Virus record (IMG/VR): IMGVR_UViG_3300047550_003313
Coordinates: 1-48,490 of that record
Length of the DNA stretch: 48,490 nucleotides
Reading direction: 5' to 3' (one strand)
Source: a virus
Shown: positions 1-48,490 of the stretch, one piece after another
Layout: every line of letters begins with the position of its first letter
How positions within the stretch are numbered: position 1 is the first letter of the stretch
The notes under the pieces: generated by a model
Databases searched by the model: none
Told to the model about the DNA's origin: nothing
What the model saw: the letters and a program-made list of their open reading frames with translations, nothing else
Position numbers and translations under genes: made by a program

Positions 1-1
1 T

Positions 2-385
2 TCTAAACAAGTGTCTCAAAGAAGGTGGTGGAATAATGGTGAGGTGGATAAACATACTATTGAATGTCCCGGTGACGAATGGGTGTTGGGAAGATTATAT
101 TCAAGAAAATTGACTGATGAGGAAATAGAAAATCTTAGAAAAATAAACACAGGTAAGTATGTGAGTGAAGAAACTCGTCAAAAACAAAGTGAGTTGCGGA
201 GAGGTAAAAAACTTACCGATGAGCATAAGAAAAAAATTGGAGAAACATCTAAAAAATTAGGTCTTAAACCTCCGTCAAGTAAAGGAAAAAAATGGTGGAA
301 TAATGGTATTATAGAAAAGTTATGCTTTGAATGTCCAGGTGAAGAATGGGTAAAGGGTAGGTGTCCAGTTGTAAAAGTGTCCTAA
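2..385 (+). CDS. Homing endonuclease, C-terminal part (5' end outside window)
   Basis: The frame is open to the left edge, so only the C-terminal part of the gene is present; the GTG at 11 is not a convincing start. Seen: two copies of a WWNNG...E-CPG-EW--GR repeat at the two ends of the fragment, flanking a NUMOD3-type motif (SEETRQK..LRRGKKLTDEHKKKI). NUMOD3 modules are DNA-binding pieces of phage HNH and GIY-YIG homing endonucleases. The catalytic domain would lie upstream of the window, so the nuclease class cannot be told. It could instead be a decayed remnant. Confidence 0.6.
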   Translation, partial: SKQVSQRRWWNNGEVDKHTIECPGDEWVLGRLYSRKLTDEEIENLRKINTGKYVSEETRQKQSELRRGKKLTDEHKKKIGETSKKLGLKPPSSKGKKWWNNGIIEKLCFECPGEEWVKGRCPVVKVS

Positions 386-392
386 CGATGCC

Positions 393-419
393 TTGATGGT
401 CTTCGTGGGAGTCTATAAT
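393..419 (+). promoter_or_regulatory. Possible sigma-70 promoter before the VWA gene
   Basis: A perfect -10 TATAAT lies at 414-419, with TTGATG at 393-398 as the only -35 candidate. The 15-bp spacing is short, so the -35 is doubtful. Start codon follows at 443. Confidence 0.4.
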
Positions 420-442
420 ACTCACATATCGCAAAACTCCTA

Positions 443-2590
443 ATGTCTGTTAATTTTGAAATTAAAGGAATGCTTGCTCGTCTTCTTGCCACAGAAGATT
501 TGATTGTTGAGCATAAAAAAGTGGAGACTGCTTGTTTTAATGTTCATACACGAGTTCTTACTTTACCGATGTGGGAGCGTGCTTCTAATAATGTTTATGA
601 CCTTTTGCTAAGTCATGAGGCGGCCCACGCAATTTATACAGATAATATTGACTGGACAAAAGACTACAAGATTCCTCCGCAGTTTGTGAATGTGGTGGAG
701 GATGCTCGTATTGAGAAACTGATGAAGCGTCGTTATGCTGGTCTGGCAAAGACTTTCTTTAATGGATATAAAGAACTTGCCGATGAGGATTTCTTCCAAA
801 TTAAAGATGACAATCTGGAAACTTATAACCTTGCTGACCGTGCAAATCTGTGGTTCAAGGTCGGTAACTATGTGAATGTGCCGATTGAAAGTGGTGAAGA
901 GTCTGAAATTATCGGTATGATTGCCGATACTGAGACCTTTGCTGATGTGCTTGTGGCAGCAGAGGCACTCTATAAGTATTGCAAACACAAGCAACAGGAA
1001 GAAACTAAGACTCAGATTGACAATCTGGAGTCTCAGGATTCTGGTGCGAGTCAACAACCTGCTTCTGATTTTTCCGATCAGCAGGAAGGTGAGAATGACA
1101 AACCTGAATCTGGTGGTGAATCACAACTTCCCTCAACCAGTGAAACAGAGCAGGAAAAGAAACCTACTTCTCAGGGTGGTGAAACTAATGAGGATCCAGA
1201 AGTCAAGACGATGGAATCTCTGGAAGAGGCACTGAAAGACCTCATCAACAACGATGGGTATGAGAATGTCTATCTGGAGTTGCCTAAACTTGACCTGGAT
1301 AAAGTGATTGTGCCTAACTCTGAAATTCACGATAGGTGTAAAGAATCTTGGGATAGTTTTATTCAAGATCGTGATTGGAAGTATGAGGATGTGTTTGGTG
1401 GAGTTGATAGTGACTATGTTGCTTTCAAAAGGTCGGCACAGAAAGAAGTCAACTATCTGGTGAAAGAGTTTGAGTGTCGCAAGGCAGCAGATTCCTATGC
1501 CCGTGCCACTACTGCTCGCACTGGTGTATTGGATTGTGCTAAACTTCATACCTACAAATACAACGAAGACCTCTTCAAGAAAGTCACCACTCTTGTCGAT
1601 GGTAAGAATCACGGACTCGTTTTTGTGCTGGATTGGTCTGGATCAATGTCTAATGTGATGCTGGATACTATCAAACAACTCTTCAATCTGGTTTGGTTTT
1701 GTAAGAAAGTTGCGATTCCATTTGAGGTTTATGCCTTCACCACTGATTATCCTCTTGTCAAGTATGATGAGAATGGTAAGGCAGATTTGCGTCAACTTTC
1801 CTATCAGAAAAAGGATGGACTCGTCCAAGTTGGTGAATGGTTTTCAATGATGAATCTTCTTACCAGTAAAGTGAATGGTAAGACTCTGGATGAGCAGATG
1901 AAGAATATCTATCGTCTTGCTGCTTCTTTCCGTTACTATTCGCACGTTTGCTATTCATATCCTGTGGGTATGAGTCTCTCTGGCACTCCCCTGAATGAGG
2001 CACTGATTTCTCTTCATCAGATTCTTCCTAAGTTTCAGAAGGAAAACAAACTTCAGAAAGTCCAGTGTGTGATTCTAACTGATGGTGAAGGTGCTCTTCT
2101 TAAGTATCATCGTGAAGTCCATCGTCGGTGGGAAGAAGATCCTTATATGGGCACATCACACATTGGTCCTAATGCTTTCCTTCGTGATCGTAAGACTGGA
2201 ATGACCTATTCTTGTGATTGTGAGTATCACGAATTCACCGATGTGCTTCTCCGCAATCTCCGTGACAGGTTTACTGATATTAACTTTATTGGTATTCGTG
2301 TGCTTGAATCTCGTGATGCTGGGCACTTTATTCGTCGGTATTGTGGGTATTATGGAGACACCTATGAAAAGACAATGAATGCCTGGAAAAAAGAAAAGGC
2401 ATTCACTATCAAGTCTTCTGGTTATCATTCTTACTTTGGTCTTTCTGCCGCAACTCTTGCTCAGGAATCTGAATTTGAGGTTGCCGAAGATGCTACCAAG
2501 TCTCAAATCAAATCTGCTTTTGTGAAGAGTTTGAAGTCTAAGAAGATGAATAAGAAGATTCTTGGAGATTTTATTTCGTTAGTGGCATAA
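443..2590 (+). CDS. Zincin-like / VWA-domain protein (CobT-like)
   Basis: 715 aa. An HEAAH motif (H58-H62) followed by VEDARIE near residue 86 looks like a metallopeptidase-type zinc site. Residues about 190-260 are an acidic, low-complexity linker rich in E, Q and S. A von Willebrand A domain begins near residue 390 with the MIDAS motif DWSGS (397-401). VWA proteins paired with MoxR/CobS-type AAA ATPases act as chaperone or chelatase partners, and such an ATPase is encoded at 5075. Cyanophage relatives are usually called peptidase or CobT-like; neither protease nor cobalt-chelatase activity is shown by sequence alone. A remodelling role with the ATPase is inference. Confidence 0.75.
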   Translation: MSVNFEIKGMLARLLATEDLIVEHKKVETACFNVHTRVLTLPMWERASNNVYDLLLSHEAAHAIYTDNIDWTKDYKIPPQFVNVVEDARIEKLMKRRYAGLAKTFFNGYKELADEDFFQIKDDNLETYNLADRANLWFKVGNYVNVPIESGEESEIIGMIADTETFADVLVAAEALYKYCKHKQQEETKTQIDNLESQDSGASQQPASDFSDQQEGENDKPESGGESQLPSTSETEQEKKPTSQGGETNEDPEVKTMESLEEALKDLINNDGYENVYLELPKLDLDKVIVPNSEIHDRCKESWDSFIQDRDWKYEDVFGGVDSDYVAFKRSAQKEVNYLVKEFECRKAADSYARATTARTGVLDCAKLHTYKYNEDLFKKVTTLVDGKNHGLVFVLDWSGSMSNVMLDTIKQLFNLVWFCKKVAIPFEVYAFTTDYPLVKYDENGKADLRQLSYQKKDGLVQVGEWFSMMNLLTSKVNGKTLDEQMKNIYRLAASFRYYSHVCYSYPVGMSLSGTPLNEALISLHQILPKFQKENKLQKVQCVILTDGEGALLKYHREVHRRWEEDPYMGTSHIGPNAFLRDRKTGMTYSCDCEYHEFTDVLLRNLRDRFTDINFIGIRVLESRDAGHFIRRYCGYYGDTYEKTMNAWKKEKAFTIKSSGYHSYFGLSAATLAQESEFEVAEDATKSQIKSAFVKSLKSKKMNKKILGDFISLVA

Positions 2591-2626
2591 ATAAAAATAC
2601 CTAATTTGGTGGTTCTTTTTAGGTTG

Positions 2627-2652
2627 GGAAAAGTACCTTCGGGTGCTTTTCC
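2627..2652 (+). terminator. UUCG-capped hairpin
   Basis: GGAAAAGTACC (2627-2637), loop TTCG, GGTGCTTTTCC (2642-2652): 11 pairs with one G-U. There is no strong T-run after it, so it may be a processing or weak termination signal after the VWA gene rather than a full terminator. Confidence 0.55.
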
Positions 2653-2654
2653 TG

Positions 2655-2662
2655 TATAAATA
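2655..2662 (+). promoter_or_regulatory. T4-type late promoter
   Basis: Exact TATAAATA, the T4 late consensus, 27 bases before the HNH endonuclease start at 2689. It lies inside the 2601-2681 inverted repeat. Confidence 0.7.
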
Positions 2663-2688
2663 CTAATAACCACCAAATTAGAATAGAA

Positions 2689-3489
2689 ATGAATTATCTA
2701 AAACATTATTGTAATCTCATCAGGAAAGCAGAGAAGAGAACTCCTCCTGAAGGTTATATAGAAAAACATCATACATTTCCAAAAAGTATCTTTGGAAAAA
2801 ATAATAGAGTTGTTGTGCTTACAGCAAGAGAGCATTATATTGCTCACTTATTGTTAGTAAAAATTTATATAAAAAGATATGGATTGAAAGATAATCGAAC
2901 TATTGGAATGATGTATGCTTATAATATGATGTCTAATAGGGGAGTTTATAATCATAGTATTTTATATGAAACTTTTAGAAAAAAATTTGTAAAAAGTATT
3001 AGGGGTGAAAGTCATCCTATGTATGGAAGAAATCATACTGAAGATACTAAAATAAAAATGCGTAAATCCAAAAATATGCCTCCTAGGACTAAAGAGCATA
3101 ATGAAAAATTGAGACGAGCAAATATTGGAAAAATTATATCTAATGAAACTAGAGAAAAATTGAGAAAATCACTTTTAGGAAAAAATACTGGACCCAAAAG
3201 TCAAGAAACTAAAAATAAAATAAGTCAATCTAAAATTGGTTCTATCCCTCCAAATAAAGGAAAACCGCATAGTGAAGAAACAAAAATAAAAATAAGAGAT
3301 AAAAAATGTAAGTATGAATATATTATTATCTCTCCATGTGGTATAGAATATAAAACAAATAATCTAAAAATGTTTTGTAGAGAATATACTAAAGAATATT
3401 TGTCTTATCCAAATATGTGTAAATTATCTAATGATAATTTTTATAATTACAAGATGTGGAAAGTAAACAGAGTGGAGCTGGTTGCCTGA
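2689..3489 (+). CDS. HNH homing endonuclease with NUMOD3 repeats
   Basis: 266 aa. The N-terminal nuclease domain carries EKHHTFPKS..NN-VVLTAREHYIAHLLL (residues about 25-60), the pattern of T4-like free-standing HNH endonucleases. Several NUMOD3-type DNA-binding motifs follow (SEETK-KI, SNETREKLRKS and similar) between about 105 and 205. The C-terminal 55 residues (I-SP-GIEY...NLK-FCREY) match a module seen in the endonucleases at 17814 and 34234. Base composition is clearly more AT-rich than the flanking genes, as expected for a mobile element. Expression is probably late and hairpin-controlled. Confidence 0.85.
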   Translation: MNYLKHYCNLIRKAEKRTPPEGYIEKHHTFPKSIFGKNNRVVVLTAREHYIAHLLLVKIYIKRYGLKDNRTIGMMYAYNMMSNRGVYNHSILYETFRKKFVKSIRGESHPMYGRNHTEDTKIKMRKSKNMPPRTKEHNEKLRRANIGKIISNETREKLRKSLLGKNTGPKSQETKNKISQSKIGSIPPNKGKPHSEETKIKIRDKKCKYEYIIISPCGIEYKTNNLKMFCREYTKEYLSYPNMCKLSNDNFYNYKMWKVNRVELVA

Positions 3490-3495
3490 TAAATA
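3488..3495 (+). promoter_or_regulatory. Late promoter variant
   Basis: GATAAATA overlapping the stop codon of the HNH gene, 20 bases before the start at 3516. Confidence 0.6.
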
Positions 3496-3515
3496 CCTAA
3501 AAAGTAATTATACAG

Positions 3516-4820
3516 ATGTATTATCAAGAAGAATTGCTTGATGAAAGGACCCTAATGAAGGGTAAGAAAATCAGAAAGTCTGGGACTATGGATATCCCTG
3601 GATCTGAAGGTGCTGCGAGAAAAGATGTTTCTCGTGCTGGATTTAGAAAAAAAGGTCCAATTCAAGAGCCAGAAGTTGAAAAGAGTGGTAAGGATGTGCC
3701 TGTTTGGGTAAGAAGTCATAAATCTCCTGGAGATTATGCTGCTCATACCGCAAGAAAGCAACATAGGGAAGGAGATAAACCACAAAGTAAAGAATTAAAA
3801 AAACAATTCGGCAAAACTGGTGCTAAAAAAGATTCACCAGTCCATGATATTACTGTTGGGTCTCCAAAATCAAAAGTAAAAGATCCTGGTCAAAGAGCAA
3901 GACAATTTGTTGGTGCTCTTAAGGATGTGAAGGATAAGATGAAATCAAAGAAAGGAGTTGCTACAAATACTCCAACTGCCATTGATTCTGCCAAGTCTAA
4001 GGGTAAAAAGAGTAGAAGTGGTGAAGAAGGTGCCGAGCAAAGAGGTAGAATTTATAAAAAACTTGGTATGGGTGAAAGAAATCCAAAAACAGGAGTCCAA
4101 ATGGCAAAACTAAACGATTCATTTAAATACAAGACATTTCAGGAATTTATGATGATTGCCGAAGGTATGACTATGAAAGACTTCAAAGCAAACCGCAGAA
4201 CTCTTAAGCGTAGAGAAGCTTCTGCTGATGCTAAAAAGAGAGGTCACGTAGGTAAAGAATGGTATAACAGTGGTAGGACTTATTCTCCTGATGAAGCAAA
4301 GAGAATGCGTTCAAAACTGGATGATGAGGAAAGAAGCACAAGACATCGTAGTTCTATAGACCCTGAGGGTGATGATAGTAACTACTCTGCGGACAAGACG
4401 AAGAATCCTAAGAAGATTCGTAAGCAAAAAGCAATGGGTGAAATTGGTGAAAGTTACTTTGATGAAATGATTAGAAATACAGAAAGCAGGAAGAAACTTC
4501 GTGACATTGAAGATAGGGAAGTAAGAAAGGGTGATAAGTCAAAAGGTGAAAATCCACGCAGTAAGTATCCAACGGAAAAAGGAAAACTAGCAGGACATCT
4601 TCTTCGTGGTCCAGAAAGCACTGGGTCAAAAGGTAATCCAGTAAGAAGTCGTGGAGGGACAAATGCTCCTGCTGATGAAAGAGTAGGTAGAGGACCTCAT
4701 CGTGCTGGAAACGCAGCATATTGGGCTGGAAATGCTGGTCCAAATAGAGATAGAGGTGCTGGGAATAAATCAGCAAGAAGGGCAGGTAAGTCTGTTCTAA
4801 ACAATCGTCCAGAAGATTGA
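3516..4820 (+). CDS. Basic, probably virion-associated protein with internal capsid-targeting motif
   Basis: 434 aa, very rich in K, R and G, without a recognisable enzyme domain. The N-terminal half is low complexity. Residues 206-216 read KTFQEFMMIAE followed by G, which resembles the T4 internal head protein targeting sequence (MKTYQEFIAE-A) cut by the gp21 prohead protease after x-x-E. An in-frame ATG at 4101 would put this motif near an N-terminus, so the reading frame may contain two starts or a fusion. A late promoter precedes it. The virion role is inferred from the motif, promoter class and composition. Confidence 0.6.
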   Translation: MYYQEELLDERTLMKGKKIRKSGTMDIPGSEGAARKDVSRAGFRKKGPIQEPEVEKSGKDVPVWVRSHKSPGDYAAHTARKQHREGDKPQSKELKKQFGKTGAKKDSPVHDITVGSPKSKVKDPGQRARQFVGALKDVKDKMKSKKGVATNTPTAIDSAKSKGKKSRSGEEGAEQRGRIYKKLGMGERNPKTGVQMAKLNDSFKYKTFQEFMMIAEGMTMKDFKANRRTLKRREASADAKKRGHVGKEWYNSGRTYSPDEAKRMRSKLDDEERSTRHRSSIDPEGDDSNYSADKTKNPKKIRKQKAMGEIGESYFDEMIRNTESRKKLRDIEDREVRKGDKSKGENPRSKYPTEKGKLAGHLLRGPESTGSKGNPVRSRGGTNAPADERVGRGPHRAGNAAYWAGNAGPNRDRGAGNKSARRAGKSVLNNRPED

Positions 4821-4826
4821 TAAATA
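4819..4826 (+). promoter_or_regulatory. Late promoter variant
   Basis: GATAAATA overlapping the preceding stop codon, 25 bases before the small gene at 4852. Confidence 0.6.
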
Positions 4827-4851
4827 CTCTTACAGAATTCTATTACAATCA

Positions 4852-4983
4852 ATGAGTAGATTTACAGACCTATTCCAACCAAAACCAGCACCAGAAGCAC
4901 CAGTTGTTAAAGAAAAGGAAGTGGTTGCTAAATCTGATAATGTTGTAGAAATTGGTAAGTGGAAGTCTAAGAAGACCAAGTAG
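4852..4983 (+). CDS. Small protein, 43 aa
   Basis: Begins MSRFTDLFQPKPAPEAPVV and ends KWKSKKTK. It is proline-rich, then highly charged. No domain is recognised. A late promoter lies directly upstream and an intrinsic terminator directly downstream, so it is the last gene of its unit and is likely expressed late. Confidence 0.6.
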   Translation: MSRFTDLFQPKPAPEAPVVKEKEVVAKSDNVVEIGKWKSKKTK

Positions 4984-5003
4984 ACACTTTCCAATCTGTC
5001 ACA

Positions 5004-5029
5004 GGGGGCACTTGATTGCCCCCTTTTTT
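5004..5029 (+). terminator. Intrinsic terminator
   Basis: GGGGGCA (5004-5010), loop CTTGAT, TGCCCCC (5017-5023), then six T. A textbook Rho-independent terminator; the loop and following base contain the -35 of the next promoter. Confidence 0.9.
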
Positions 5030-5039
5030 CTTGTATAAT
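5012..5039 (+). promoter_or_regulatory. Sigma-70 promoter embedded in a terminator
   Basis: TTGATT (5012-5017), 16 bp, TATAAT (5034-5039). The -35 sits in the loop and 3' arm of the terminator and the -10 follows its T-run. It drives the CobS-like gene at 5075. Confidence 0.7.
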
Positions 5040-5074
5040 TACTTTGTTGAAACGAAACGACCTCCCCCTTTATT

Positions 5075-6205
5075 ATGTCCCTCTCTGCTGATTACATCCG
5101 CACCTCTCTCCAAAGTCTGTATGGCGACTCCGTAACTGCCGCAGACATTCGTGCCTGGTGTGCGATGAATGGCACCAACTACCAGACAATCTCCAACAAA
5201 CTTGCTAACTACAAGACTGCTCGTGGTCGTTGGAATCTGGAAGTGACGCAAGATCGCGTAGAAGAGATTGAGCGTTCTTATCAAGCACCTGCTGCTCTCC
5301 CTGCTGTGGAACAAAACCTTATTCCTGATAAAGATGATACCTTCGTCAAGTTTGGTAATTTTAACGATATTAAACGTATTATTCAGTCCCGTCTATTCTA
5401 TCCAACGTTCATTACGGGTCTTTCGGGTAATGGTAAAACGTTCGGTGTGGAGCAAGCGTGTGCTCAACTCAAGCGTGAATTGATTCGTGTCAACATCACG
5501 ATTGAAACTGATGAAGATGACCTGATTGGTGGTTTCCGTCTTGTGAATGGTGAAACTGCCTGGCACAATGGTCCCGTTGTAGAAGCACTTGAGCGTGGTG
5601 CTATTCTCCTTCTGGATGAGATTGACCTTGCCTCCAACAAGATCTTGTGCCTTCAATCCATTCTGGAAGGTAAAGGTGTCTTCCTGAAAAAAATCGGTCG
5701 GTTTGTAAAACCTGCTGCTGGATTCAATGTCTTTGCTACTGCTAACACCAAGGGTAAGGGTTCTGATGATGGTCGATTCATTGGCACCAACGTGCTCAAT
5801 GAAGCATTCCTTGAGCGTTTCCCTGTGACCTTCGAGCAGTCTTATCCTGCCCCTGCGACCGAGCAGAAGATTCTGGAAGGCATTGCTCTGGACCTCGGAG
5901 TGGAAGACCGAGACTTCTGTAAACGTCTTTGCGATTGGGCGGATATCATCCGGAAAACATTCTACGATGGTGGCATTGAGGAAATCATCAGCACCCGTCG
6001 TCTGGTTCATATTATCCGTGCCTATAGCATCTTCCAGGACAAGGCAAAGGCAATTCAGGTGTGTATCAATCGTTTTGATGATGAAACCAAGCAAGCATTC
6101 CTTGAACTGTATGACAAAGTTGATGCTGACTTCCAGATGCCATCTACCGACCCTGAACTGACTATTGAAGGTGGACATCAAGTTGACCTGAAGAATACTT
6201 TCTGA
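5075..6205 (+). CDS. cobS: CobS/MoxR-type AAA+ ATPase
   Basis: 376 aa. After an N-terminal domain (about 1-85) come Walker A GLSGNGKT (115-122), Walker B LLLDEID (178-184), sensor-1-like ATANT (221-225) and an arginine-finger segment NEAFLERFP (R248). This is the cyanophage protein usually named CobS after the cobaltochelatase subunit. MoxR-class ATPases work with VWA proteins, and the VWA/zincin protein at 443 is the natural partner. A direct role in cobalamin synthesis is not supported by anything else here. Its final codons carry the promoter for the next gene. Confidence 0.85.
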   Translation: MSLSADYIRTSLQSLYGDSVTAADIRAWCAMNGTNYQTISNKLANYKTARGRWNLEVTQDRVEEIERSYQAPAALPAVEQNLIPDKDDTFVKFGNFNDIKRIIQSRLFYPTFITGLSGNGKTFGVEQACAQLKRELIRVNITIETDEDDLIGGFRLVNGETAWHNGPVVEALERGAILLLDEIDLASNKILCLQSILEGKGVFLKKIGRFVKPAAGFNVFATANTKGKGSDDGRFIGTNVLNEAFLERFPVTFEQSYPAPATEQKILEGIALDLGVEDRDFCKRLCDWADIIRKTFYDGGIEEIISTRRLVHIIRAYSIFQDKAKAIQVCINRFDDETKQAFLELYDKVDADFQMPSTDPELTIEGGHQVDLKNTF

Positions 6206-6211
6206 TATAAT
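6183..6211 (+). promoter_or_regulatory. Sigma-70 promoter in a gene tail; stop codon forms the extended -10
   Basis: TTGACC (6183-6188), 17 bp, TATAAT (6206-6211). The TGA stop of cobS (6203-6205) directly precedes TATAAT and gives the extended -10 TGATATAAT. Confidence 0.8.
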
Positions 6212-6212
6212 T

Positions 6213-6238
6213 GGGGAAGGTAAAAATGTGCCTTCCCC
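6213..6238 (+). other. Hairpin overlapping the transcription start
   Basis: GGGGAAGG (6213-6220) pairs with CCTTCCCC (6231-6238), five bases before the ATG at 6244. Initiation near 6218 would remove most of the left arm, so only read-through RNA would fold it near the start codon. Confidence 0.55.
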
Positions 6239-6243
6239 TTATT

Positions 6244-6660
6244 ATGGACGAGTATCCCTATTCAGAAAATCAATTCACAATGTCTATGAATGACAAGACT
6301 GGATTGATTGATATTTACAAAACTCCTGTTACTATGACTGAAAACACAAATCATCTCTGGAAATATAATGAAGATAAAATCCTGAAAGATATTCAGGATT
6401 ATGTGACTAGCACTTACGGCAGTCACTATTGTGGTCATAACCAAGACTACAGGGATATTCAGACGATTGACCTGATGGCAGCAAAAGATCTTGCTCCTGG
6501 ATTCTGTCAGGCAAATATTCTAAAGTATGGAAGTCGTTATGGTGACAAGGATGGTCGCAATAAGCGTGACTTGATGAAAGTGATTCACTATGCTATGCTC
6601 CTTCTTCACTTTGACGGGCATTATTCTCGCAAAGATAATGGTCTGACTGAATTCCGTTGA
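6244..6660 (+). CDS. DUF3310-family protein
   Basis: 138 aa. The C-terminal half matches the DUF3310 pattern of phage proteins: a helix leading to GFCQANILKYGSRYGDK, then RDLMKVIHYAMLLL. Family members are sometimes labelled nucleotide kinase, without strong evidence. The ATG at 6244 is chosen because it lies just after the promoter hairpin; an upstream extension would overlap the promoter. The next gene (gp45) starts three bases after its stop, so the two are cotranscribed. Confidence 0.7.
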   Translation: MDEYPYSENQFTMSMNDKTGLIDIYKTPVTMTENTNHLWKYNEDKILKDIQDYVTSTYGSHYCGHNQDYRDIQTIDLMAAKDLAPGFCQANILKYGSRYGDKDGRNKRDLMKVIHYAMLLLHFDGHYSRKDNGLTEFR

Positions 6661-6662
6661 TT

Positions 6663-7349
6663 ATGAAAATCCAAGACAAAACTATGAAACTCTCTGACAA
6701 CACCCTGACTATTCTTAAGAATTTTGCTGGAATCAATAACTCTATTCTTGTGAAGCAGGGAAACAAACTCCGCACGATTTCTGTTGCCAAAAATATTCTG
6801 GCAGAAGCAGATATCACTGAAGAGTTTCCCCGTGACTTTGCTATCTATGACCTCAATCAGTTTCTGAATGGTTTGAGTCTTCATGCCGACCCTGACCTAG
6901 ATTTCAAAGAAGATTCTTATCTGAGTATCAAAGAAGGTAAGCGTCGGGTGAAGTATTTCTTTGCCGACCCTAATGTTATTATCTCACCTCCCGATAAGGA
7001 AATTCAACTTCCTTCTCAGGATGTTTGTTTCCAACTGGACAGCACTTCTCTGGAGAAACTGGTGAAGGCAGCAGCAGTATATCAACTACCAGACCTCTCT
7101 GCGATTGGTGAGGCAGGTGTCATCAAACTGGTAGTGCGTGATAAGAAGAATGATACTTCTAACGAGTATGCCATTGTGGTTGGTGAGACTGATGATGAGT
7201 TTGTTTTCAACTTTAAAGTAGAAAACATTAAAATCATTCCTGGTGCCTATGATGTGGTTGTATCTTCTAAACTTCTCTCTCAATTTACCAATACCAAATA
7301 TAATCTGACGTATTATATTGCTCTGGAACCTGATTCTACTTTTGGTTGA
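6663..7349 (+). CDS. 45: DNA polymerase sliding clamp (gp45)
   Basis: 228 aa, the usual size of T4 gp45. The N-terminus (MKLSDNTLTILKNFAGINNSIL...), the DLNQFLNGLSL segment and the end (YYIALEPDSTFG) are characteristic. The trimeric clamp tethers gp43 to DNA and, in T4, also activates late transcription, which fits the many TATAAATA promoters here. The ATG at 6663 lies in the context TTGATTATGAA, shared with gp44 and dam, with no Shine-Dalgarno. The order 45-44-62-regA-43 follows T4. Confidence 0.92.
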   Translation: MKIQDKTMKLSDNTLTILKNFAGINNSILVKQGNKLRTISVAKNILAEADITEEFPRDFAIYDLNQFLNGLSLHADPDLDFKEDSYLSIKEGKRRVKYFFADPNVIISPPDKEIQLPSQDVCFQLDSTSLEKLVKAAAVYQLPDLSAIGEAGVIKLVVRDKKNDTSNEYAIVVGETDDEFVFNFKVENIKIIPGAYDVVVSSKLLSQFTNTKYNLTYYIALEPDSTFG

Positions 7350-7771
7350 TGGAATTTTTCTTATACCTAACTCCTGAAGCAAAAGAAATCATTAATCAAA
7401 TCTACAAAGCTCAATATTTGGTAAAAGAAAACATTGAGTTTTGTAGAAAAGATAAAAATCTTTTTGGATATGCTGAGCCATCAAAAAAATTTGTAATCTG
7501 TACAAATAATATTAAAAACAGTGGACATGATGCTAAGTTTTATATAAATGAGACCATATATCACGAAGCTGTGCATGTTGCTCAAATGTGCAATAAAGGA
7601 AACCCGTTTGGGATTTCTCTAAGTGATATGCCTCTTCCTCCAAATAAACTTAATGATATTAGAAATTCTGTTAAAGCATCTTCTGCTTCCTTTAGGATAG
7701 AGTATGAGGCATATTGGATGGAAGATAAACCAGAAAAAGTAAAGTATGTATTTCAAAAGTATTGCTTCTGA
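7349..7771 (+). CDS. HExxH putative metallopeptidase-like protein
   Basis: 140 aa. YHEAVHVAQM (residues 71-80) is an HExxH zinc site, preceded by a strand with polar residues (KFVICTNN). E117 in FRIEYEAYW could be a third ligand. It overlaps gp45 by one base (TGATG) and the next gene in the same way, so all three are translationally coupled. No family is recognised with certainty and the substrate is unknown. It is one of three HExxH proteins in this window. Confidence 0.55.
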   Translation: MEFFLYLTPEAKEIINQIYKAQYLVKENIEFCRKDKNLFGYAEPSKKFVICTNNIKNSGHDAKFYINETIYHEAVHVAQMCNKGNPFGISLSDMPLPPNKLNDIRNSVKASSASFRIEYEAYWMEDKPEKVKYVFQKYCF

Positions 7772-8283
7772 TGAATATATTCGTTACATCACCGTGGCCT
7801 GCGGAAAGTGCAATCGTACTTCCGGATAAACACATTTGTAAAATGCCTTTAGAGGCGTGTCAAATGCTTTCTATCGTGGCATCAGAGAAATGGGGGCACG
7901 GGTATGGTTATCTATACAAGACCGACCACACCCCTTACAAAACCGAAAAAGGTGCATTCCGTAATCATCCCTGTACCAAGTGGGCAATGGAAAATATCAA
8001 TAATGCTTATTGGTTAATCAAGTGGGGTCTCAACTTGTGCGATGAATACACTTTGCGGTATAATAAGACTCACTCCTGCTACAAGACTCTTGTAGATGCT
8101 TTCTACTTGTTTCCAAAGGGGAAGATTCCAGAAGTGACACCATTCGCAAGGGCAATGCCTGAGGAATGGAAATTTGATGATAGCATTGATACCTTTACTG
8201 CTTATAAAAGGTATATTGCTTCAAAACCTTGGGTGAAGGATAATTACCTTCGAATGCCCGAAAGACGACCTGATTGGATTTGA
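7771..8283 (+). CDS. Conserved phage protein with DKHxxKM..E..QML motif
   Basis: 170 aa. The N-terminus (NIFVTSPWPAESAIVLPDKH-CKMPLEACQML) is a pattern found in many phage proteins of unknown activity, in some genomes loosely associated with DNA-repair glycosylases. No catalytic assignment is safe. It starts in a TGATG overlap with the previous gene and lies between clamp and clamp-loader genes, so a DNA-metabolism role is plausible by context only. Confidence 0.55.
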   Translation: MNIFVTSPWPAESAIVLPDKHICKMPLEACQMLSIVASEKWGHGYGYLYKTDHTPYKTEKGAFRNHPCTKWAMENINNAYWLIKWGLNLCDEYTLRYNKTHSCYKTLVDAFYLFPKGKIPEVTPFARAMPEEWKFDDSIDTFTAYKRYIASKPWVKDNYLRMPERRPDWI

Positions 8284-8285
8284 TT

Positions 8286-9230
8286 ATGAATAATGATTTT
8301 TTGTGGGTAGCAAAGTATGCCCCAAAGACAATTGAAGATTGTATTCTCCCTGAAAGCACAAAGAAGACCTTCCAAGATTTTCTAAATAAGGGTGAAATTC
8401 CAAATATGCTTCTTGCTGGTCCTCCTGGAATTGGTAAGACCACAGTAGCAAAAGCACTCTGTAATGAATTGGGAGTAGATGTATATGTCATCAATGGATC
8501 CGACGAAGGTAGATTCCTTGATACTGTCCGAAACAATGCGAAAAACTTTGCTTCGACCGTATCGCTTTCGTCAACTGCTAAACACAAAGTCGTCATCATT
8601 GACGAAGCAGATAACACAGGAAACGACGTTCAACTCCTCCTACGGGCGTTTGTTGAGGAATTTGCTGGAAATTGCCGATTCATCTTCACCTGTAACTACA
8701 AAAACAAAATCATCGAACCCCTTCACTCTCGATGTGCGGTCGTTGAATTTGGAATCAAAGGAAAGGACAAGGCAAAACTTGCGGGAAGTTTCTTTAAACG
8801 ACTTCAACAAATCTTGGATACAGAAAGGGTTGAGTATGATGAAAAAGTCCTTGCGGAATTGGTATCAAAATATTTCCCTGATTTCCGACGAGTTTTAAAT
8901 GAGTGCCAACGATATTCTGTTGGTGGGAGAATCGACTCTGGTATTCTTGCTGCTTTTTCTGATGTTGCCGTAAATGACCTTATCCAAAACCTTAAAGAGA
9001 AAAACTTTCCTGAAGTCCGTAAGTGGGTGGTATCTAATCTTGATAATGATGTCACTGTACTTATGCGTCGTATTTACGATGCTCTTTATAATGCCCTTGA
9101 AAACAATAGCATTCCTGCTGCTGTGCTTGTGCTTGCTAAGTATCAGTATCAGTCTTCCTTCTGTGCCGACCAAGAAATAAATATGCTTGCCTGTCTTACC
9201 GAATTAATGGTTGAATGCAACTTTAAATGA
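8286..9230 (+). CDS. 44: Clamp loader large subunit (gp44)
   Basis: 314 aa AAA+ protein. Walker A GPPGIGKT (45-52), Walker B VVIIDEAD (102-109) and the SRC motif (148-150) are all present. gp44 forms the clamp loader with gp62 and loads gp45 using ATP. The ATG at 8286 is preferred over the upstream TTG because it has the shared TTGATTATGAA context and starts two bases after the preceding stop. In T4 gp62 follows directly; here a 69-aa gene and dam come between. Confidence 0.93.
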   Translation: MNNDFLWVAKYAPKTIEDCILPESTKKTFQDFLNKGEIPNMLLAGPPGIGKTTVAKALCNELGVDVYVINGSDEGRFLDTVRNNAKNFASTVSLSSTAKHKVVIIDEADNTGNDVQLLLRAFVEEFAGNCRFIFTCNYKNKIIEPLHSRCAVVEFGIKGKDKAKLAGSFFKRLQQILDTERVEYDEKVLAELVSKYFPDFRRVLNECQRYSVGGRIDSGILAAFSDVAVNDLIQNLKEKNFPEVRKWVVSNLDNDVTVLMRRIYDALYNALENNSIPAAVLVLAKYQYQSSFCADQEINMLACLTELMVECNFK

Positions 9231-9436
9231 GCCTACTCAAAATTAATAAAAATTCACTTGTAGAAGAAAAAGTGAAAACCACTCCTGAGAATGTAAGAGA
9301 AGCAAACGAAGCATTGTTTCGTGCTAAAATGACTCTTCCTGCTGCTGCAAAGCATTGTGGTATGACGCAGAAAGAAATGAAAATGACCTTTCTTGAATAC
9401 TTGAAGTATCATCCTGTTGATTATGAAGTCTCTTAA
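9227..9436 (+). CDS. Small protein, 69 aa, HTH-like
   Basis: Overlaps gp44 by four bases (ATGA). The C-terminal part (PAAAKHCGMTQKEMKMTFLEYLKYHP) could form a helix-turn-helix: helix, short turn at CGM, second helix. No family is recognised. It overlaps dam by 14 bases, so it is coupled on both sides. It might be a regulator or a small replisome-associated protein; the function is unknown. Confidence 0.6.
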   Translation: MSLLKINKNSLVEEKVKTTPENVREANEALFRAKMTLPAAAKHCGMTQKEMKMTFLEYLKYHPVDYEVS

Positions 9437-10277
9437 AACACCCTTAAGGTACCCGGGAGGTAAGTCCCGCGCTTGTGTCAAGATGGATACTTACTTTCCA
9501 GACCTTCGTAATTATGATGAGTTTCGTGAGCCATTTCTTGGTGGTGGAAGTGTTGCTATTCACATTACTAAAAATTACCCCAACCTGGATATTTGGGTAA
9601 ATGATCTTTATGAACCACTGGTAAATTTTTGGCAGCAACTCCAGATGTTTGGAGTAGAAATGAAGGATAAACTCGTCGATTTAAAAACTTCAAATAATAC
9701 TCCAGATAAGGCAAGAATTCTTTTTAATGATGCAAAGGTTGTAATTAATGACCTTCATCAAAATAATTTGGAAAGAGCAGTTGCTTTTTACATTGTAAAT
9801 AAGTGCTCTTTTAGTGGTCTTACTGAATCATCTTCTTTTTCAGCACAAGCATCTAATTCTAACTTTAGTATTCGTGGAATTGAAAAACTTCCTGAGTATT
9901 CTAAGTTGATTGAGAAATGGCGTATAACTAATTACTCCTATGATTATCTGATGGATGGAAACATGGGTGCTTTTATGTATCTTGATCCTCCTTATGATAT
10001 TAAGGATAATCTCTATGGGAACAAAGGATCAATGCATAAAAGATTTGATCACGATAAGTTTGCTGCTGATTGTAATGCTAATGATATGGATATGCTAGTA
10101 AGTTATAATTCAGAACAACTAATAAAGAATCGTTTTCTTGGTGGAAAATGGACTGCTGCCGAGTTTGACCTTACTTATACGATGAGGTCCGTTGGTGAAT
10201 ATATGCGTGAGCAAAAGAAACGTAAAGAACTACTACTTTTTAATTATGGAATTGAAGGACTGGTTAAACTCGATTAA
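9423..10277 (+). CDS. dam: DNA adenine methylase (Dam family)
   Basis: 284 aa. The N-terminus TPLRYPGGKS and FLGGGSVA bind S-adenosylmethionine in Dam-type N6-adenine methylases; the catalytic motif DPPY is present (YLDPPYD, near residue 183). It is a full-length alpha-group enzyme, likely GATC-specific by family but not shown. It sits between gp44 and gp62, genes adjacent in T4, and overlaps gp62 by 32 bases. The start has the same TTGATTATGAA context as gp45 and gp44, suggesting shared translational control. It may protect phage DNA or mark replicated strands (inference). Confidence 0.88.
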   Translation: MKSLKTPLRYPGGKSRACVKMDTYFPDLRNYDEFREPFLGGGSVAIHITKNYPNLDIWVNDLYEPLVNFWQQLQMFGVEMKDKLVDLKTSNNTPDKARILFNDAKVVINDLHQNNLERAVAFYIVNKCSFSGLTESSSFSAQASNSNFSIRGIEKLPEYSKLIEKWRITNYSYDYLMDGNMGAFMYLDPPYDIKDNLYGNKGSMHKRFDHDKFAADCNANDMDMLVSYNSEQLIKNRFLGGKWTAAEFDLTYTMRSVGEYMREQKKRKELLLFNYGIEGLVKLD

Positions 10278-10626
10278 TCAAACGAAACAGAATCTAATTG
10301 AAGAAGACCCTTCACTTGAGAAGGAATATCCTCCTTATATTATTAATAGATGCTTATCGGGTCATATTGATTGTGTAATGTTTGCGAATGAAATGAATCA
10401 ATATCATTTCTTACCTAAAAAACTTCAATATGATTTTTTGCTAAATAGTCTGAGGAAAAAGAAGAGATTTTCTCCCTGGCTCCGACAAGATAAAATCAAA
10501 GATCTTGATTATGTCAAACGTTATTATGGTTATAGTAATGAAAAGGCAAAACAAGCTTTGAGGATTCTTACTAAAGAACAACTTACTTATATTAAATCGA
10601 AATTTGAAACTGGAGGAACAAAATGA
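10246..10626 (+). CDS. 62: Clamp loader small subunit (gp62)
   Basis: 126 aa, shorter than T4 gp62 (187 aa) but of the cyanophage form, with YPPYIINRCLSGH..FANEMN...KKLQYDFL and KRFSPWLRQDK. It partners gp44. The start at 10246 (AATTATGGAA) lies inside the dam coding region. Its stop overlaps the regA start (ATGA). Assignment rests on position before regA and these conserved blocks. Confidence 0.8.
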   Translation: MELKDWLNSINQTKQNLIEEDPSLEKEYPPYIINRCLSGHIDCVMFANEMNQYHFLPKKLQYDFLLNSLRKKKRFSPWLRQDKIKDLDYVKRYYGYSNEKAKQALRILTKEQLTYIKSKFETGGTK

Positions 10627-11063
10627 GTGTCGTTCAAGAACCCATAGTAAACTGGACGCCTAATATGATGATTGAAGTTTTGTTAAATGAACCTGATGAT
10701 TTTTTAAAGGTTCGTGAAACTTTGACCCGTATTGGAGTCGCATCAAGAAAAGAGAAAAAATTATACCAATCTTGTCATATTCTTCATAAGCAAGGTAGAT
10801 ATTATCTTGTAAGTTTTAAAGAACTCTTCGCGTTAGATGGCAAACACGCAAACCTGACTGTGAATGATGTCCAACGTCGTAATCGTATTGCCCAACTGCT
10901 TGCTGATTGGGGTCTGATTACGATTGTGGATGTAACTAAGATTCAGGACATTGCTCCCTTGAATCAGATTAAAGTACTTGCTTATAAGGACAAAGGTGAT
11001 TGGATTCTAGAAACCAAATATAATATTGGTGCTAAAAAGAAAAGGGTAGAGGATGCCGAATAA
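10623..11063 (+). CDS. regA: RegA translational repressor
   Basis: 146 aa. The segment DDFLKVRETLTRIGVAS..KEKKLYQSCHIL followed by YYLVSFKELFALDGK and LLADWGLI aligns closely with T4 RegA (122 aa); this form has short N- and C-terminal extensions. RegA binds the initiation regions of early mRNAs, including gp44 and gp45 in T4, and blocks ribosomes. The shared start context of gp45, gp44 and dam in this operon is a good candidate target. It ends the unit at an intrinsic terminator. Confidence 0.9.
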   Translation: MSVVQEPIVNWTPNMMIEVLLNEPDDFLKVRETLTRIGVASRKEKKLYQSCHILHKQGRYYLVSFKELFALDGKHANLTVNDVQRRNRIAQLLADWGLITIVDVTKIQDIAPLNQIKVLAYKDKGDWILETKYNIGAKKKRVEDAE

Positions 11064-11069
11064 AAAAGG

Positions 11070-11095
11070 GACGGGTTTCCTACCCGTCTTTTTTT
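11070..11095 (+). terminator. Intrinsic terminator after regA
   Basis: GACGGGT (11070-11076), loop TTCCT, ACCCGTC (11082-11088), seven T. Confidence 0.9.
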
Positions 11096-11101
11096 ATGAT
11101 C

Positions 11102-11110
11102 TGTTATAAT
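11102..11110 (+). promoter_or_regulatory. Extended -10 promoter for hsp20
   Basis: TGTTATAAT gives an extended -10; no good -35 at 17 bp. It follows the regA terminator directly and precedes hsp20. Confidence 0.5.
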
Positions 11111-11170
11111 TATATACGGATGCCAAAAGGGTCCACAAAACACAAACTCGCTTTTAAAGGAGCTACCATA

Positions 11171-11605
11171 ATGACTAACCTTATGCGTTATACCGCGTCA
11201 GATCTTCCTGCCTTGATGGACAGGATTACACGCAATAGCATTGGAATGGATGAATATTTTGATCGTCTATTCAATCTTCATGAAACAACTTCTAATTATC
11301 CCCCATACAATCTTGTTCAGATCAGTAATGTAGAGTCAAGATTAGAAATTGCACTTGCTGGATTTAAGAAGGAGGAAGTACATGTATACACAGAGTATGG
11401 AAAACTTTTTATCGAAGGACAAAAAGAGGATAAAGAGTCTGATACCACATACGTCCATAAGGGACTGGCTCAGAGAAGTTTCAAGAGAGCATGGACATTA
11501 TCAGACGACACGGAAGTTAGAGAAGTCGTATTTGAAGACGGATTACTTACTGTAAAACTTGGTAAGATTGTCCCAGAGCATCATACGCGCAGAGACTATC
11601 TCTAA
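11171..11605 (+). CDS. hsp20: Small heat-shock protein (Hsp20)
   Basis: 144 aa. An alpha-crystallin domain spans about residues 38-130: YNLVQISNVESRLEIALAGF-KEEV, IEGQKED, GLAQRSF-RAWTL and the C-terminal DGLLTVKLGK. The ATG at 11171 is chosen for the good ribosome site AAAGGAG eight bases upstream. Cyanomyoviruses usually carry one Hsp20, thought to act as an ATP-independent holdase; the client proteins are unknown. It has its own promoter and terminator. Confidence 0.9.
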   Translation: MTNLMRYTASDLPALMDRITRNSIGMDEYFDRLFNLHETTSNYPPYNLVQISNVESRLEIALAGFKKEEVHVYTEYGKLFIEGQKEDKESDTTYVHKGLAQRSFKRAWTLSDDTEVREVVFEDGLLTVKLGKIVPEHHTRRDYL

Positions 11606-11627
11606 ATAGAATTGAATATCGTCGGCG

Positions 11628-11672
11628 CAGGGAGGTAACTGGCACAATCCAGTTGACACCTCCCCTTTTTTT
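11628..11672 (+). terminator. Intrinsic terminator after hsp20
   Basis: Outer stem GGGAGGT (11629-11635) with ACCTCCC (11658-11664); inner stem AACTGG with CCAGTT; seven T follow. Confidence 0.8.
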
Positions 11673-11681
11673 GACTATAAT
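11653..11681 (+). promoter_or_regulatory. Consensus sigma-70 promoter embedded in a terminator
   Basis: TTGACA (11653-11658), 17 bp, TATAAT (11676-11681): both hexamers perfect. The -35 lies in the 3' half of the terminator hairpin. It drives the paralogue pair and gp43. Confidence 0.88.
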
Positions 11682-11702
11682 AGGATGAGGGAGAAAATAA
11701 AA

Positions 11703-12032
11703 ATGTCAATCAAACTTGCACTATTAAAATCTGGAGAAACAGTTATTTCTGATGTGAAAGAACTTGTCTCTGAGGAAAAGGTATGTGGATATGTATTTGA
11801 AAATCCATATAAAGTAATTACTGAAAGAAGCATTGTTCTTTCGGAGGAGTCTGAATATGATGCTAAAATACAGGTATCATTAACTCCTTGGATTATCTTA
11901 ACTGAGGATAAGCAAATGCTAGTAACAATGGATTGGGTTGTAACTTTAGTAGACCCAATTCAATCACTTAAACAAATGTATGAGGAAAAAGTAAATGGAA
12001 AAGACAATCAAATGTCTCTTACTGAAAGTTGA
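11703..12032 (+). CDS. Conserved cyanophage protein, paralogue A
   Basis: 109 aa. Starts MSIKLALLKSGETVISDV and contains SLTPW..LTEDKQMLVTMDWVVTLVDP. The same layout (LL+ ..V...., then LTPW, then D-ILTIVDP...I..Y) recurs in the next gene, so they are tandem paralogues. The beta-strand-rich pattern suggests a small barrel, but no fold can be named with confidence. First gene after a consensus early promoter and upstream of gp43, so likely early and replication-linked. Confidence 0.6.
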   Translation: MSIKLALLKSGETVISDVKELVSEEKVCGYVFENPYKVITERSIVLSEESEYDAKIQVSLTPWIILTEDKQMLVTMDWVVTLVDPIQSLKQMYEEKVNGKDNQMSLTES

Positions 12033-12249
12033 TAATGTTATCGTAACAGAGATTATTGAGGTTGGATCTGAATTGGGGGAACCTGATTGTAAGTTAATTA
12101 ATCCTTGCAAAATAGATGCTGAAGGAAATCTAACCCCTTGGCCAGATATAACTGACCAAAGAGAATTAATGATTCACTCTGATAGTATTTTAACTATTGT
12201 GGATCCTAAAGAAGAAATTATTAAAAAGTATCTTGAATTAACTACCTGA
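11995..12249 (+). CDS. Conserved cyanophage protein, paralogue B
   Basis: 84 aa. It overlaps paralogue A by 38 bases in another frame and ends in a TGATG overlap with gp43. Shared blocks with A: a hydrophobic N-terminal strand (IKCLLLKVDNVIVTEI), NLTPW and DSILTIVDPKEEIIKKYLE. Shorter in the middle than A. Function unknown; coupling to the polymerase gene suggests a replication-related role. Confidence 0.6.
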   Translation: MEKTIKCLLLKVDNVIVTEIIEVGSELGEPDCKLINPCKIDAEGNLTPWPDITDQRELMIHSDSILTIVDPKEEIIKKYLELTT

Positions 12250-13718
12250 TGCGCTTTTACACGAATGTACAGATGGTCGGTGACCACTTCTTGGTCCGTG
12301 GTTATGAAGATGGTAAACACTTCATGACCCGAGAAGTGTTTAATCCGACCCTTTTTATTCCTTCTAACAAAAAAACTAAATATCAGACTCTAAATGGAGA
12401 ATATGTTGATTCAGTCCAACCTGGATGTGTGAGAGATTGTAGGGAATTTATCAAGAAGTATGAGGGTGTAGAAAACTTTAAAATTTATGGAAACACTGGA
12501 TACATTTACCAGTATATTTCTGAAGTATATCCAGAAGAAGAAATCAAGTTTGATATCAACAAAATCAAAGTAACAACTCTGGATATTGAGGTAGCTTCAG
12601 AGAATGGATTCCCTGATGTAGAGTCTGCGTCAGAGGAAGTCTTGCTGATTACAATTCAAGATTACGCAACTAAGCAAATCCGCACTTGGGGAAAAGGTCC
12701 ATTCAACAACAAGCAAGATAATGTCATTTATCGTGGATTTAGGACAGAAAGGGAATTGCTTGATGACTTCATTAACTGGTGGATGATTGAAGAAAATACA
12801 CCAGAAGTTGTGACTGGATGGAATAGTGAGTTGTATGATATTCCATACCTTGTCCGTAGGATTGACAGGATTCTTGGTGAAAAACTAATGAAACGTTTGT
12901 CACCTTGGGGTCTTGTAACTGAAAGAGAAACTTACATCGCAGGTCGTAAACACATTTCTTATGATGTCGGTGGTATTACTCAACTTGATTATCTTAACCT
13001 TTATAAAAAGTTTACATATAAAGCACAGGAATCCTATCGTCTAGACTATATCGCAAGTGTTGAGTTGGGTCAGAAGAAACTGGACCACTCTGAGTTTGAT
13101 ACTTTTAAAGACTTTTATACTAATGGTTGGCAGAAGTTTGTAGAATACAACATTATTGACGTAGAACTTGTTGACCGACTGGAAGACAAGATGAAACTGA
13201 TTGAGTTGGCAATAACCATGGCATATGACGCAAAAGCAAATTATGCCGATGTATTCTCACAAGTTCGTATGTGGGATACGATTATCTATAACTATTTGAA
13301 AAAGAAGAATATTGTAATCCCTCCCAAAGAAAGGTCTGAAAAAGACTCAAAGTATGCTGGTGCTTATGTAAAGGAACCGATTCCTGGAATGTATGATTGG
13401 GTTGTTAACTTTGACTTGAATAGTCTGTATCCTCACTTGATTATGCAGTTTAATGTAAGTCCAGAAACTCTTGTTGAAGAACGTCATCCAACAGTAACTG
13501 TTGATAAGATTCTCAACCAAGAAATTACATTTGAACTTTATAAGGATTATGCGGTATGTGCGAATGGTGCTATGTATCGTAAGGATGTGCGGGGATTTCT
13601 TCCAGAATTGATGGATAAAATTTACCAGGACCGCACAGTTTATAAGAAAAAAATGCTTGCAGCAAAGCAGCAATTGGTTGATGTTGAGGAAGAAATGAAA
13701 AGGAGAGGAATTTTGTAA
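12249..13718 (+). CDS. 43: DNA polymerase gp43, N-terminal part (exonuclease and motif A)
   Basis: 489 aa of a family B polymerase. Exonuclease motifs: Exo I LDIE (D112, E114), Exo II VTGWNSELYDIP and Exo III YNIIDVELVD. Polymerase motif A DLNSLYPHLI is near residues 388-397. The frame stops at TAA in the fingers region (..EEEMKRRGIL), before motif B. The remaining motifs are in the next frame, which begins in the same TAATG. Together they total 877 residues against 898 in T4. Either a real two-subunit polymerase or a one-base indel; see findings. Confidence 0.9.
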   Translation: MRFYTNVQMVGDHFLVRGYEDGKHFMTREVFNPTLFIPSNKKTKYQTLNGEYVDSVQPGCVRDCREFIKKYEGVENFKIYGNTGYIYQYISEVYPEEEIKFDINKIKVTTLDIEVASENGFPDVESASEEVLLITIQDYATKQIRTWGKGPFNNKQDNVIYRGFRTERELLDDFINWWMIEENTPEVVTGWNSELYDIPYLVRRIDRILGEKLMKRLSPWGLVTERETYIAGRKHISYDVGGITQLDYLNLYKKFTYKAQESYRLDYIASVELGQKKLDHSEFDTFKDFYTNGWQKFVEYNIIDVELVDRLEDKMKLIELAITMAYDAKANYADVFSQVRMWDTIIYNYLKKKNIVIPPKERSEKDSKYAGAYVKEPIPGMYDWVVNFDLNSLYPHLIMQFNVSPETLVEERHPTVTVDKILNQEITFELYKDYAVCANGAMYRKDVRGFLPELMDKIYQDRTVYKKKMLAAKQQLVDVEEEMKRRGIL

Positions 13719-14884
13719 TGGGTTATTTGATTGGTGGAAACAAAGAAGAAGCACAAAAGGAAGTAGTAGTTTCTTCAAATAGTAAATATAAAAATCTATC
13801 AGACAAAGAATTGATAAAACTTAAAAATCAGGCGGAGAAGGAAATATCTAGGTGTAATAATATCCAAATGGCACGAAAGATTCAACTTAATTCTGCTTAT
13901 GGTGCCATTGGTAATCAGTATTTTCGTTATTACAAACTCGCAAATGCTGAGGCAATCACACTTTCGGGACAAGTTGCGATTCGATGGGTTGAAAATAAAC
14001 TCAATCAATACTTGAATAAGATTCTTAAAACACAAGAGGTTGATTATGTTATTGCTTCAGATACTGATTCTGTTTATCTCAATATGGGTCCTTTGGTTGA
14101 ATGTGTATACAAAGGAAGAGAGAAAACTACTCAAGGCATTGTTTCGTTCCTTGATAAGGTCTGTAAGGTGGAACTTGAAAAGTATATTGAAGGTTGCTAC
14201 CAAGAACTGGCTGAGTATGTAAATGCTTATGATCAGAAGATGCAGATGAAACGTGAGAATATTGCTGAACGTGGAATCTGGACTGCTAAGAAACGATACA
14301 TTCTCAATGTTTGGGATAGTGAGGGTGTGCGATATGAAGAACCTAAACTGAAAATGATGGGTATTGAGGCAGTTAAATCTTCTACACCAGCACCTTGTCG
14401 TCAAATGATTAAGGACGGACTCAAGTTGATGATGAATGGCACTGAAGATGATGTGATTAAGTTTATTGATAAGTGTCGTGAAGAGTTTAAGAAACTTCCT
14501 CCAGAGCAAATTGCTTTCCCAAGAACTGCTTCTGATGTGCGTAAGTATCATTCTTCGTCCACAATTTATGCCCACAAAACTCCCATTCATATTCGTGGAG
14601 CACTCCTATTCAATCATTATATAAAGGAGAAGAAACTTACGAATAAGTATTCATTGATTGGTAATGGTGAGAAAATCAAGTTTGTCTATTTGAAAAAACC
14701 AAATATCATTCAAGAGAATATTATCTCTTTTATTCAGGACTTTCCAAAAGAACTTGGTCTTGACAAATACATCGACTATGAATTACAATTTGAAAAGAGT
14801 TTTATTGACCCACTCAAGTCTATTCTTGATTCAATTGGATGGTCTGTAGAAAAAACTGTTAACCTTGAATTATTTTTTGCCTAA
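13718..14884 (+). CDS. 43: DNA polymerase gp43, C-terminal part (motifs B and C)
   Basis: 388 aa. Motif B KIQLNSAYG (54-62) and motif C ASDTDSVY (D115, D117) are intact, followed by thumb and a C-terminal NLELFFA resembling the clamp-binding tail of T4 gp43. The start ATG overlaps the previous stop (TAATG), and GAGG nine bases upstream can serve as ribosome site. Adding one T to the TTTT run at 13711-13714 would fuse both parts in frame, so an assembly error must be excluded. If real, it resembles the split gp43 known from some Aeromonas T4-like phages. Confidence 0.88.
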   Translation: MGYLIGGNKEEAQKEVVVSSNSKYKNLSDKELIKLKNQAEKEISRCNNIQMARKIQLNSAYGAIGNQYFRYYKLANAEAITLSGQVAIRWVENKLNQYLNKILKTQEVDYVIASDTDSVYLNMGPLVECVYKGREKTTQGIVSFLDKVCKVELEKYIEGCYQELAEYVNAYDQKMQMKRENIAERGIWTAKKRYILNVWDSEGVRYEEPKLKMMGIEAVKSSTPAPCRQMIKDGLKLMMNGTEDDVIKFIDKCREEFKKLPPEQIAFPRTASDVRKYHSSSTIYAHKTPIHIRGALLFNHYIKEKKLTNKYSLIGNGEKIKFVYLKKPNIIQENIISFIQDFPKELGLDKYIDYELQFEKSFIDPLKSILDSIGWSVEKTVNLELFFA

Positions 14885-15885
14885 TGGATTTCCTTAAAGA
14901 AATTGTAAAAGAGGTTGGTGGAGAATACACCAAACTTGCTTCTGATATTGACGAGACCGAAACTTATGTTGACACGGGTTCATACATTTTTAACGCACTG
15001 GTTTCAGGTAGTATATTTGGTGGTGTATCTGGGAACAAGATTACTGCTATTGCTGGAGAGTCTTCTACTGGAAAGACTTTCTTCAGTCTCGCCGTGGTTA
15101 AGAATTTCCTCGATAATAATCCCGATGGTTATTGTCTCTACTTTGATACTGAGGCTGCCATCACTAAATCTCTTCTAGAAAGTCGTGGCATTGATACTGG
15201 TCGTCTTGTTGTAGTCAATGTTGTAACGATTGAAGAGTTTCGTGGTAAGGCACTCAAGGCAGTGGATATCTATCTAAAAAAACCTGAAGCAGAACGCAAA
15301 CCCTGTATGTTTGTGCTAGACTCTTTGGGTATGCTTTCTACGGAGAAGGAGATTACTGATGCTCTGAATGATAAGCAAGTGCGTGATATGACTAAATCGC
15401 AACTTGTCAAAGGTGCCTTCCGTATGCTTACTCTTAAACTGGGTCAGGCAAGTATTCCTATGATTGTAACCAACCACACCTATGATGTCATTGGTGCTTA
15501 TGTCCCCACCAAAGAAATGGGTGGTGGCAGTGGTCTGAAGTATGCTGCTTCTACAATCATCTATCTCTCAAAGAAAAAAGAAAAGGATGGCACAGAAGTC
15601 GTTGGAAATATCATTAAGGCAAAGACTGCTAAATCACGTCTGAGTAAAGAAAACCAAGAAGTTGAAGTGCGTCTCTATTATGATGAGAGAGGTCTTGACC
15701 GATATTATGGTCTTCTCGAACTTGGTGAAGAAGCAGGAATGTGGAAGAATGTGGCAGGACGATATGAGATTAATGGTAAGAAAATTTATGGTAAGGAAAT
15801 TCTAAAAAATCCAGACCAATATTTTACCGAAGAAGTAATGCAGCAACTTGATGCTGCCGCAAAACAACAATTCTCTTATGGATGA
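14884..15885 (+). CDS. uvsX: UvsX RecA-like recombinase
   Basis: 333 aa. Walker A GESSTGKT (58-65), Walker B CMFVLDS (141-147) and the DNA-loop region around NHTYDVIGAY...GGGSGLKYAAS identify a RecA-family strand-exchange protein of T4 UvsX type. It supports recombination-dependent replication and repair together with gp41 and gp43. It starts in a TAATG overlap with gp43 and overlaps the following oxygenase gene by eight bases. Confidence 0.92.
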   Translation: MDFLKEIVKEVGGEYTKLASDIDETETYVDTGSYIFNALVSGSIFGGVSGNKITAIAGESSTGKTFFSLAVVKNFLDNNPDGYCLYFDTEAAITKSLLESRGIDTGRLVVVNVVTIEEFRGKALKAVDIYLKKPEAERKPCMFVLDSLGMLSTEKEITDALNDKQVRDMTKSQLVKGAFRMLTLKLGQASIPMIVTNHTYDVIGAYVPTKEMGGGSGLKYAASTIIYLSKKKEKDGTEVVGNIIKAKTAKSRLSKENQEVEVRLYYDERGLDRYYGLLELGEEAGMWKNVAGRYEINGKKIYGKEILKNPDQYFTEEVMQQLDAAAKQQFSYG

Positions 15886-16435
15886 ATTAAATGATTTTAT
15901 TCACATTTACGAAAATGCTCTAGAGTCAAATATTTGCGATCTTTTGATTTCATTATTTGAGCAGACTTCTGATAAGCATGAGAGGTTTGAGAATGAAGGG
16001 AAACCTAATTTCACACAGTTTAATCTCACGGAGAATAAAGAAATTTCTTCAGAAGTAAATCAAATTCATAATCATGTCATTAAAAATGTATTTACTTACC
16101 GTGATAAGTATTATGAATTTGTGGATACTAGGGTGTTTCCAAAAGATCATGCTTTTGAGCAGTTTCGTATAAAGAAGTATAATCCTGGTGGTGAGGATCG
16201 TTTTGATACTCATGTTGATGTGCTAGACTATCCATCAGCACGGAGATTTTTATCTTTTATGTGGTATCTAAATGATGTTGAAACTGGTGGAGAGACTGTC
16301 TTTAAAGATTTGACTATTCAACCTAAAAAGGGCACACTATTGATATTCCCTCCACTTTGGTTGTTTCCCCATAAAGGAAATGCTCCTATAAGTGAGTCCA
16401 AGTATATTATGAGCACATATTTACATTATAAGTAA
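15878..16435 (+). CDS. 2OG-Fe(II) oxygenase (prolyl-4-hydroxylase-like)
   Basis: 185 aa. Iron ligands H112, D114 and H165 (THVDV...FPHKG) and a 2-oxoglutarate-binding K175 (ESKYIMSTYL) form the complete facial triad. The segment FLSFMWYLNDVETGGETVF is typical of the P4H group. Such genes are frequent in cyanophages; substrates are unknown. The ATG at 15878 overlaps uvsX, and the stop overlaps the gp41 start (TAATGG), so it belongs to the replication operon. Confidence 0.85.
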   Translation: MDELNDFIHIYENALESNICDLLISLFEQTSDKHERFENEGKPNFTQFNLTENKEISSEVNQIHNHVIKNVFTYRDKYYEFVDTRVFPKDHAFEQFRIKKYNPGGEDRFDTHVDVLDYPSARRFLSFMWYLNDVETGGETVFKDLTIQPKKGTLLIFPPLWLFPHKGNAPISESKYIMSTYLHYK

Positions 16436-17814
16436 TGGAAAGAATTGAAACTACAATCCTTAGAAACCTGATATACAATGAAGATTACTCGCGTAAAGTC
16501 ATTCCTTTCATACAACCAGATTATTTTGAGAGCAAATCCGAAAAGGTCATTTTTGAGGAGATTGTTCAATTCATTGTCAAGTATGGTTCGGCAATCACCA
16601 TCGAAGCACTCAACATTGAGATAGAAAATCGCACAGACCTGACTGAAGATCAGGTAAAAGAAATCAGAGAAATTAATAAGTCTCTGAATGATTTTCCTGT
16701 TGAAAAGCAGTGGTTGCTTGACACTACAGAAAAGTGGTGTCGTGATCGTGCTATCTATCTGGCACTTATGGAATCAATCCATATTGCCGATGGAAACAAT
16801 GAAAAAAAGAATCGTGATGCGATTCCTAGTATTCTTTCAGATGCCCTAGCAGTATCTTTCGATAATAATATTGGACACGATTATCTACAAAACTATGAAG
16901 AACGATATGAGTTTTACCACAGACAAGAAGACAAAATCGAATTTGATCTTGAATACTTTAACAAAATCACGAAAGGTGGTCTCCCTAACAAAACTCTTAA
17001 CATCGCTCTTGCTGGTACGGGTGTCGGCAAGTCTTTATTCATGTGCCATGTGGCTAGCTCCGTCTTGCTCCAAGGGAGGAACGTTTTGTACATTACGATG
17101 GAAATGGCAGAAGAACGTATTGCTGAAAGAATTGACGCAAACCTTCTGAATGTGCCGATTCAAAACATCACAGATTTGCCAAGGCAGATGTTTGAAAGTA
17201 AGGTGACAAACCTTGCTAAGAAAACTCAGGGCACTCTCATTATTAAAGAGTATCCAACTGCTTCGGCACATAGTGGACACTTCAAGGCACTTATGAATGA
17301 ATTGTCTTTGAAGAAGTCATTTAAACCCGATATTATCTTTATTGACTATCTGAATATCTGTGCCTCCAGTAGGTATAAGTCAAATCTCTCTGTTAATTCG
17401 TATTCTTATATCAAGGCAATTGCTGAAGAATTGCGTGGTCTTGCGGTAGAGTTTAATGTACCTATCGTCAGTGCGACTCAAACTACACGAAGTGGATTTG
17501 GATCTTCTGATCCAGAATTAACTGATACAAGTGAGTCCTTTGGTCTTCCTGCTACTGCCGATCTTATGTTTGCTCTTATTAGCACTGAAGAATTAGAACA
17601 GTTGGGGCAGATTATGGTGAAACAGTTAAAAAATCGTTATTCTTCAACTGATAAATATAAGAGGTTCGTGTTGGGAATTGATAGAGCAAAAATGCGTCTT
17701 TATGATTGTGAACAAACTGCTCAAAAAGATATTTTAGATTCTGGTAAAGATGAAGATTATGTCTATGATGACGAACCAAAAATAAAAAAGTCATTTGATG
17801 GATTTAAGTTCTAA
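16435..17814 (+). CDS. 41: Replicative DNA helicase gp41 (DnaB-like)
   Basis: 459 aa. Walker A AGTGVGKS (193-200), Walker B IIFIDYLN (near 300) and SATQTTRSGFG belong to the DnaB/RecA-like helicase core. gp41 unwinds the fork and works with gp61 primase (encoded at 26047). Its C-terminal 27 residues (ILDSG...KKSFDGFKF) are repeated at the end of the next gene, a GIY-YIG endonuclease, which suggests that homing replaced this end of gp41. Confidence 0.92.
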   Translation: MERIETTILRNLIYNEDYSRKVIPFIQPDYFESKSEKVIFEEIVQFIVKYGSAITIEALNIEIENRTDLTEDQVKEIREINKSLNDFPVEKQWLLDTTEKWCRDRAIYLALMESIHIADGNNEKKNRDAIPSILSDALAVSFDNNIGHDYLQNYEERYEFYHRQEDKIEFDLEYFNKITKGGLPNKTLNIALAGTGVGKSLFMCHVASSVLLQGRNVLYITMEMAEERIAERIDANLLNVPIQNITDLPRQMFESKVTNLAKKTQGTLIIKEYPTASAHSGHFKALMNELSLKKSFKPDIIFIDYLNICASSRYKSNLSVNSYSYIKAIAEELRGLAVEFNVPIVSATQTTRSGFGSSDPELTDTSESFGLPATADLMFALISTEELEQLGQIMVKQLKNRYSSTDKYKRFVLGIDRAKMRLYDCEQTAQKDILDSGKDEDYVYDDEPKIKKSFDGFKF

Positions 17815-18533
17815 TGGGAATTATTTACTGTATTCATAGTTTATCTACCGGTAAAAAGTATATAGGGCAAACTGTTGAAAAGATGCAAAGAAGAGTTTTG
17901 CGTCATTTTAGAACTATGAATGAAACTAAAATTAGCAGGGCAATTCAAAAATATAGTAAATATGATTTTGTTTATGGTATAGTTGAAGAAATAGAAGATA
18001 AAAATTTATTAGATGAAAGAGAACAATATTGGATTAAATATTATGATTCTATAGACAATGGATTTAATATCAAAGAAGGTGGTAAATGTGCAAGAGGGTT
18101 TAAGCAATCCGAAAGTTCTATAGAAAAAAGAAGACAAAAATTAATTGGAAGACCTTTAAGTGTGGAGCATAAAAAAAGTATAAGTAAAGCACATAAAGGA
18201 AAAGTTTTATCAAAAGAAACTGTTGATAAAATGATTGCATATAGAACTGGTAAAAAACTTACTGATAGTTGTAAAGAAAAAATTGCTTTCTCTCATAGCA
18301 AAAACATTTATCAATTGAAAAACATAGATGGAACTATTTTAATAATAAAAAATCTTGCACAGTTTTGTAGAGATAATAAGTTTTCTCAAAGTTATTTTAC
18401 TCGTATTTTAAAGGGAGAAAGGAAAACTTATAAAGGATGGACTATCAAGATACTTGACTCTGGACAAGAAGACGAGTATAATAATGATGAAGACAAAAAA
18501 CCTAAAAAGTCGTTCGAAGGATTTAAATTTTAA
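17814..18533 (+). CDS. GIY-YIG homing endonuclease fused to a gp41-type C-terminal tail
   Basis: 239 aa. GIY-YIG nuclease core at the N-terminus (IIYCIHS...KKYIGQTVEKM), NUMOD3 repeats from about residue 97 to 165, and a C-terminal DNA-binding module (NLAQFCRDN...KGERKTYKGW). The last 27 residues (from 18450) share 16 identities without gaps with the end of gp41, including KKSF-GFKF. It starts and ends with TAATG overlaps, so insertion kept translational coupling. AT-rich except in the tail. Confidence 0.9.
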   Translation: MGIIYCIHSLSTGKKYIGQTVEKMQRRVLRHFRTMNETKISRAIQKYSKYDFVYGIVEEIEDKNLLDEREQYWIKYYDSIDNGFNIKEGGKCARGFKQSESSIEKRRQKLIGRPLSVEHKKSISKAHKGKVLSKETVDKMIAYRTGKKLTDSCKEKIAFSHSKNIYQLKNIDGTILIIKNLAQFCRDNKFSQSYFTRILKGERKTYKGWTIKILDSGQEDEYNNDEDKKPKKSFEGFKF

Positions 18534-18949
18534 TGGAAACTGCTAAACACGTAAATTTTGATAAATATGCTGAGTTTGTGGATGCCGTAACTTCTGATGC
18601 GTCCAAAGACTTTCTTGCTCTTTCTGATCGTCTGGTTGCTCTTGATGAGAAAGGTGCAAACATTGAGCGACTCCTGACTTCTGCTGTTGGTATCAATGCC
18701 GAAGGTGGTGAGTTTATGGAGATTGTAAAAAAAATGGTGTTCCAAGGCAAACCTTATAATGAAGATAATCGTGAGCACCTGATTATTGAATTGGGTGATA
18801 TTATGTGGTATGTCGCACAAGCATGTATGGCACTTGATGTGACCCTTGATGATGTGGTTGCTCGTAATGTTCAAAAACTTCTCAAGCGTTATCCTGAGGG
18901 TGCTTTTGATGTTTACTTCTCTGAAAACCGCGCTGCTGATGACCGATGA
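18533..18949 (+). CDS. mazG: MazG-type nucleotide pyrophosphohydrolase
   Basis: 138 aa. Metal-binding residues E60 and E63 (GGEFMEIVKK) and E86 and D89 (ELGDIMWYV) make the ExxE...ExxD signature of the MazG / all-alpha NTP pyrophosphatase family. Cyanophage MazG has been discussed as a nucleotide housekeeping enzyme or an alarmone modulator; the sequence does not decide. The start overlaps the endonuclease stop (TAATGG); before insertion it would have followed gp41 directly. Confidence 0.85.
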   Translation: METAKHVNFDKYAEFVDAVTSDASKDFLALSDRLVALDEKGANIERLLTSAVGINAEGGEFMEIVKKMVFQGKPYNEDNREHLIIELGDIMWYVAQACMALDVTLDDVVARNVQKLLKRYPEGAFDVYFSENRAADDR

Positions 18950-19131
18950 CTAAAGAAAAACAAGTAACTCTTAAAATGGATGCTCGCTGTGCTGCCGCAG
19001 TTCGGCAAATCCTTTTTGATGCACAAAAAGGATATACTTATGATGAAATGAGTGTGCCTCCCCGTATTACTGATATTCGCAATATTATTCAAGATATTGA
19101 TAATAGTATCAGCGAAGCACTTGGTGTATAA
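18946..19131 (+). CDS. Small conserved protein, 61 aa
   Basis: Overlaps mazG by four bases (ATGA). Content: a short strand-like start (KQVTLKMDARCAAAVRQILFDAQKGYTYDE) and a C-terminal helix (RITDIRNIIQDIDNSISEAL). No domain recognised and no transmembrane segment. Coupled translation with mazG is its only clue. Confidence 0.55.
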   Translation: MTKEKQVTLKMDARCAAAVRQILFDAQKGYTYDEMSVPPRITDIRNIIQDIDNSISEALGV

Positions 19132-19137
19132 TAAATA
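19130..19137 (+). promoter_or_regulatory. Late promoter-like AATAAATA
   Basis: AATAAATA overlapping the preceding stop codon, ten bases before the start at 19147. It is one base away from the late consensus and too close to the start codon for a normal leader, so confidence is low. Confidence 0.3.
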
Positions 19138-19146
19138 TTTCAAAAA

Positions 19147-19545
19147 ATGTCTTTGATTGGCAAAAGAAAAGGAAGACCAACTACAAGAATACAGTTTGAT
19201 GCTATTCTTAAAAGATTTATCGTCTTCCTTAAAAGAGAACTTCGTTTAACATATGATATTCCATATGTGCTCATAGATGATTCTGATTTTGCCAAAAACA
19301 ATATGACTTTTGGTATGATGAATCGGGAAATACTTTATATTAGTATTATTAATCGCCACCCTATTGATATTCTGAGGACAGTATCTCATGAGTTTATTCA
19401 TTATAAGCAAATTATGGATGGTAAAAGAATCTCATCGAATCCTGGAAGTCCTGCTGAAAATGAAGCAAATGCAAAGGCAGGTGAGATTATGAGGAAGTAT
19501 GGAAGACTTCATCCAGAATTATTTGACCTGATGCCGATTAGGTGA
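19147..19545 (+). CDS. HExxH metallopeptidase-like protein
   Basis: 132 aa. SHEFIHYKQ (HExxH) lies near residue 81, followed by GSPAENEANAKAGEIM, where a glutamate may be the third zinc ligand. The architecture resembles small SprT/minigluzincin-like phage proteins. Substrate unknown. Its last codons (LFDLMPIR-stop) encode the promoter of the two tRNAs that follow, with the TGA stop forming part of the -10. Confidence 0.6.
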   Translation: MSLIGKRKGRPTTRIQFDAILKRFIVFLKRELRLTYDIPYVLIDDSDFAKNNMTFGMMNREILYISIINRHPIDILRTVSHEFIHYKQIMDGKRISSNPGSPAENEANAKAGEIMRKYGRLHPELFDLMPIR

Positions 19546-19551
19546 TATAAT
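19523..19551 (+). promoter_or_regulatory. Sigma-70 promoter in a gene tail, for tRNA-Ala/Leu
   Basis: TTGACC (19523-19528), 17 bp, TATAAT (19546-19551). The stop codon TGA at 19543-19545 makes the extended -10 TGATATAAT. Expected start near 19558, just before tRNA-Ala. Confidence 0.82.
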
Positions 19552-19560
19552 TCTTTTATT

Positions 19561-19633
19561 GGGGATATAACTCAGTTGGTAGAGTGCGACCTTTGCAAGG
19601 TTGAAGTCAGGAGTTCGAGTCTCCTTATCTCCA
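19561..19633 (+). tRNA. tRNA-Ala (TGC)
   Basis: Acceptor GGGGATA/TATCTCC (one G-U), anticodon loop TTTGCAA, T-loop TTCGAGT, discriminator A, no encoded CCA. Confidence 0.93.
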
Positions 19634-19636
19634 TAT

Positions 19637-19716
19637 GCCCAAGTGGTGAAACTGGTATACACGCATGACTTAGAATCATGTGCTTCGGCGTGGAGGTTCG
19701 AGTCCTCTCTTGGGCA
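19637..19716 (+). tRNA. tRNA-Leu (TAG)
   Basis: Acceptor GCCCAAG/CTTGGGC, anticodon loop CTTAGAA, long variable arm (TGCTTCGGCG) as expected for Leu, T-loop TTCGAGT, discriminator A. Cotranscribed with tRNA-Ala. Confidence 0.93.
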
Positions 19717-19752
19717 CTTCTAAATAAAAATAAAATAAAATAAAAAAGAGCA

Positions 19753-21087
19753 ATGACAGACTCAGAAATATTATTGGCAGTAAATTCTGTATTGTCTGGA
19801 TATGAAACTAAGGTAGTTAAAACTGGACCAAAAGTAGATAAGATTAGAATAATTTCAACACAAAGAGCAGAAGACCAGGATAATATTTCAAAACAGTTAA
19901 AAATAAGAAGAGTTAACTTTAAAAATGAAATTGATAAAAGTGAGTCATCATTTCCAGTAACTAAAATTGTTTTACCAAAATCAAATTCTGTAATAAAATT
20001 AATATACAAAAAATCTGGAGGAGGTGGTTCTGGAGCAGGTGCTGCTCTTACGAAATTATCAGAGTCTGCTCAAGCATTGTATGCTGCAATGGTATTTAAT
20101 GTATTGAGGAGGGAGATGACTATTATAGATGTTACTAAAGATAATTTTATAAAGGCATCATCTACTGCATTTATTGATTCATCCGTCCAGAGTATAATTA
20201 ATGATCTTCCTGATGATTGGATAAATTCATCTATTTTAGGAGCAAATGCTTTATATCGATATTTTAAAGGTAAAGGAAGTTTTACTTTTCATAGGGGTTC
20301 TGGTGAAGTTTCTTTAATTGAAAATACCTTTAATAGAATTAATAAGTCGGAAAAGGCATTTGGTAATCTTAACAAATGGAGTCCGGCAGATATTTACATG
20401 ATAAGTAGCAATGCTAATCTTGGAAAACTCGGTGAGGAAATATCTTTACGTGGTTTAAACGCTCAAATGTATGAATATATTGAAAATAATCAGGTTATTG
20501 GAGTATCTCTTAAAAAAATGTATGGTAGTGGAAAAATATCAAAGAAAAATTTTCCATCAGATACAAAAGTAAACAAAGCAAAATTTTATGGAACAACTAG
20601 CAACATAGATTCTATGGATGGATATATTCAATGGGGATCTCTCAATAGTGAAAAAATTCAATTTAGAAGTTTTGGTGGAGAGACTTCTTTAACTGGTTGG
20701 CAGGGAGAAATAAAGGGGGCATCTGCTAATCAAGGTAAAATTTCTCTTGGACCTATTAACTTTATTTTAAGAAGATATGGACTTTCTGAAATTCCATCAT
20801 CTACAGAGTCAGCTTCACTTGCTACTAAAAATACTATGGATCACTGTATGAATATATCTCAGTTAATGGCATCAAATGGAATAATTAAATCTCAGCAAAT
20901 TGAAGATACCGCAAACGCTATACAAAAAAAATCAAATAAGTATAGATATTCAAAATATCTTGTTATGAAGTTGTTTCAAATAATTAATTCAATATCTGGT
21001 GAAGTTCGGGATAGTGTAGTTCAAGACTTTTATTTGTATGCAAGTTCTCAGGCAACTTATTCTGCACCATACTATAAGCTTGAGTGA
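19753..21087 (+). CDS. Large protein of unknown function, possible PD-(D/E)XK nuclease-like core
   Basis: 444 aa. The middle part contains NKWSPADIYMI..., then GKLGEEISLRGLNAQMYEY and VIGVSLKKMYG. The order PAD...VSLKK is reminiscent of the PD-(D/E)XK active site (D, then x-L-K), but this is only a motif reading. A glycine/serine-rich linker (SGGGGSGAGAA) separates a basic N-terminal region (about 1-85) from the rest. Likely a virion- or DNA-associated protein by its neighbours; function unproven. Confidence 0.6.
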   Translation: MTDSEILLAVNSVLSGYETKVVKTGPKVDKIRIISTQRAEDQDNISKQLKIRRVNFKNEIDKSESSFPVTKIVLPKSNSVIKLIYKKSGGGGSGAGAALTKLSESAQALYAAMVFNVLRREMTIIDVTKDNFIKASSTAFIDSSVQSIINDLPDDWINSSILGANALYRYFKGKGSFTFHRGSGEVSLIENTFNRINKSEKAFGNLNKWSPADIYMISSNANLGKLGEEISLRGLNAQMYEYIENNQVIGVSLKKMYGSGKISKKNFPSDTKVNKAKFYGTTSNIDSMDGYIQWGSLNSEKIQFRSFGGETSLTGWQGEIKGASANQGKISLGPINFILRRYGLSEIPSSTESASLATKNTMDHCMNISQLMASNGIIKSQQIEDTANAIQKKSNKYRYSKYLVMKLFQIINSISGEVRDSVVQDFYLYASSQATYSAPYYKLE

Positions 21088-21089
21088 TT

Positions 21090-21097
21090 AATAAATA
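21090..21097 (+). promoter_or_regulatory. Late promoter-like AATAAATA
   Basis: One base away from the late consensus, 43 bases before the ATG at 21141. Confidence 0.4.
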
Positions 21098-21140
21098 ACT
21101 ATTATAAAAGCGTAATTGGTTACACAATATTAAGTAGATA

Positions 21141-22451
21141 ATGAAAAGTTTTTTCCAATTCTTAGCAGAAGCGTCTGCCTCTCAGCAAGCAAAGCGTCTT
21201 GGTCTTGTTGGAGATGGTCATGGTGGTTGGTATGATCGGCAGGGAGAGTTTGTTGCTAAAACCGAAGGTGGGCAACTTAAGTTTTATAATAAGAGACAAA
21301 AAGTTGGTGAAAAAGACCCTCCACAAACTGAAAAGGAAAAAACAATCGCTTCTCCTGGATATAACGATCCAGCATTAGTGCAACAGCAAGCAGCACAGCA
21401 ACAAGCACCTGCTCCAGAACAACAAGTAGCAGCACAACAACCTCCACAGCAAGTTGGACCTCCACCAGTAGAAAAGACGAAGGGAACTCTAACTGTTGCT
21501 TTCGGAAGATTTAATCCTCCAACGATCGGACATCAACAACTGATGGATGTTGCTGCAAATGCTGCAGCAGGTGATGAAGATGGTCAATATATGATTTTCC
21601 CTTCTCGCAGTCAGGATAAGAAGAAGAATCCATTAGATGCTGATACTAAGATTAATTATATGCAGAGATTTTATCCTGCACACGCTGGAAATATTGTTAA
21701 TGACCCCAATACTAAAACAATTTTTGATGTGCTAAGAATGGCACACAATGATGGGTATACAAATGTAAGAATCATTGGAGGTGCGGATAGAGTCAAAGAA
21801 TTTGAGAAACTTTCTAATAATTACAATGGGCAACTGTATCAGTTTGACAACATTGAAGTTGTTTCTGCAGGAGACAGAGATCCTGATGCGAAGGGTGTGG
21901 AGGGTATGTCTGCTTCAAGAATGAGACTTGCTGCTGCCGAAAATGACTTCAAAACATTCAGGTCTGGTCTACCACCTGATGTAAAAAGATCTGAAGCAAA
22001 AGAATTGTTTGATATTCTTCGTGGAGCGATGAGTGTTAAAGAAGGTTGGGATATCTGGGAGATTGCACCAAAACTTGATTTCCAATCTCTTCGTGAAAAC
22101 TATATTACCGAATCTATCTTTAGAATTGGAGAAGTTGTTGAAAATTTAAACACAGGATTAGTTGGTCGTATTATTCGTAGAGGAACTAATTATCTAATTT
22201 GTGTTACTGAATCTGGGCAGATGTTTAAGTCTTGGATTAAGGACCTCAGAGAATATACTGAAGTTAGAATGGACAGAAAAATGAGACTTCCTGGAAAACC
22301 AAATACTCTTGTAGGAACTACTGGTTACTTTAAGTATGCTGCTCAACAAACTCCAGGTGCAATTGGTACTGGAAAGGAAAATCTTCAACCTGGCGGAAGA
22401 GCATACGGAATTGAATTCATAAATAAATATAGAAAAAAAAGTAGAAATTAA
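21141..22451 (+). CDS. Cytidylyltransferase-like protein with capsid-targeting N-terminus
   Basis: 436 aa. N-terminus MKSFFQFLAEA resembles the T4 internal head protein leader (MKTYQEFIAEA), with a possible gp21 cleavage after E10. A Q/P/A-rich linker spans about 65-115. The nucleotidyltransferase domain follows: VAFGRFNPPTIGH (HxGH-type motif) near 120, IIGGADRV near 210 and SASRMR (ISSTxxR equivalent) near 257. Relatives are NMN/pantetheine adenylyltransferase-like. If packaged, it could be injected with DNA (inference). The last ~120 residues are a separate basic region. Confidence 0.72.
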   Translation: MKSFFQFLAEASASQQAKRLGLVGDGHGGWYDRQGEFVAKTEGGQLKFYNKRQKVGEKDPPQTEKEKTIASPGYNDPALVQQQAAQQQAPAPEQQVAAQQPPQQVGPPPVEKTKGTLTVAFGRFNPPTIGHQQLMDVAANAAAGDEDGQYMIFPSRSQDKKKNPLDADTKINYMQRFYPAHAGNIVNDPNTKTIFDVLRMAHNDGYTNVRIIGGADRVKEFEKLSNNYNGQLYQFDNIEVVSAGDRDPDAKGVEGMSASRMRLAAAENDFKTFRSGLPPDVKRSEAKELFDILRGAMSVKEGWDIWEIAPKLDFQSLRENYITESIFRIGEVVENLNTGLVGRIIRRGTNYLICVTESGQMFKSWIKDLREYTEVRMDRKMRLPGKPNTLVGTTGYFKYAAQQTPGAIGTGKENLQPGGRAYGIEFINKYRKKSRN

Positions 22452-22460
22452 AGTTTTCTC

Positions 22461-24098
22461 ATGAAAAAAAATATCGCTGAGGAGCTCCCAGCAAGAAAAC
22501 ACGCTCCTGCTGCCGCACCTTCAGATGAGAAAGGTGGTGGAGACAAAGGAGGAGATGGGAAGAAGTCTCCGGAGAAAAGAGTCAAGCAAGCGATTTATGA
22601 TATTCGCTACAGAGCAAGAAGAGAAGAACTTCCTCTTCGCTCAGCATATTCTCAATATATGCAAAACAGCAGCATGAGTGCTCAAGAAAAAACTATGGTA
22701 AAGCAAAAGTTATTCGGTAAGGGTGGTATGCAAGCAGAAGACTTCAATATTGAAGATGTAGCATCTTCTCATGTTGCAAACGCACTTTATAAGGTATTTG
22801 TTGAGGGAGTGGAGAAGGAGCAAGAACCAATTCGTCTAACTTACATGGAGAAGTTAGAGACTGCTGAGCATAAGAAGTATAAAGTAAGAGTTACTGGAAA
22901 AGATGGTCGCTCATATGTAAGATATGCGGACCGTCAAAAGATTAGTGATCTTCGTGCTAATCCTAATATTGAGTCTGTTGAAATGACTGGTTATGGTGAG
23001 CCTTATGAAGGTGAGAAGAAAAAGGGTGAGCAAACTGCAAAAGCAAAAGCAGGTAAAGGACTAGATCCTGTCGGTCAAGAAGACAAAGATATTGATAATG
23101 ATGGAGACCACGATAAAACTGATAAGTATCTTCTGAATCGTAGAAAGGTGCGTGGTGCTGCAATTGAAAAGAGAAGTGGAGTCAAGGAAGAGTTTATTGG
23201 TGAAGTAAAAGATGAAGATGATACCAATGATAAAAAAATTGATGTGATGAAAGGTAAAAATAAGGTAACTGTGAATCCTGAAGCACCTGGAAATAGTAAT
23301 GGTGGTCGCGGTATGCAACTTGCTCATTATGATATGGACGGTGCCTTCATCGCAGAAAAGGCAGTAAGTAAAGCACAACAACGCTTTATGGGTATGGTTT
23401 ATGCTGCTAAAAAGGGCGAAAAACCAGCATCTCCAGAAGTAGCGGCTGCTGCTAAGGGTATGAGTAAAAAGGAAGCAAAAAAGTTTGCGAAGACTAAGCA
23501 TGAAGGACTTCCTACTCATAAAGAAGCAGTAGAACCAAAAGGCGGTGGAAGTGCTCCACAAGTTCCTACTAATATTATGAAGGCAGTTGATGAGTTGCCA
23601 CAAAAAATGCAGCAACTCTTCGGTGCAAAGAAAAAACCACAACAGCAACCAGTTAAGGAAGAGTCTGTTTCTCAAGCAGATAAAAAAGCAAAGAAGGAGC
23701 AAGAGGAAAAAGATTCTCGCTCTCTTCCAACTGCGATGAATCTTGCTAAAAATTATGCAAGAGCAATGGGTGCTAAGAATCCTATTGTAATGACTTCTTG
23801 TGAAGAAGTTGAAGTAATCGACGAAATTCGTCGTTCTGAAAAGGAAGGTAAAGGTTCTCCAGAAAGAAGAGAAGGACCTTATTTAATCGGCGCTCGTCAA
23901 CAAAATAGAGAGCGTGGAGAAAAAGGTGGACGCCGCTGGGTATCTGGTGGAGAAGGTGGTTCTAGAACTGAAAGAGGAGTAAAAGGGGGCGGAGAAGGTT
24001 CTCAGCAATCAAGATTGAATCCTCCAGAAACAACTGGTAAATATCTTAAAAAACAAGAAAGAAAACGTGGATCTGAAATGGGTTCAAGATACGACTAA
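22461..24098 (+). CDS. Highly charged protein with EF-hand-like loop and DUF3008-like segment
   Basis: 545 aa, rich in K, E, G and Q. Around residue 208 the sequence DKDIDNDGDHDKTDKYL has the spacing of a calcium-binding EF-hand/dockerin loop. From about 300 to 350, SKAQQRFMGMVYAAKKGE..ASPEVAAAAKGM...KFAKTKHEGLP matches the DUF3008 pattern. The rest is disordered. FIAE-K just before the DUF3008 part could be a prohead-protease site. Similar charged proteins occur in cyanophage virions; a structural or core role is inferred. Confidence 0.65.
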   Translation: MKKNIAEELPARKHAPAAAPSDEKGGGDKGGDGKKSPEKRVKQAIYDIRYRARREELPLRSAYSQYMQNSSMSAQEKTMVKQKLFGKGGMQAEDFNIEDVASSHVANALYKVFVEGVEKEQEPIRLTYMEKLETAEHKKYKVRVTGKDGRSYVRYADRQKISDLRANPNIESVEMTGYGEPYEGEKKKGEQTAKAKAGKGLDPVGQEDKDIDNDGDHDKTDKYLLNRRKVRGAAIEKRSGVKEEFIGEVKDEDDTNDKKIDVMKGKNKVTVNPEAPGNSNGGRGMQLAHYDMDGAFIAEKAVSKAQQRFMGMVYAAKKGEKPASPEVAAAAKGMSKKEAKKFAKTKHEGLPTHKEAVEPKGGGSAPQVPTNIMKAVDELPQKMQQLFGAKKKPQQQPVKEESVSQADKKAKKEQEEKDSRSLPTAMNLAKNYARAMGAKNPIVMTSCEEVEVIDEIRRSEKEGKGSPERREGPYLIGARQQNRERGEKGGRRWVSGGEGGSRTERGVKGGGEGSQQSRLNPPETTGKYLKKQERKRGSEMGSRYD

Positions 24099-24136
24099 TC
24101 TAAATATTATAGGACACTCTTCACACGGAGGTTATT

Positions 24137-24322
24137 ATGTCACTCGCAGTTATTTGGGCTTGGATTATGGCTAACGAAGCCGCGTTAGCAACTATTCTTC
24201 TGATTGTTTCAGAATTGATGGGTGCTAACACTAAGTTTAAGTCTAATGGTATTCTTTCTTTCATTCTTCTTCAAGTTCAAGAACAACTAAAGAAGAGAGG
24301 AGCAAAAAAATTAGAGGGTTGA
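24137..24322 (+). CDS. Small membrane protein, 61 aa (holin-like candidate)
   Basis: One hydrophobic helix at about 5-28 (VIWAWIMANEAALATILLIVSELMG) and a basic amphipathic C-terminus (VQEQLKKRGAKKLEG). The ribosome site GGAGG is five bases before ATG, unusually strong for this genome. Common in cyanophages. The single-helix, basic-tail form is compatible with a holin or virion membrane peptide, but it does not sit next to the lysozyme, so the role is open. Confidence 0.6.
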   Translation: MSLAVIWAWIMANEAALATILLIVSELMGANTKFKSNGILSFILLQVQEQLKKRGAKKLEG

Positions 24323-24341
24323 TTTCTTTCTAATATTTTCA

Positions 24342-24372
24342 AGGAGACCTTTTTATAAGGTCTCCTTTTTTT
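24342..24372 (+). terminator. Intrinsic terminator
   Basis: AGGAGACC (24342-24349) pairs with GGTCTCCT (24359-24366), followed by a T-run that runs into the late promoter. Confidence 0.88.
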
Positions 24373-24379
24373 ATAAATA
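24372..24379 (+). promoter_or_regulatory. T4-type late promoter
   Basis: Exact TATAAATA starting in the last T of the terminator T-run, 39 bases before the gene at 24411. Confidence 0.8.
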
Positions 24380-24410
24380 TCAATATAAAAGAATTTAAAG
24401 GTAAGGAAAC

Positions 24411-24974
24411 ATGTCTCTTTGGGGCAATAACGATTCGGTTTATTCTACTGGCACGATTGCCGTAAATCTTGGAAATAATACCGTAACAGGAGCAGTTGGC
24501 GTTGTTACTTTTACCACTGCTGGAATTAAGACTGGTGATGTTATAACTGTTGGCACCGGTGCTACTTATGGTTATGCAGTTATTACTGGATTTACATCTA
24601 CAACTATTTCAATCGCAAATACAGCAAACTTTGTCTCTGGACTAACAACTGTTGCTGGTGCTACTTATAATATTTCTGAAGAACCAATTTACACTCTTGG
24701 TGATTCAATTTACAGAGCACCCGAGTCTAAGACAACTGGATTCTCAACCAGCCCAGTATTCACAGGAGTTGTTGGTGTAAGCACTGCTGAGCAGTATGTC
24801 GTTAACGCTGCTTCTGGAGATGCTCGCAAGTTTGCTCCACCTCACGCAGGTTGGGTTGGTATTGTGACTTATATTGATACTCATGGAAACTTGAGAGTAA
24901 AGTCTGAAACTCTAGTTGCTGGAAGCACTATTATTAATGATGCTGCAGACGATGCACTATTCCCAGATGCATGA
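24411..24974 (+). CDS. Probable virion structural protein
   Basis: 187 aa, rich in T, G, V, S and A and almost certainly all beta (alternating TVTGAVGVVTFTTAG, VITVGTGATYGYAVITGF). It begins MSLWGNNDSVYSTGT, typical of a conserved cyanophage family near structural genes. No enzyme motif. A late promoter immediately upstream supports a structural role. It could be a decoration or tail protein; not further resolved. Confidence 0.65.
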   Translation: MSLWGNNDSVYSTGTIAVNLGNNTVTGAVGVVTFTTAGIKTGDVITVGTGATYGYAVITGFTSTTISIANTANFVSGLTTVAGATYNISEEPIYTLGDSIYRAPESKTTGFSTSPVFTGVVGVSTAEQYVVNAASGDARKFAPPHAGWVGIVTYIDTHGNLRVKSETLVAGSTIINDAADDALFPDA

Positions 24975-24983
24975 TAATATGGT

Positions 24984-25355
24984 ATGAAATTTGATGAATT
25001 GAATGAAGACAACTATTTGTTATTCGCTATAAAATTTTATGATAATCCTCAAGCAGTTACAATGGAGGATTTTGAATCTGATTTAAAGAGAATACGATAT
25101 GTTAAAAGGTTGTTAAAAAGATACAAAAATACAGGTGAGCTCAAAACTCACCTTATTTTGAATCATCTCACAATACTTTTTAATGTATTCAATGATGCTG
25201 CTGTGCCTTTATTATTTTATAATTTGGATATGGAGTTATGGTCCTCAATCAAAAGTTTTCTTTTATTTTTGAATAGATTTCCCGAGTATCCAAGAACTCA
25301 AATACATGATATCAAAGAAGACGAAGAGTGTCTAAAACAACTACAAGCAATCTGA
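24984..25355 (+). CDS. Conserved cyanophage protein, 123 aa
   Basis: Mostly helical. Contains NYLLFAIKFYDNPQAVTMEDFESDLKR..YVKRLLKRY, then LILNHLTILFNVFNDAAVPLLFY and a C-terminal FPEYPRTQI. The same layout recurs in T4-like cyanophages, without known function. Overlaps the next start (TGATG). Confidence 0.6.
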   Translation: MKFDELNEDNYLLFAIKFYDNPQAVTMEDFESDLKRIRYVKRLLKRYKNTGELKTHLILNHLTILFNVFNDAAVPLLFYNLDMELWSSIKSFLLFLNRFPEYPRTQIHDIKEDEECLKQLQAI

Positions 25356-25558
25356 TGGATAAGTTAGATAAGTTAATTCAAATTATTCATAACATCAAAG
25401 AAGAAGGTGAAATTGCCAATGTAGTTGGTAATGGAGAAAAGTCTCTTGGATATAATATTGAGACTGGGACTCCTCCTGTTTGGAAGGGTAAAAAGAATTA
25501 TGCTAAAGGTGGAAAAGGGTCTCGTAAGTGGTGGTTACAATATCTTAAGCAAAAATAA
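25355..25558 (+). CDS. Small basic protein, 67 aa
   Basis: The ATG at 25355 overlaps the previous stop, so translation is coupled. An N-terminal helix (MDKLDKLIQIIHNIKEEGEIAN) is followed by a glycine/lysine-rich tail ending RKWWLQYLKQK. Could bind nucleic acid or membranes through the W/K-rich end. No family recognised. Confidence 0.5.
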   Translation: MDKLDKLIQIIHNIKEEGEIANVVGNGEKSLGYNIETGTPPVWKGKKNYAKGGKGSRKWWLQYLKQK

Positions 25559-25562
25559 TAAA

Positions 25563-25605
25563 AATAAATATTAGTAGATTTGTTATGAATTAATGTAGCA
25601 AATCT
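25563..25605 (+). promoter_or_regulatory. Late promoter-like AATAAATA with 5' hairpin
   Basis: AATAAATA (25563-25570), then AGATTTG (25576-25582) pairing with CAAATCT (25599-25605). A transcript starting near 25576 would carry the hairpin at its 5' end, before the gene at 25620. Confidence 0.4.
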
Positions 25606-25619
25606 CATATCCTCCGACG

Positions 25620-26033
25620 ATGTTTAATCAAAATACCTCATCCGACACGAAAATTGCCGTCTTAGAAGAGAGACTCTCATCCTATGAAGTTATGATGAGG
25701 AAAATAGACGAAGCAATTCAAATAATGGGGAAGACTAGTCAAAACATTAGTAAAATGCTGGCAGTCCATGAGGAAAAGATTGAAAATTGTAGTAAGACTG
25801 ATGATATGATATCAAATATGATTCATGAAATGAAAGAGGAAAATAAAGAGCAGCATAAAAAAGTATCTGAAAAAATTCAATCATTAGAAACAAAACTGGA
25901 GGAACTTGCTAAGTTTCGTTGGATAATCGCAGGGGCAGCGATCCTCTTATCCTTCGCAGTTTCCCAATCTCATATGGTCGTGGATATCTTGACACCAGAC
26001 CAAGCACCTGTTAAAGTAGAGAGCACGAAGTAA
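25620..26033 (+). CDS. Coiled-coil protein with C-terminal membrane anchor
   Basis: 137 aa. Residues about 10-95 are a long heptad-rich coiled coil (KIAVLEERLSSYEVMMRKIDEAI..., EKIQSLETKLEELAKF), followed by one transmembrane helix near 99-117 (WIIAGAAILLSFAVSQS). The layout resembles XhlA/hemolysin-type or spanin-like small phage proteins. Its role is not established. Confidence 0.6.
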   Translation: MFNQNTSSDTKIAVLEERLSSYEVMMRKIDEAIQIMGKTSQNISKMLAVHEEKIENCSKTDDMISNMIHEMKEENKEQHKKVSEKIQSLETKLEELAKFRWIIAGAAILLSFAVSQSHMVVDILTPDQAPVKVESTK

Positions 26034-26046
26034 TAACCTCTTCATA

Positions 26047-27018
26047 ATGGATTTGATTGACTCCAAATATATTGGACTCGTTTCTTCACGACTACAAAAA
26101 TTTAAGAGGGTCAAGGCAAATCTATACACCTTCCGATGTCCTCTTTGCGGAGACTCTAAACGCAATAAAAGCAAGACTAGGGGATACTTATACCCTGTAA
26201 AGAGTAACACTAACTTCAAGTGTCATAATTGTGGTGCCAGTATGTCCTTCAATAACTTCTTGAAGGAGTTGGACCCTGTGCTTCATAAGCAATATACACT
26301 TGAGAAGTTTAAGGAAGGATATACGGGTAAAAACTTCGTGGTTGAAGAACCAAAGTTTGAGTTTGCTAAACCCGTCTTCAAAAAGAAACTGGACTTACCC
26401 AAGGCATCAGAGAATCCTGCTGCCAGAGAATATCTGGAAAAGAGGAAACTGAATCCTGAAAAGTTTTATTATGCTGACAAATTCAAGGAGTGGGTGAATA
26501 CTCAAAAGCATACTTTCAGCGACATTCGTAAAGATGAGTGTCGCATTATTATACCAATGTATGATAGTGAAAGTAATCTCATCGGTTTTCAGGGAAGAGC
26601 ACTAGGTCCAAACCCTGTTAAATATATCACTGTGATGCTTTCTGATGACGCACCAAAAATCTATGGGATGGAGAAAATTGATTCTACGAAACCCATTTAC
26701 ATCGTTGAAGGACCCTTCGATTCCACATTTATACAAAATGCTGTTGCTATGTGTGGGTCCGACCTTGATATTAGGTCGTTTGGTTGGTGCGATTATATTT
26801 ACGTTTTTGATAACGAACCACGTAATCGAGAAATCGTCAACCGAATATCAAAAACCATCGACAGAGGCGACAAAGTAGTGATTTGGCCCATAACTATTCA
26901 GCACAAGGATATTAATGACTGTGTGCTTGCTGGACTTAATGTTATGGATGTGTTAAAATCAAATATCTACTCTGGTTTAGAAGCAAAAATCAAGTTTAAC
27001 AATTGGAAGAAAATATGA
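26047..27018 (+). CDS. 61: DNA primase gp61
   Basis: 323 aa. N-terminal zinc ribbon with C31, C34, C59 and C62 (CPLCGD...KCHNCG), then a TOPRIM domain with IYIVEGPFDSTFI and YVFDNEPRN. It synthesises RNA primers in complex with gp41. Its stop overlaps the nrdA start (ATGA), joining priming and nucleotide supply in one transcript. Confidence 0.9.
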   Translation: MDLIDSKYIGLVSSRLQKFKRVKANLYTFRCPLCGDSKRNKSKTRGYLYPVKSNTNFKCHNCGASMSFNNFLKELDPVLHKQYTLEKFKEGYTGKNFVVEEPKFEFAKPVFKKKLDLPKASENPAAREYLEKRKLNPEKFYYADKFKEWVNTQKHTFSDIRKDECRIIIPMYDSESNLIGFQGRALGPNPVKYITVMLSDDAPKIYGMEKIDSTKPIYIVEGPFDSTFIQNAVAMCGSDLDIRSFGWCDYIYVFDNEPRNREIVNRISKTIDRGDKVVIWPITIQHKDINDCVLAGLNVMDVLKSNIYSGLEAKIKFNNWKKI

Positions 27019-29315
27019 GTAACGGAACACAAGTCGTTAAAAGAAATGGTGCTACTGAAGTATTGGAGTTGAATAAACTTCATGTAATGGTAGAAGAGGC
27101 ATGTAAGGACCTTGCAGGGGTCTCTGCGAGTCAAGTTGAGATGCAATCTGGTATTCAATTCTATGATGGCATTACAACGGCAGAGATTCAGGAGATTCTG
27201 ATTCGGTCTGCTTCTGATCTAATTGACCTGGATCATCCTAATTATCAATTCGTCGCAGCACGTTTGCTTCTGTTTGCGATTCGTAAACAGATCTTTGGTC
27301 GTATGCATGAGGCACCAACTGTCAAACAACATGTGGATGAATGTATCAAAAAAGGAGTTTACGATGCGGAAATTGTGGACCTCTATACTGATGAAGAGTT
27401 TGAGAAACTTGAGTCTTTTATTGATCATGGTCGTGACTACTTGTTCACTTATGCAGGTCTACGTCAGGTCGTTGATAAGTACCTCGTGCAAGATAGAAGC
27501 ACTGGTGCCTTATATGAAACGCCACAATTTATGTACCTTTTGATTGCGGCAACTATTTTCTCCAAGTATCCTAAGGAAACCCGTCTAGACTACGTTAAGA
27601 GGTATTATGACGCAATCTCCAAACACAAGATCAACATTCCAACCCCCATCATGGCAGGAGTGCGAACGCCACTTAGACAATACGCTAGTTGTGTTCTGGT
27701 TGATGTTGATGACACCCTCGATAGTATCTTTACTAGCGATATGGCTATTGGCAGATATGTTGCACAAAGGGCGGGTATCGGTATCAACGCAGGTCGAATC
27801 CGTGGCATCAACGCTAAAATCAGAGGCGGAGAAGTGCAGCACACAGGTGTTGTTCCATTCCTCAAGAAGTTTGAAGCGACTGTCCGATGCTGTACTCAGA
27901 ATGGCATTAGAGGTGGATCAGCTACGGTTCACTTCCCCATTTGGCACCAAGAAATCGAAGACATCTTAGTATTGAAAAATAATAAGGGAACTGAGGACAA
28001 TCGTGTTCGTAAGTTAGACTACAGTATCCAAATCAGCAAACTCTTCTATGAACGATTCATTCAAAACGGAGAAGTCTCACTCTTCTCTCCACACGACGTT
28101 CCTGGTTTGTATGATGCTTTTGGCACTGATCGATTTGACGAGTTATATGTATCTTATGAACGAGATACATCTATTCCAAGAAAAACTATCGGCGCTCAAG
28201 AACTCTTTCTGAATCTTCTGAAAGAGAGGGCAGAGACTGGTCGTATTTACATTATGAATATTGACCATTGTAACTCCCATTCTTCTTTCCTTGATAAGGT
28301 TGAGATGAGTAACCTCTGCCAAGAAATAACTTTGCCAACTAAACCACTTCAACATATTGATGATACTGATGGTGAAATTGCTCTTTGTATTCTTAGTGCT
28401 ATTAATGTTGGTAAAATTAAGACTAATGAGGATCTTGAAAGTCTTTGTGATCTTGCTGTTAGGAGTCTTGATGAACTCATTGATTTCCAAGGATATCCCG
28501 TCAGAGCAGCAGAAATCGCCACCAGAGCACGTCGTTCTCTTGGAGTAGGATATATTGGTCTCGCACATTATCTTGCTAAGCATGGGGAGCATTATGACGA
28601 TCCTGGTGCCTGGAAACTGGTTCATGACTTGACTGAGGCATTTCAGTATTATCTGATTCAGGCAACAGTCAATCTTGCGAAAGAGAAAGGTGCCTGTGAG
28701 TATTCACATCGCACTAAGTATTCTCAGGGAATTCTTCCGATTGATACATACAAAAAGGACGTTGATGAAATCGTCCCTAATGAATTGAAGTATGATTGGG
28801 AAAGTCTTAGAGCACAGGTTAAGCAGTATGGGGTTAGAAACTCAACACTGTCCGCACAGATGCCATCGGAGAGCAGTTCCGTTGTGTCAAACGCAACCAA
28901 TGGAATCGAACCTCCTCGTGGATACCTGTCCGTTAAGAAGTCGAAAAAAGGACCTCTTAAGCAGATTGTCCCACAATATCAAACTCTCAAGAACAACTAT
29001 ACGCTTCTTTGGGATATGCCTAGCAACCGTGGTTATATCAACATTGTTGCTGTGATGCAAAAGTTCTTTGACCAAGCAATTTCTGGAAACTGGTCTTATA
29101 ATCCTGAAAACTATCCAGATAATGAAGTCCCAACTTCAGTAATGGCACAAGATCTTTTGATGACTTACAAAATGGGTTGGAAAACAAGTTATTATCAAAA
29201 CACCAATGATATGAAGAATGATGAAATACTTGAAGATAAAAAAGAAAAACTTGAATCTCTTCTTAATGATATTATGAGTAATGATGAATCTTCTTGTGAT
29301 AGTTGCACAATTTAG
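27015..29315 (+). CDS. nrdA: Ribonucleotide reductase alpha subunit (class Ia)
   Basis: 766 aa. N-terminal ATP-cone-like region, the catalytic barrel with ASCVLVDVDDTLDSI, NLCQEITLPTKP and MPSESSSVVSNATNGIEPPR, and a C-terminal CDSC pair for re-reduction. It makes deoxynucleotides from ribonucleotides with NrdB. The ATG at 27015 (ATGA overlap with gp61) is preferred over an upstream in-frame start. Cyanophages typically carry this pair to supply dNTPs. Confidence 0.93.
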   Translation: MSNGTQVVKRNGATEVLELNKLHVMVEEACKDLAGVSASQVEMQSGIQFYDGITTAEIQEILIRSASDLIDLDHPNYQFVAARLLLFAIRKQIFGRMHEAPTVKQHVDECIKKGVYDAEIVDLYTDEEFEKLESFIDHGRDYLFTYAGLRQVVDKYLVQDRSTGALYETPQFMYLLIAATIFSKYPKETRLDYVKRYYDAISKHKINIPTPIMAGVRTPLRQYASCVLVDVDDTLDSIFTSDMAIGRYVAQRAGIGINAGRIRGINAKIRGGEVQHTGVVPFLKKFEATVRCCTQNGIRGGSATVHFPIWHQEIEDILVLKNNKGTEDNRVRKLDYSIQISKLFYERFIQNGEVSLFSPHDVPGLYDAFGTDRFDELYVSYERDTSIPRKTIGAQELFLNLLKERAETGRIYIMNIDHCNSHSSFLDKVEMSNLCQEITLPTKPLQHIDDTDGEIALCILSAINVGKIKTNEDLESLCDLAVRSLDELIDFQGYPVRAAEIATRARRSLGVGYIGLAHYLAKHGEHYDDPGAWKLVHDLTEAFQYYLIQATVNLAKEKGACEYSHRTKYSQGILPIDTYKKDVDEIVPNELKYDWESLRAQVKQYGVRNSTLSAQMPSESSSVVSNATNGIEPPRGYLSVKKSKKGPLKQIVPQYQTLKNNYTLLWDMPSNRGYINIVAVMQKFFDQAISGNWSYNPENYPDNEVPTSVMAQDLLMTYKMGWKTSYYQNTNDMKNDEILEDKKEKLESLLNDIMSNDESSCDSCTI

Positions 29316-29360
29316 TTTCGTTAAATATAACAGTTGAGTTAGTTTAGTAAGAAAAAAATC

Positions 29361-30542
29361 ATGACATTTAGTTTCAAAAAAAATTCAGAGGAGAAACCAA
29401 TGGTCGAATCAATGACCGTTTTTAATTCTCAAGAAGTAGACACCAAAAAGCAACCCATGTTTTTTGGCCAACCATTAGGAATTCAAAGATATGATTCTTA
29501 CAAATATCCAGTTTTCGATAAACTAACAACTCAACAACTAGGTTACTTCTGGAGACCTGAAGAGGTCTCGCTTCAAAAAGACAGAGGAGATTATCAATCT
29601 CTTCGTCCAGAACAAAAACATATTTTTACCAGCAACCTGAAGTATCAGGTTATGTTAGATTCCGTTCAAGGAAGAGGTCCTGGTATGGCGTTCGCGCCTT
29701 ACTGCTCTCTTCCCGAACTGGAAGCGTGTATGAAGGTGTGGGAGTTTATGGAGATGATTCATTCTCGCTCATACACTTATATCATCAAAAACGTATATTC
29801 AGACCCATCTGAAGTTTTTGATACTATTCTCAGAGATGATAGAATTTTAGAACGTGCCGTGAGTGTCACTCAGGCATATAATGATTTCATCAATAGTGCT
29901 CAGCATTATGGTACATCTAATGAATGGGTTCACGCATTAGAACAAGTTCCATACGCACAAGAGGCAAGATATGAACTTAAACGAAAACTGTTCAGAGCAG
30001 TTGCAAATGTTAATATTCTTGAAGGTATTCGCTTTTATGTCAGTTTTGCTTGCAGTTTTGCATTTGGCGAACTCAAGCTTATGGAAGGAAGTGCAAAAAT
30101 CATCTCACTAATTGCTAGAGATGAGAATCAGCATCTGGTTATCACTCAAAACATTATGAATAAGTGGAAAGAAGGTGATGACCCTGAGATGGCACGAATT
30201 GCTAAAGAAGAGGAGCAATGGGTTTATAAGACCTTTGAAAACGCTGTAAACCAGGAAAAACTTTGGGCAGAATATCTGTTTAAAGACGGATCTATGATTG
30301 GTCTCAATGACAAATTGCTACAGCAGTATGTCGAATGGATTGCCAATCGTAGAATGAAGGCAATTGGTCTGAAACCACTTTATGACATTTCTGCGAAGAA
30401 TAATCCACTTCCCTGGACTTCTCATTGGATTGAATCAAAAGGATTGCAAGTCGCACCCCAGGAAACGGAACAAGAGACATATTTGATTGGTGGAATTAAG
30501 CATGATATGAAGTCTGATACTTTTTCTGGATTTCAGTTATGA
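29361..30542 (+). CDS. nrdB: Ribonucleotide reductase beta subunit
   Basis: 393 aa. Di-iron ligands are recognisable: D in VMLDSVQ, E and H in EFMEMIHSRSYTYI (the tyrosine after RS is the radical Tyr), E in LEGIRFYVSF, and E and H in RDENQHL. So it is a complete class Ia small subunit. It follows nrdA after 45 bases and is followed by a GIY-YIG endonuclease overlapping its stop. A second possible start (M14) cannot be excluded. Confidence 0.93.
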   Translation: MTFSFKKNSEEKPMVESMTVFNSQEVDTKKQPMFFGQPLGIQRYDSYKYPVFDKLTTQQLGYFWRPEEVSLQKDRGDYQSLRPEQKHIFTSNLKYQVMLDSVQGRGPGMAFAPYCSLPELEACMKVWEFMEMIHSRSYTYIIKNVYSDPSEVFDTILRDDRILERAVSVTQAYNDFINSAQHYGTSNEWVHALEQVPYAQEARYELKRKLFRAVANVNILEGIRFYVSFACSFAFGELKLMEGSAKIISLIARDENQHLVITQNIMNKWKEGDDPEMARIAKEEEQWVYKTFENAVNQEKLWAEYLFKDGSMIGLNDKLLQQYVEWIANRRMKAIGLKPLYDISAKNNPLPWTSHWIESKGLQVAPQETEQETYLIGGIKHDMKSDTFSGFQL

Positions 30543-31006
30543 ATTATTATGTTTATGTTTATTTGAGGGAGGATGGGACCCCTTACTATGTTGGTAAGGG
30601 GAAGGATAATAGGTGGAAACAAAAATCCCATAGTGTAGAGGTTCCACCTCCAGAAAGAGTTATTTTTCCATTACAAAATGTTGATGAAGAAACTGCATTA
30701 AATGAAGAAATTAATTTAATTTCTAAATGGGGCAGATTAAACAATAAAACTGGAATTCTAGAAAATAAAACTGATGGTGGAGATAAGCCACCAAAACAAT
30801 ATAAAAATTTATACACTCCCTATGAAAGAACTCCAGAAATAAGAGAAAAGTGTTCTAAATCATCTCATAGAAAAGGAAGACCTGGAAAACAAACTCCAGA
30901 AGAAATTGAAAGAAAGCGTGAATCAATGAGAAAAGTTTGGGCAGAAGGAAAAAGAAAAAAACTTCCTAGAGATTGTAATGGTAGATTTATAAAAAATGAA
31001 TCCTAA
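30539..31006 (+). CDS. GIY-YIG homing endonuclease
   Basis: 155 aa. The nuclease core is YYVYVYLREDG-PYYVGKGKDNRW with ETALNEEINLISKWGR (the metal-binding Glu) and NKTDGG. The C-terminal part (REKCSKSSHRKGR, TPEEIERKRESMRKVW) is NUMOD-like. It starts inside the nrdB stop (ATGA), so it was inserted without breaking nrdB, and its end overlaps a small gene. Targets of such endonucleases are often the flanking gene, here nrdB (inference). Confidence 0.85.
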   Translation: MNYYVYVYLREDGTPYYVGKGKDNRWKQKSHSVEVPPPERVIFPLQNVDEETALNEEINLISKWGRLNNKTGILENKTDGGDKPPKQYKNLYTPYERTPEIREKCSKSSHRKGRPGKQTPEEIERKRESMRKVWAEGKRKKLPRDCNGRFIKNES

Positions 31007-31142
31007 AATACTCAAAGATGATTCCAACTATGATGAATGGTGTGAGCAGGAAATCCTGAACGCATACCGAGAAGCAGCAGAATCCGATGAGTTTCTGTTT
31101 GGTGATTACGATTTCAAGAAAGAATGGTTAGAGGGTCGTTAA
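30996..31142 (+). CDS. Small acidic protein, 48 aa
   Basis: ATG at 30996 overlaps the endonuclease end by 11 bases. Sequence pattern: MNPKILKDDSNYDEWCEQEILNA... ending in EWLEGR. No domain recognised; rich in D, E and aromatics. The terminator stem starts inside its last codons. It probably followed nrdB directly before the endonuclease inserted. Confidence 0.55.
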   Translation: MNPKILKDDSNYDEWCEQEILNAYREAAESDEFLFGDYDFKKEWLEGR

Positions 31143-31156
31143 GACCCTCTTTTTTT
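31131..31156 (+). terminator. Intrinsic terminator of the nrd unit
   Basis: GAGGGTC (31131-31137), loop GTTAA, GACCCTC (31143-31149), seven T. It overlaps the end of the 48-aa gene. Confidence 0.9.
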
Positions 31157-31163
31157 ATAAATA
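31156..31163 (+). promoter_or_regulatory. T4-type late promoter
   Basis: Exact TATAAATA joined to the terminator T-run, 30 bases before the gene at 31193; same arrangement as at 24342-24379. Confidence 0.8.
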
Positions 31164-31192
31164 AAATTATAGAAAAAACCAAAAAGAAAAAA

Positions 31193-32710
31193 ATGTCTAG
31201 AATTACTGGAAGTGACGCACAGGGATTGATGGAAGCATATGCTGCTGTTTATGCTCCACAAGAAATCACCGAAGAGCAAATTTGGGAAGAAGTTGAAGTA
31301 TGGGTAAATTCACTTGTAGAAGAAGGTTATGACCTGAGTGAGTATACTTGGGAAGATATGTATGAGGAGTATCTGAAAGAATATACAAGACAAGCAGATA
31401 GACCAGGACAGACCCCTGCAGAAGCAAAAGCCGCTGAGAAAGCTGCTAAAGAGAGAGGAGCATCTGCTGCAAGGGCATATCAAGCAAAGGCGGATGCTTA
31501 TAAACCAGGTGGTTTAGTTGGTGGTGTAAAAGATCTTTTAAGAGCTCTGCCAAAAGGTCAAGGAAAAATGGATAGTGATCTTGGAAAGCCAGATTCGACC
31601 GTTAAACCTACCACAGCAAAACCAACACAATCTGCATTGGCAGGTAAAGTAAGTTACAATGATCCAAAGAAGTTGAGTGCTGATGCTGCCAAAGATTTAA
31701 AAAATAGATATCCACAAAATTTTAGAAATAGTAGTGGAGGCGACGGTGGCAATGGTCGTGGAGGATCTTCCCAACCACCAACTGCTAAGCAAAAGCCAAC
31801 ATTTACGCCACAGAGTGGTAATAAGGCAAAGGACATGGCAACTTGGGCAAAAGCGAATCCAACTCTTGCCGCTAAAGTTACCCCCGCAGGCACTCAAAAA
31901 GGTACTGGACAAAGCACCATGGCAAAGCAGGCTGCAGAATTACGTGCTATAAGACCATCTCAAGCACCTGCTGCAGCATCTAGCACCTCTCCTGCTGCTT
32001 CAGGAAGCGTTGCTCCTGCCACTTCTAAACTTGCAGCAACTCCAAAACCAACCCCAGTAGCACCTAACAGAGCAACTGGGTCTAAGAAGCCAGGAAGTGC
32101 CTTTGAGCAGTTTGATGCTTATGATGTAGTTCTTGAGTATCTCTTGGATAACGGGCACGCAGACACCGTAGACGAGGCACATTATGTAATGATGGAAATG
32201 GATGGTGAGACCATTGCAGACATCTTTGAAGGTAGAAGAACAAGTCTAAGTGCTCTCTCAAGAGAATCACAACAGCGTAAAGCAGATAAAGAAAGAGGAA
32301 GACCAGAAACTAAGGCGGAAATACATGGCAGATTGATGCTAGGAAAATTCCGTCCAAGTGCTTCACCAGAAGAGAGGGCTGAAGGTGGTCGTGAGAGACT
32401 TAAGGATAGAGGAAAGGTTCCTAAGAAAGGTGGTAAGGATATGTTTGAGCAAGTCCTTGAGCACCTAATTTCTGAAGGTTATGCTGAAACTGAAGAGGCA
32501 GCAATTGAAATTATTGCAAATATGAGTGAAGAGTGGAAGCAGAGTATTGTTGAGCAATCTGCTATTGCTTCAAGAGCTGCTGCGGTTGTAGATGACCAAA
32601 GAAGAGGTTCTCATGGTATGGCGCATGACCAAAAAATGACTGGCGATTCTATTAAAAAGTTAAATAGATATAAGGGTCCTAGAGTCACTCCTGGATTGCC
32701 AGGAGCTTGA
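31193..32710 (+). CDS. Acidic repeat protein, probably virion-associated
   Basis: 505 aa. Three related segments of about 40 residues: one near the N-terminus (EEVEVWVNSLVEEGYDLSEYTWEDMYEEYL), one near 308 (YDVVLEYLLDNGHADTVDEAHYVMMEMDGETI) and one near 420 (MFEQVLEHLISEGYAETEEAAIEIIANMS). Between them are A/P/K/T-rich linkers. LMEA near residue 13 could be a prohead-protease site. The ATG at 31193 is chosen because it follows the late promoter; upstream in-frame sequence crosses the terminator. Structural role inferred. Confidence 0.65.
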   Translation: MSRITGSDAQGLMEAYAAVYAPQEITEEQIWEEVEVWVNSLVEEGYDLSEYTWEDMYEEYLKEYTRQADRPGQTPAEAKAAEKAAKERGASAARAYQAKADAYKPGGLVGGVKDLLRALPKGQGKMDSDLGKPDSTVKPTTAKPTQSALAGKVSYNDPKKLSADAAKDLKNRYPQNFRNSSGGDGGNGRGGSSQPPTAKQKPTFTPQSGNKAKDMATWAKANPTLAAKVTPAGTQKGTGQSTMAKQAAELRAIRPSQAPAAASSTSPAASGSVAPATSKLAATPKPTPVAPNRATGSKKPGSAFEQFDAYDVVLEYLLDNGHADTVDEAHYVMMEMDGETIADIFEGRRTSLSALSRESQQRKADKERGRPETKAEIHGRLMLGKFRPSASPEERAEGGRERLKDRGKVPKKGGKDMFEQVLEHLISEGYAETEEAAIEIIANMSEEWKQSIVEQSAIASRAAAVVDDQRRGSHGMAHDQKMTGDSIKKLNRYKGPRVTPGLPGA

Positions 32711-32730
32711 TATAAAACTCACATAACTCT

Positions 32731-32758
32731 AAGCACCCTCTTGACAGGGTGCTTTTTT
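32731..32758 (+). terminator. Intrinsic terminator
   Basis: AAGCACCCT (32731-32739), loop CTTGAC, AGGGTGCTT (32746-32754), six T. Confidence 0.92.
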
Positions 32759-32769
32759 ATTGCTAGACT
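32741..32769 (+). promoter_or_regulatory. Promoter embedded in a terminator
   Basis: TTGACA (32741-32746) in the terminator loop, 17 bp, TAGACT (32764-32769) with TGC before it as an extended -10. Confidence 0.55.
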
Positions 32770-32788
32770 ACCTTTGTCCCGGTTGAAG

Positions 32789-32796
32789 GATAAATA
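32789..32796 (+). promoter_or_regulatory. Late promoter variant
   Basis: GATAAATA, 22 bases before the gene at 32818. Confidence 0.65.
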
Positions 32797-32817
32797 ATAG
32801 CTCTAAGATACTATAAG

Positions 32818-33267
32818 ATGAGCTATGAGAATCCTTGGAGATATAATGACCAAGTGTTTGACTCTGATGATATTGGGGACTACTTTGGGTTTGTTTATCT
32901 CATTACCAATCAGTCAAACCAACGAAAATACATTGGTAGAAAATATTTTTGGTCCTTTAGAAAGCCACCAGGCAAAAAAAGAAAAGTAAAACAAGAATCA
33001 GATTGGAAGAGATACTATGGTTCTTGTTTTGAATTGAAAGAAGATGTAAAGAAATATGGTAAAGAGACCTTCAGTAGAGTCATTCTAAGTCTTCATACTG
33101 CAAAAATGGATTGTAACTATGAGGAAACAAGGCAACTTTTTCTAAATAATGTGTTGAAAGAATCACTTGACGATGGAGTGCCTATGTATTATAATCAAAA
33201 TATACTCGGCAGATATTTGAAAAAAGATTATGGTAACTTTGGAACAGACTCTTCGGGAGTCACATGA
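32818..33267 (+). CDS. GIY-YIG-like putative endonuclease of the structural region
   Basis: 149 aa. FGFVYLITNQSNQRKYIGRKYFWS is a GIY-YIG core, followed by ESDWKRYYGSCFELKEDVKKYGKETF and NYEETRQLF. Unlike the homing endonucleases it lacks NUMOD modules and is a conserved T4-like phage family, often found near packaging or structural genes. It has its own late promoter. A packaging-related or structure-specific nuclease role is possible. Confidence 0.7.
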   Translation: MSYENPWRYNDQVFDSDDIGDYFGFVYLITNQSNQRKYIGRKYFWSFRKPPGKKRKVKQESDWKRYYGSCFELKEDVKKYGKETFSRVILSLHTAKMDCNYEETRQLFLNNVLKESLDDGVPMYYNQNILGRYLKKDYGNFGTDSSGVT

Positions 33268-33406
33268 TTGGGCAATTGATAGAATTCATGAATTGTCTGA
33301 TATTGACATCGAAGCAGCACACGCAATTCAATCAGAATTTTGTGAATGGTTGAATCCTGATATTGAAGAGCATGATATTTTTTCACTAGAATACATAGGA
33401 GACTAA
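33230..33406 (+). CDS. Small acidic protein, 58 aa
   Basis: Overlaps the endonuclease-like gene by 38 bases in another frame. It begins MVTLEQTLRESHDWAIDRIHEL and ends IFSLEYIGD. Helical and acidic, no domain recognised. The C39-like peptidase gene starts three bases after its stop, so translation is probably coupled. Confidence 0.5.
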   Translation: MVTLEQTLRESHDWAIDRIHELSDIDIEAAHAIQSEFCEWLNPDIEEHDIFSLEYIGD

Positions 33407-33409
33407 AAA

Positions 33410-34120
33410 ATGCAAATCGATCTCCATAATTTTTTCAAATACTTTGACGAAAAAAATCCAAAGCACGTTGCTGCAGTAGAACAATTTGAAAAAGACCTTC
33501 TTGCAAAAGCAAATGATCTGATGCAAGATGAATCAAATTGGGTTAGGATTTTTAGAACAAAGGTAGAAGCACCAGAACCAAAAGGAATACTATTGGATGT
33601 TCGGTGGTTTCCACAAACTGATAACTACGCACTTCCAGACTCCACTTGCAACTCATCTGCTTGTGCAATGTTCCTTGAGTTTATGAAACCTGGATCTCTA
33701 TCATCAGGTGCAAAAGGTGATGATGCTTATTTGAGAAAGGTTCTGGCATTAGGAAAATCTACAGACCATTCGGTTCAAACAAGAGTATTGGAGTCTTATG
33801 GCGTCAAATCTACATTCAGGTATGACTTGGGTTTTGATGATTTGGACAGAGAACTTAAATCTGGACGCCCTGTGGTTATTGGTATTTTACATCGTGGTCC
33901 AGAATCTGCTCCTACTGGTTCAGGTCATATGATTTGCATAATCGGCAAAACTGAATCTGGTGATTATTATGCTCACGACCCTTATGGAAATCTTTATGAA
34001 AATTATGTAACTCCAGTAGAAAATGGAAGAAGAGTAGTCTATAGGAAGTCTACTCTAGAAAAACGTTGGACTATTAAACATCCTAAGGACGGTTGGGGTA
34101 GAATTTATTTGCATAAATAG
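33410..34120 (+). CDS. C39-like cysteine peptidase
   Basis: 236 aa. A catalytic-type Cys (C80, or less likely C85) lies in STCNSSACAMFLEFM; the His is in SGHMICIIGK and the Asp in YYAHDPYGN. This Cys-His-Asp order and the GRPVVIGILHRG strand fit the Peptidase C39-like (papain-type) family. Near two lytic enzymes it may cleave peptidoglycan cross-links or process a phage protein; the target is unknown. Confidence 0.7.
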   Translation: MQIDLHNFFKYFDEKNPKHVAAVEQFEKDLLAKANDLMQDESNWVRIFRTKVEAPEPKGILLDVRWFPQTDNYALPDSTCNSSACAMFLEFMKPGSLSSGAKGDDAYLRKVLALGKSTDHSVQTRVLESYGVKSTFRYDLGFDDLDRELKSGRPVVIGILHRGPESAPTGSGHMICIIGKTESGDYYAHDPYGNLYENYVTPVENGRRVVYRKSTLEKRWTIKHPKDGWGRIYLHK

Positions 34121-34158
34121 GAGTGTCTGTTGAACCCGCAATTTCTACAGATAAGATT

Positions 34159-34181
34159 AGGTGCTCTTTGGAGTACCTTTT
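34159..34181 (+). terminator. Terminator-like hairpin
   Basis: AGGTGCTC, loop TTTG, GAGTACCT (34171-34178), then a short T-run. One G-U pair. Confidence 0.65.
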
Positions 34182-34195
34182 CTAATATAAACTCT

Positions 34196-34203
34196 TATAA
34201 ATA
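34196..34203 (+). promoter_or_regulatory. T4-type late promoter
   Basis: Exact TATAAATA, 31 bases before the endonuclease start at 34234. Confidence 0.75.
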
Positions 34204-34233
34204 GTAATGCGGGTTTAATAGAACGGAAAAAAA

Positions 34234-35016
34234 ATGGACCAAGATTCTTGGAATTCATATTTGTATCAGATTATTTTTGAAACTGGACATTGGTATGGTG
34301 GTGTCTCTACAAGAAAAGGTAATGATCCAGTCAATGATGGTTATTTTGGATCACCTATAACGCATAAAAATTATTGGAAAACTATTTCATATAGAAAGCA
34401 AGTCGTTGCATTATTGTTTTTAGATAACCCAACTTTAGAAATGTATGAATATGAAAAAAACTATTTGGAGAATAGAAATTGGAAAAATGATGCATTATGT
34501 TTAAATGAACATTGTGGTGGAGGATTTGGAAACGTTGCTTGTTCCAATGGTGGTAAGATTGGGGGAAAAATTCAAGTTAAATTAAAACTGGGAATACATA
34601 AATTTTCTAATGCTGAAAGATCTGAGATTGCTAAAAATAACTGGAAAAACAAAAGTTTAAATGATAAAATAGTACAAATAGATAGACTTAGAAATTCATA
34701 TGAAATTCTTACTGATGAGCAAAAAAATAAAATAAAAAATAATGCGAGGATAAGAGGAAAACAAAAATGGAATTTATTATCAGAGACTGAAAAAAAAATT
34801 AAAGTAGAATTGTTGAGACAATCATTTGAAAATAATAGACCTGAATTGTGGGAAGTAATCTCTCCAGATTCTGTTTGTTATATTGTTAAAAATCTTTCGA
34901 AATTTTGTAAAGAAAATGATTTACTTGTACCTTTAATGAATAAGGTATCAAAGGGGTTGCGAAAATCTCATAAAGGTTGGAAATGTCGTAAATTAACTAA
35001 ATATGAGTATGCATAA
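34234..35016 (+). CDS. GIY-YIG-type homing endonuclease
   Basis: 260 aa. The N-terminus has a variant GIY-YIG core (YLYQIIFETGHWYGGVSTRKG, then YFGSPITHKNYW) and EYEKNYLE as metal-binding segment. The middle is basic and repetitive. The C-terminus (WEVISPDSVCYIVKNLSKFCKENDL...KGLRKSHKGWKCRKL) is the same DNA-binding module as in the genes at 2689 and 17814. Strongly AT-rich. It sits between the C39-like peptidase and the lysozyme, with hairpin-controlled late expression likely. Confidence 0.8.
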   Translation: MDQDSWNSYLYQIIFETGHWYGGVSTRKGNDPVNDGYFGSPITHKNYWKTISYRKQVVALLFLDNPTLEMYEYEKNYLENRNWKNDALCLNEHCGGGFGNVACSNGGKIGGKIQVKLKLGIHKFSNAERSEIAKNNWKNKSLNDKIVQIDRLRNSYEILTDEQKNKIKNNARIRGKQKWNLLSETEKKIKVELLRQSFENNRPELWEVISPDSVCYIVKNLSKFCKENDLLVPLMNKVSKGLRKSHKGWKCRKLTKYEYA

Positions 35017-35027
35017 GAGGTTATAAT

Positions 35028-35663
35028 ATGAGCATTAAATTCTTAGATGCTGTAAAGTATCATCAAGATCTTCAGCACCAGATTGATGCCTGGCAATTTC
35101 TTCAGGCATCAGTTCATAAAGAAATTCTTGATGAGTTTGCGAGAAGGTATCGTAATGAAAAAGTAGAACCAACTCTAGAGGGACTTCCAATTCCTGGGGT
35201 AGAGTTAATTAAAGAGTTTGAAGGTTGCCATCTAAAAGCATATTATGATCCTTTGACTGGTGGACTTCCCATTACGATTGGTTGGGGTAGCACTCGCAGG
35301 AAAGATGGCACTCGTTTTATGATTGGAAATAAAATCACACAAGACGAAGCAGATGACCTTCTTTATTATCAACTGAGAAAAGAGTTTCTCCCACCACTTC
35401 AAAACATTCCTTATTGGAATGAGATGAATGAAAACCAGCAAGGTGCTCTCCTATCTTTTGCTTATAATCTTGGAGCACGATTTTATGGGTCTGATGGTTT
35501 CAATACCATAACTAGAGTATTGAAAAATAAAGAATGGGACAAAGTTCCTGATGCTCTTTATCTCTATCATAATCCAGGCACATCAGTAGCAGCAGGATTG
35601 CAGAGAAGAAGAATTGCTGAAGGTAAACTCTGGATGGAAGGACTTAAAAAACTGAATAAATAA
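35028..35663 (+). CDS. Endolysin, GH24 lysozyme
   Basis: 211 aa. An N-terminal extension of about 55 residues precedes the T4-type lysozyme fold: GVELIKEFEGCHLKAYYDP (catalytic Glu in EFEG), ITIGWGST (Asp/Thr region) and NENQQGALLSFAYNLG. It cuts the glycan strand of peptidoglycan for lysis. No signal peptide is visible, so it needs a holin to reach the wall. A purine-rich ribosome site (AAGAGG) precedes the start. Confidence 0.9.
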   Translation: MSIKFLDAVKYHQDLQHQIDAWQFLQASVHKEILDEFARRYRNEKVEPTLEGLPIPGVELIKEFEGCHLKAYYDPLTGGLPITIGWGSTRRKDGTRFMIGNKITQDEADDLLYYQLRKEFLPPLQNIPYWNEMNENQQGALLSFAYNLGARFYGSDGFNTITRVLKNKEWDKVPDALYLYHNPGTSVAAGLQRRRIAEGKLWMEGLKKLNK

Positions 35664-35713
35664 AAGTGCCTGTAGGTCGCATTAAAAGATGTTATAAAAG
35701 TTGAAAAACTTGA

Positions 35714-36046
35714 TTAATTTGTATCTTCTATTCTAGTTTTGAGTGCAATTATAGTCGTCATTAGTGTGATGAGTGTTTCAAATCCTCTTCTTTCAGATTC
35801 TTTGCAATCTGTTGGGGGAGGATTTTTTAGTCCTCCTAAAAGATTTGCATGATTTGTTGTACCTGGAATCATAAAATTGCAAGCAACAAAATTTAATCCA
35901 ACAAAACTAATTATAGAAACACATATAACAAAGATCAGTTTATTCAGTAATGAACCATGCTTTTTTCCTACCTCTTTTGGCAGGTCTTCTGATGAACTTG
36001 GTGATTTCTGGAAACTGTCTTTTTGGTTGAGGTCTTCTTCCTTCAT
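35714..36046 (-). CDS. Single-span membrane protein, lysis-region
   Basis: 110 aa. A polar N-terminus, a hydrophobic helix at about 36-58 (KLIFVICVSIISFVGLNFVACNF), a short outer segment and a C-terminal hydrophobic stretch (TLITLMTTIIALKTR). The ribosome site AAGGAG lies six bases before ATG. It converges with the lysozyme gene and overlaps a smaller frame at its start. A spanin- or holin-like function is possible by context only. Confidence 0.55.
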   Translation of the reverse strand: MKEEDLNQKDSFQKSPSSSEDLPKEVGKKHGSLLNKLIFVICVSIISFVGLNFVACNFMIPGTTNHANLLGGLKNPPPTDCKESERRGFETLITLMTTIIALKTRIEDTN

Positions 36047-36110
36047 TGAAAACTCCTTCGTTGGTAATGAGTCTTATAACCAGTAATCCAAGAAGAAGTA
36101 ATTTTTTCAT
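35940..36110 (-). CDS. Small overlapping reading frame, 56 aa, hydrophobic N-terminus
   Basis: Starts one base after the stop of the SNase gene (TAAaATG), with MKKLLLLGLLVIRLI followed by a very basic tail (RRPAKRGRKKAWF). Most of it overlaps the start of the 110-aa membrane protein in another frame, an arrangement reminiscent of nested spanin genes. However, it has no lipobox cysteine, so the spanin idea is weak. May be non-functional. Confidence 0.35.
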   Translation of the reverse strand: MKKLLLLGLLVIRLITNEGVFNEGRRPQPKRQFPEITKFIRRPAKRGRKKAWFITE

Positions 36111-36111
36111 T

Positions 36112-36450
36112 TTACATGTAAGGTTTTGCTATACCTTTGTTCAACATTTTTTCATTTACTGTGACTGCTTCTCCTAGGAGATGAAGACTTCCAAGCATTC
36201 TGCCATATTTATCTTCTTTGGTTGTTTCTATAATCCATTGACCTTCTTTAGAAAGTTCTTTTTCCAACCAAAGTCTTGCTTCTATTCCTTTCTTTTTTTC
36301 TTCTAAGTTTGATGTTCTTGTTTCCGGCGCATTAATATCTTTTAGACGAATTCTATGAGATACTGTAATATTAAATCCCAAATCAATGTCTAAATCAACA
36401 GTATCTCCATCAATTATCCTGGTGATTTTTTTGATCCTGTACTGATACAT
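36112..36450 (-). CDS. Staphylococcal-nuclease-like (thermonuclease family) protein
   Basis: 112 aa. IDGDTVDLDIDLG (calcium/catalytic Asp), RIRLKDINAPE (catalytic Arg and Glu) and EDKYGRMLG (second Arg) are the SNase signature, in a compact single OB-fold domain without a signal peptide. It could degrade host DNA or RNA inside the cell. It overlaps the small membrane gene upstream. Confidence 0.85.
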   Translation of the reverse strand: MYQYRIKKITRIIDGDTVDLDIDLGFNITVSHRIRLKDINAPETRTSNLEEKKKGIEARLWLEKELSKEGQWIIETTKEDKYGRMLGSLHLLGEAVTVNEKMLNKGIAKPYM

Positions 36451-36553
36451 TTAACTCATCATTTGCCATCTTAAGTATGTAGTAAATTATCCACAGAGTT
36501 CCTGCTAATCCAATACCTAACATAATGATGACACTCCAAACCACACCATTCAT
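36410..36553 (-). CDS. Small membrane protein, 47 aa
   Basis: MNGVVWSVIIMLGIGLAGTLWIIYYILKM forms one transmembrane helix, followed by a polar tail. The start is chosen for the ribosome site AGGGGAG; longer in-frame versions lack one. Overlaps the SNase gene by 41 bases. Function unknown. Confidence 0.55.
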   Translation of the reverse strand: MNGVVWSVIIMLGIGLAGTLWIIYYILKMANDELNVSVQDQKNHQDN

Positions 36554-36555
36554 TT

Positions 36556-36747
36556 TTATCTCCCCTCTTGTTGATGTATCCAGGCTTTTAATTCTGTAAG
36601 ATATACTCTTAATGCTTCTGCTTTTTCTAAATGCCAAATATTACCACTCTTGAAGTATTCTTGAGTGTGATTATCGATTGCTTTGAGGATATTATGTATC
36701 GGTGCGTTCCACGGTTCTCTTTTGGGAGTGTTCCACTCTCGTGGCAT
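36556..36747 (-). CDS. Small protein, 63 aa
   Basis: MPREWNTPKREPWNAPIHNILKAIDNH...EKAEALRVYLTELKAWIHQQEGR: one long amphipathic helix after a tryptophan/proline-rich start. First gene of the minus-strand unit, 21 bases after a late promoter. Family not recognised. Confidence 0.55.
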   Translation of the reverse strand: MPREWNTPKREPWNAPIHNILKAIDNHTQEYFKSGNIWHLEKAEALRVYLTELKAWIHQQEGR

Positions 36748-36768
36748 TTGTAGTAGTTACATACTTAT

Positions 36769-36776
36769 TATTTATC
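36769..36776 (-). promoter_or_regulatory. Late promoter variant, minus strand
   Basis: GATAAATA on the minus strand, ahead of the five minus-strand genes. Confidence 0.65.
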
Positions 36777-36801
36777 TGTGCCACTTCAAAAATTGGACTA
36801 C

Positions 36802-36830
36802 TTGACAAATCCTAAATATTAACTTATTAT
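36802..36830 (+). promoter_or_regulatory. Sigma-70 promoter
   Basis: TTGACA (36802-36807), 17 bp, TATTAT (36825-36830). Expected start near 36837, immediately before the hairpin at 36839. Confidence 0.7.
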
Positions 36831-36838
36831 GTAAAAAT

Positions 36839-36864
36839 CCCTGTTATGAGCAGGGTCTTTTTTT
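36839..36864 (+). terminator. Short hairpin with T-run directly after a promoter
   Basis: CCCTG (36839-36843), loop TTATGAG, CAGGG (36851-36855), TC and seven T. It would terminate read-through, or attenuate the promoter just upstream by giving an RNA of about 25 nt. Confidence 0.6.
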
Positions 36865-36958
36865 ATGAGATATTGACTGTGATTAGAGCCGTGGAAGGTG
36901 CCCTTTGAGAAAAGGGTATACCCCCCTTCTATACGGATGTAGAGTTCAATTAAATTTA

Positions 36959-37627
36959 GTGCAAAATTTCTTTACTGTAGCCCTGCCCCTTCTGGCAACG
37001 GTTACAACCAGTACGGCATCACTGCCATTCGTCAACTACAAGATGCAAGGTCCGCCTCCTCCAGTTCCTGGACAAGCACCTTTCTCAGTTATTAAAGAGT
37101 TTGACCTTGTAGATGAAAAGAAGACAGCAATCCGCGAGGTTGCTCCCGCAAAGCCAAAAGAGAAAAGGCTAATTTGTAAAGGGTGTAATGAATACGAAAA
37201 TAAGACCCTGAGTTTTCTTCAGGATCGTGGTATTAAAGACAAGTATGCCCTTGCCACCGTCATGGGTAATATTCGACAAGAATCTACATTTGTTCCGAAT
37301 ATTTGTGAAGGTGGTGCTAGAACCTCTTATAGGGGTTGTAGAAGTGGTGGATTTGGAATTATTCAGTGGACTTCATCAAATCGTTATCATGGATTAGGTG
37401 ATTTTGCTGCTCGTTATGGTGGAAACCCTTCTACAATTGACACACAACTTCGGTATATGATTCATGAGACTCAATGGAAAGATATCGAGCATAAACTCAA
37501 GCAACCTGGAAACTCGATTCATCACTATATGAGACTCGCACATAATTGGTTGGGGTGGGGACATCATGGTGCCCGCACTTCGTATGCCTATGATTATGCC
37601 AACCGACTGATTTTGACTGAAGTTTGA
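36959..37627 (+). CDS. Phage tail-lysozyme-like hydrolase with signal sequence
   Basis: 222 aa from the GTG at 36959, which gives a signal-like N-terminus (MQNFFTVALPLLATVTTSTASLPF). After a proline-rich linker, residues about 80-215 carry KTLSFLQDRGIKDKYALATVMGNIRQESTFVP (catalytic-type Glu), GGFGIIQWTSSNRY and HNWLGWGHHG, the pattern of phage tail lysozymes. A longer TTG start (36905) would bury the signal, so the GTG is preferred. Exported muramidase-like activity is likely; second lytic enzyme of the region. Confidence 0.72.
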   Translation: MQNFFTVALPLLATVTTSTASLPFVNYKMQGPPPPVPGQAPFSVIKEFDLVDEKKTAIREVAPAKPKEKRLICKGCNEYENKTLSFLQDRGIKDKYALATVMGNIRQESTFVPNICEGGARTSYRGCRSGGFGIIQWTSSNRYHGLGDFAARYGGNPSTIDTQLRYMIHETQWKDIEHKLKQPGNSIHHYMRLAHNWLGWGHHGARTSYAYDYANRLILTEV

Positions 37628-37656
37628 TATATAAGGGGAGTGCTGCTTACTCCCCT
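37628..37656 (+). promoter_or_regulatory. -10-like box and hairpin before the 137-aa gene
   Basis: TATATA (37628-37633) directly after the TGA stop, then AGGGGAGT (37634-37641) pairing with ACTCCCCT (37649-37656), six bases before ATG. No -35 at 17 bp. Confidence 0.35.
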
Positions 37657-37661
37657 TTCTT

Positions 37662-38075
37662 ATGTTTAATTTTAACTTTGGAAAGAAACCAAATAAAAAG
37701 AAACTTATTATAGTAGGAATTATATTATCAACTCTTATCGCAGCACTCTCACAATGTAGTAAGATAACAGAAAATGGACTTTGGGACTTATTGGATGAGA
37801 TTCAAAGAGAATTTTTCCCACAAACTATCATTAATGAAGTTATACTTAAAGATCCTGACAAAATAAATCGCAGGGTAGAAAGAGATGTAACTAGAGCAAT
37901 AGACCAAGTTACTCCAGAATATGACAGAATTATTCAAGAAGCAGACAAGAAGTATCAACCTAGATACATAGAAGAAAAGAATGATGAGAGTCTGTGTTAT
38001 ACTGATGAATGTAAGGCACTCGCACCACCAATGAGACTTTGTGCTCCATGGCTTGACGACTGCCCTAAGGACTGA
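37662..38075 (+). CDS. Membrane-anchored protein, spanin-like candidate
   Basis: 137 aa. A short basic N-terminus (FGKKPNKKK), one hydrophobic helix at about 15-32 (LIIVGIILSTLIAALSQC), then a charged, mostly helical periplasmic part and a cysteine-rich end (CYTDEC..., CAPWLDDC). The topology fits an inner-membrane spanin or anchored tail-side factor next to the lysin gene. The cysteine after the helix does not fit a good lipobox. The tail codons encode the next promoter. Confidence 0.5.
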   Translation: MFNFNFGKKPNKKKLIIVGIILSTLIAALSQCSKITENGLWDLLDEIQREFFPQTIINEVILKDPDKINRRVERDVTRAIDQVTPEYDRIIQEADKKYQPRYIEEKNDESLCYTDECKALAPPMRLCAPWLDDCPKD

Positions 38076-38081
38076 TATAAT
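38053..38081 (+). promoter_or_regulatory. Sigma-70 promoter in a gene tail, for the tRNA cluster
   Basis: TTGACG (38053-38058), 17 bp, TATAAT (38076-38081). The stop TGA at 38073-38075 makes TGATATAAT. Expected start near 38088. Confidence 0.8.
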
Positions 38082-38125
38082 ACTCTCATAGGCAAAGGGG
38101 GTCCAAACCTCTTGTAAGTCCTGCC

Positions 38126-38161
38126 CCTCCCATGCCTCTCATAGAAGCACAAACAGGGAGG
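38126..38161 (+). other. Leader hairpin before tRNA-Arg
   Basis: CCTCCC (38126-38131) pairs with GGGAGG (38156-38161) in the 80-nt leader; a further G-run/C-run pair lies upstream. Probably a processing structure. Confidence 0.4.
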
Positions 38162-38168
38162 TCTCTTG

Positions 38169-38238
38169 GGCTCATAGTTAAATGGATATAACCATTGCCT
38201 TCTAAGCAATTGTTCTAGGTTCGATTCCTAGTGAGCCT
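38169..38238 (+). tRNA. tRNA-Arg (TCT)
   Basis: Acceptor GGCTCAT/GTGAGCC, anticodon loop CTTCTAA, T-loop TTCGATT, T in the discriminator position. Slightly short at 70 nt. Confidence 0.88.
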
Positions 38239-38262
38239 GTTGACTTTTTAACAAAAAAGTCT

Positions 38263-38270
38263 TATAAATA
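38263..38270 (+). promoter_or_regulatory. T4-type late promoter inside the tRNA region
   Basis: Exact TATAAATA, 22 bases before the 33-aa frame at 38292. Confidence 0.65.
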
Positions 38271-38291
38271 AAAACACTTAGGTCGAAAACA

Positions 38292-38393
38292 ATGTCTTTC
38301 CAAATGTCCACCAAGCAGATTAGTAATCTCGATTGCCGCTATTGGCATATTGAGGGTACTCCCCTGTTTGTGGATATGGAAAGACATATGTAA
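38292..38393 (+). CDS. Putative 33-aa peptide
   Basis: Begins MSFQMSTKQISNLDCRYWHI and ends FVDMERHM. Polar, with aromatic residues; no domain and no clear ribosome site. Support comes from the late promoter just upstream and the terminator at 38422 just downstream, which make a self-contained late unit within the tRNA cluster. Confidence 0.4.
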   Translation: MSFQMSTKQISNLDCRYWHIEGTPLFVDMERHM

Positions 38394-38421
38394 GATGTAA
38401 TCCATAAAAGCAAATAAGAAG

Positions 38422-38454
38422 GGGAGGGAAACAAAAAGTTTCTCTCCCTTTTTT
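38422..38454 (+). terminator. Intrinsic terminator
   Basis: GGGAGGGAAA (38422-38431), loop CAAAAAG, TTTCTCTCCC (38439-38448), six T; ten pairs with one G-U. Confidence 0.9.
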
Positions 38455-38463
38455 GTTGCTTGT

Positions 38464-38637
38464 GACACTTCCTCAAGTGTCCACCCACTACCACCCAGAG
38501 ATTGAAGCGGTGGTATATTACATAAGTCGGTGGGGGAACGAGACCCCAAACTGCCAAGACCACTTTCGGAACTGGCACAAACCACTTTCCCCTCACTGGG
38601 TTCTGTGGTATTCTTAAAGGGTGGTTGAGAGACCACC
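38464..38637 (+). ncRNA. Hairpin-rich region, candidate structured RNA
   Basis: No gene. Consecutive hairpins: GACACTT/AAGTGTC (38464/38475), TACCACC/GGTGGTA (38489/38509), TGGGG/CCCCA (38531/38544), TGCCA/TGGCA (38552/38573), ACCAC/GTGGT (38581/38605) and GGTGGT/ACCACC (38620/38632). CCACC at 38481 could alternatively pair with GGTGG at 38529. The density of perfect stems is much higher than in other spacers. Class unknown. Confidence 0.55.
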
Positions 38638-38672
38638 AGCACCTTGACAACTGAATAATTACCACATTATAT

Positions 38673-38746
38673 GGGTCACTAACTCAATTGGTTAGAGTAG
38701 CACGCTTTTAACGTGAAAGTTCTGAGTTCGAGTCTCAGGTGACCCA
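38673..38746 (+). tRNA. tRNA-Lys (TTT)
   Basis: Acceptor GGGTCAC/GTGACCC, anticodon loop CTTTTAA, T-loop TTCGAGT, discriminator A. Confidence 0.93.
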
Positions 38747-38788
38747 TTGCTACTTGCGCTGGAAAGATAAACCAGAATGCCGTAGCAA
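38747..38788 (+). other. Spacer hairpin A
   Basis: TTGCTAC (38747-38753) pairs with GTAGCAA (38782-38788); inner CTGG/CCAG (38759/38772). Starts exactly after tRNA-Lys and shares its closing helix with spacer B at 39003. Confidence 0.6.
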
Positions 38789-38792
38789 GACA

Positions 38793-38842
38793 GAGGCTAT
38801 GTCCCTGTTATATCCTTATGAGGTATATCACACATAGTCCAT
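38793..38842 (+). ncRNA. Covarying RNA element, copy 1
   Basis: 50 nt. Outer helix G95 G96 + CTATGT (to 38802) with ACATAG (38832-38837) + TCC; inner hairpin TATA, bulged T, CCT, loop TATG, AGG, TATA (38809-38827). It differs from copy 2 at four positions only, all in the outer helix and all compensatory. Lies directly before tRNA-Tyr. Confidence 0.72.
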
Positions 38843-38844
38843 AT

Positions 38845-38926
38845 GGGAGGATGTCCGAGTGGTTAATGGAAACGGTCTGTAAAACCGTCGGCTCTGCCTT
38901 CGCAGGTTCGAATCCTGCTCCTCCCA
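38845..38926 (+). tRNA. tRNA-Tyr (GTA)
   Basis: Acceptor GGGAGGA/TCCTCCC, anticodon loop CTGTAAA, long variable arm typical of bacterial Tyr, discriminator A. Confidence 0.93.
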
Positions 38927-38930
38927 CCTT

Positions 38931-39002
38931 GACTCTATAGTGAAGCGGTCATCACGCTACCCTGTCACGGTAGTATCACGGGTTCAAATCCCGTTAGAGT
39001 CG
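38931..39002 (+). tRNA. tRNA-Asp (GTC)
   Basis: Acceptor GACTCTA/TAGAGTC, anticodon loop CTGTCAC, T-loop TTCAAAT, discriminator G. Confidence 0.93.
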
Positions 39003-39046
39003 TTGCTACGCTGCCTGTGGAGTGCCCCTCCTTGGCGGTTGTAGCA
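39003..39046 (+). other. Spacer hairpin B
   Basis: TGCTAC (39004-39009) pairs with GTAGCA (39041-39046), continued by GCTGCC/GGCGGT and a GGAG/CTCC tip. Begins exactly after tRNA-Asp. Confidence 0.6.
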
Positions 39047-39050
39047 TCAA

Positions 39051-39122
39051 GTTCCTATCGACTAGCGGTTAGGTCACCACCCTTTCAAGGTGGCAGCACG
39101 GGTTCGAATCCCGTTAGGAATA
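39051..39122 (+). tRNA. tRNA-Glu (TTC)
   Basis: Acceptor GTTCCTA/TAGGAAT, anticodon loop CTTTCAA, T-loop TTCGAAT, discriminator A. Confidence 0.92.
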
Positions 39123-39126
39123 CCAA

Positions 39127-39199
39127 CGGGGAGTAGCTCAGATGGTAGAGCACGGGATTGAAGATCCTGGTGTCGGTGGTTCAATTCCACCCTCTTCGA
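39127..39199 (+). tRNA. tRNA-Phe (GAA)
   Basis: Acceptor CGGGGAG/CTCTTCG with two G-U pairs, anticodon loop TTGAAGA, T-loop TTCAATT, discriminator A. Confidence 0.9.
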
Positions 39200-39203
39200 C
39201 TTT

Positions 39204-39276
39204 GGAAACATAGCTTAGTTGGTAAAGCATTCGACTGATAATCGAAAGACCACTGGTTCGAGTCCAGTTGTTTCCA
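39204..39276 (+). tRNA. tRNA-Ile (GAT)
   Basis: Acceptor GGAAACA/TGTTTCC, anticodon loop CTGATAA, T-loop TTCGAGT, discriminator A. Confidence 0.93.
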
Positions 39277-39278
39277 TT

Positions 39279-39368
39279 GGAAGTGTGGCAGAGAGGTCTA
39301 ATGCAGTGGATTGCTAATCCGCCGATGTTCTTTAAGGGCATCCGTTGGTTCGAATCCAACCACTTCCG
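39279..39368 (+). tRNA. tRNA-Ser (GCT)
   Basis: Acceptor GGAAGTG/CACTTCC, anticodon loop TTGCTAA, long variable arm as expected for Ser, discriminator G. Confidence 0.92.
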
Positions 39369-39370
39369 TT

Positions 39371-39444
39371 GGCAGTATAGCTCAGTCTGGCAGAGCACGG
39401 GTCTCATATGCCTATGGTCGATAGTTCAAATCTATCTACTGCCT
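39371..39444 (+). tRNA. tRNA-Met (CAT)
   Basis: Acceptor GGCAGTA/TACTGCC, anticodon loop CTCATAT, weak anticodon stem with a C-A mismatch, T in the discriminator position. Elongator Met is most likely; a lysidine-type Ile (CAT) cannot be excluded. Confidence 0.85.
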
Positions 39445-39445
39445 T

Positions 39446-39516
39446 GTGTCGTTAGCCTAGTGGTAAGGCATCGGTTTGTGGAACCGACTAGATGGGTTCA
39501 ATTCCCATACGACACC
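39446..39516 (+). tRNA. tRNA-His (GTG)
   Basis: Acceptor GTGTCGT/ACGACAC, anticodon loop TTGTGGA, discriminator C as in other His tRNAs. Confidence 0.92.
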
Positions 39517-39518
39517 CC

Positions 39519-39590
39519 GCCCTTATAGCTCAGTGGTAGAGCAACTCACTAGTAATGAGTAGGTCGTTGGTTCAAATCCAATTGAGGGCT
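39519..39590 (+). tRNA. tRNA-Thr (AGT), A at position 34
   Basis: Acceptor GCCCTTA/TGAGGGC, anticodon stem ACTCA/TGAGT, loop CTAGTAA. The anticodon AGT is rare in bacteria, where only Arg (ACG) normally has A34. Directly abuts tRNA-Gln. Confidence 0.85.
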
Positions 39591-39662
39591 TCTGAGGTCG
39601 CCAAGTGGTAAGGCAGCGGGTTTTGGTCCCGCCATTCGTAGGTTCGAATCCTACCCTCAGAA
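39591..39662 (+). tRNA. tRNA-Gln (TTG)
   Basis: Acceptor TCTGAGG/CCTCAGA, anticodon loop TTTTGGT, T-loop TTCGAAT, discriminator A. Confidence 0.92.
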
Positions 39663-39664
39663 CC

Positions 39665-39739
39665 TATCCGTGTAGCCCAATGGAAGAGGCAATAGACTAA
39701 GGATCTATTTGTTGGAGGTTCGATTCCTCTCACGGATAC
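39665..39739 (+). tRNA. tRNA with anticodon AAG (Leu by code, short variable loop)
   Basis: Acceptor TATCCGT/ACGGATA, anticodon stem ATAGA/TCTAT, loop CTAAGGA, T-loop TTCGATT. AAG reads Leu CUU, but the variable loop is short whereas bacterial tRNA-Leu has a long arm; the isotype is therefore uncertain. Confidence 0.8.
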
Positions 39740-39742
39740 CAA

Positions 39743-39817
39743 GTTGGGTTGGTGCAATTGGTAGCATCTTGGTCTCCAAAACCAAAGATTAGAGTTCAAG
39801 TCTCTAACCCTTCGCCA
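39743..39817 (+). tRNA. tRNA-Trp (CCA) with mismatched acceptor
   Basis: Anticodon loop CTCCAAA, T-loop TTCAAGT, discriminator G and an apparently encoded CCA. Acceptor GTTGGGT/ACCCTTC has two adjacent T-T mismatches, so functionality is uncertain. Confidence 0.8.
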
Positions 39818-39818
39818 A

Positions 39819-39892
39819 GTCCTTTTAGCTCAGTGGAACAGAGCAGTAGGCTACGAACCTATGTGTCGGGAGTTCGAATCTCTCAAAGGACG
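39819..39892 (+). tRNA. tRNA-Arg (ACG)
   Basis: Acceptor GTCCTTT/AAAGGAC, anticodon loop CTACGAA, T-loop TTCGAAT, discriminator G. Confidence 0.93.
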
Positions 39893-39934
39893 CTTGACAG
39901 ATTCTTATGAGTCTGTTACTATATAAAAGTGATA

Positions 39935-39984
39935 GAGGGTAAGTCCCTGTTATATCCTTATGAGGTATATCACACTTACTCCAT
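39935..39984 (+). ncRNA. Covarying RNA element, copy 2
   Basis: 50 nt, 46 identical to copy 1. The outer helix is GTAAGT (39939-39944) with ACTTAC (39974-39979), plus G-C and G-U below. The inner hairpin and internal loops are identical to copy 1. Lies after the main block of tRNAs. Confidence 0.72.
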
Positions 39985-40088
39985 CAAATAAGTAGGAAGT
40001 GCAAACCCTCTCGCTAGTCCTAGTATTCTGTGGCTGGATGAAGGTAAAGGTGATTCTGTCCGCACATAGAGATCCCTCCTACCATCAT
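39985..40088 (+). other. Spacer without a gene, possible long-range helix
   Basis: GTAGGA (39992-39997) can pair with TCCTAC (40077-40082) around an 80-nt interior. No tRNA features, no reading frame of note. Confidence 0.3.
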
Positions 40089-40160
40089 TCCAAGTAGCCC
40101 GCAAGGTGCGGGAGCAAACTGTTAATTTGTTATAGGTCAGTTCGATTCTGACACTTGGAG
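40089..40160 (+). tRNA. tRNA-Asn (GTT)
   Basis: Acceptor TCCAAGT/ACTTGGA, GC-rich D-stem CCCG/CGGG, anticodon loop CTGTTAA, T-loop TTCGATT, discriminator G. Confidence 0.92.
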
Positions 40161-40162
40161 CC

Positions 40163-40236
40163 GCCCCCATAGTTTTAGCAGTTAAAATAATCGCCTTGTA
40201 CGCGATAGTCGCGGGTGCAAATCCTCGCTGGGGGCT
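40163..40236 (+). tRNA. tRNA-Thr (TGT), unusual D and T loops
   Basis: Acceptor GCCCCCA/TGGGGGC, anticodon stem ATCGC/GCGAT, loop CTTGTAC. D-loop lacks the GG pair and the T-loop reads TGCAAAT. Confidence 0.85.
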
Positions 40237-40264
40237 TGACAAATCATAATATTTGTCTTATACT
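40236..40264 (+). promoter_or_regulatory. Sigma-70 promoter before tRNA-Gly
   Basis: TTGACA (40236-40241), 17 bp, TATACT (40259-40264); the first T is the last base of tRNA-Thr. Confidence 0.75.
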
Positions 40265-40290
40265 TCTTTCGTCCGTGTGAAGGAATGTGC

Positions 40291-40308
40291 TGGGAGAGAA
40301 ATCTCCCA
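40291..40308 (+). other. GNRA-capped hairpin
   Basis: TGGGAGA, loop GAAA, TCTCCCA, in the leader of tRNA-Gly. Confidence 0.55.
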
Positions 40309-40312
40309 TTTT

Positions 40313-40383
40313 GCGGGTATGGCGTAACAGTAGCGTGAGACCCTTCCAAGGTCTAGGCAGGGGGGCAGCACCCCTTACCCGCT
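40313..40383 (+). tRNA. tRNA-Gly (TCC)-like, degenerate loops
   Basis: Acceptor GCGGGTA/TACCCGC and anticodon stem AGACC/GGTCT with loop CTTCCAA are clean, but the T-loop is GGCAGCA instead of TTCRANN and the D-arm is poor. May be a pseudo-tRNA. Its end overlaps the HNH gene on the other strand. Confidence 0.65.
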
Positions 40384-41106
40384 TTTTAATAAACCAAATC
40401 TTTTACATCTTTTTCTTACTGCATTATCGCTGACACCCAATATTTTTCCAACTGTAGTCATTGGGTATTTGTTAATAAGATGTTCAAGTTCTTCTTTGCT
40501 TATCTCAAATTTTCTTTGATTAATTCCTTTAAGTGTAGATGAGCATTTAAAACACCTCTTTGATTGTTTATGGATTTTTTCTCCACAATCCTCACAAAAA
40601 TTACTGACTTTGTGTTTTTTACCGGAAAAAGTTTCTGTTTGAGAATGACAATTGGGGCATAATATTCTTAAATTTTCTAAACGATTATCATTATTAATTC
40701 CATTAATATGATCTAGTTGTAAAGATAATTTTTTACCATACCATTCTCCTTTATTTCCACAAATACTACATTTATTTTCTAAAATATTTTTTGATAAAAG
40801 TTTTTGTTTTAACTTATGACTACCATATCTTGAATTCTCAACCAAAATATCCTCCAAACTATAAGTTCTTTTTTCAAGCAAAGACTTCATATGTCTTTCT
40901 TGATTTTTCTTTCTATTCTGTTCTAAAATAGAAATATCAAAACCTTCTTCTTTGATTCTATGATTAAGTGTTTTATGATTTCCATTGTAAGGATCTAAAC
41001 CAACCTTAATTAAAATATCTACAAAAGAATTCGATGTGTTTAATAATTCTTGAAATTGATCTGCTGGGATATTCCAAATAGGACTTGTTCTTTTTCTTTT
41101 CTTCAT
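40375..41106 (-). CDS. HNH endonuclease with zinc ribbon and C-terminal HTH
   Basis: 243 aa. N-terminal DNA-binding region (DQFQELLNTSNSFVDILIKVGL, repeated logic at the C-terminus), HNH core CSICGNKGEWYGKKLSLQLDHINGINNDNRLENLRILCPNCH, a second zinc pair (CEDCG, CFKCS) and a C-terminal helix-turn-helix (MTTVGKILGVSDNAVRKRCKRFGL). Differs from the NUMOD3 endonucleases. AT-rich, on the minus strand between the tRNA cluster and the porin, with its own late promoter. Confidence 0.87.
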   Translation of the reverse strand: MKKRKRTSPIWNIPADQFQELLNTSNSFVDILIKVGLDPYNGNHKTLNHRIKEEGFDISILEQNRKKNQERHMKSLLEKRTYSLEDILVENSRYGSHKLKQKLLSKNILENKCSICGNKGEWYGKKLSLQLDHINGINNDNRLENLRILCPNCHSQTETFSGKKHKVSNFCEDCGEKIHKQSKRCFKCSSTLKGINQRKFEISKEELEHLINKYPMTTVGKILGVSDNAVRKRCKRFGLLKSG

Positions 41107-41134
41107 ATCCGAATCCTTAATTATTATCTACCAT

Positions 41135-41142
41135 TATTTATA
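41135..41142 (-). promoter_or_regulatory. Late promoter, minus strand
   Basis: Exact TATAAATA on the minus strand, 28 bases before the HNH start. Confidence 0.65.
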
Positions 41143-41163
41143 TTATACCATTAATTTAAACAC

Positions 41164-41192
41164 TTGACAAACACAGAGTAATCCCTTATAAT
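41164..41192 (+). promoter_or_regulatory. Consensus sigma-70 promoter of the porin gene
   Basis: TTGACA (41164-41169), 17 bp, TATAAT (41187-41192). Expected start near 41199, leaving a 60-nt leader. Confidence 0.88.
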
Positions 41193-41258
41193 GCAAACTG
41201 CTCCATAATTCCTGGAGCGTCTAAATAAACCTTGTAGTTGTAATTCTTAACAAACTAT

Positions 41259-42728
41259 ATGAAACTCAAACAACTGATGCTCGCACCTGTTGCTCTGGGA
41301 ATGGTTGCTCCTGTTGCTGCGAATGCCGCAGATCTTAATATGGCAGCAGTCAACCAATATACTTCTCAAGAACAGGTCACGAGTGTCACTCAATTTTCTG
41401 ATGTCCAACCTACCGATTGGGCATATCAGGCACTTTCGCAACTGGTAGAACGTTATGGTTGCGTTGCTGGTTATCCTAACGGCACCTTCCGTGGTGGTCG
41501 TGCTATGACCCGTTATGAGGCAGCAGCACTTCTGAATGCTTGTCTGGATCGTGTGACCGAAGTTACTGACGAACTCAAGCGTCTTGCTAATGAGTTTGCT
41601 GCAGAACTCGCTGTTCTGAAAGGTCGTGTTGATGGACTGGAAGCACAAGTTACTGAACTGGAAGCAACTCAGTTCTCTACCACTACCAAACTGCGTGGTG
41701 AAGCAAACTTTGTGATTGGTGGTGTTGATAAGTATCAAACCAAGAAAGGTGACATCGCTCATACCGCATTCAACTACGATCTTCGTCTGAATCTTGACAC
41801 CTCCTTCACTGGTAAAGATTTGTTGAAGACCCGTCTGCGTTCTTCTAACTTCAGTAGCAATCCTTTCGGTTCCAGTTCGTCTATCTTCAAACTTGATAAG
41901 GCAGATAACACCACTGGTGATAGTGGTAATGAAGTCGTAATTGACCGTCTGTATTATCAGTTCCCTGCTTTTAATAACAAAGCAACTCTAACTGCTGGTG
42001 CTCTGGTTCGTAACACCGAAATGTCTTGGATGCCTACCGCATATAAGTCTGGTATTCTTGACTTCTTTGCTGTTGCTGGCGCTCCTGGTGTTTATAACAA
42101 GGCAACTGGTTCTGGTTTCGGCGTCCAGTATGGTAAGAAAGGTCTTGTTGCTGGTGTAAACTATGTGGCACAAAACGGTGCTGATAGTTCTACTGGTGAG
42201 TTTGATAAGTCTGGCGCTCTTAACACCCTGGCACAGGTCGGTTATCGTGGTGACAACTATGGTATCGCATTTGGTTATCGTTATGGCACAGAAGGCACTC
42301 GTGTTCGTACCTACAATGGTCTGAATGGTGCCTCTGGCACTCTGGTTCCTGGTCAAACCTCTAACGGTTATGCTATCAACGCATACTGGCAACCCACTCA
42401 ATCTGGTTGGGTTCCCTCTATCTCTGGTGGTTATGGTTGGAATACTGTAAGTGGCACTCCTAGTGCTGCTACCAATAGTCAGTCCTGGTTTGCTGGTCTG
42501 ACTTGGGATGATGTGTTTGTTGCTGGTAACTCTGCTGGCGTTGCTATCGGTCAGGCTCCTACTGGTGAAAACCTTGAAAAAGCAACGATGCTTGAATTCT
42601 TCTACAAGTATCAAGTGTCTGATAACATCAGTGTCACTCCTGCTATCATCTATGGAAGTGACAACCAACGTCTTGTTGGCAACTCCTCCAACTGGGGTGG
42701 TGTAATCCAGACTACCTTCAAGTTCTGA
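41259..42728 (+). CDS. Cyanobacterial-type SLH-domain porin
   Basis: 489 aa. Signal peptide MKLKQLMLAPVALGMVAPVAANA, cut before ADL. SLH domain at about 45-95 (FSDVQPTDWAYQALSQLVERYGCVAGYPNGTFRGGRAMTRYEAAALL), a periplasmic coiled coil at about 97-137, then a beta barrel of the OprB/iron-uptake porin type ending in Phe. In the host it would be an outer-membrane pore. GC-richer than its neighbours, with a host-type promoter and terminator, so probably acquired from a cyanobacterium. A role in nutrient or metal uptake during infection is inference. Confidence 0.9.
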   Translation: MKLKQLMLAPVALGMVAPVAANAADLNMAAVNQYTSQEQVTSVTQFSDVQPTDWAYQALSQLVERYGCVAGYPNGTFRGGRAMTRYEAAALLNACLDRVTEVTDELKRLANEFAAELAVLKGRVDGLEAQVTELEATQFSTTTKLRGEANFVIGGVDKYQTKKGDIAHTAFNYDLRLNLDTSFTGKDLLKTRLRSSNFSSNPFGSSSSIFKLDKADNTTGDSGNEVVIDRLYYQFPAFNNKATLTAGALVRNTEMSWMPTAYKSGILDFFAVAGAPGVYNKATGSGFGVQYGKKGLVAGVNYVAQNGADSSTGEFDKSGALNTLAQVGYRGDNYGIAFGYRYGTEGTRVRTYNGLNGASGTLVPGQTSNGYAINAYWQPTQSGWVPSISGGYGWNTVSGTPSAATNSQSWFAGLTWDDVFVAGNSAGVAIGQAPTGENLEKATMLEFFYKYQVSDNISVTPAIIYGSDNQRLVGNSSNWGGVIQTTFKF

Positions 42729-42750
42729 TAATCTACTCATAAGTTGAGTG

Positions 42751-42778
42751 AAAGCACCCCATAAAGGGGTGCTTTTTT
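42751..42778 (+). terminator. Intrinsic terminator of the porin gene
   Basis: AAAGCACCCC, loop ATAAA, GGGGTGCTTT, T-run to 42778. Confidence 0.92.
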
Positions 42779-42794
42779 ATTAGGTAATGAAAAC

Positions 42795-42839
42795 CTTAAC
42801 CAAATCTTAGTGGACTTTAAGGTTATCTTCCAGTATTAT
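42795..42839 (+). promoter_or_regulatory. PHO-box-like operator and -10 of pstS
   Basis: CTTAACCA (42795-42802) matches the cyanobacterial PHO half-site. Weaker copies follow at 11-bp spacing (CTTAGTGG, then TTAAGGTT). TATTAT at 42834-42839 is a -10 without a normal -35, as in PhoB-activated promoters. Confidence 0.6.
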
Positions 42840-42874
42840 TACTTACGAAGTCAATTCACTTCTAAAATTTTTTT

Positions 42875-43843
42875 ATGAAACTGAAACATATTTTTGCTGC
42901 TGGTCTAGTTGCTGCTGCTCCTGTTGCTGCTCTTGCTGGACCCACTATTAACGGTGCAGGTGCATCATTCCCTGCTCCAATTTATCAACGATGGTTTGCC
43001 GATTATGCACGAACTTCTGGGAATCGGGTTAATTATCAGTCCGTTGGTTCTGGTGCTGGTGTTCGTCAATTCATTGCGGGCACAGTTAACTTCGGAGCAA
43101 GTGATGAAGCAATCTCCACAGCAGAAGCATCCAAAGTAAAGCGTGGTGTCGTTCAAATTCCTATGGTAGGTGGGACGATTGCTGTTGCTTACAATAAGAA
43201 AGGATGCAATCTGAAACTCACTCAGAAACAAACTGTTGATATTTTTTCTGGACGCATCAATGACTGGAAACAACTTCCTAATTGTGGTAATGGTCCTATT
43301 CGGGTTGTCCATCGTTCTGATGGTTCTGGAACCACCTTTGCATTCACTAACTCACTGAAAGCATTTGGTGGTTGGGCACCTGGTGCTGCTAAAACTGTGA
43401 AGTGGCCTACTGGTGTTGGTTCAAAAGGTAATGAAGGTGTTGCTGGAACCATTCGTCAAACTCCTGGTGCGATTGGTTATGTTAACACTGGATTTGTGAA
43501 AGCAAACAAACTCCAAGCAGCAGCAATCCAAAACAAAGCAGGTAAGTTTGTTCTTCCTACTGCCGCTGCTGGTTCTGCTGCACTGAATGGTATTCAACTG
43601 GATGCAAACCTTGCTGGGGAAAATCCAAATCCTGCTGGTGCAACTTCTTATCCTATCTCCACTCTGACTTGGATTCTTGCTTATAAGACTGGTAATGGTG
43701 CAAACACTGCTGCTATTCGTGCAGCACTGAATTATGCACTGAGTTCTAAAGCACAATCACTTGCTGATGACCTTGGATATGTTCCTTTGTCTGGTTCTAT
43801 TCTGAATCGTGCAAGAATTGCCGTTGGTCGTATCGGTAACTGA
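42875..43843 (+). CDS. pstS: Phosphate-binding protein PstS
   Basis: 322 aa. Signal peptide MKLKHIFAAGLVAAAPVAALA, then GAGASFPAPIYQRW, VNFGASDEAIS and the phosphate loop HRSDGSGTTFAFTNSL, all typical of periplasmic PstS. It captures phosphate for the host PstCAB transporter. Common in marine cyanophages, where it is induced through host PhoB when phosphate is scarce; a PHO-box-like site upstream agrees with this. Confidence 0.93.
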   Translation: MKLKHIFAAGLVAAAPVAALAGPTINGAGASFPAPIYQRWFADYARTSGNRVNYQSVGSGAGVRQFIAGTVNFGASDEAISTAEASKVKRGVVQIPMVGGTIAVAYNKKGCNLKLTQKQTVDIFSGRINDWKQLPNCGNGPIRVVHRSDGSGTTFAFTNSLKAFGGWAPGAAKTVKWPTGVGSKGNEGVAGTIRQTPGAIGYVNTGFVKANKLQAAAIQNKAGKFVLPTAAAGSAALNGIQLDANLAGENPNPAGATSYPISTLTWILAYKTGNGANTAAIRAALNYALSSKAQSLADDLGYVPLSGSILNRARIAVGRIGN

Positions 43844-43852
43844 TATACATAT

Positions 43853-43879
43853 GGGGGGTTGACAACAACTCCCCTTTTT
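43853..43879 (+). terminator. Intrinsic terminator after pstS
   Basis: GGGGGGTT (43853-43860), loop GACAAC, AACTCCCC (43867-43874), five T. Confidence 0.85.
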
Positions 43880-43887
43880 AGTATAAT
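43859..43887 (+). promoter_or_regulatory. Consensus sigma-70 promoter embedded in a terminator
   Basis: TTGACA (43859-43864) spans the hairpin arm and loop; 17 bp; TATAAT (43882-43887) follows the T-run. Confidence 0.85.
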
Positions 43888-43908
43888 AGGAAACGAGTTA
43901 GGAGGTTT

Positions 43909-44067
43909 ATGTCTCTTATTTCCCAACGAGATAGGCAACTTGCCATTGACGCACTTACTTGTTATGCTAGAGTTAAAGAAACTTTAGATTGGTCTGAAAA
44001 AGATAGAATGGAAGTCAATGCTCTGATTAATTGGATTAAACTAGAGTATTCTAAAAATGAATATTAA
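43909..44067 (+). CDS. Small protein, 52 aa
   Basis: Begins MSLISQRDRQLAIDALTCYARV, ends KLEYSKNEY; helical and charged. GGAGG three bases before ATG is a strong but closely spaced ribosome site. First gene of a unit with a consensus promoter, so likely early. No family recognised. Confidence 0.6.
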   Translation: MSLISQRDRQLAIDALTCYARVKETLDWSEKDRMEVNALINWIKLEYSKNEY

Positions 44068-44221
44068 ATTATGGTATTGTGAATCTATGAATCAATGGCG
44101 TTGGACTCTTACTGATAGTTCAAGACCAATTCGTAAACAAGAATCGGGTCAAAGAGAAAATCTTCGTGATGCTATGAATGATGTAGCAAATACTGTAGAA
44201 TATATGATGAGTCAGTCTTGA
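44057..44221 (+). CDS. Small protein, 54 aa
   Basis: Overlaps the previous gene by 11 bases. It begins MNIKLWYCESMNQWRWTLTD and ends VANTVEYMMSQS. A short strand pair followed by a helix is likely. Function unknown. tRNA-Val follows nine bases later. Confidence 0.55.
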   Translation: MNIKLWYCESMNQWRWTLTDSSRPIRKQESGQRENLRDAMNDVANTVEYMMSQS

Positions 44222-44229
44222 CTTTTATT

Positions 44230-44302
44230 GGGCGAATAGCTCAGCGGTAGCAGCTTCCCGTTTACACCGGGACGGTCGGGGGTTCGAATCCCTCTTTGCC
44301 CA
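44230..44302 (+). tRNA. tRNA-Val (TAC)
   Basis: Acceptor GGGCGAA/TTTGCCC, anticodon loop TTTACAC, T-loop TTCGAAT, discriminator A. Confidence 0.92.
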
Positions 44303-44305
44303 CTT

Positions 44306-44313
44306 TATAAATA
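44306..44313 (+). promoter_or_regulatory. T4-type late promoter
   Basis: Exact TATAAATA right after tRNA-Val, 18 bases before the Dps gene. Confidence 0.7.
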
Positions 44314-44331
44314 CCTAAAAAATATGGTATA

Positions 44332-44766
44332 ATGGAAAAGTTATTCAAACTTCTGTCTGATACGCAGGCAAGTCTTTTTGTTCTTTTTCAAAAAACTTGG
44401 GTGTATCACTGGAATGTAACTGGATCTGAATTTTATCAATTTCATACTGTTTTTGGTGAGCAGTATGAGGCAATGTTCGAAGAGATTGATCGTCTCACCG
44501 AGCATATGAGATTTCTAAAAATCAAACCAGTTAGCACTCTTAAGAGAATCACAGAAGTTTCGCAAGTTGAAGAAGCAAATAGTTCTTTGGATGCGATGGG
44601 AATGGTGAATGATTTAATTAAGTGTAATCAACAAATTGTAGACCTTTTAACACAAGTATCTGACGAAGCAGAAGCACAAAAATCAAAGGGCACTATTAAT
44701 CTTGTTGATGATTTGAATGAAGCACATGGAAAATTTATTTGGATGTTAAGATCTTTTACTGAATGA
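44332..44766 (+). CDS. Dps-like ferritin-family protein
   Basis: 144 aa. YHWNVTG..FYQFHTVFGEQYEAMFEEIDRLTEHMR is the Dps signature. By spacing, H26, H38, D53 and E57 match E. coli ferroxidase residues H51, H63, D78 and E82, while the position of D67 is G42. Dps proteins form 12-mers that bind DNA and oxidise iron. In a phage it may protect DNA or iron balance late in infection (late promoter upstream). Confidence 0.82.
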   Translation: MEKLFKLLSDTQASLFVLFQKTWVYHWNVTGSEFYQFHTVFGEQYEAMFEEIDRLTEHMRFLKIKPVSTLKRITEVSQVEEANSSLDAMGMVNDLIKCNQQIVDLLTQVSDEAEAQKSKGTINLVDDLNEAHGKFIWMLRSFTE

Positions 44767-44772
44767 GATACA

Positions 44773-45030
44773 ATGGAAAACTTAAGAATCAGATGTCGAT
44801 CCTGTGGTAAGGAGATAGAAGGGCATCAAACTAAAACTGTGACTTGTGGATGTCCAAATATGGCATCTATTCGTGGAGATAAGATTTCGGCAATTGACTT
44901 ATCTCAGATAGTTATGTTAAACTCTTATCATACAAAAACAAAATCTGGTGTTCTTACGAATGAAGACCTTGCTTTTCAGGAAGCAAGAAGACAAAGAAAA
45001 GTAAGACGATTAGATTTTGAAGTCCGTTGA
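44773..45030 (+). CDS. Conserved phage zinc-ribbon-like protein, 85 aa
   Basis: An N-terminal CRSCGKEIEGH...TCGCPNM gives two cysteine pairs, suggesting a small zinc site. A conserved core follows (IRGDKISAIDLSQIVMLNS), then a basic C-terminus (EARRQRKVRRLDFEVR). A recurrent T4-like cyanophage family without known function. Follows Dps after six bases, so cotranscribed. Confidence 0.68.
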   Translation: MENLRIRCRSCGKEIEGHQTKTVTCGCPNMASIRGDKISAIDLSQIVMLNSYHTKTKSGVLTNEDLAFQEARRQRKVRRLDFEVR

Positions 45031-45040
45031 GGACTTATTT

Positions 45041-45127
45041 GGAAGGTCAATCCGATTGGCGACGGAACCGCTCTTGAAAAGCGTTGAGGTGTTAAAGCCC
45101 TTGGGAGTTCGACTCTCCCACCTTCCG
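45041..45127 (+). tRNA. tRNA-Ser (TGA)
   Basis: Acceptor GGAAGGT/ACCTTCC, anticodon loop CTTGAAA, long variable arm, T-loop TTCGACT, discriminator G. Confidence 0.92.
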
Positions 45128-45185
45128 TTACAAATATTACAAAATTTTAGATTTTTTTAATCTATGTTTTTGTATCAAGACAAAC

Positions 45186-45216
45186 TTGACATAGTAGAAA
45201 TACTCACTAGTATAAC
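45186..45216 (+). promoter_or_regulatory. Promoter with tandem ACTAGT palindromes
   Basis: TTGACA (45186-45191) and TATAAC (45211-45216) at 19-bp spacing. Two ACTAGT palindromes three bases apart flank the -10 region and could be an operator. Drives the tiny-gene run. Confidence 0.5.
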
Positions 45217-45239
45217 TAGTAGTATTCAACTTAAACCCT

Positions 45240-45389
45240 ATGGATCAGCACACCTACGATAATTGGGTGAAGATCAAGGCAACTTTTGAAGCCTCTGGAA
45301 ACATCGACAATATGTTTTATAAGAGAGCAGTTGAAATAGTCAAAACCCGAAGAGACCCTCTGGCAAAGTTTCTTGGAGATGAAAAGTGA
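45240..45389 (+). CDS. Small protein, 49 aa
   Basis: Begins MDQHTYDNWVKIKATFEASG and ends AKFLGDEK; helical, basic in the middle (FYKRAVEIVKTRRDP). First of seven tiny coupled genes. No family recognised. Confidence 0.6.
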   Translation: MDQHTYDNWVKIKATFEASGNIDNMFYKRAVEIVKTRRDPLAKFLGDEK

Positions 45390-45592
45390 TGGAACCTTTT
45401 GATGATGATTATGTGACTCATACTGAAGTTCAGGAGATGATCGATGCAGCAATACGACGACACAACCGTAATGCTTCTATCATTAGTATGTGCGTTGGTT
45501 GGGTGGTTCTTGCTTTATTTGCTGAGGGACTTTTAAGGTTAGTTGGAGTTATTCCACCATTACTACCATGGCTCAACATTACCCTGAAATAA
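45389..45592 (+). CDS. Small membrane protein, 67 aa
   Basis: TGATG overlap with the previous gene. An acidic then basic N-terminus (EVQEMIDAAIRRHNRNAS) and hydrophobic segments from about 31 to 65 (IISMCVGWVVLALFAEGLLRLVGVIPPLLPW) suggest one transmembrane helix plus an amphipathic end. Unknown function. Confidence 0.6.
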   Translation: MEPFDDDYVTHTEVQEMIDAAIRRHNRNASIISMCVGWVVLALFAEGLLRLVGVIPPLLPWLNITLK

Positions 45593-45747
45593 TCGGTATA
45601 GTTTTCCTGTTAGTATTTGCTGCCACGATGTTTTATCAAGGCACTTGTATTATGAGAGGTCAAAGAGGATATTCACTCAGAGATTATATGAATCAGGAAA
45701 GTGTAAACATGCGTAAAAGAATAGAAGACTTACTTAAGGACAAATGA
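45568..45747 (+). CDS. Small membrane protein, 59 aa
   Basis: Overlaps the previous gene by 25 bases. One transmembrane helix at about 7-23 (EIIGIVFLLVFAATMFY), then a basic cytoplasmic-type tail ending NMRKRIEDLLKDK. Unknown function. Confidence 0.55.
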   Translation: MAQHYPEIIGIVFLLVFAATMFYQGTCIMRGQRGYSLRDYMNQESVNMRKRIEDLLKDK

Positions 45748-45857
45748 TATCTATCACAGACGAAGACATTCAAGAATTACAAAAAAGAGTTTTACAACAG
45801 AAGATAGACGAATTATTTGAAGAGCCATCTACTTACGAGGACGAAGAAGATGAGTAG
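45744..45857 (+). CDS. Acidic micro-protein, 37 aa
   Basis: ATGA overlap with the previous gene. MISITDEDIQELQKRVLQQK then an acidic tail (YEDEEDE). Probably one helix. Its existence rests on the tight overlaps at both ends. Confidence 0.45.
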   Translation: MISITDEDIQELQKRVLQQKIDELFEEPSTYEDEEDE

Positions 45858-45939
45858 CACCATTTTCAACGCAATCTGTATTTTTAGTCTCATAGCAATT
45901 TTTCTAAATTGGGGACTTCACAATGCCTACCCACAATAA
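45850..45939 (+). CDS. Membrane micro-protein, 29 aa
   Basis: Overlaps both neighbours. MSSTIFNAICIFSLIAIFLNWGL is almost entirely one transmembrane helix. Too short for family recognition. Confidence 0.4.
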   Translation: MSSTIFNAICIFSLIAIFLNWGLHNAYPQ

Positions 45940-46120
45940 GAAGTATCATTTTGCGATGTCTGCTTTTGTGAGAATTCACGGGCATAGTGTAACTCACAAC
46001 CACGACATCAAGCAGTTTTGTCTAGAATGGTCTGAGTGGGGTGTAGATGCCCCTCTAGCAGGTTTGAATGAAGTAGACCAATACTTTTACTATGAATATA
46101 AGAATTGGAGAGGAAGATGA
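45923..46120 (+). CDS. Small protein, 65 aa, His-rich
   Basis: MPTHNKKYHFAMSAFVRIHGHSVTHNHD... has clustered histidines, then an acidic/aromatic C-terminus (EVDQYFYYEYKNWRGR). No recognised domain; metal binding is possible but unproven. Overlaps both neighbours. Confidence 0.55.
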   Translation: MPTHNKKYHFAMSAFVRIHGHSVTHNHDIKQFCLEWSEWGVDAPLAGLNEVDQYFYYEYKNWRGR

Positions 46121-46233
46121 TTTTTCACATTGTAGAAACACTCGCAGCAAGTCCAGTCTGGTTAGGACTTTGTGGAGCAGGATTGACAATTGCTCCGATT
46201 ATGGGTATAATGCTTATACACCGAAATAAATAA
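46117..46233 (+). CDS. Small membrane protein, 38 aa
   Basis: ATGA overlap with the previous gene. One helix spanning about 10-34 (AASPVWLGLCGAGLTIAPIMGIML). Last of the tiny-gene run, directly before tRNA-Pro. Confidence 0.45.
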   Translation: MIFHIVETLAASPVWLGLCGAGLTIAPIMGIMLIHRNK

Positions 46234-46241
46234 AGGTGTAT

Positions 46242-46313
46242 CGGGGTGTAGCGCAGAGGTAGCGCGTCTGTTTTGGGAACAGAAAGTCGGGGGTTCGATC
46301 CCCTCCACCCCGA
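46242..46313 (+). tRNA. tRNA-Pro (TGG)
   Basis: Acceptor CGGGGTG/CACCCCG, anticodon loop TTTGGGA, T-loop TTCGATC, discriminator A. Confidence 0.93.
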
Positions 46314-46314
46314 T

Positions 46315-46334
46315 TGCCAGTTTCTTCACTGGCA
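46315..46334 (+). other. Hairpin after tRNA-Pro
   Basis: TGCCAGT, loop TTCTTC, ACTGGCA; no T-run. Possibly a processing signal. Confidence 0.5.
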
Positions 46335-46337
46335 CAC

Positions 46338-46366
46338 TTGACATAAAACCTCAAGCATTCTATAAT
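46338..46366 (+). promoter_or_regulatory. Consensus sigma-70 promoter
   Basis: TTGACA (46338-46343), 17 bp, TATAAT (46361-46366); start expected near 46373 for the gene at 46390. Confidence 0.88.
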
Positions 46367-46389
46367 ATCTGAGTAAACAAAACAAAACA

Positions 46390-46605
46390 ATGTCTCTGAT
46401 TACAAAATTCAAGAAAGATGTTAGCACTCTGCGTCTTGCTGCTAACGGGGAAATCTACCTTGATGTAAAGAATCCGAAACTTTATAAAAAGGTCCGTCGC
46501 TTTTATGAAAATGAAGGTGTCGTGTTTTCTGGTGACCCCCTTGACGATTATGAAATGTTGATTGATTATATCGCTCAAGATCTTGAAACCGTTGAGGTTG
46601 CCTGA
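46390..46605 (+). CDS. Small conserved protein, 71 aa
   Basis: MSLITKFKKDVSTLRLAANGEIYLDVKNPKLYKKVRRFYENEGVVFSGDPL...: alpha/beta, basic centre, acidic end. No recognised family. First gene after a consensus early promoter; coupled to the next gene by TGATG. Confidence 0.6.
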   Translation: MSLITKFKKDVSTLRLAANGEIYLDVKNPKLYKKVRRFYENEGVVFSGDPLDDYEMLIDYIAQDLETVEVA

Positions 46606-46868
46606 TGAAAGTTGTCAGGAAACCCACTGTGCTTCTTGAGCGTTTTCCTTATCGTTACGTTCAAGTAGGCATTTTGGAAATCAATGGTAAACCTGATTAT
46701 CGAATTCAAAAAGTAGATTCCTACACTGGTCGATATCGGGATATGTATCTTCTAGATAATGAGATGCAACTTATGACTGCTATTGAGGACCATTCCTACA
46801 CTTGCTGGTTGGACCCCGATAGAGTCCCTGCTTATGTGAAAGACGATGAAGACACGGATGGTCTATAA
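46605..46868 (+). CDS. Small conserved protein, 87 aa
   Basis: Beta-rich N-terminus (LLERFPYRYVQVGILEINGKPDYRIQKVDSYTG) and an acidic C-terminus (YVKDDEDTDGL). No recognised domain. Ends just before the structured leader of the sugar operon. Confidence 0.6.
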   Translation: MKVVRKPTVLLERFPYRYVQVGILEINGKPDYRIQKVDSYTGRYRDMYLLDNEMQLMTAIEDHSYTCWLDPDRVPAYVKDDEDTDGL

Positions 46869-47067
46869 CAGTACTGGTGGAGTCATCCTCATTATGCCCG
46901 TCACGGATGGACGAAAACAGCACTGGTCGGTGAAGGATCCCCTTCAATCCCGAGAGTTTACAATTTCTCTTTAAAAAATTGTTGGTGCGGATGGGGTTAC
47001 CCCGCCTGGGACTTAGTTATTACCCAGTAAAAATAATAACTTGGCGAGCCTGCATAAACTGAGTAAA
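46869..47067 (+). ncRNA. Structured leader RNA with an H-type pseudoknot
   Basis: No gene. Hairpins TGAAGG/CCTTCA (46931/46941), CAATTT/AAATTG (around 46961-46981) and GGGG/CCCC (46993/47000). Pseudoknot: stem CTGGG/CCCAG (47006/47023), whose loop segment GTTATTA (47016-47022) is perfectly complementary to TAATAAC (47034-47040). Located before mannose-sugar genes, where the manA and wcaG RNA motifs have been described in cyanophages; membership could not be tested. Confidence 0.65.
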
Positions 47068-47094
47068 GGAGAGTTGCATAAACTCTCCTTTTTT
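47068..47094 (+). terminator. Intrinsic terminator after the leader RNA
   Basis: GGAGAGTT (47068-47075), loop GCATA, AACTCTCC (47081-47088), six T. GCATAAACT occurs twice (47052, 47076), the second within the hairpin. Confidence 0.88.
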
Positions 47095-47102
47095 GGTATA
47101 AT
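47074..47102 (+). promoter_or_regulatory. Promoter overlapping the terminator
   Basis: Extended -10 TGGTATAAT (hexamer 47097-47102); TTGCAT at 17-bp spacing as a weak -35 in the hairpin arm and loop. Confidence 0.6.
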
Positions 47103-47125
47103 TCTATGATAACAATCTATTGTTT

Positions 47126-47950
47126 ATGAAATTACATTTAACTTACTTTGGAGATAATAACTTTTCTTTAGGTAAGAATAGAATCAGAAAGCAAGCAGAA
47201 AACTTTGGAGTCTTTGAAACGATTCAGGAGTTTGGAGAATCTGACTTGGAGGATAATCTATTTTGGGAGCAATATGCAAAACCAATGATGAGTCCTCGTA
47301 TAGGAATGCCTAGAAGATATTATGGATATTATGCCTGTAAACCTTACTTTATTCTCAAAGCACTAGAAAATATTCCTGAAGATGATGTGCTTCTTTATGT
47401 GGATTCTGGTTGTGAGTTGAATAAAAACGGTCTAGAGAAACTGAAACAATATTATGAAGAGTGTCTTGAAACCGAGGGAGTCTTCTTTACTTTAGATCTT
47501 CCAGAAATTCAGTGGACAAAGATGGATACCTATCGCCACATTGTTGGAGATAATGATGAATACCTAATGACCCGACAAGTTATTTCTGGTATCTTTTTCC
47601 TGAAGAATACATCTATGATTCGTGGATTAGTTCAGAAATGGACTGATGTTTGTGTTAAAGATGGTGGAAGATATCTTGATGATAGTCCTTCAAATCTTCC
47701 AAATGATGAAATTTTTAGGGAGAATAGGCATGACCAATCTATTTGGTCTTTGCTTTTAAAGAAAAAGGCAGAAACTCATGACTTTACATTTCATGAGGAT
47801 GATACTTATGAAACGATTTGGAATGCTGCTGGAGTGTCGGGGGTGCCTGTAGGGCAGAAACAAGCACAAATTTGGAATACCTACGGTAGAGAGTATCCAA
47901 TCTGGGCAACACGAAATGGTCAAATAGATTTTACAAATTGTGAGGTATGA
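47126..47950 (+). CDS. Glycosyltransferase-like protein
   Basis: 274 aa. LLYVDSGCELNKNGLEKL has the strand-Asp arrangement of a GT-A type DxD site. Other conserved-looking parts are RRYYGYYACKPYFILKAL and RHDQSIWSLLLKKKA, seen in small sugar-transferase-like proteins of phages and polysaccharide clusters. The ATG at 47126 is preferred over an upstream TTG. It overlaps the ManC-type gene (ATGA), so it belongs to the sugar operon. The acceptor is unknown. Confidence 0.6.
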   Translation: MKLHLTYFGDNNFSLGKNRIRKQAENFGVFETIQEFGESDLEDNLFWEQYAKPMMSPRIGMPRRYYGYYACKPYFILKALENIPEDDVLLYVDSGCELNKNGLEKLKQYYEECLETEGVFFTLDLPEIQWTKMDTYRHIVGDNDEYLMTRQVISGIFFLKNTSMIRGLVQKWTDVCVKDGGRYLDDSPSNLPNDEIFRENRHDQSIWSLLLKKKAETHDFTFHEDDTYETIWNAAGVSGVPVGQKQAQIWNTYGREYPIWATRNGQIDFTNCEV

Positions 47951-48288
47951 TAGAAAGATTTGATAGACCTTGGGGTTGGTATGAAAATCTCAAAGAAGAC
48001 TACAGATATAAAGTAAAGAGACTTTATATCTACCCGAATCAAAAAATATCTCTACAATATCACAATCAAAGAGATGAGCATTGGGTTGTAGTATCGGGTG
48101 ATGGCAATTTAGAATTAAACGAAGAAACTAAAAATGTAAAAGTTGGAGATTATATTTTTGTTCCAGTTTTATCTAAACATCGCATTACTGGAGGAAACAG
48201 TGGTATAATGATTATAGAAGTCCAACTCGGAAAAACATGCAATGAAGAAGACATTGTTAGAATTGAAGACGCATACGGAAGGATTTAA
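47947..48288 (+). CDS. Mannose-6-phosphate isomerase type II-like cupin
   Basis: 113 aa. RPWGWYENL..DYRYKVKRLYIYPNQKISLQYHNQRDEHWVVVSG and VQLGKTCNEEDIVRIEDAYGR match the C-terminal cupin of ManC/AlgA-type enzymes, here as a stand-alone domain. The His/Glu metal ligands (QYH-Q-DEHW) are present. It would convert fructose-6-phosphate to mannose-6-phosphate, feeding GDP-mannose synthesis with the next gene. Confidence 0.85.
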   Translation: MIERFDRPWGWYENLKEDYRYKVKRLYIYPNQKISLQYHNQRDEHWVVVSGDGNLELNEETKNVKVGDYIFVPVLSKHRITGGNSGIMIIEVQLGKTCNEEDIVRIEDAYGRI

Positions 48289-48291
48289 CTT

Positions 48292-48490
48292 ATGAAAAAA
48301 GCATTAATTACAGGAATCACAGGTCAAGATGGGTCGTATCTTGCAGAATTACTACTTGAAAAGGGTTATGAAGTTCATGGCATTGTCAGACGAGCATCCC
48401 TTATTAATACTGATCGTATTGACCATATCTATGATTCTATTACTCTCCATTACGGTGACCTTACTGATTCTACCAATCTTGTAAGAATCA
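48292..48490 (+). CDS. gmd: GDP-mannose 4,6-dehydratase (N-terminal part, cut by window end)
   Basis: The first 66 residues are visible: [33 protein letters not shown]...HYGDLTDS. The NAD(P)-binding GxxGxxG with QDGSYL and the HGIVRR and GDLTDS blocks identify an extended SDR of the Gmd type, which starts the route to GDP-fucose or related deoxysugars. It follows the ManC-type gene after three bases. Confidence 0.88.

Follow-up and report, generated by a model that had tools for sequence, protein, structure and literature searches.

The stretch of viral DNA analysed here (hereafter the window, 48,490 bases) carries, next to a VWA gene, a plus-strand open reading frame of 266 aa (2689-3489). 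Its product matched PF07460 (2e-19) and phrog_655 (4.7e-31) and was approximately 33% identical to proteins of the T4 mobE region; on these profile and protein comparisons, the gene is classed as a MobE-like HNH homing endonuclease gene (HEG) with NUMOD3 repeats. Ahead of it lie two perfectly complementary 14-bp arms, CTAATTTGGTGGTT (2601-2614) and AACCACCAAATTAG (2668-2681), which flank TATAAATA (2655-2662); 7 nt separate the right arm from the ATG at 2689. A sequence-only reading had pointed to this inverted repeat; its coordinates were confirmed, and it was the sole perfect inverted repeat in the whole window with arms of 14 nt or more and a gap of at most 80 nt, and 30 first-order resamples of the window contained none. 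The RNA from 2590 to 2720 folded at −37.8 kcal/mol (z = −5.6), and none of 200 shuffles was equally good. The plus-strand motif TATAAATA is a late promoter by motif and is kept in relatives (box B); T4-type spacing after it implies a transcription start (+1) at A2668, where the right arm begins, and the HEG mRNA is predicted to open with that arm. Neither the right arm nor the spacer AATAGAA of this copy contained a Shine-Dalgarno-like AGGAG.

Three further plus-strand elements complete the first cassette of the window (2588-2691). A late-promoter-like TAAATA (box A, 2588-2593, within ATAAATA at 2587-2593), recognised by reading and by its spacing in relatives, has a predicted +1 at A2599. From there begins a hairpin, P1 (2599-2624), identified by parsing and covariation, in which ACCTAA (2599-2604) pairs with TTAGGT (2619-2624) and the loop holds most of the left, antisense arm. 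A second hairpin, P2 (2627-2652; GGAAAAGTACC-TTCG-GGTGCTTTTCC), was found by folding; it is terminator-like, with CUUCGG and a U-rich stretch at 2647-2655. Box A, P1, the CUUCGG hairpin P2 and the second copy at 34114-34231 were all absent from the sequence-only reading. Searches of Rfam 15 at gathering and loose thresholds returned nothing relevant (the best match to 2400-2900 had an E of 0.04, far under threshold), and none of ten sources had an Rfam 15 match at the element. An HDV-like ribozyme, considered from the order of P1, arm and P2, was dropped, as no P3 or catalytic loop was seen by reading.

The second complete copy, also on the plus strand, has different arms and precedes another nuclease gene. 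It comprises box A (TAAATA, 34114-34119, predicted +1 G34125), P1 (34125-34152; GTCTGT at 34125-34130 with ACAGAT at 34147-34152) with the left arm at 34126-34140, P2 (34159-34178; AGGTGCTC-TTTG-GAGTACCT) followed by a U-rich stretch, box B (TATAAATA, 34196-34203, predicted +1 G34209) and the right arm TGCGGGTTTAATAGA (34208-34222). The 260-aa product of the gene that follows (34234-35016) is GIY-YIG-like at its N terminus by reading, and its C-terminal part matched the phrog_2081 HNH endonuclease (1.3e-8); Pfam gave no match. The next ORF (35028-35663) is lysozyme-like by reading.

Two further features lie near the VWA gene. The end of the HEG reading frame and the bases after it (GGTTGCCTGATAAATA, window 3470-3500) resemble the 3′ end of the VWA gene of S-SCSM2R and S-SKS1, a likeness that could be read as a duplication of the VWA end on either side of the insertion (2560-2600 and 3470-3500). 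Upstream of the VWA gene, positions 2-385 encode the 3′ part of a GIY-YIG-like NUMOD3 endonuclease that continues upstream in a longer contig (L275). Its leader there has TATAAATA and no model match, and is perhaps a decayed cassette. Elsewhere in the window, a dense tRNA cluster occupies 38126-40383, with an abiF RNA match at 38126-38162.

The leader is not confined to this site. DNA comparison found the same leader before an endonuclease at a different genomic place in the Synechococcus phage S-SRM01, whose VWA gene is without the insertion. In IMG/VR, protein-based scans yielded 63 different upstream sequences, approximately 58 of them with the same plan. A motif-first scan, for which the query was the P2-box B string only, returned 71 loci; almost all of them had complementary arms followed by a nuclease ORF, which usually started 25 nt after box B. 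The loci are mostly metagenomic fragments; among named carriers, six copies were counted in S-SRM01, three in B23 and one in S-N03. By consensus, the cassette runs from box A (TAAATA) through five bases, a purine, the 5′ strand of P1 (YYTR...), the left arm, a short spacer, the 3′ strand of P1, P2, box B (TATAAATA), 4-5 bases, the right arm and usually 6-7 bases to the ATG; in the majority of leaders, the end of the helix is 6-7 nt away from that codon. In a set of 82 leaders, TATAAATA was present in 79 and a purine stood at the predicted box B +1 in all 82; box B lay between the arms, and in almost every leader the predicted +1 fell on the opening bases of the right arm. The plan was absent from three leaders (L005, L020 and L026), one leader (L051) had an intact box B and P2 and arms that did not match, and another (L060) showed a variant arrangement, with complementary arms without the usual P1 layout. 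No significant model match was obtained in T4, Aeh1, S-PM2, syn9, P-SSM2, S-CRM01, S-SM2, Bellamy, S-SKS1, S-SCSM2R or AG-345-F15 (the best, in T4, had an E of 0.06). A limited literature search, with most subscription papers outside it, found no published description of this cassette.

The genes that follow the cassettes include MobE-like HNH, several GIY-YIG-like types, NUMOD4/HNH_3, endonuclease VII-like and TnpB genes. The TnpB/OrfB (IS605 type) genes follow the same leader in two phages (L250, G010:34454-34567, called via Pfam; L259, G018:15162-15267, called by reading only). At a further locus (L255, G016:58528-58635), a 190-aa ORF without a family match follows the cassette and is possibly an undescribed nuclease type. 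As judged from these comparisons, the cassette is a portable leader common to unrelated nucleases (HNH, GIY-YIG and TnpB) at many unrelated sites, and both occupied and empty alleles exist for related cassettes, which agrees with mobility of a putative homing nuclease. Several GIY-YIG-like endonucleases carry the label 'translation initiation factor 2' in public records (L225, 15516-16274; B23, 41548; Sf-CH5, 156271), which is probably a misannotation.

We asked whether box A belongs to the cassette or is a native late promoter of the insertion site. TAAATA stood exactly 6 nt before the YYTR motif of P1 in 80 of the 82 leaders, a set selected for a box A spacing of 5-7, and a purine, which was not selected for, occupied the predicted +1 in all 82. 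In a second set, box A was present in 64 of 64 parsed copies from 22 records; one extra arm match in that list, without box A and within a non-nuclease ORF, was a chance match. At five sets of sites the insertion started exactly at TAAATA and the empty allele was without it (L071 v L042/L138, L080 v L172, L031/L032 v L153, L033 v L108, and L027 v L049). In a 17.5-kb stretch of S-SRM01, eight of the 12 plus-strand TAAATA motifs belonged to four cassettes, as their box A or box B. A native origin was rejected on these two grounds for most of the sites compared, and box A is, by allele comparison, part of the insertion at several sites. TAAATA was already present in other empty alleles (L082/L089 v L119 and the window), so native boxes at the insertion site are used in some cases. 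At the VWA site of the window, relatives without the HEG have TAAATA at the VWA stop, and a native-promoter origin of box A is possible there. Box A was less consensus-like than box B (ATAAATA in 45 copies, CTAAATA in 19), the base at its predicted +1 was T in five of the 64 copies of the second set, and the copies examined in one phage record (G018) had CTAAATA boxes at both positions.

The sequence-only reading had called for compensatory changes in relatives, and these were found. Compensatory change in the arms was overwhelming: the 82 leaders held 53 distinct arm pairs, and the inner 11 arm positions were paired in 99.0% of cognate combinations v 60.6% of non-cognate ones. In a MAFFT alignment of 59 sequences, 97.7% of the cells of the arm helix were paired, falling to 36-46% when the pairing was slid, and two-sided changes occurred in eight of its ten pairs. 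The whole-structure score was 0.470 against 0.172 for shuffled alignments, and 0 of 500 shuffles reached it. Two-sided changes were also seen in five of six pairs of P1 and in five of six pairs of P2 in the same alignment. P1 varied independently of the arms, being CCTAT/ATAGG in one leader (L047) and CCTGT/ACAGG in another (L006) with the same arm core, and GCTTA/TAAGC in a third (L147). P1 (2599-2604/2619-2624 in the window) competes with the long helix for the left arm, and because the two share bases in part, they would be alternatives or a pseudoknot-like pair. The covariation shows that arm pairing matters, and it would be expected for action in cis and in trans alike.

Between the arms, P2 looks like an intrinsic terminator. 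A terminator-like hairpin with a U-rich stretch stood at the P2 position in 61 of 64 copies, compared with 24 of 640 shuffled leaders; a stricter terminator scan called the P2 of one relative (L100) and passed over that of the window, where the U-tract is modest. The predicted duplex of short RNA and mRNA averaged −22.8 kcal/mol for cognate pairs v −11.5 kcal/mol for non-cognate pairs, and the 5′ end of the late mRNA was predicted to be nearly unstructured.

Very probably, the cassette keeps its nuclease switched off through RNA complementary to the start of the message. The late-only switch put forward in the sequence-only reading stands in part: the arms covary, box B is always between them, the predicted HEG mRNA starts at the right arm, and I-TevI and the Aeh1 MobE gene provide a precedent (PMC2988022). 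The layout of the cassette argues against its premise that late RNA lacks the left arm. Late transcripts need not be without that arm, as the late-promoter-like box A lies upstream of it in 64 of 64 copies, and the RNA predicted from box A starts at P1 and includes it. A travelling upstream late promoter would yield late RNA with the left arm, of no use and indeed harmful to a simple switch unless this RNA is terminated and works on its own. The position of box A upstream of the left arm, the terminator-like P2 between the arms and the covariation of P1 on its own together suggest a separate short antisense RNA that would act alongside a simple read-through switch or in its place; P1 and P2 would suit a terminated, self-acting short RNA.

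We therefore propose, with somewhat better than even confidence, a mobile two-promoter antisense cassette, in which a short RNA from box A and arm pairing in cis both restrain the nuclease. Transcription from box A would produce a short RNA of approximately 58 nt, with its 5′ end at P1, the left arm exposed in the P1 loop and its 3′ end at P2. Box B would give rise to a nuclease mRNA that begins with the right arm. By predicted energies, pairing of the two RNAs would cover the mRNA from +1 to approximately 7 nt before the AUG, and such a helix at the mRNA 5′ end would, by precedent, block ribosome loading. Read-through RNA from upstream genes would contain both arms and be blocked in cis, the I-TevI-like part of the scheme. 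The expected effect is that nuclease output is kept low and falls as phage genome copies rise. The trans action of the box A RNA is inferred from these predicted features. It is an even question, in our judgement, whether this amounts to a phage antisense RNA family with one member per selfish nuclease: a late-promoter-driven, terminated hairpin RNA whose loop would bind the 5′ end of the mRNA that encodes its own nuclease, silencing that message in trans, with dozens of specificities and copy-number-dependent control of HNH, GIY-YIG and TnpB nucleases. Selection against cross-talk, or for orthogonal arms, within one genome was not significant (P about 0.25, within-genome arm-diversity test).

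The most serious alternative is a switch that works in cis only, in which the long helix of read-through RNA at the start codon blocks translation, RNA from box B, without the left arm, is translated, and box A, P1 and P2 are accessory (insulation, termination). A purely cis role is possible because full-length RNA prefers the long cis helix, which was the minimum-energy fold in 82 of 82 leaders; the covarying arms fit as well, and the same logic is established for I-TevI, I-TevII, I-TevIII, segB and Aeh1 mobE (PMC2988022) and for T4 e, soc and 49 (PMC3014915). It offers no explanation for the late promoter that travels ahead of the left arm with constant spacing, for the placing of that arm in a hairpin that covaries separately and competes with the long helix, or for the terminator-like hairpin between the arms. 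We regard a switch of this kind as a credible but rather unlikely account of the whole cassette.

It is highly improbable that the complementarity works as DNA, as a cruciform or as a replication or recombination signal for insertion, rather than as RNA. A mobile cassette with a sharp 5′ edge would suit such a role, but G-U pairs are tolerated in the arms in the RNA sense of the strand, the arms sit where the mRNA is predicted to start and, in the majority of leaders, 6-7 nt away from the ATG, their sequences vary widely among copies, and P1 and P2 need RNA-like folding. That P2 and the boxes form an ordinary terminator/promoter insulator of the kind typical of T4-like intergenic regions, with arm complementarity as a by-product, is barely conceivable: terminator-like hairpins do precede late promoters in T4-like phages, and leader BLAST weakly matches T4 terminator hairpins, but complementarity in 53 distinct arm pairs cannot have arisen incidentally, and T4, Aeh1 and the nine other phages tested gave no significant model match.

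The two-promoter antisense cassette would show unrelated selfish nucleases of cyanophages using one interchangeable, travelling RNA control module, more elaborate than the T4 hairpins. If the trans part is true, it would also provide a natural family of RNA pairs with many specificities that controls mobile nucleases. The cultured carriers S-SRM01, B23 and S-N03 are ready material for testing, and the cassette can serve as a marker for finding unannotated homing endonucleases.

Among known systems, T4-type HEGs whose leaders combine an internal late promoter with a hairpin that blocks the start (I-TevI, I-TevII, I-TevIII, segB and Aeh1 mobE; PMC2988022) share with the cassette a late promoter between the hairpin arms, read-through RNA that can sequester the start region and inner-promoter RNA without the left arm; the likeness to Aeh1 mobE extends to the MobE-like nuclease of the first window copy. 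Unlike those leaders, the cassette has an extra travelling upstream late-promoter box, a covarying P1 that encloses most of the left arm, a terminator-like P2 separating the two arms and a right arm without a Shine-Dalgarno sequence, and its one leader design is common to HNH, GIY-YIG and TnpB genes. The ribosome binding sites of the T4 late genes e, soc and 49 are sequestered in early RNA (PMC3014915); here too early RNA folds over the start region and the late promoter excludes the left arm, but these are resident phage genes rather than mobile ones, and the cited description is without a second upstream late promoter or a separate arm-bearing hairpin. According to the same review, no trans-acting small RNA from T4 has been functionally characterised (PMC3014915).

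In cyanophage S-PM2, the antisense RNA CfrI is linked to psbA and one endonuclease (PMC2984593, PMC12197685). It resembles the cassette in that an antisense RNA is associated with a cyanophage homing endonuclease, and differs in its length of about 225 nt and in its opposite-strand origin; S-PM2 had no significant model match (best E 0.26). The nearest working analogy is RNA-OUT of IS10/Tn10, a 69-nt RNA that pairs with the translation start region of RNA-IN, the mRNA of a mobile-element enzyme, with repression that rises with copy number (PMC5006887). Both systems would set a short RNA against the mRNA start of a mobile-element enzyme, in trans by inference for the cassette. RNA-OUT is transcribed from the opposite strand and overlaps its target, whereas both arms of the cassette are on the same strand and the predicted RNAs would pair via an inverted repeat. 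The cassette extends the known control of HEG leaders and possibly represents a new antisense RNA family.
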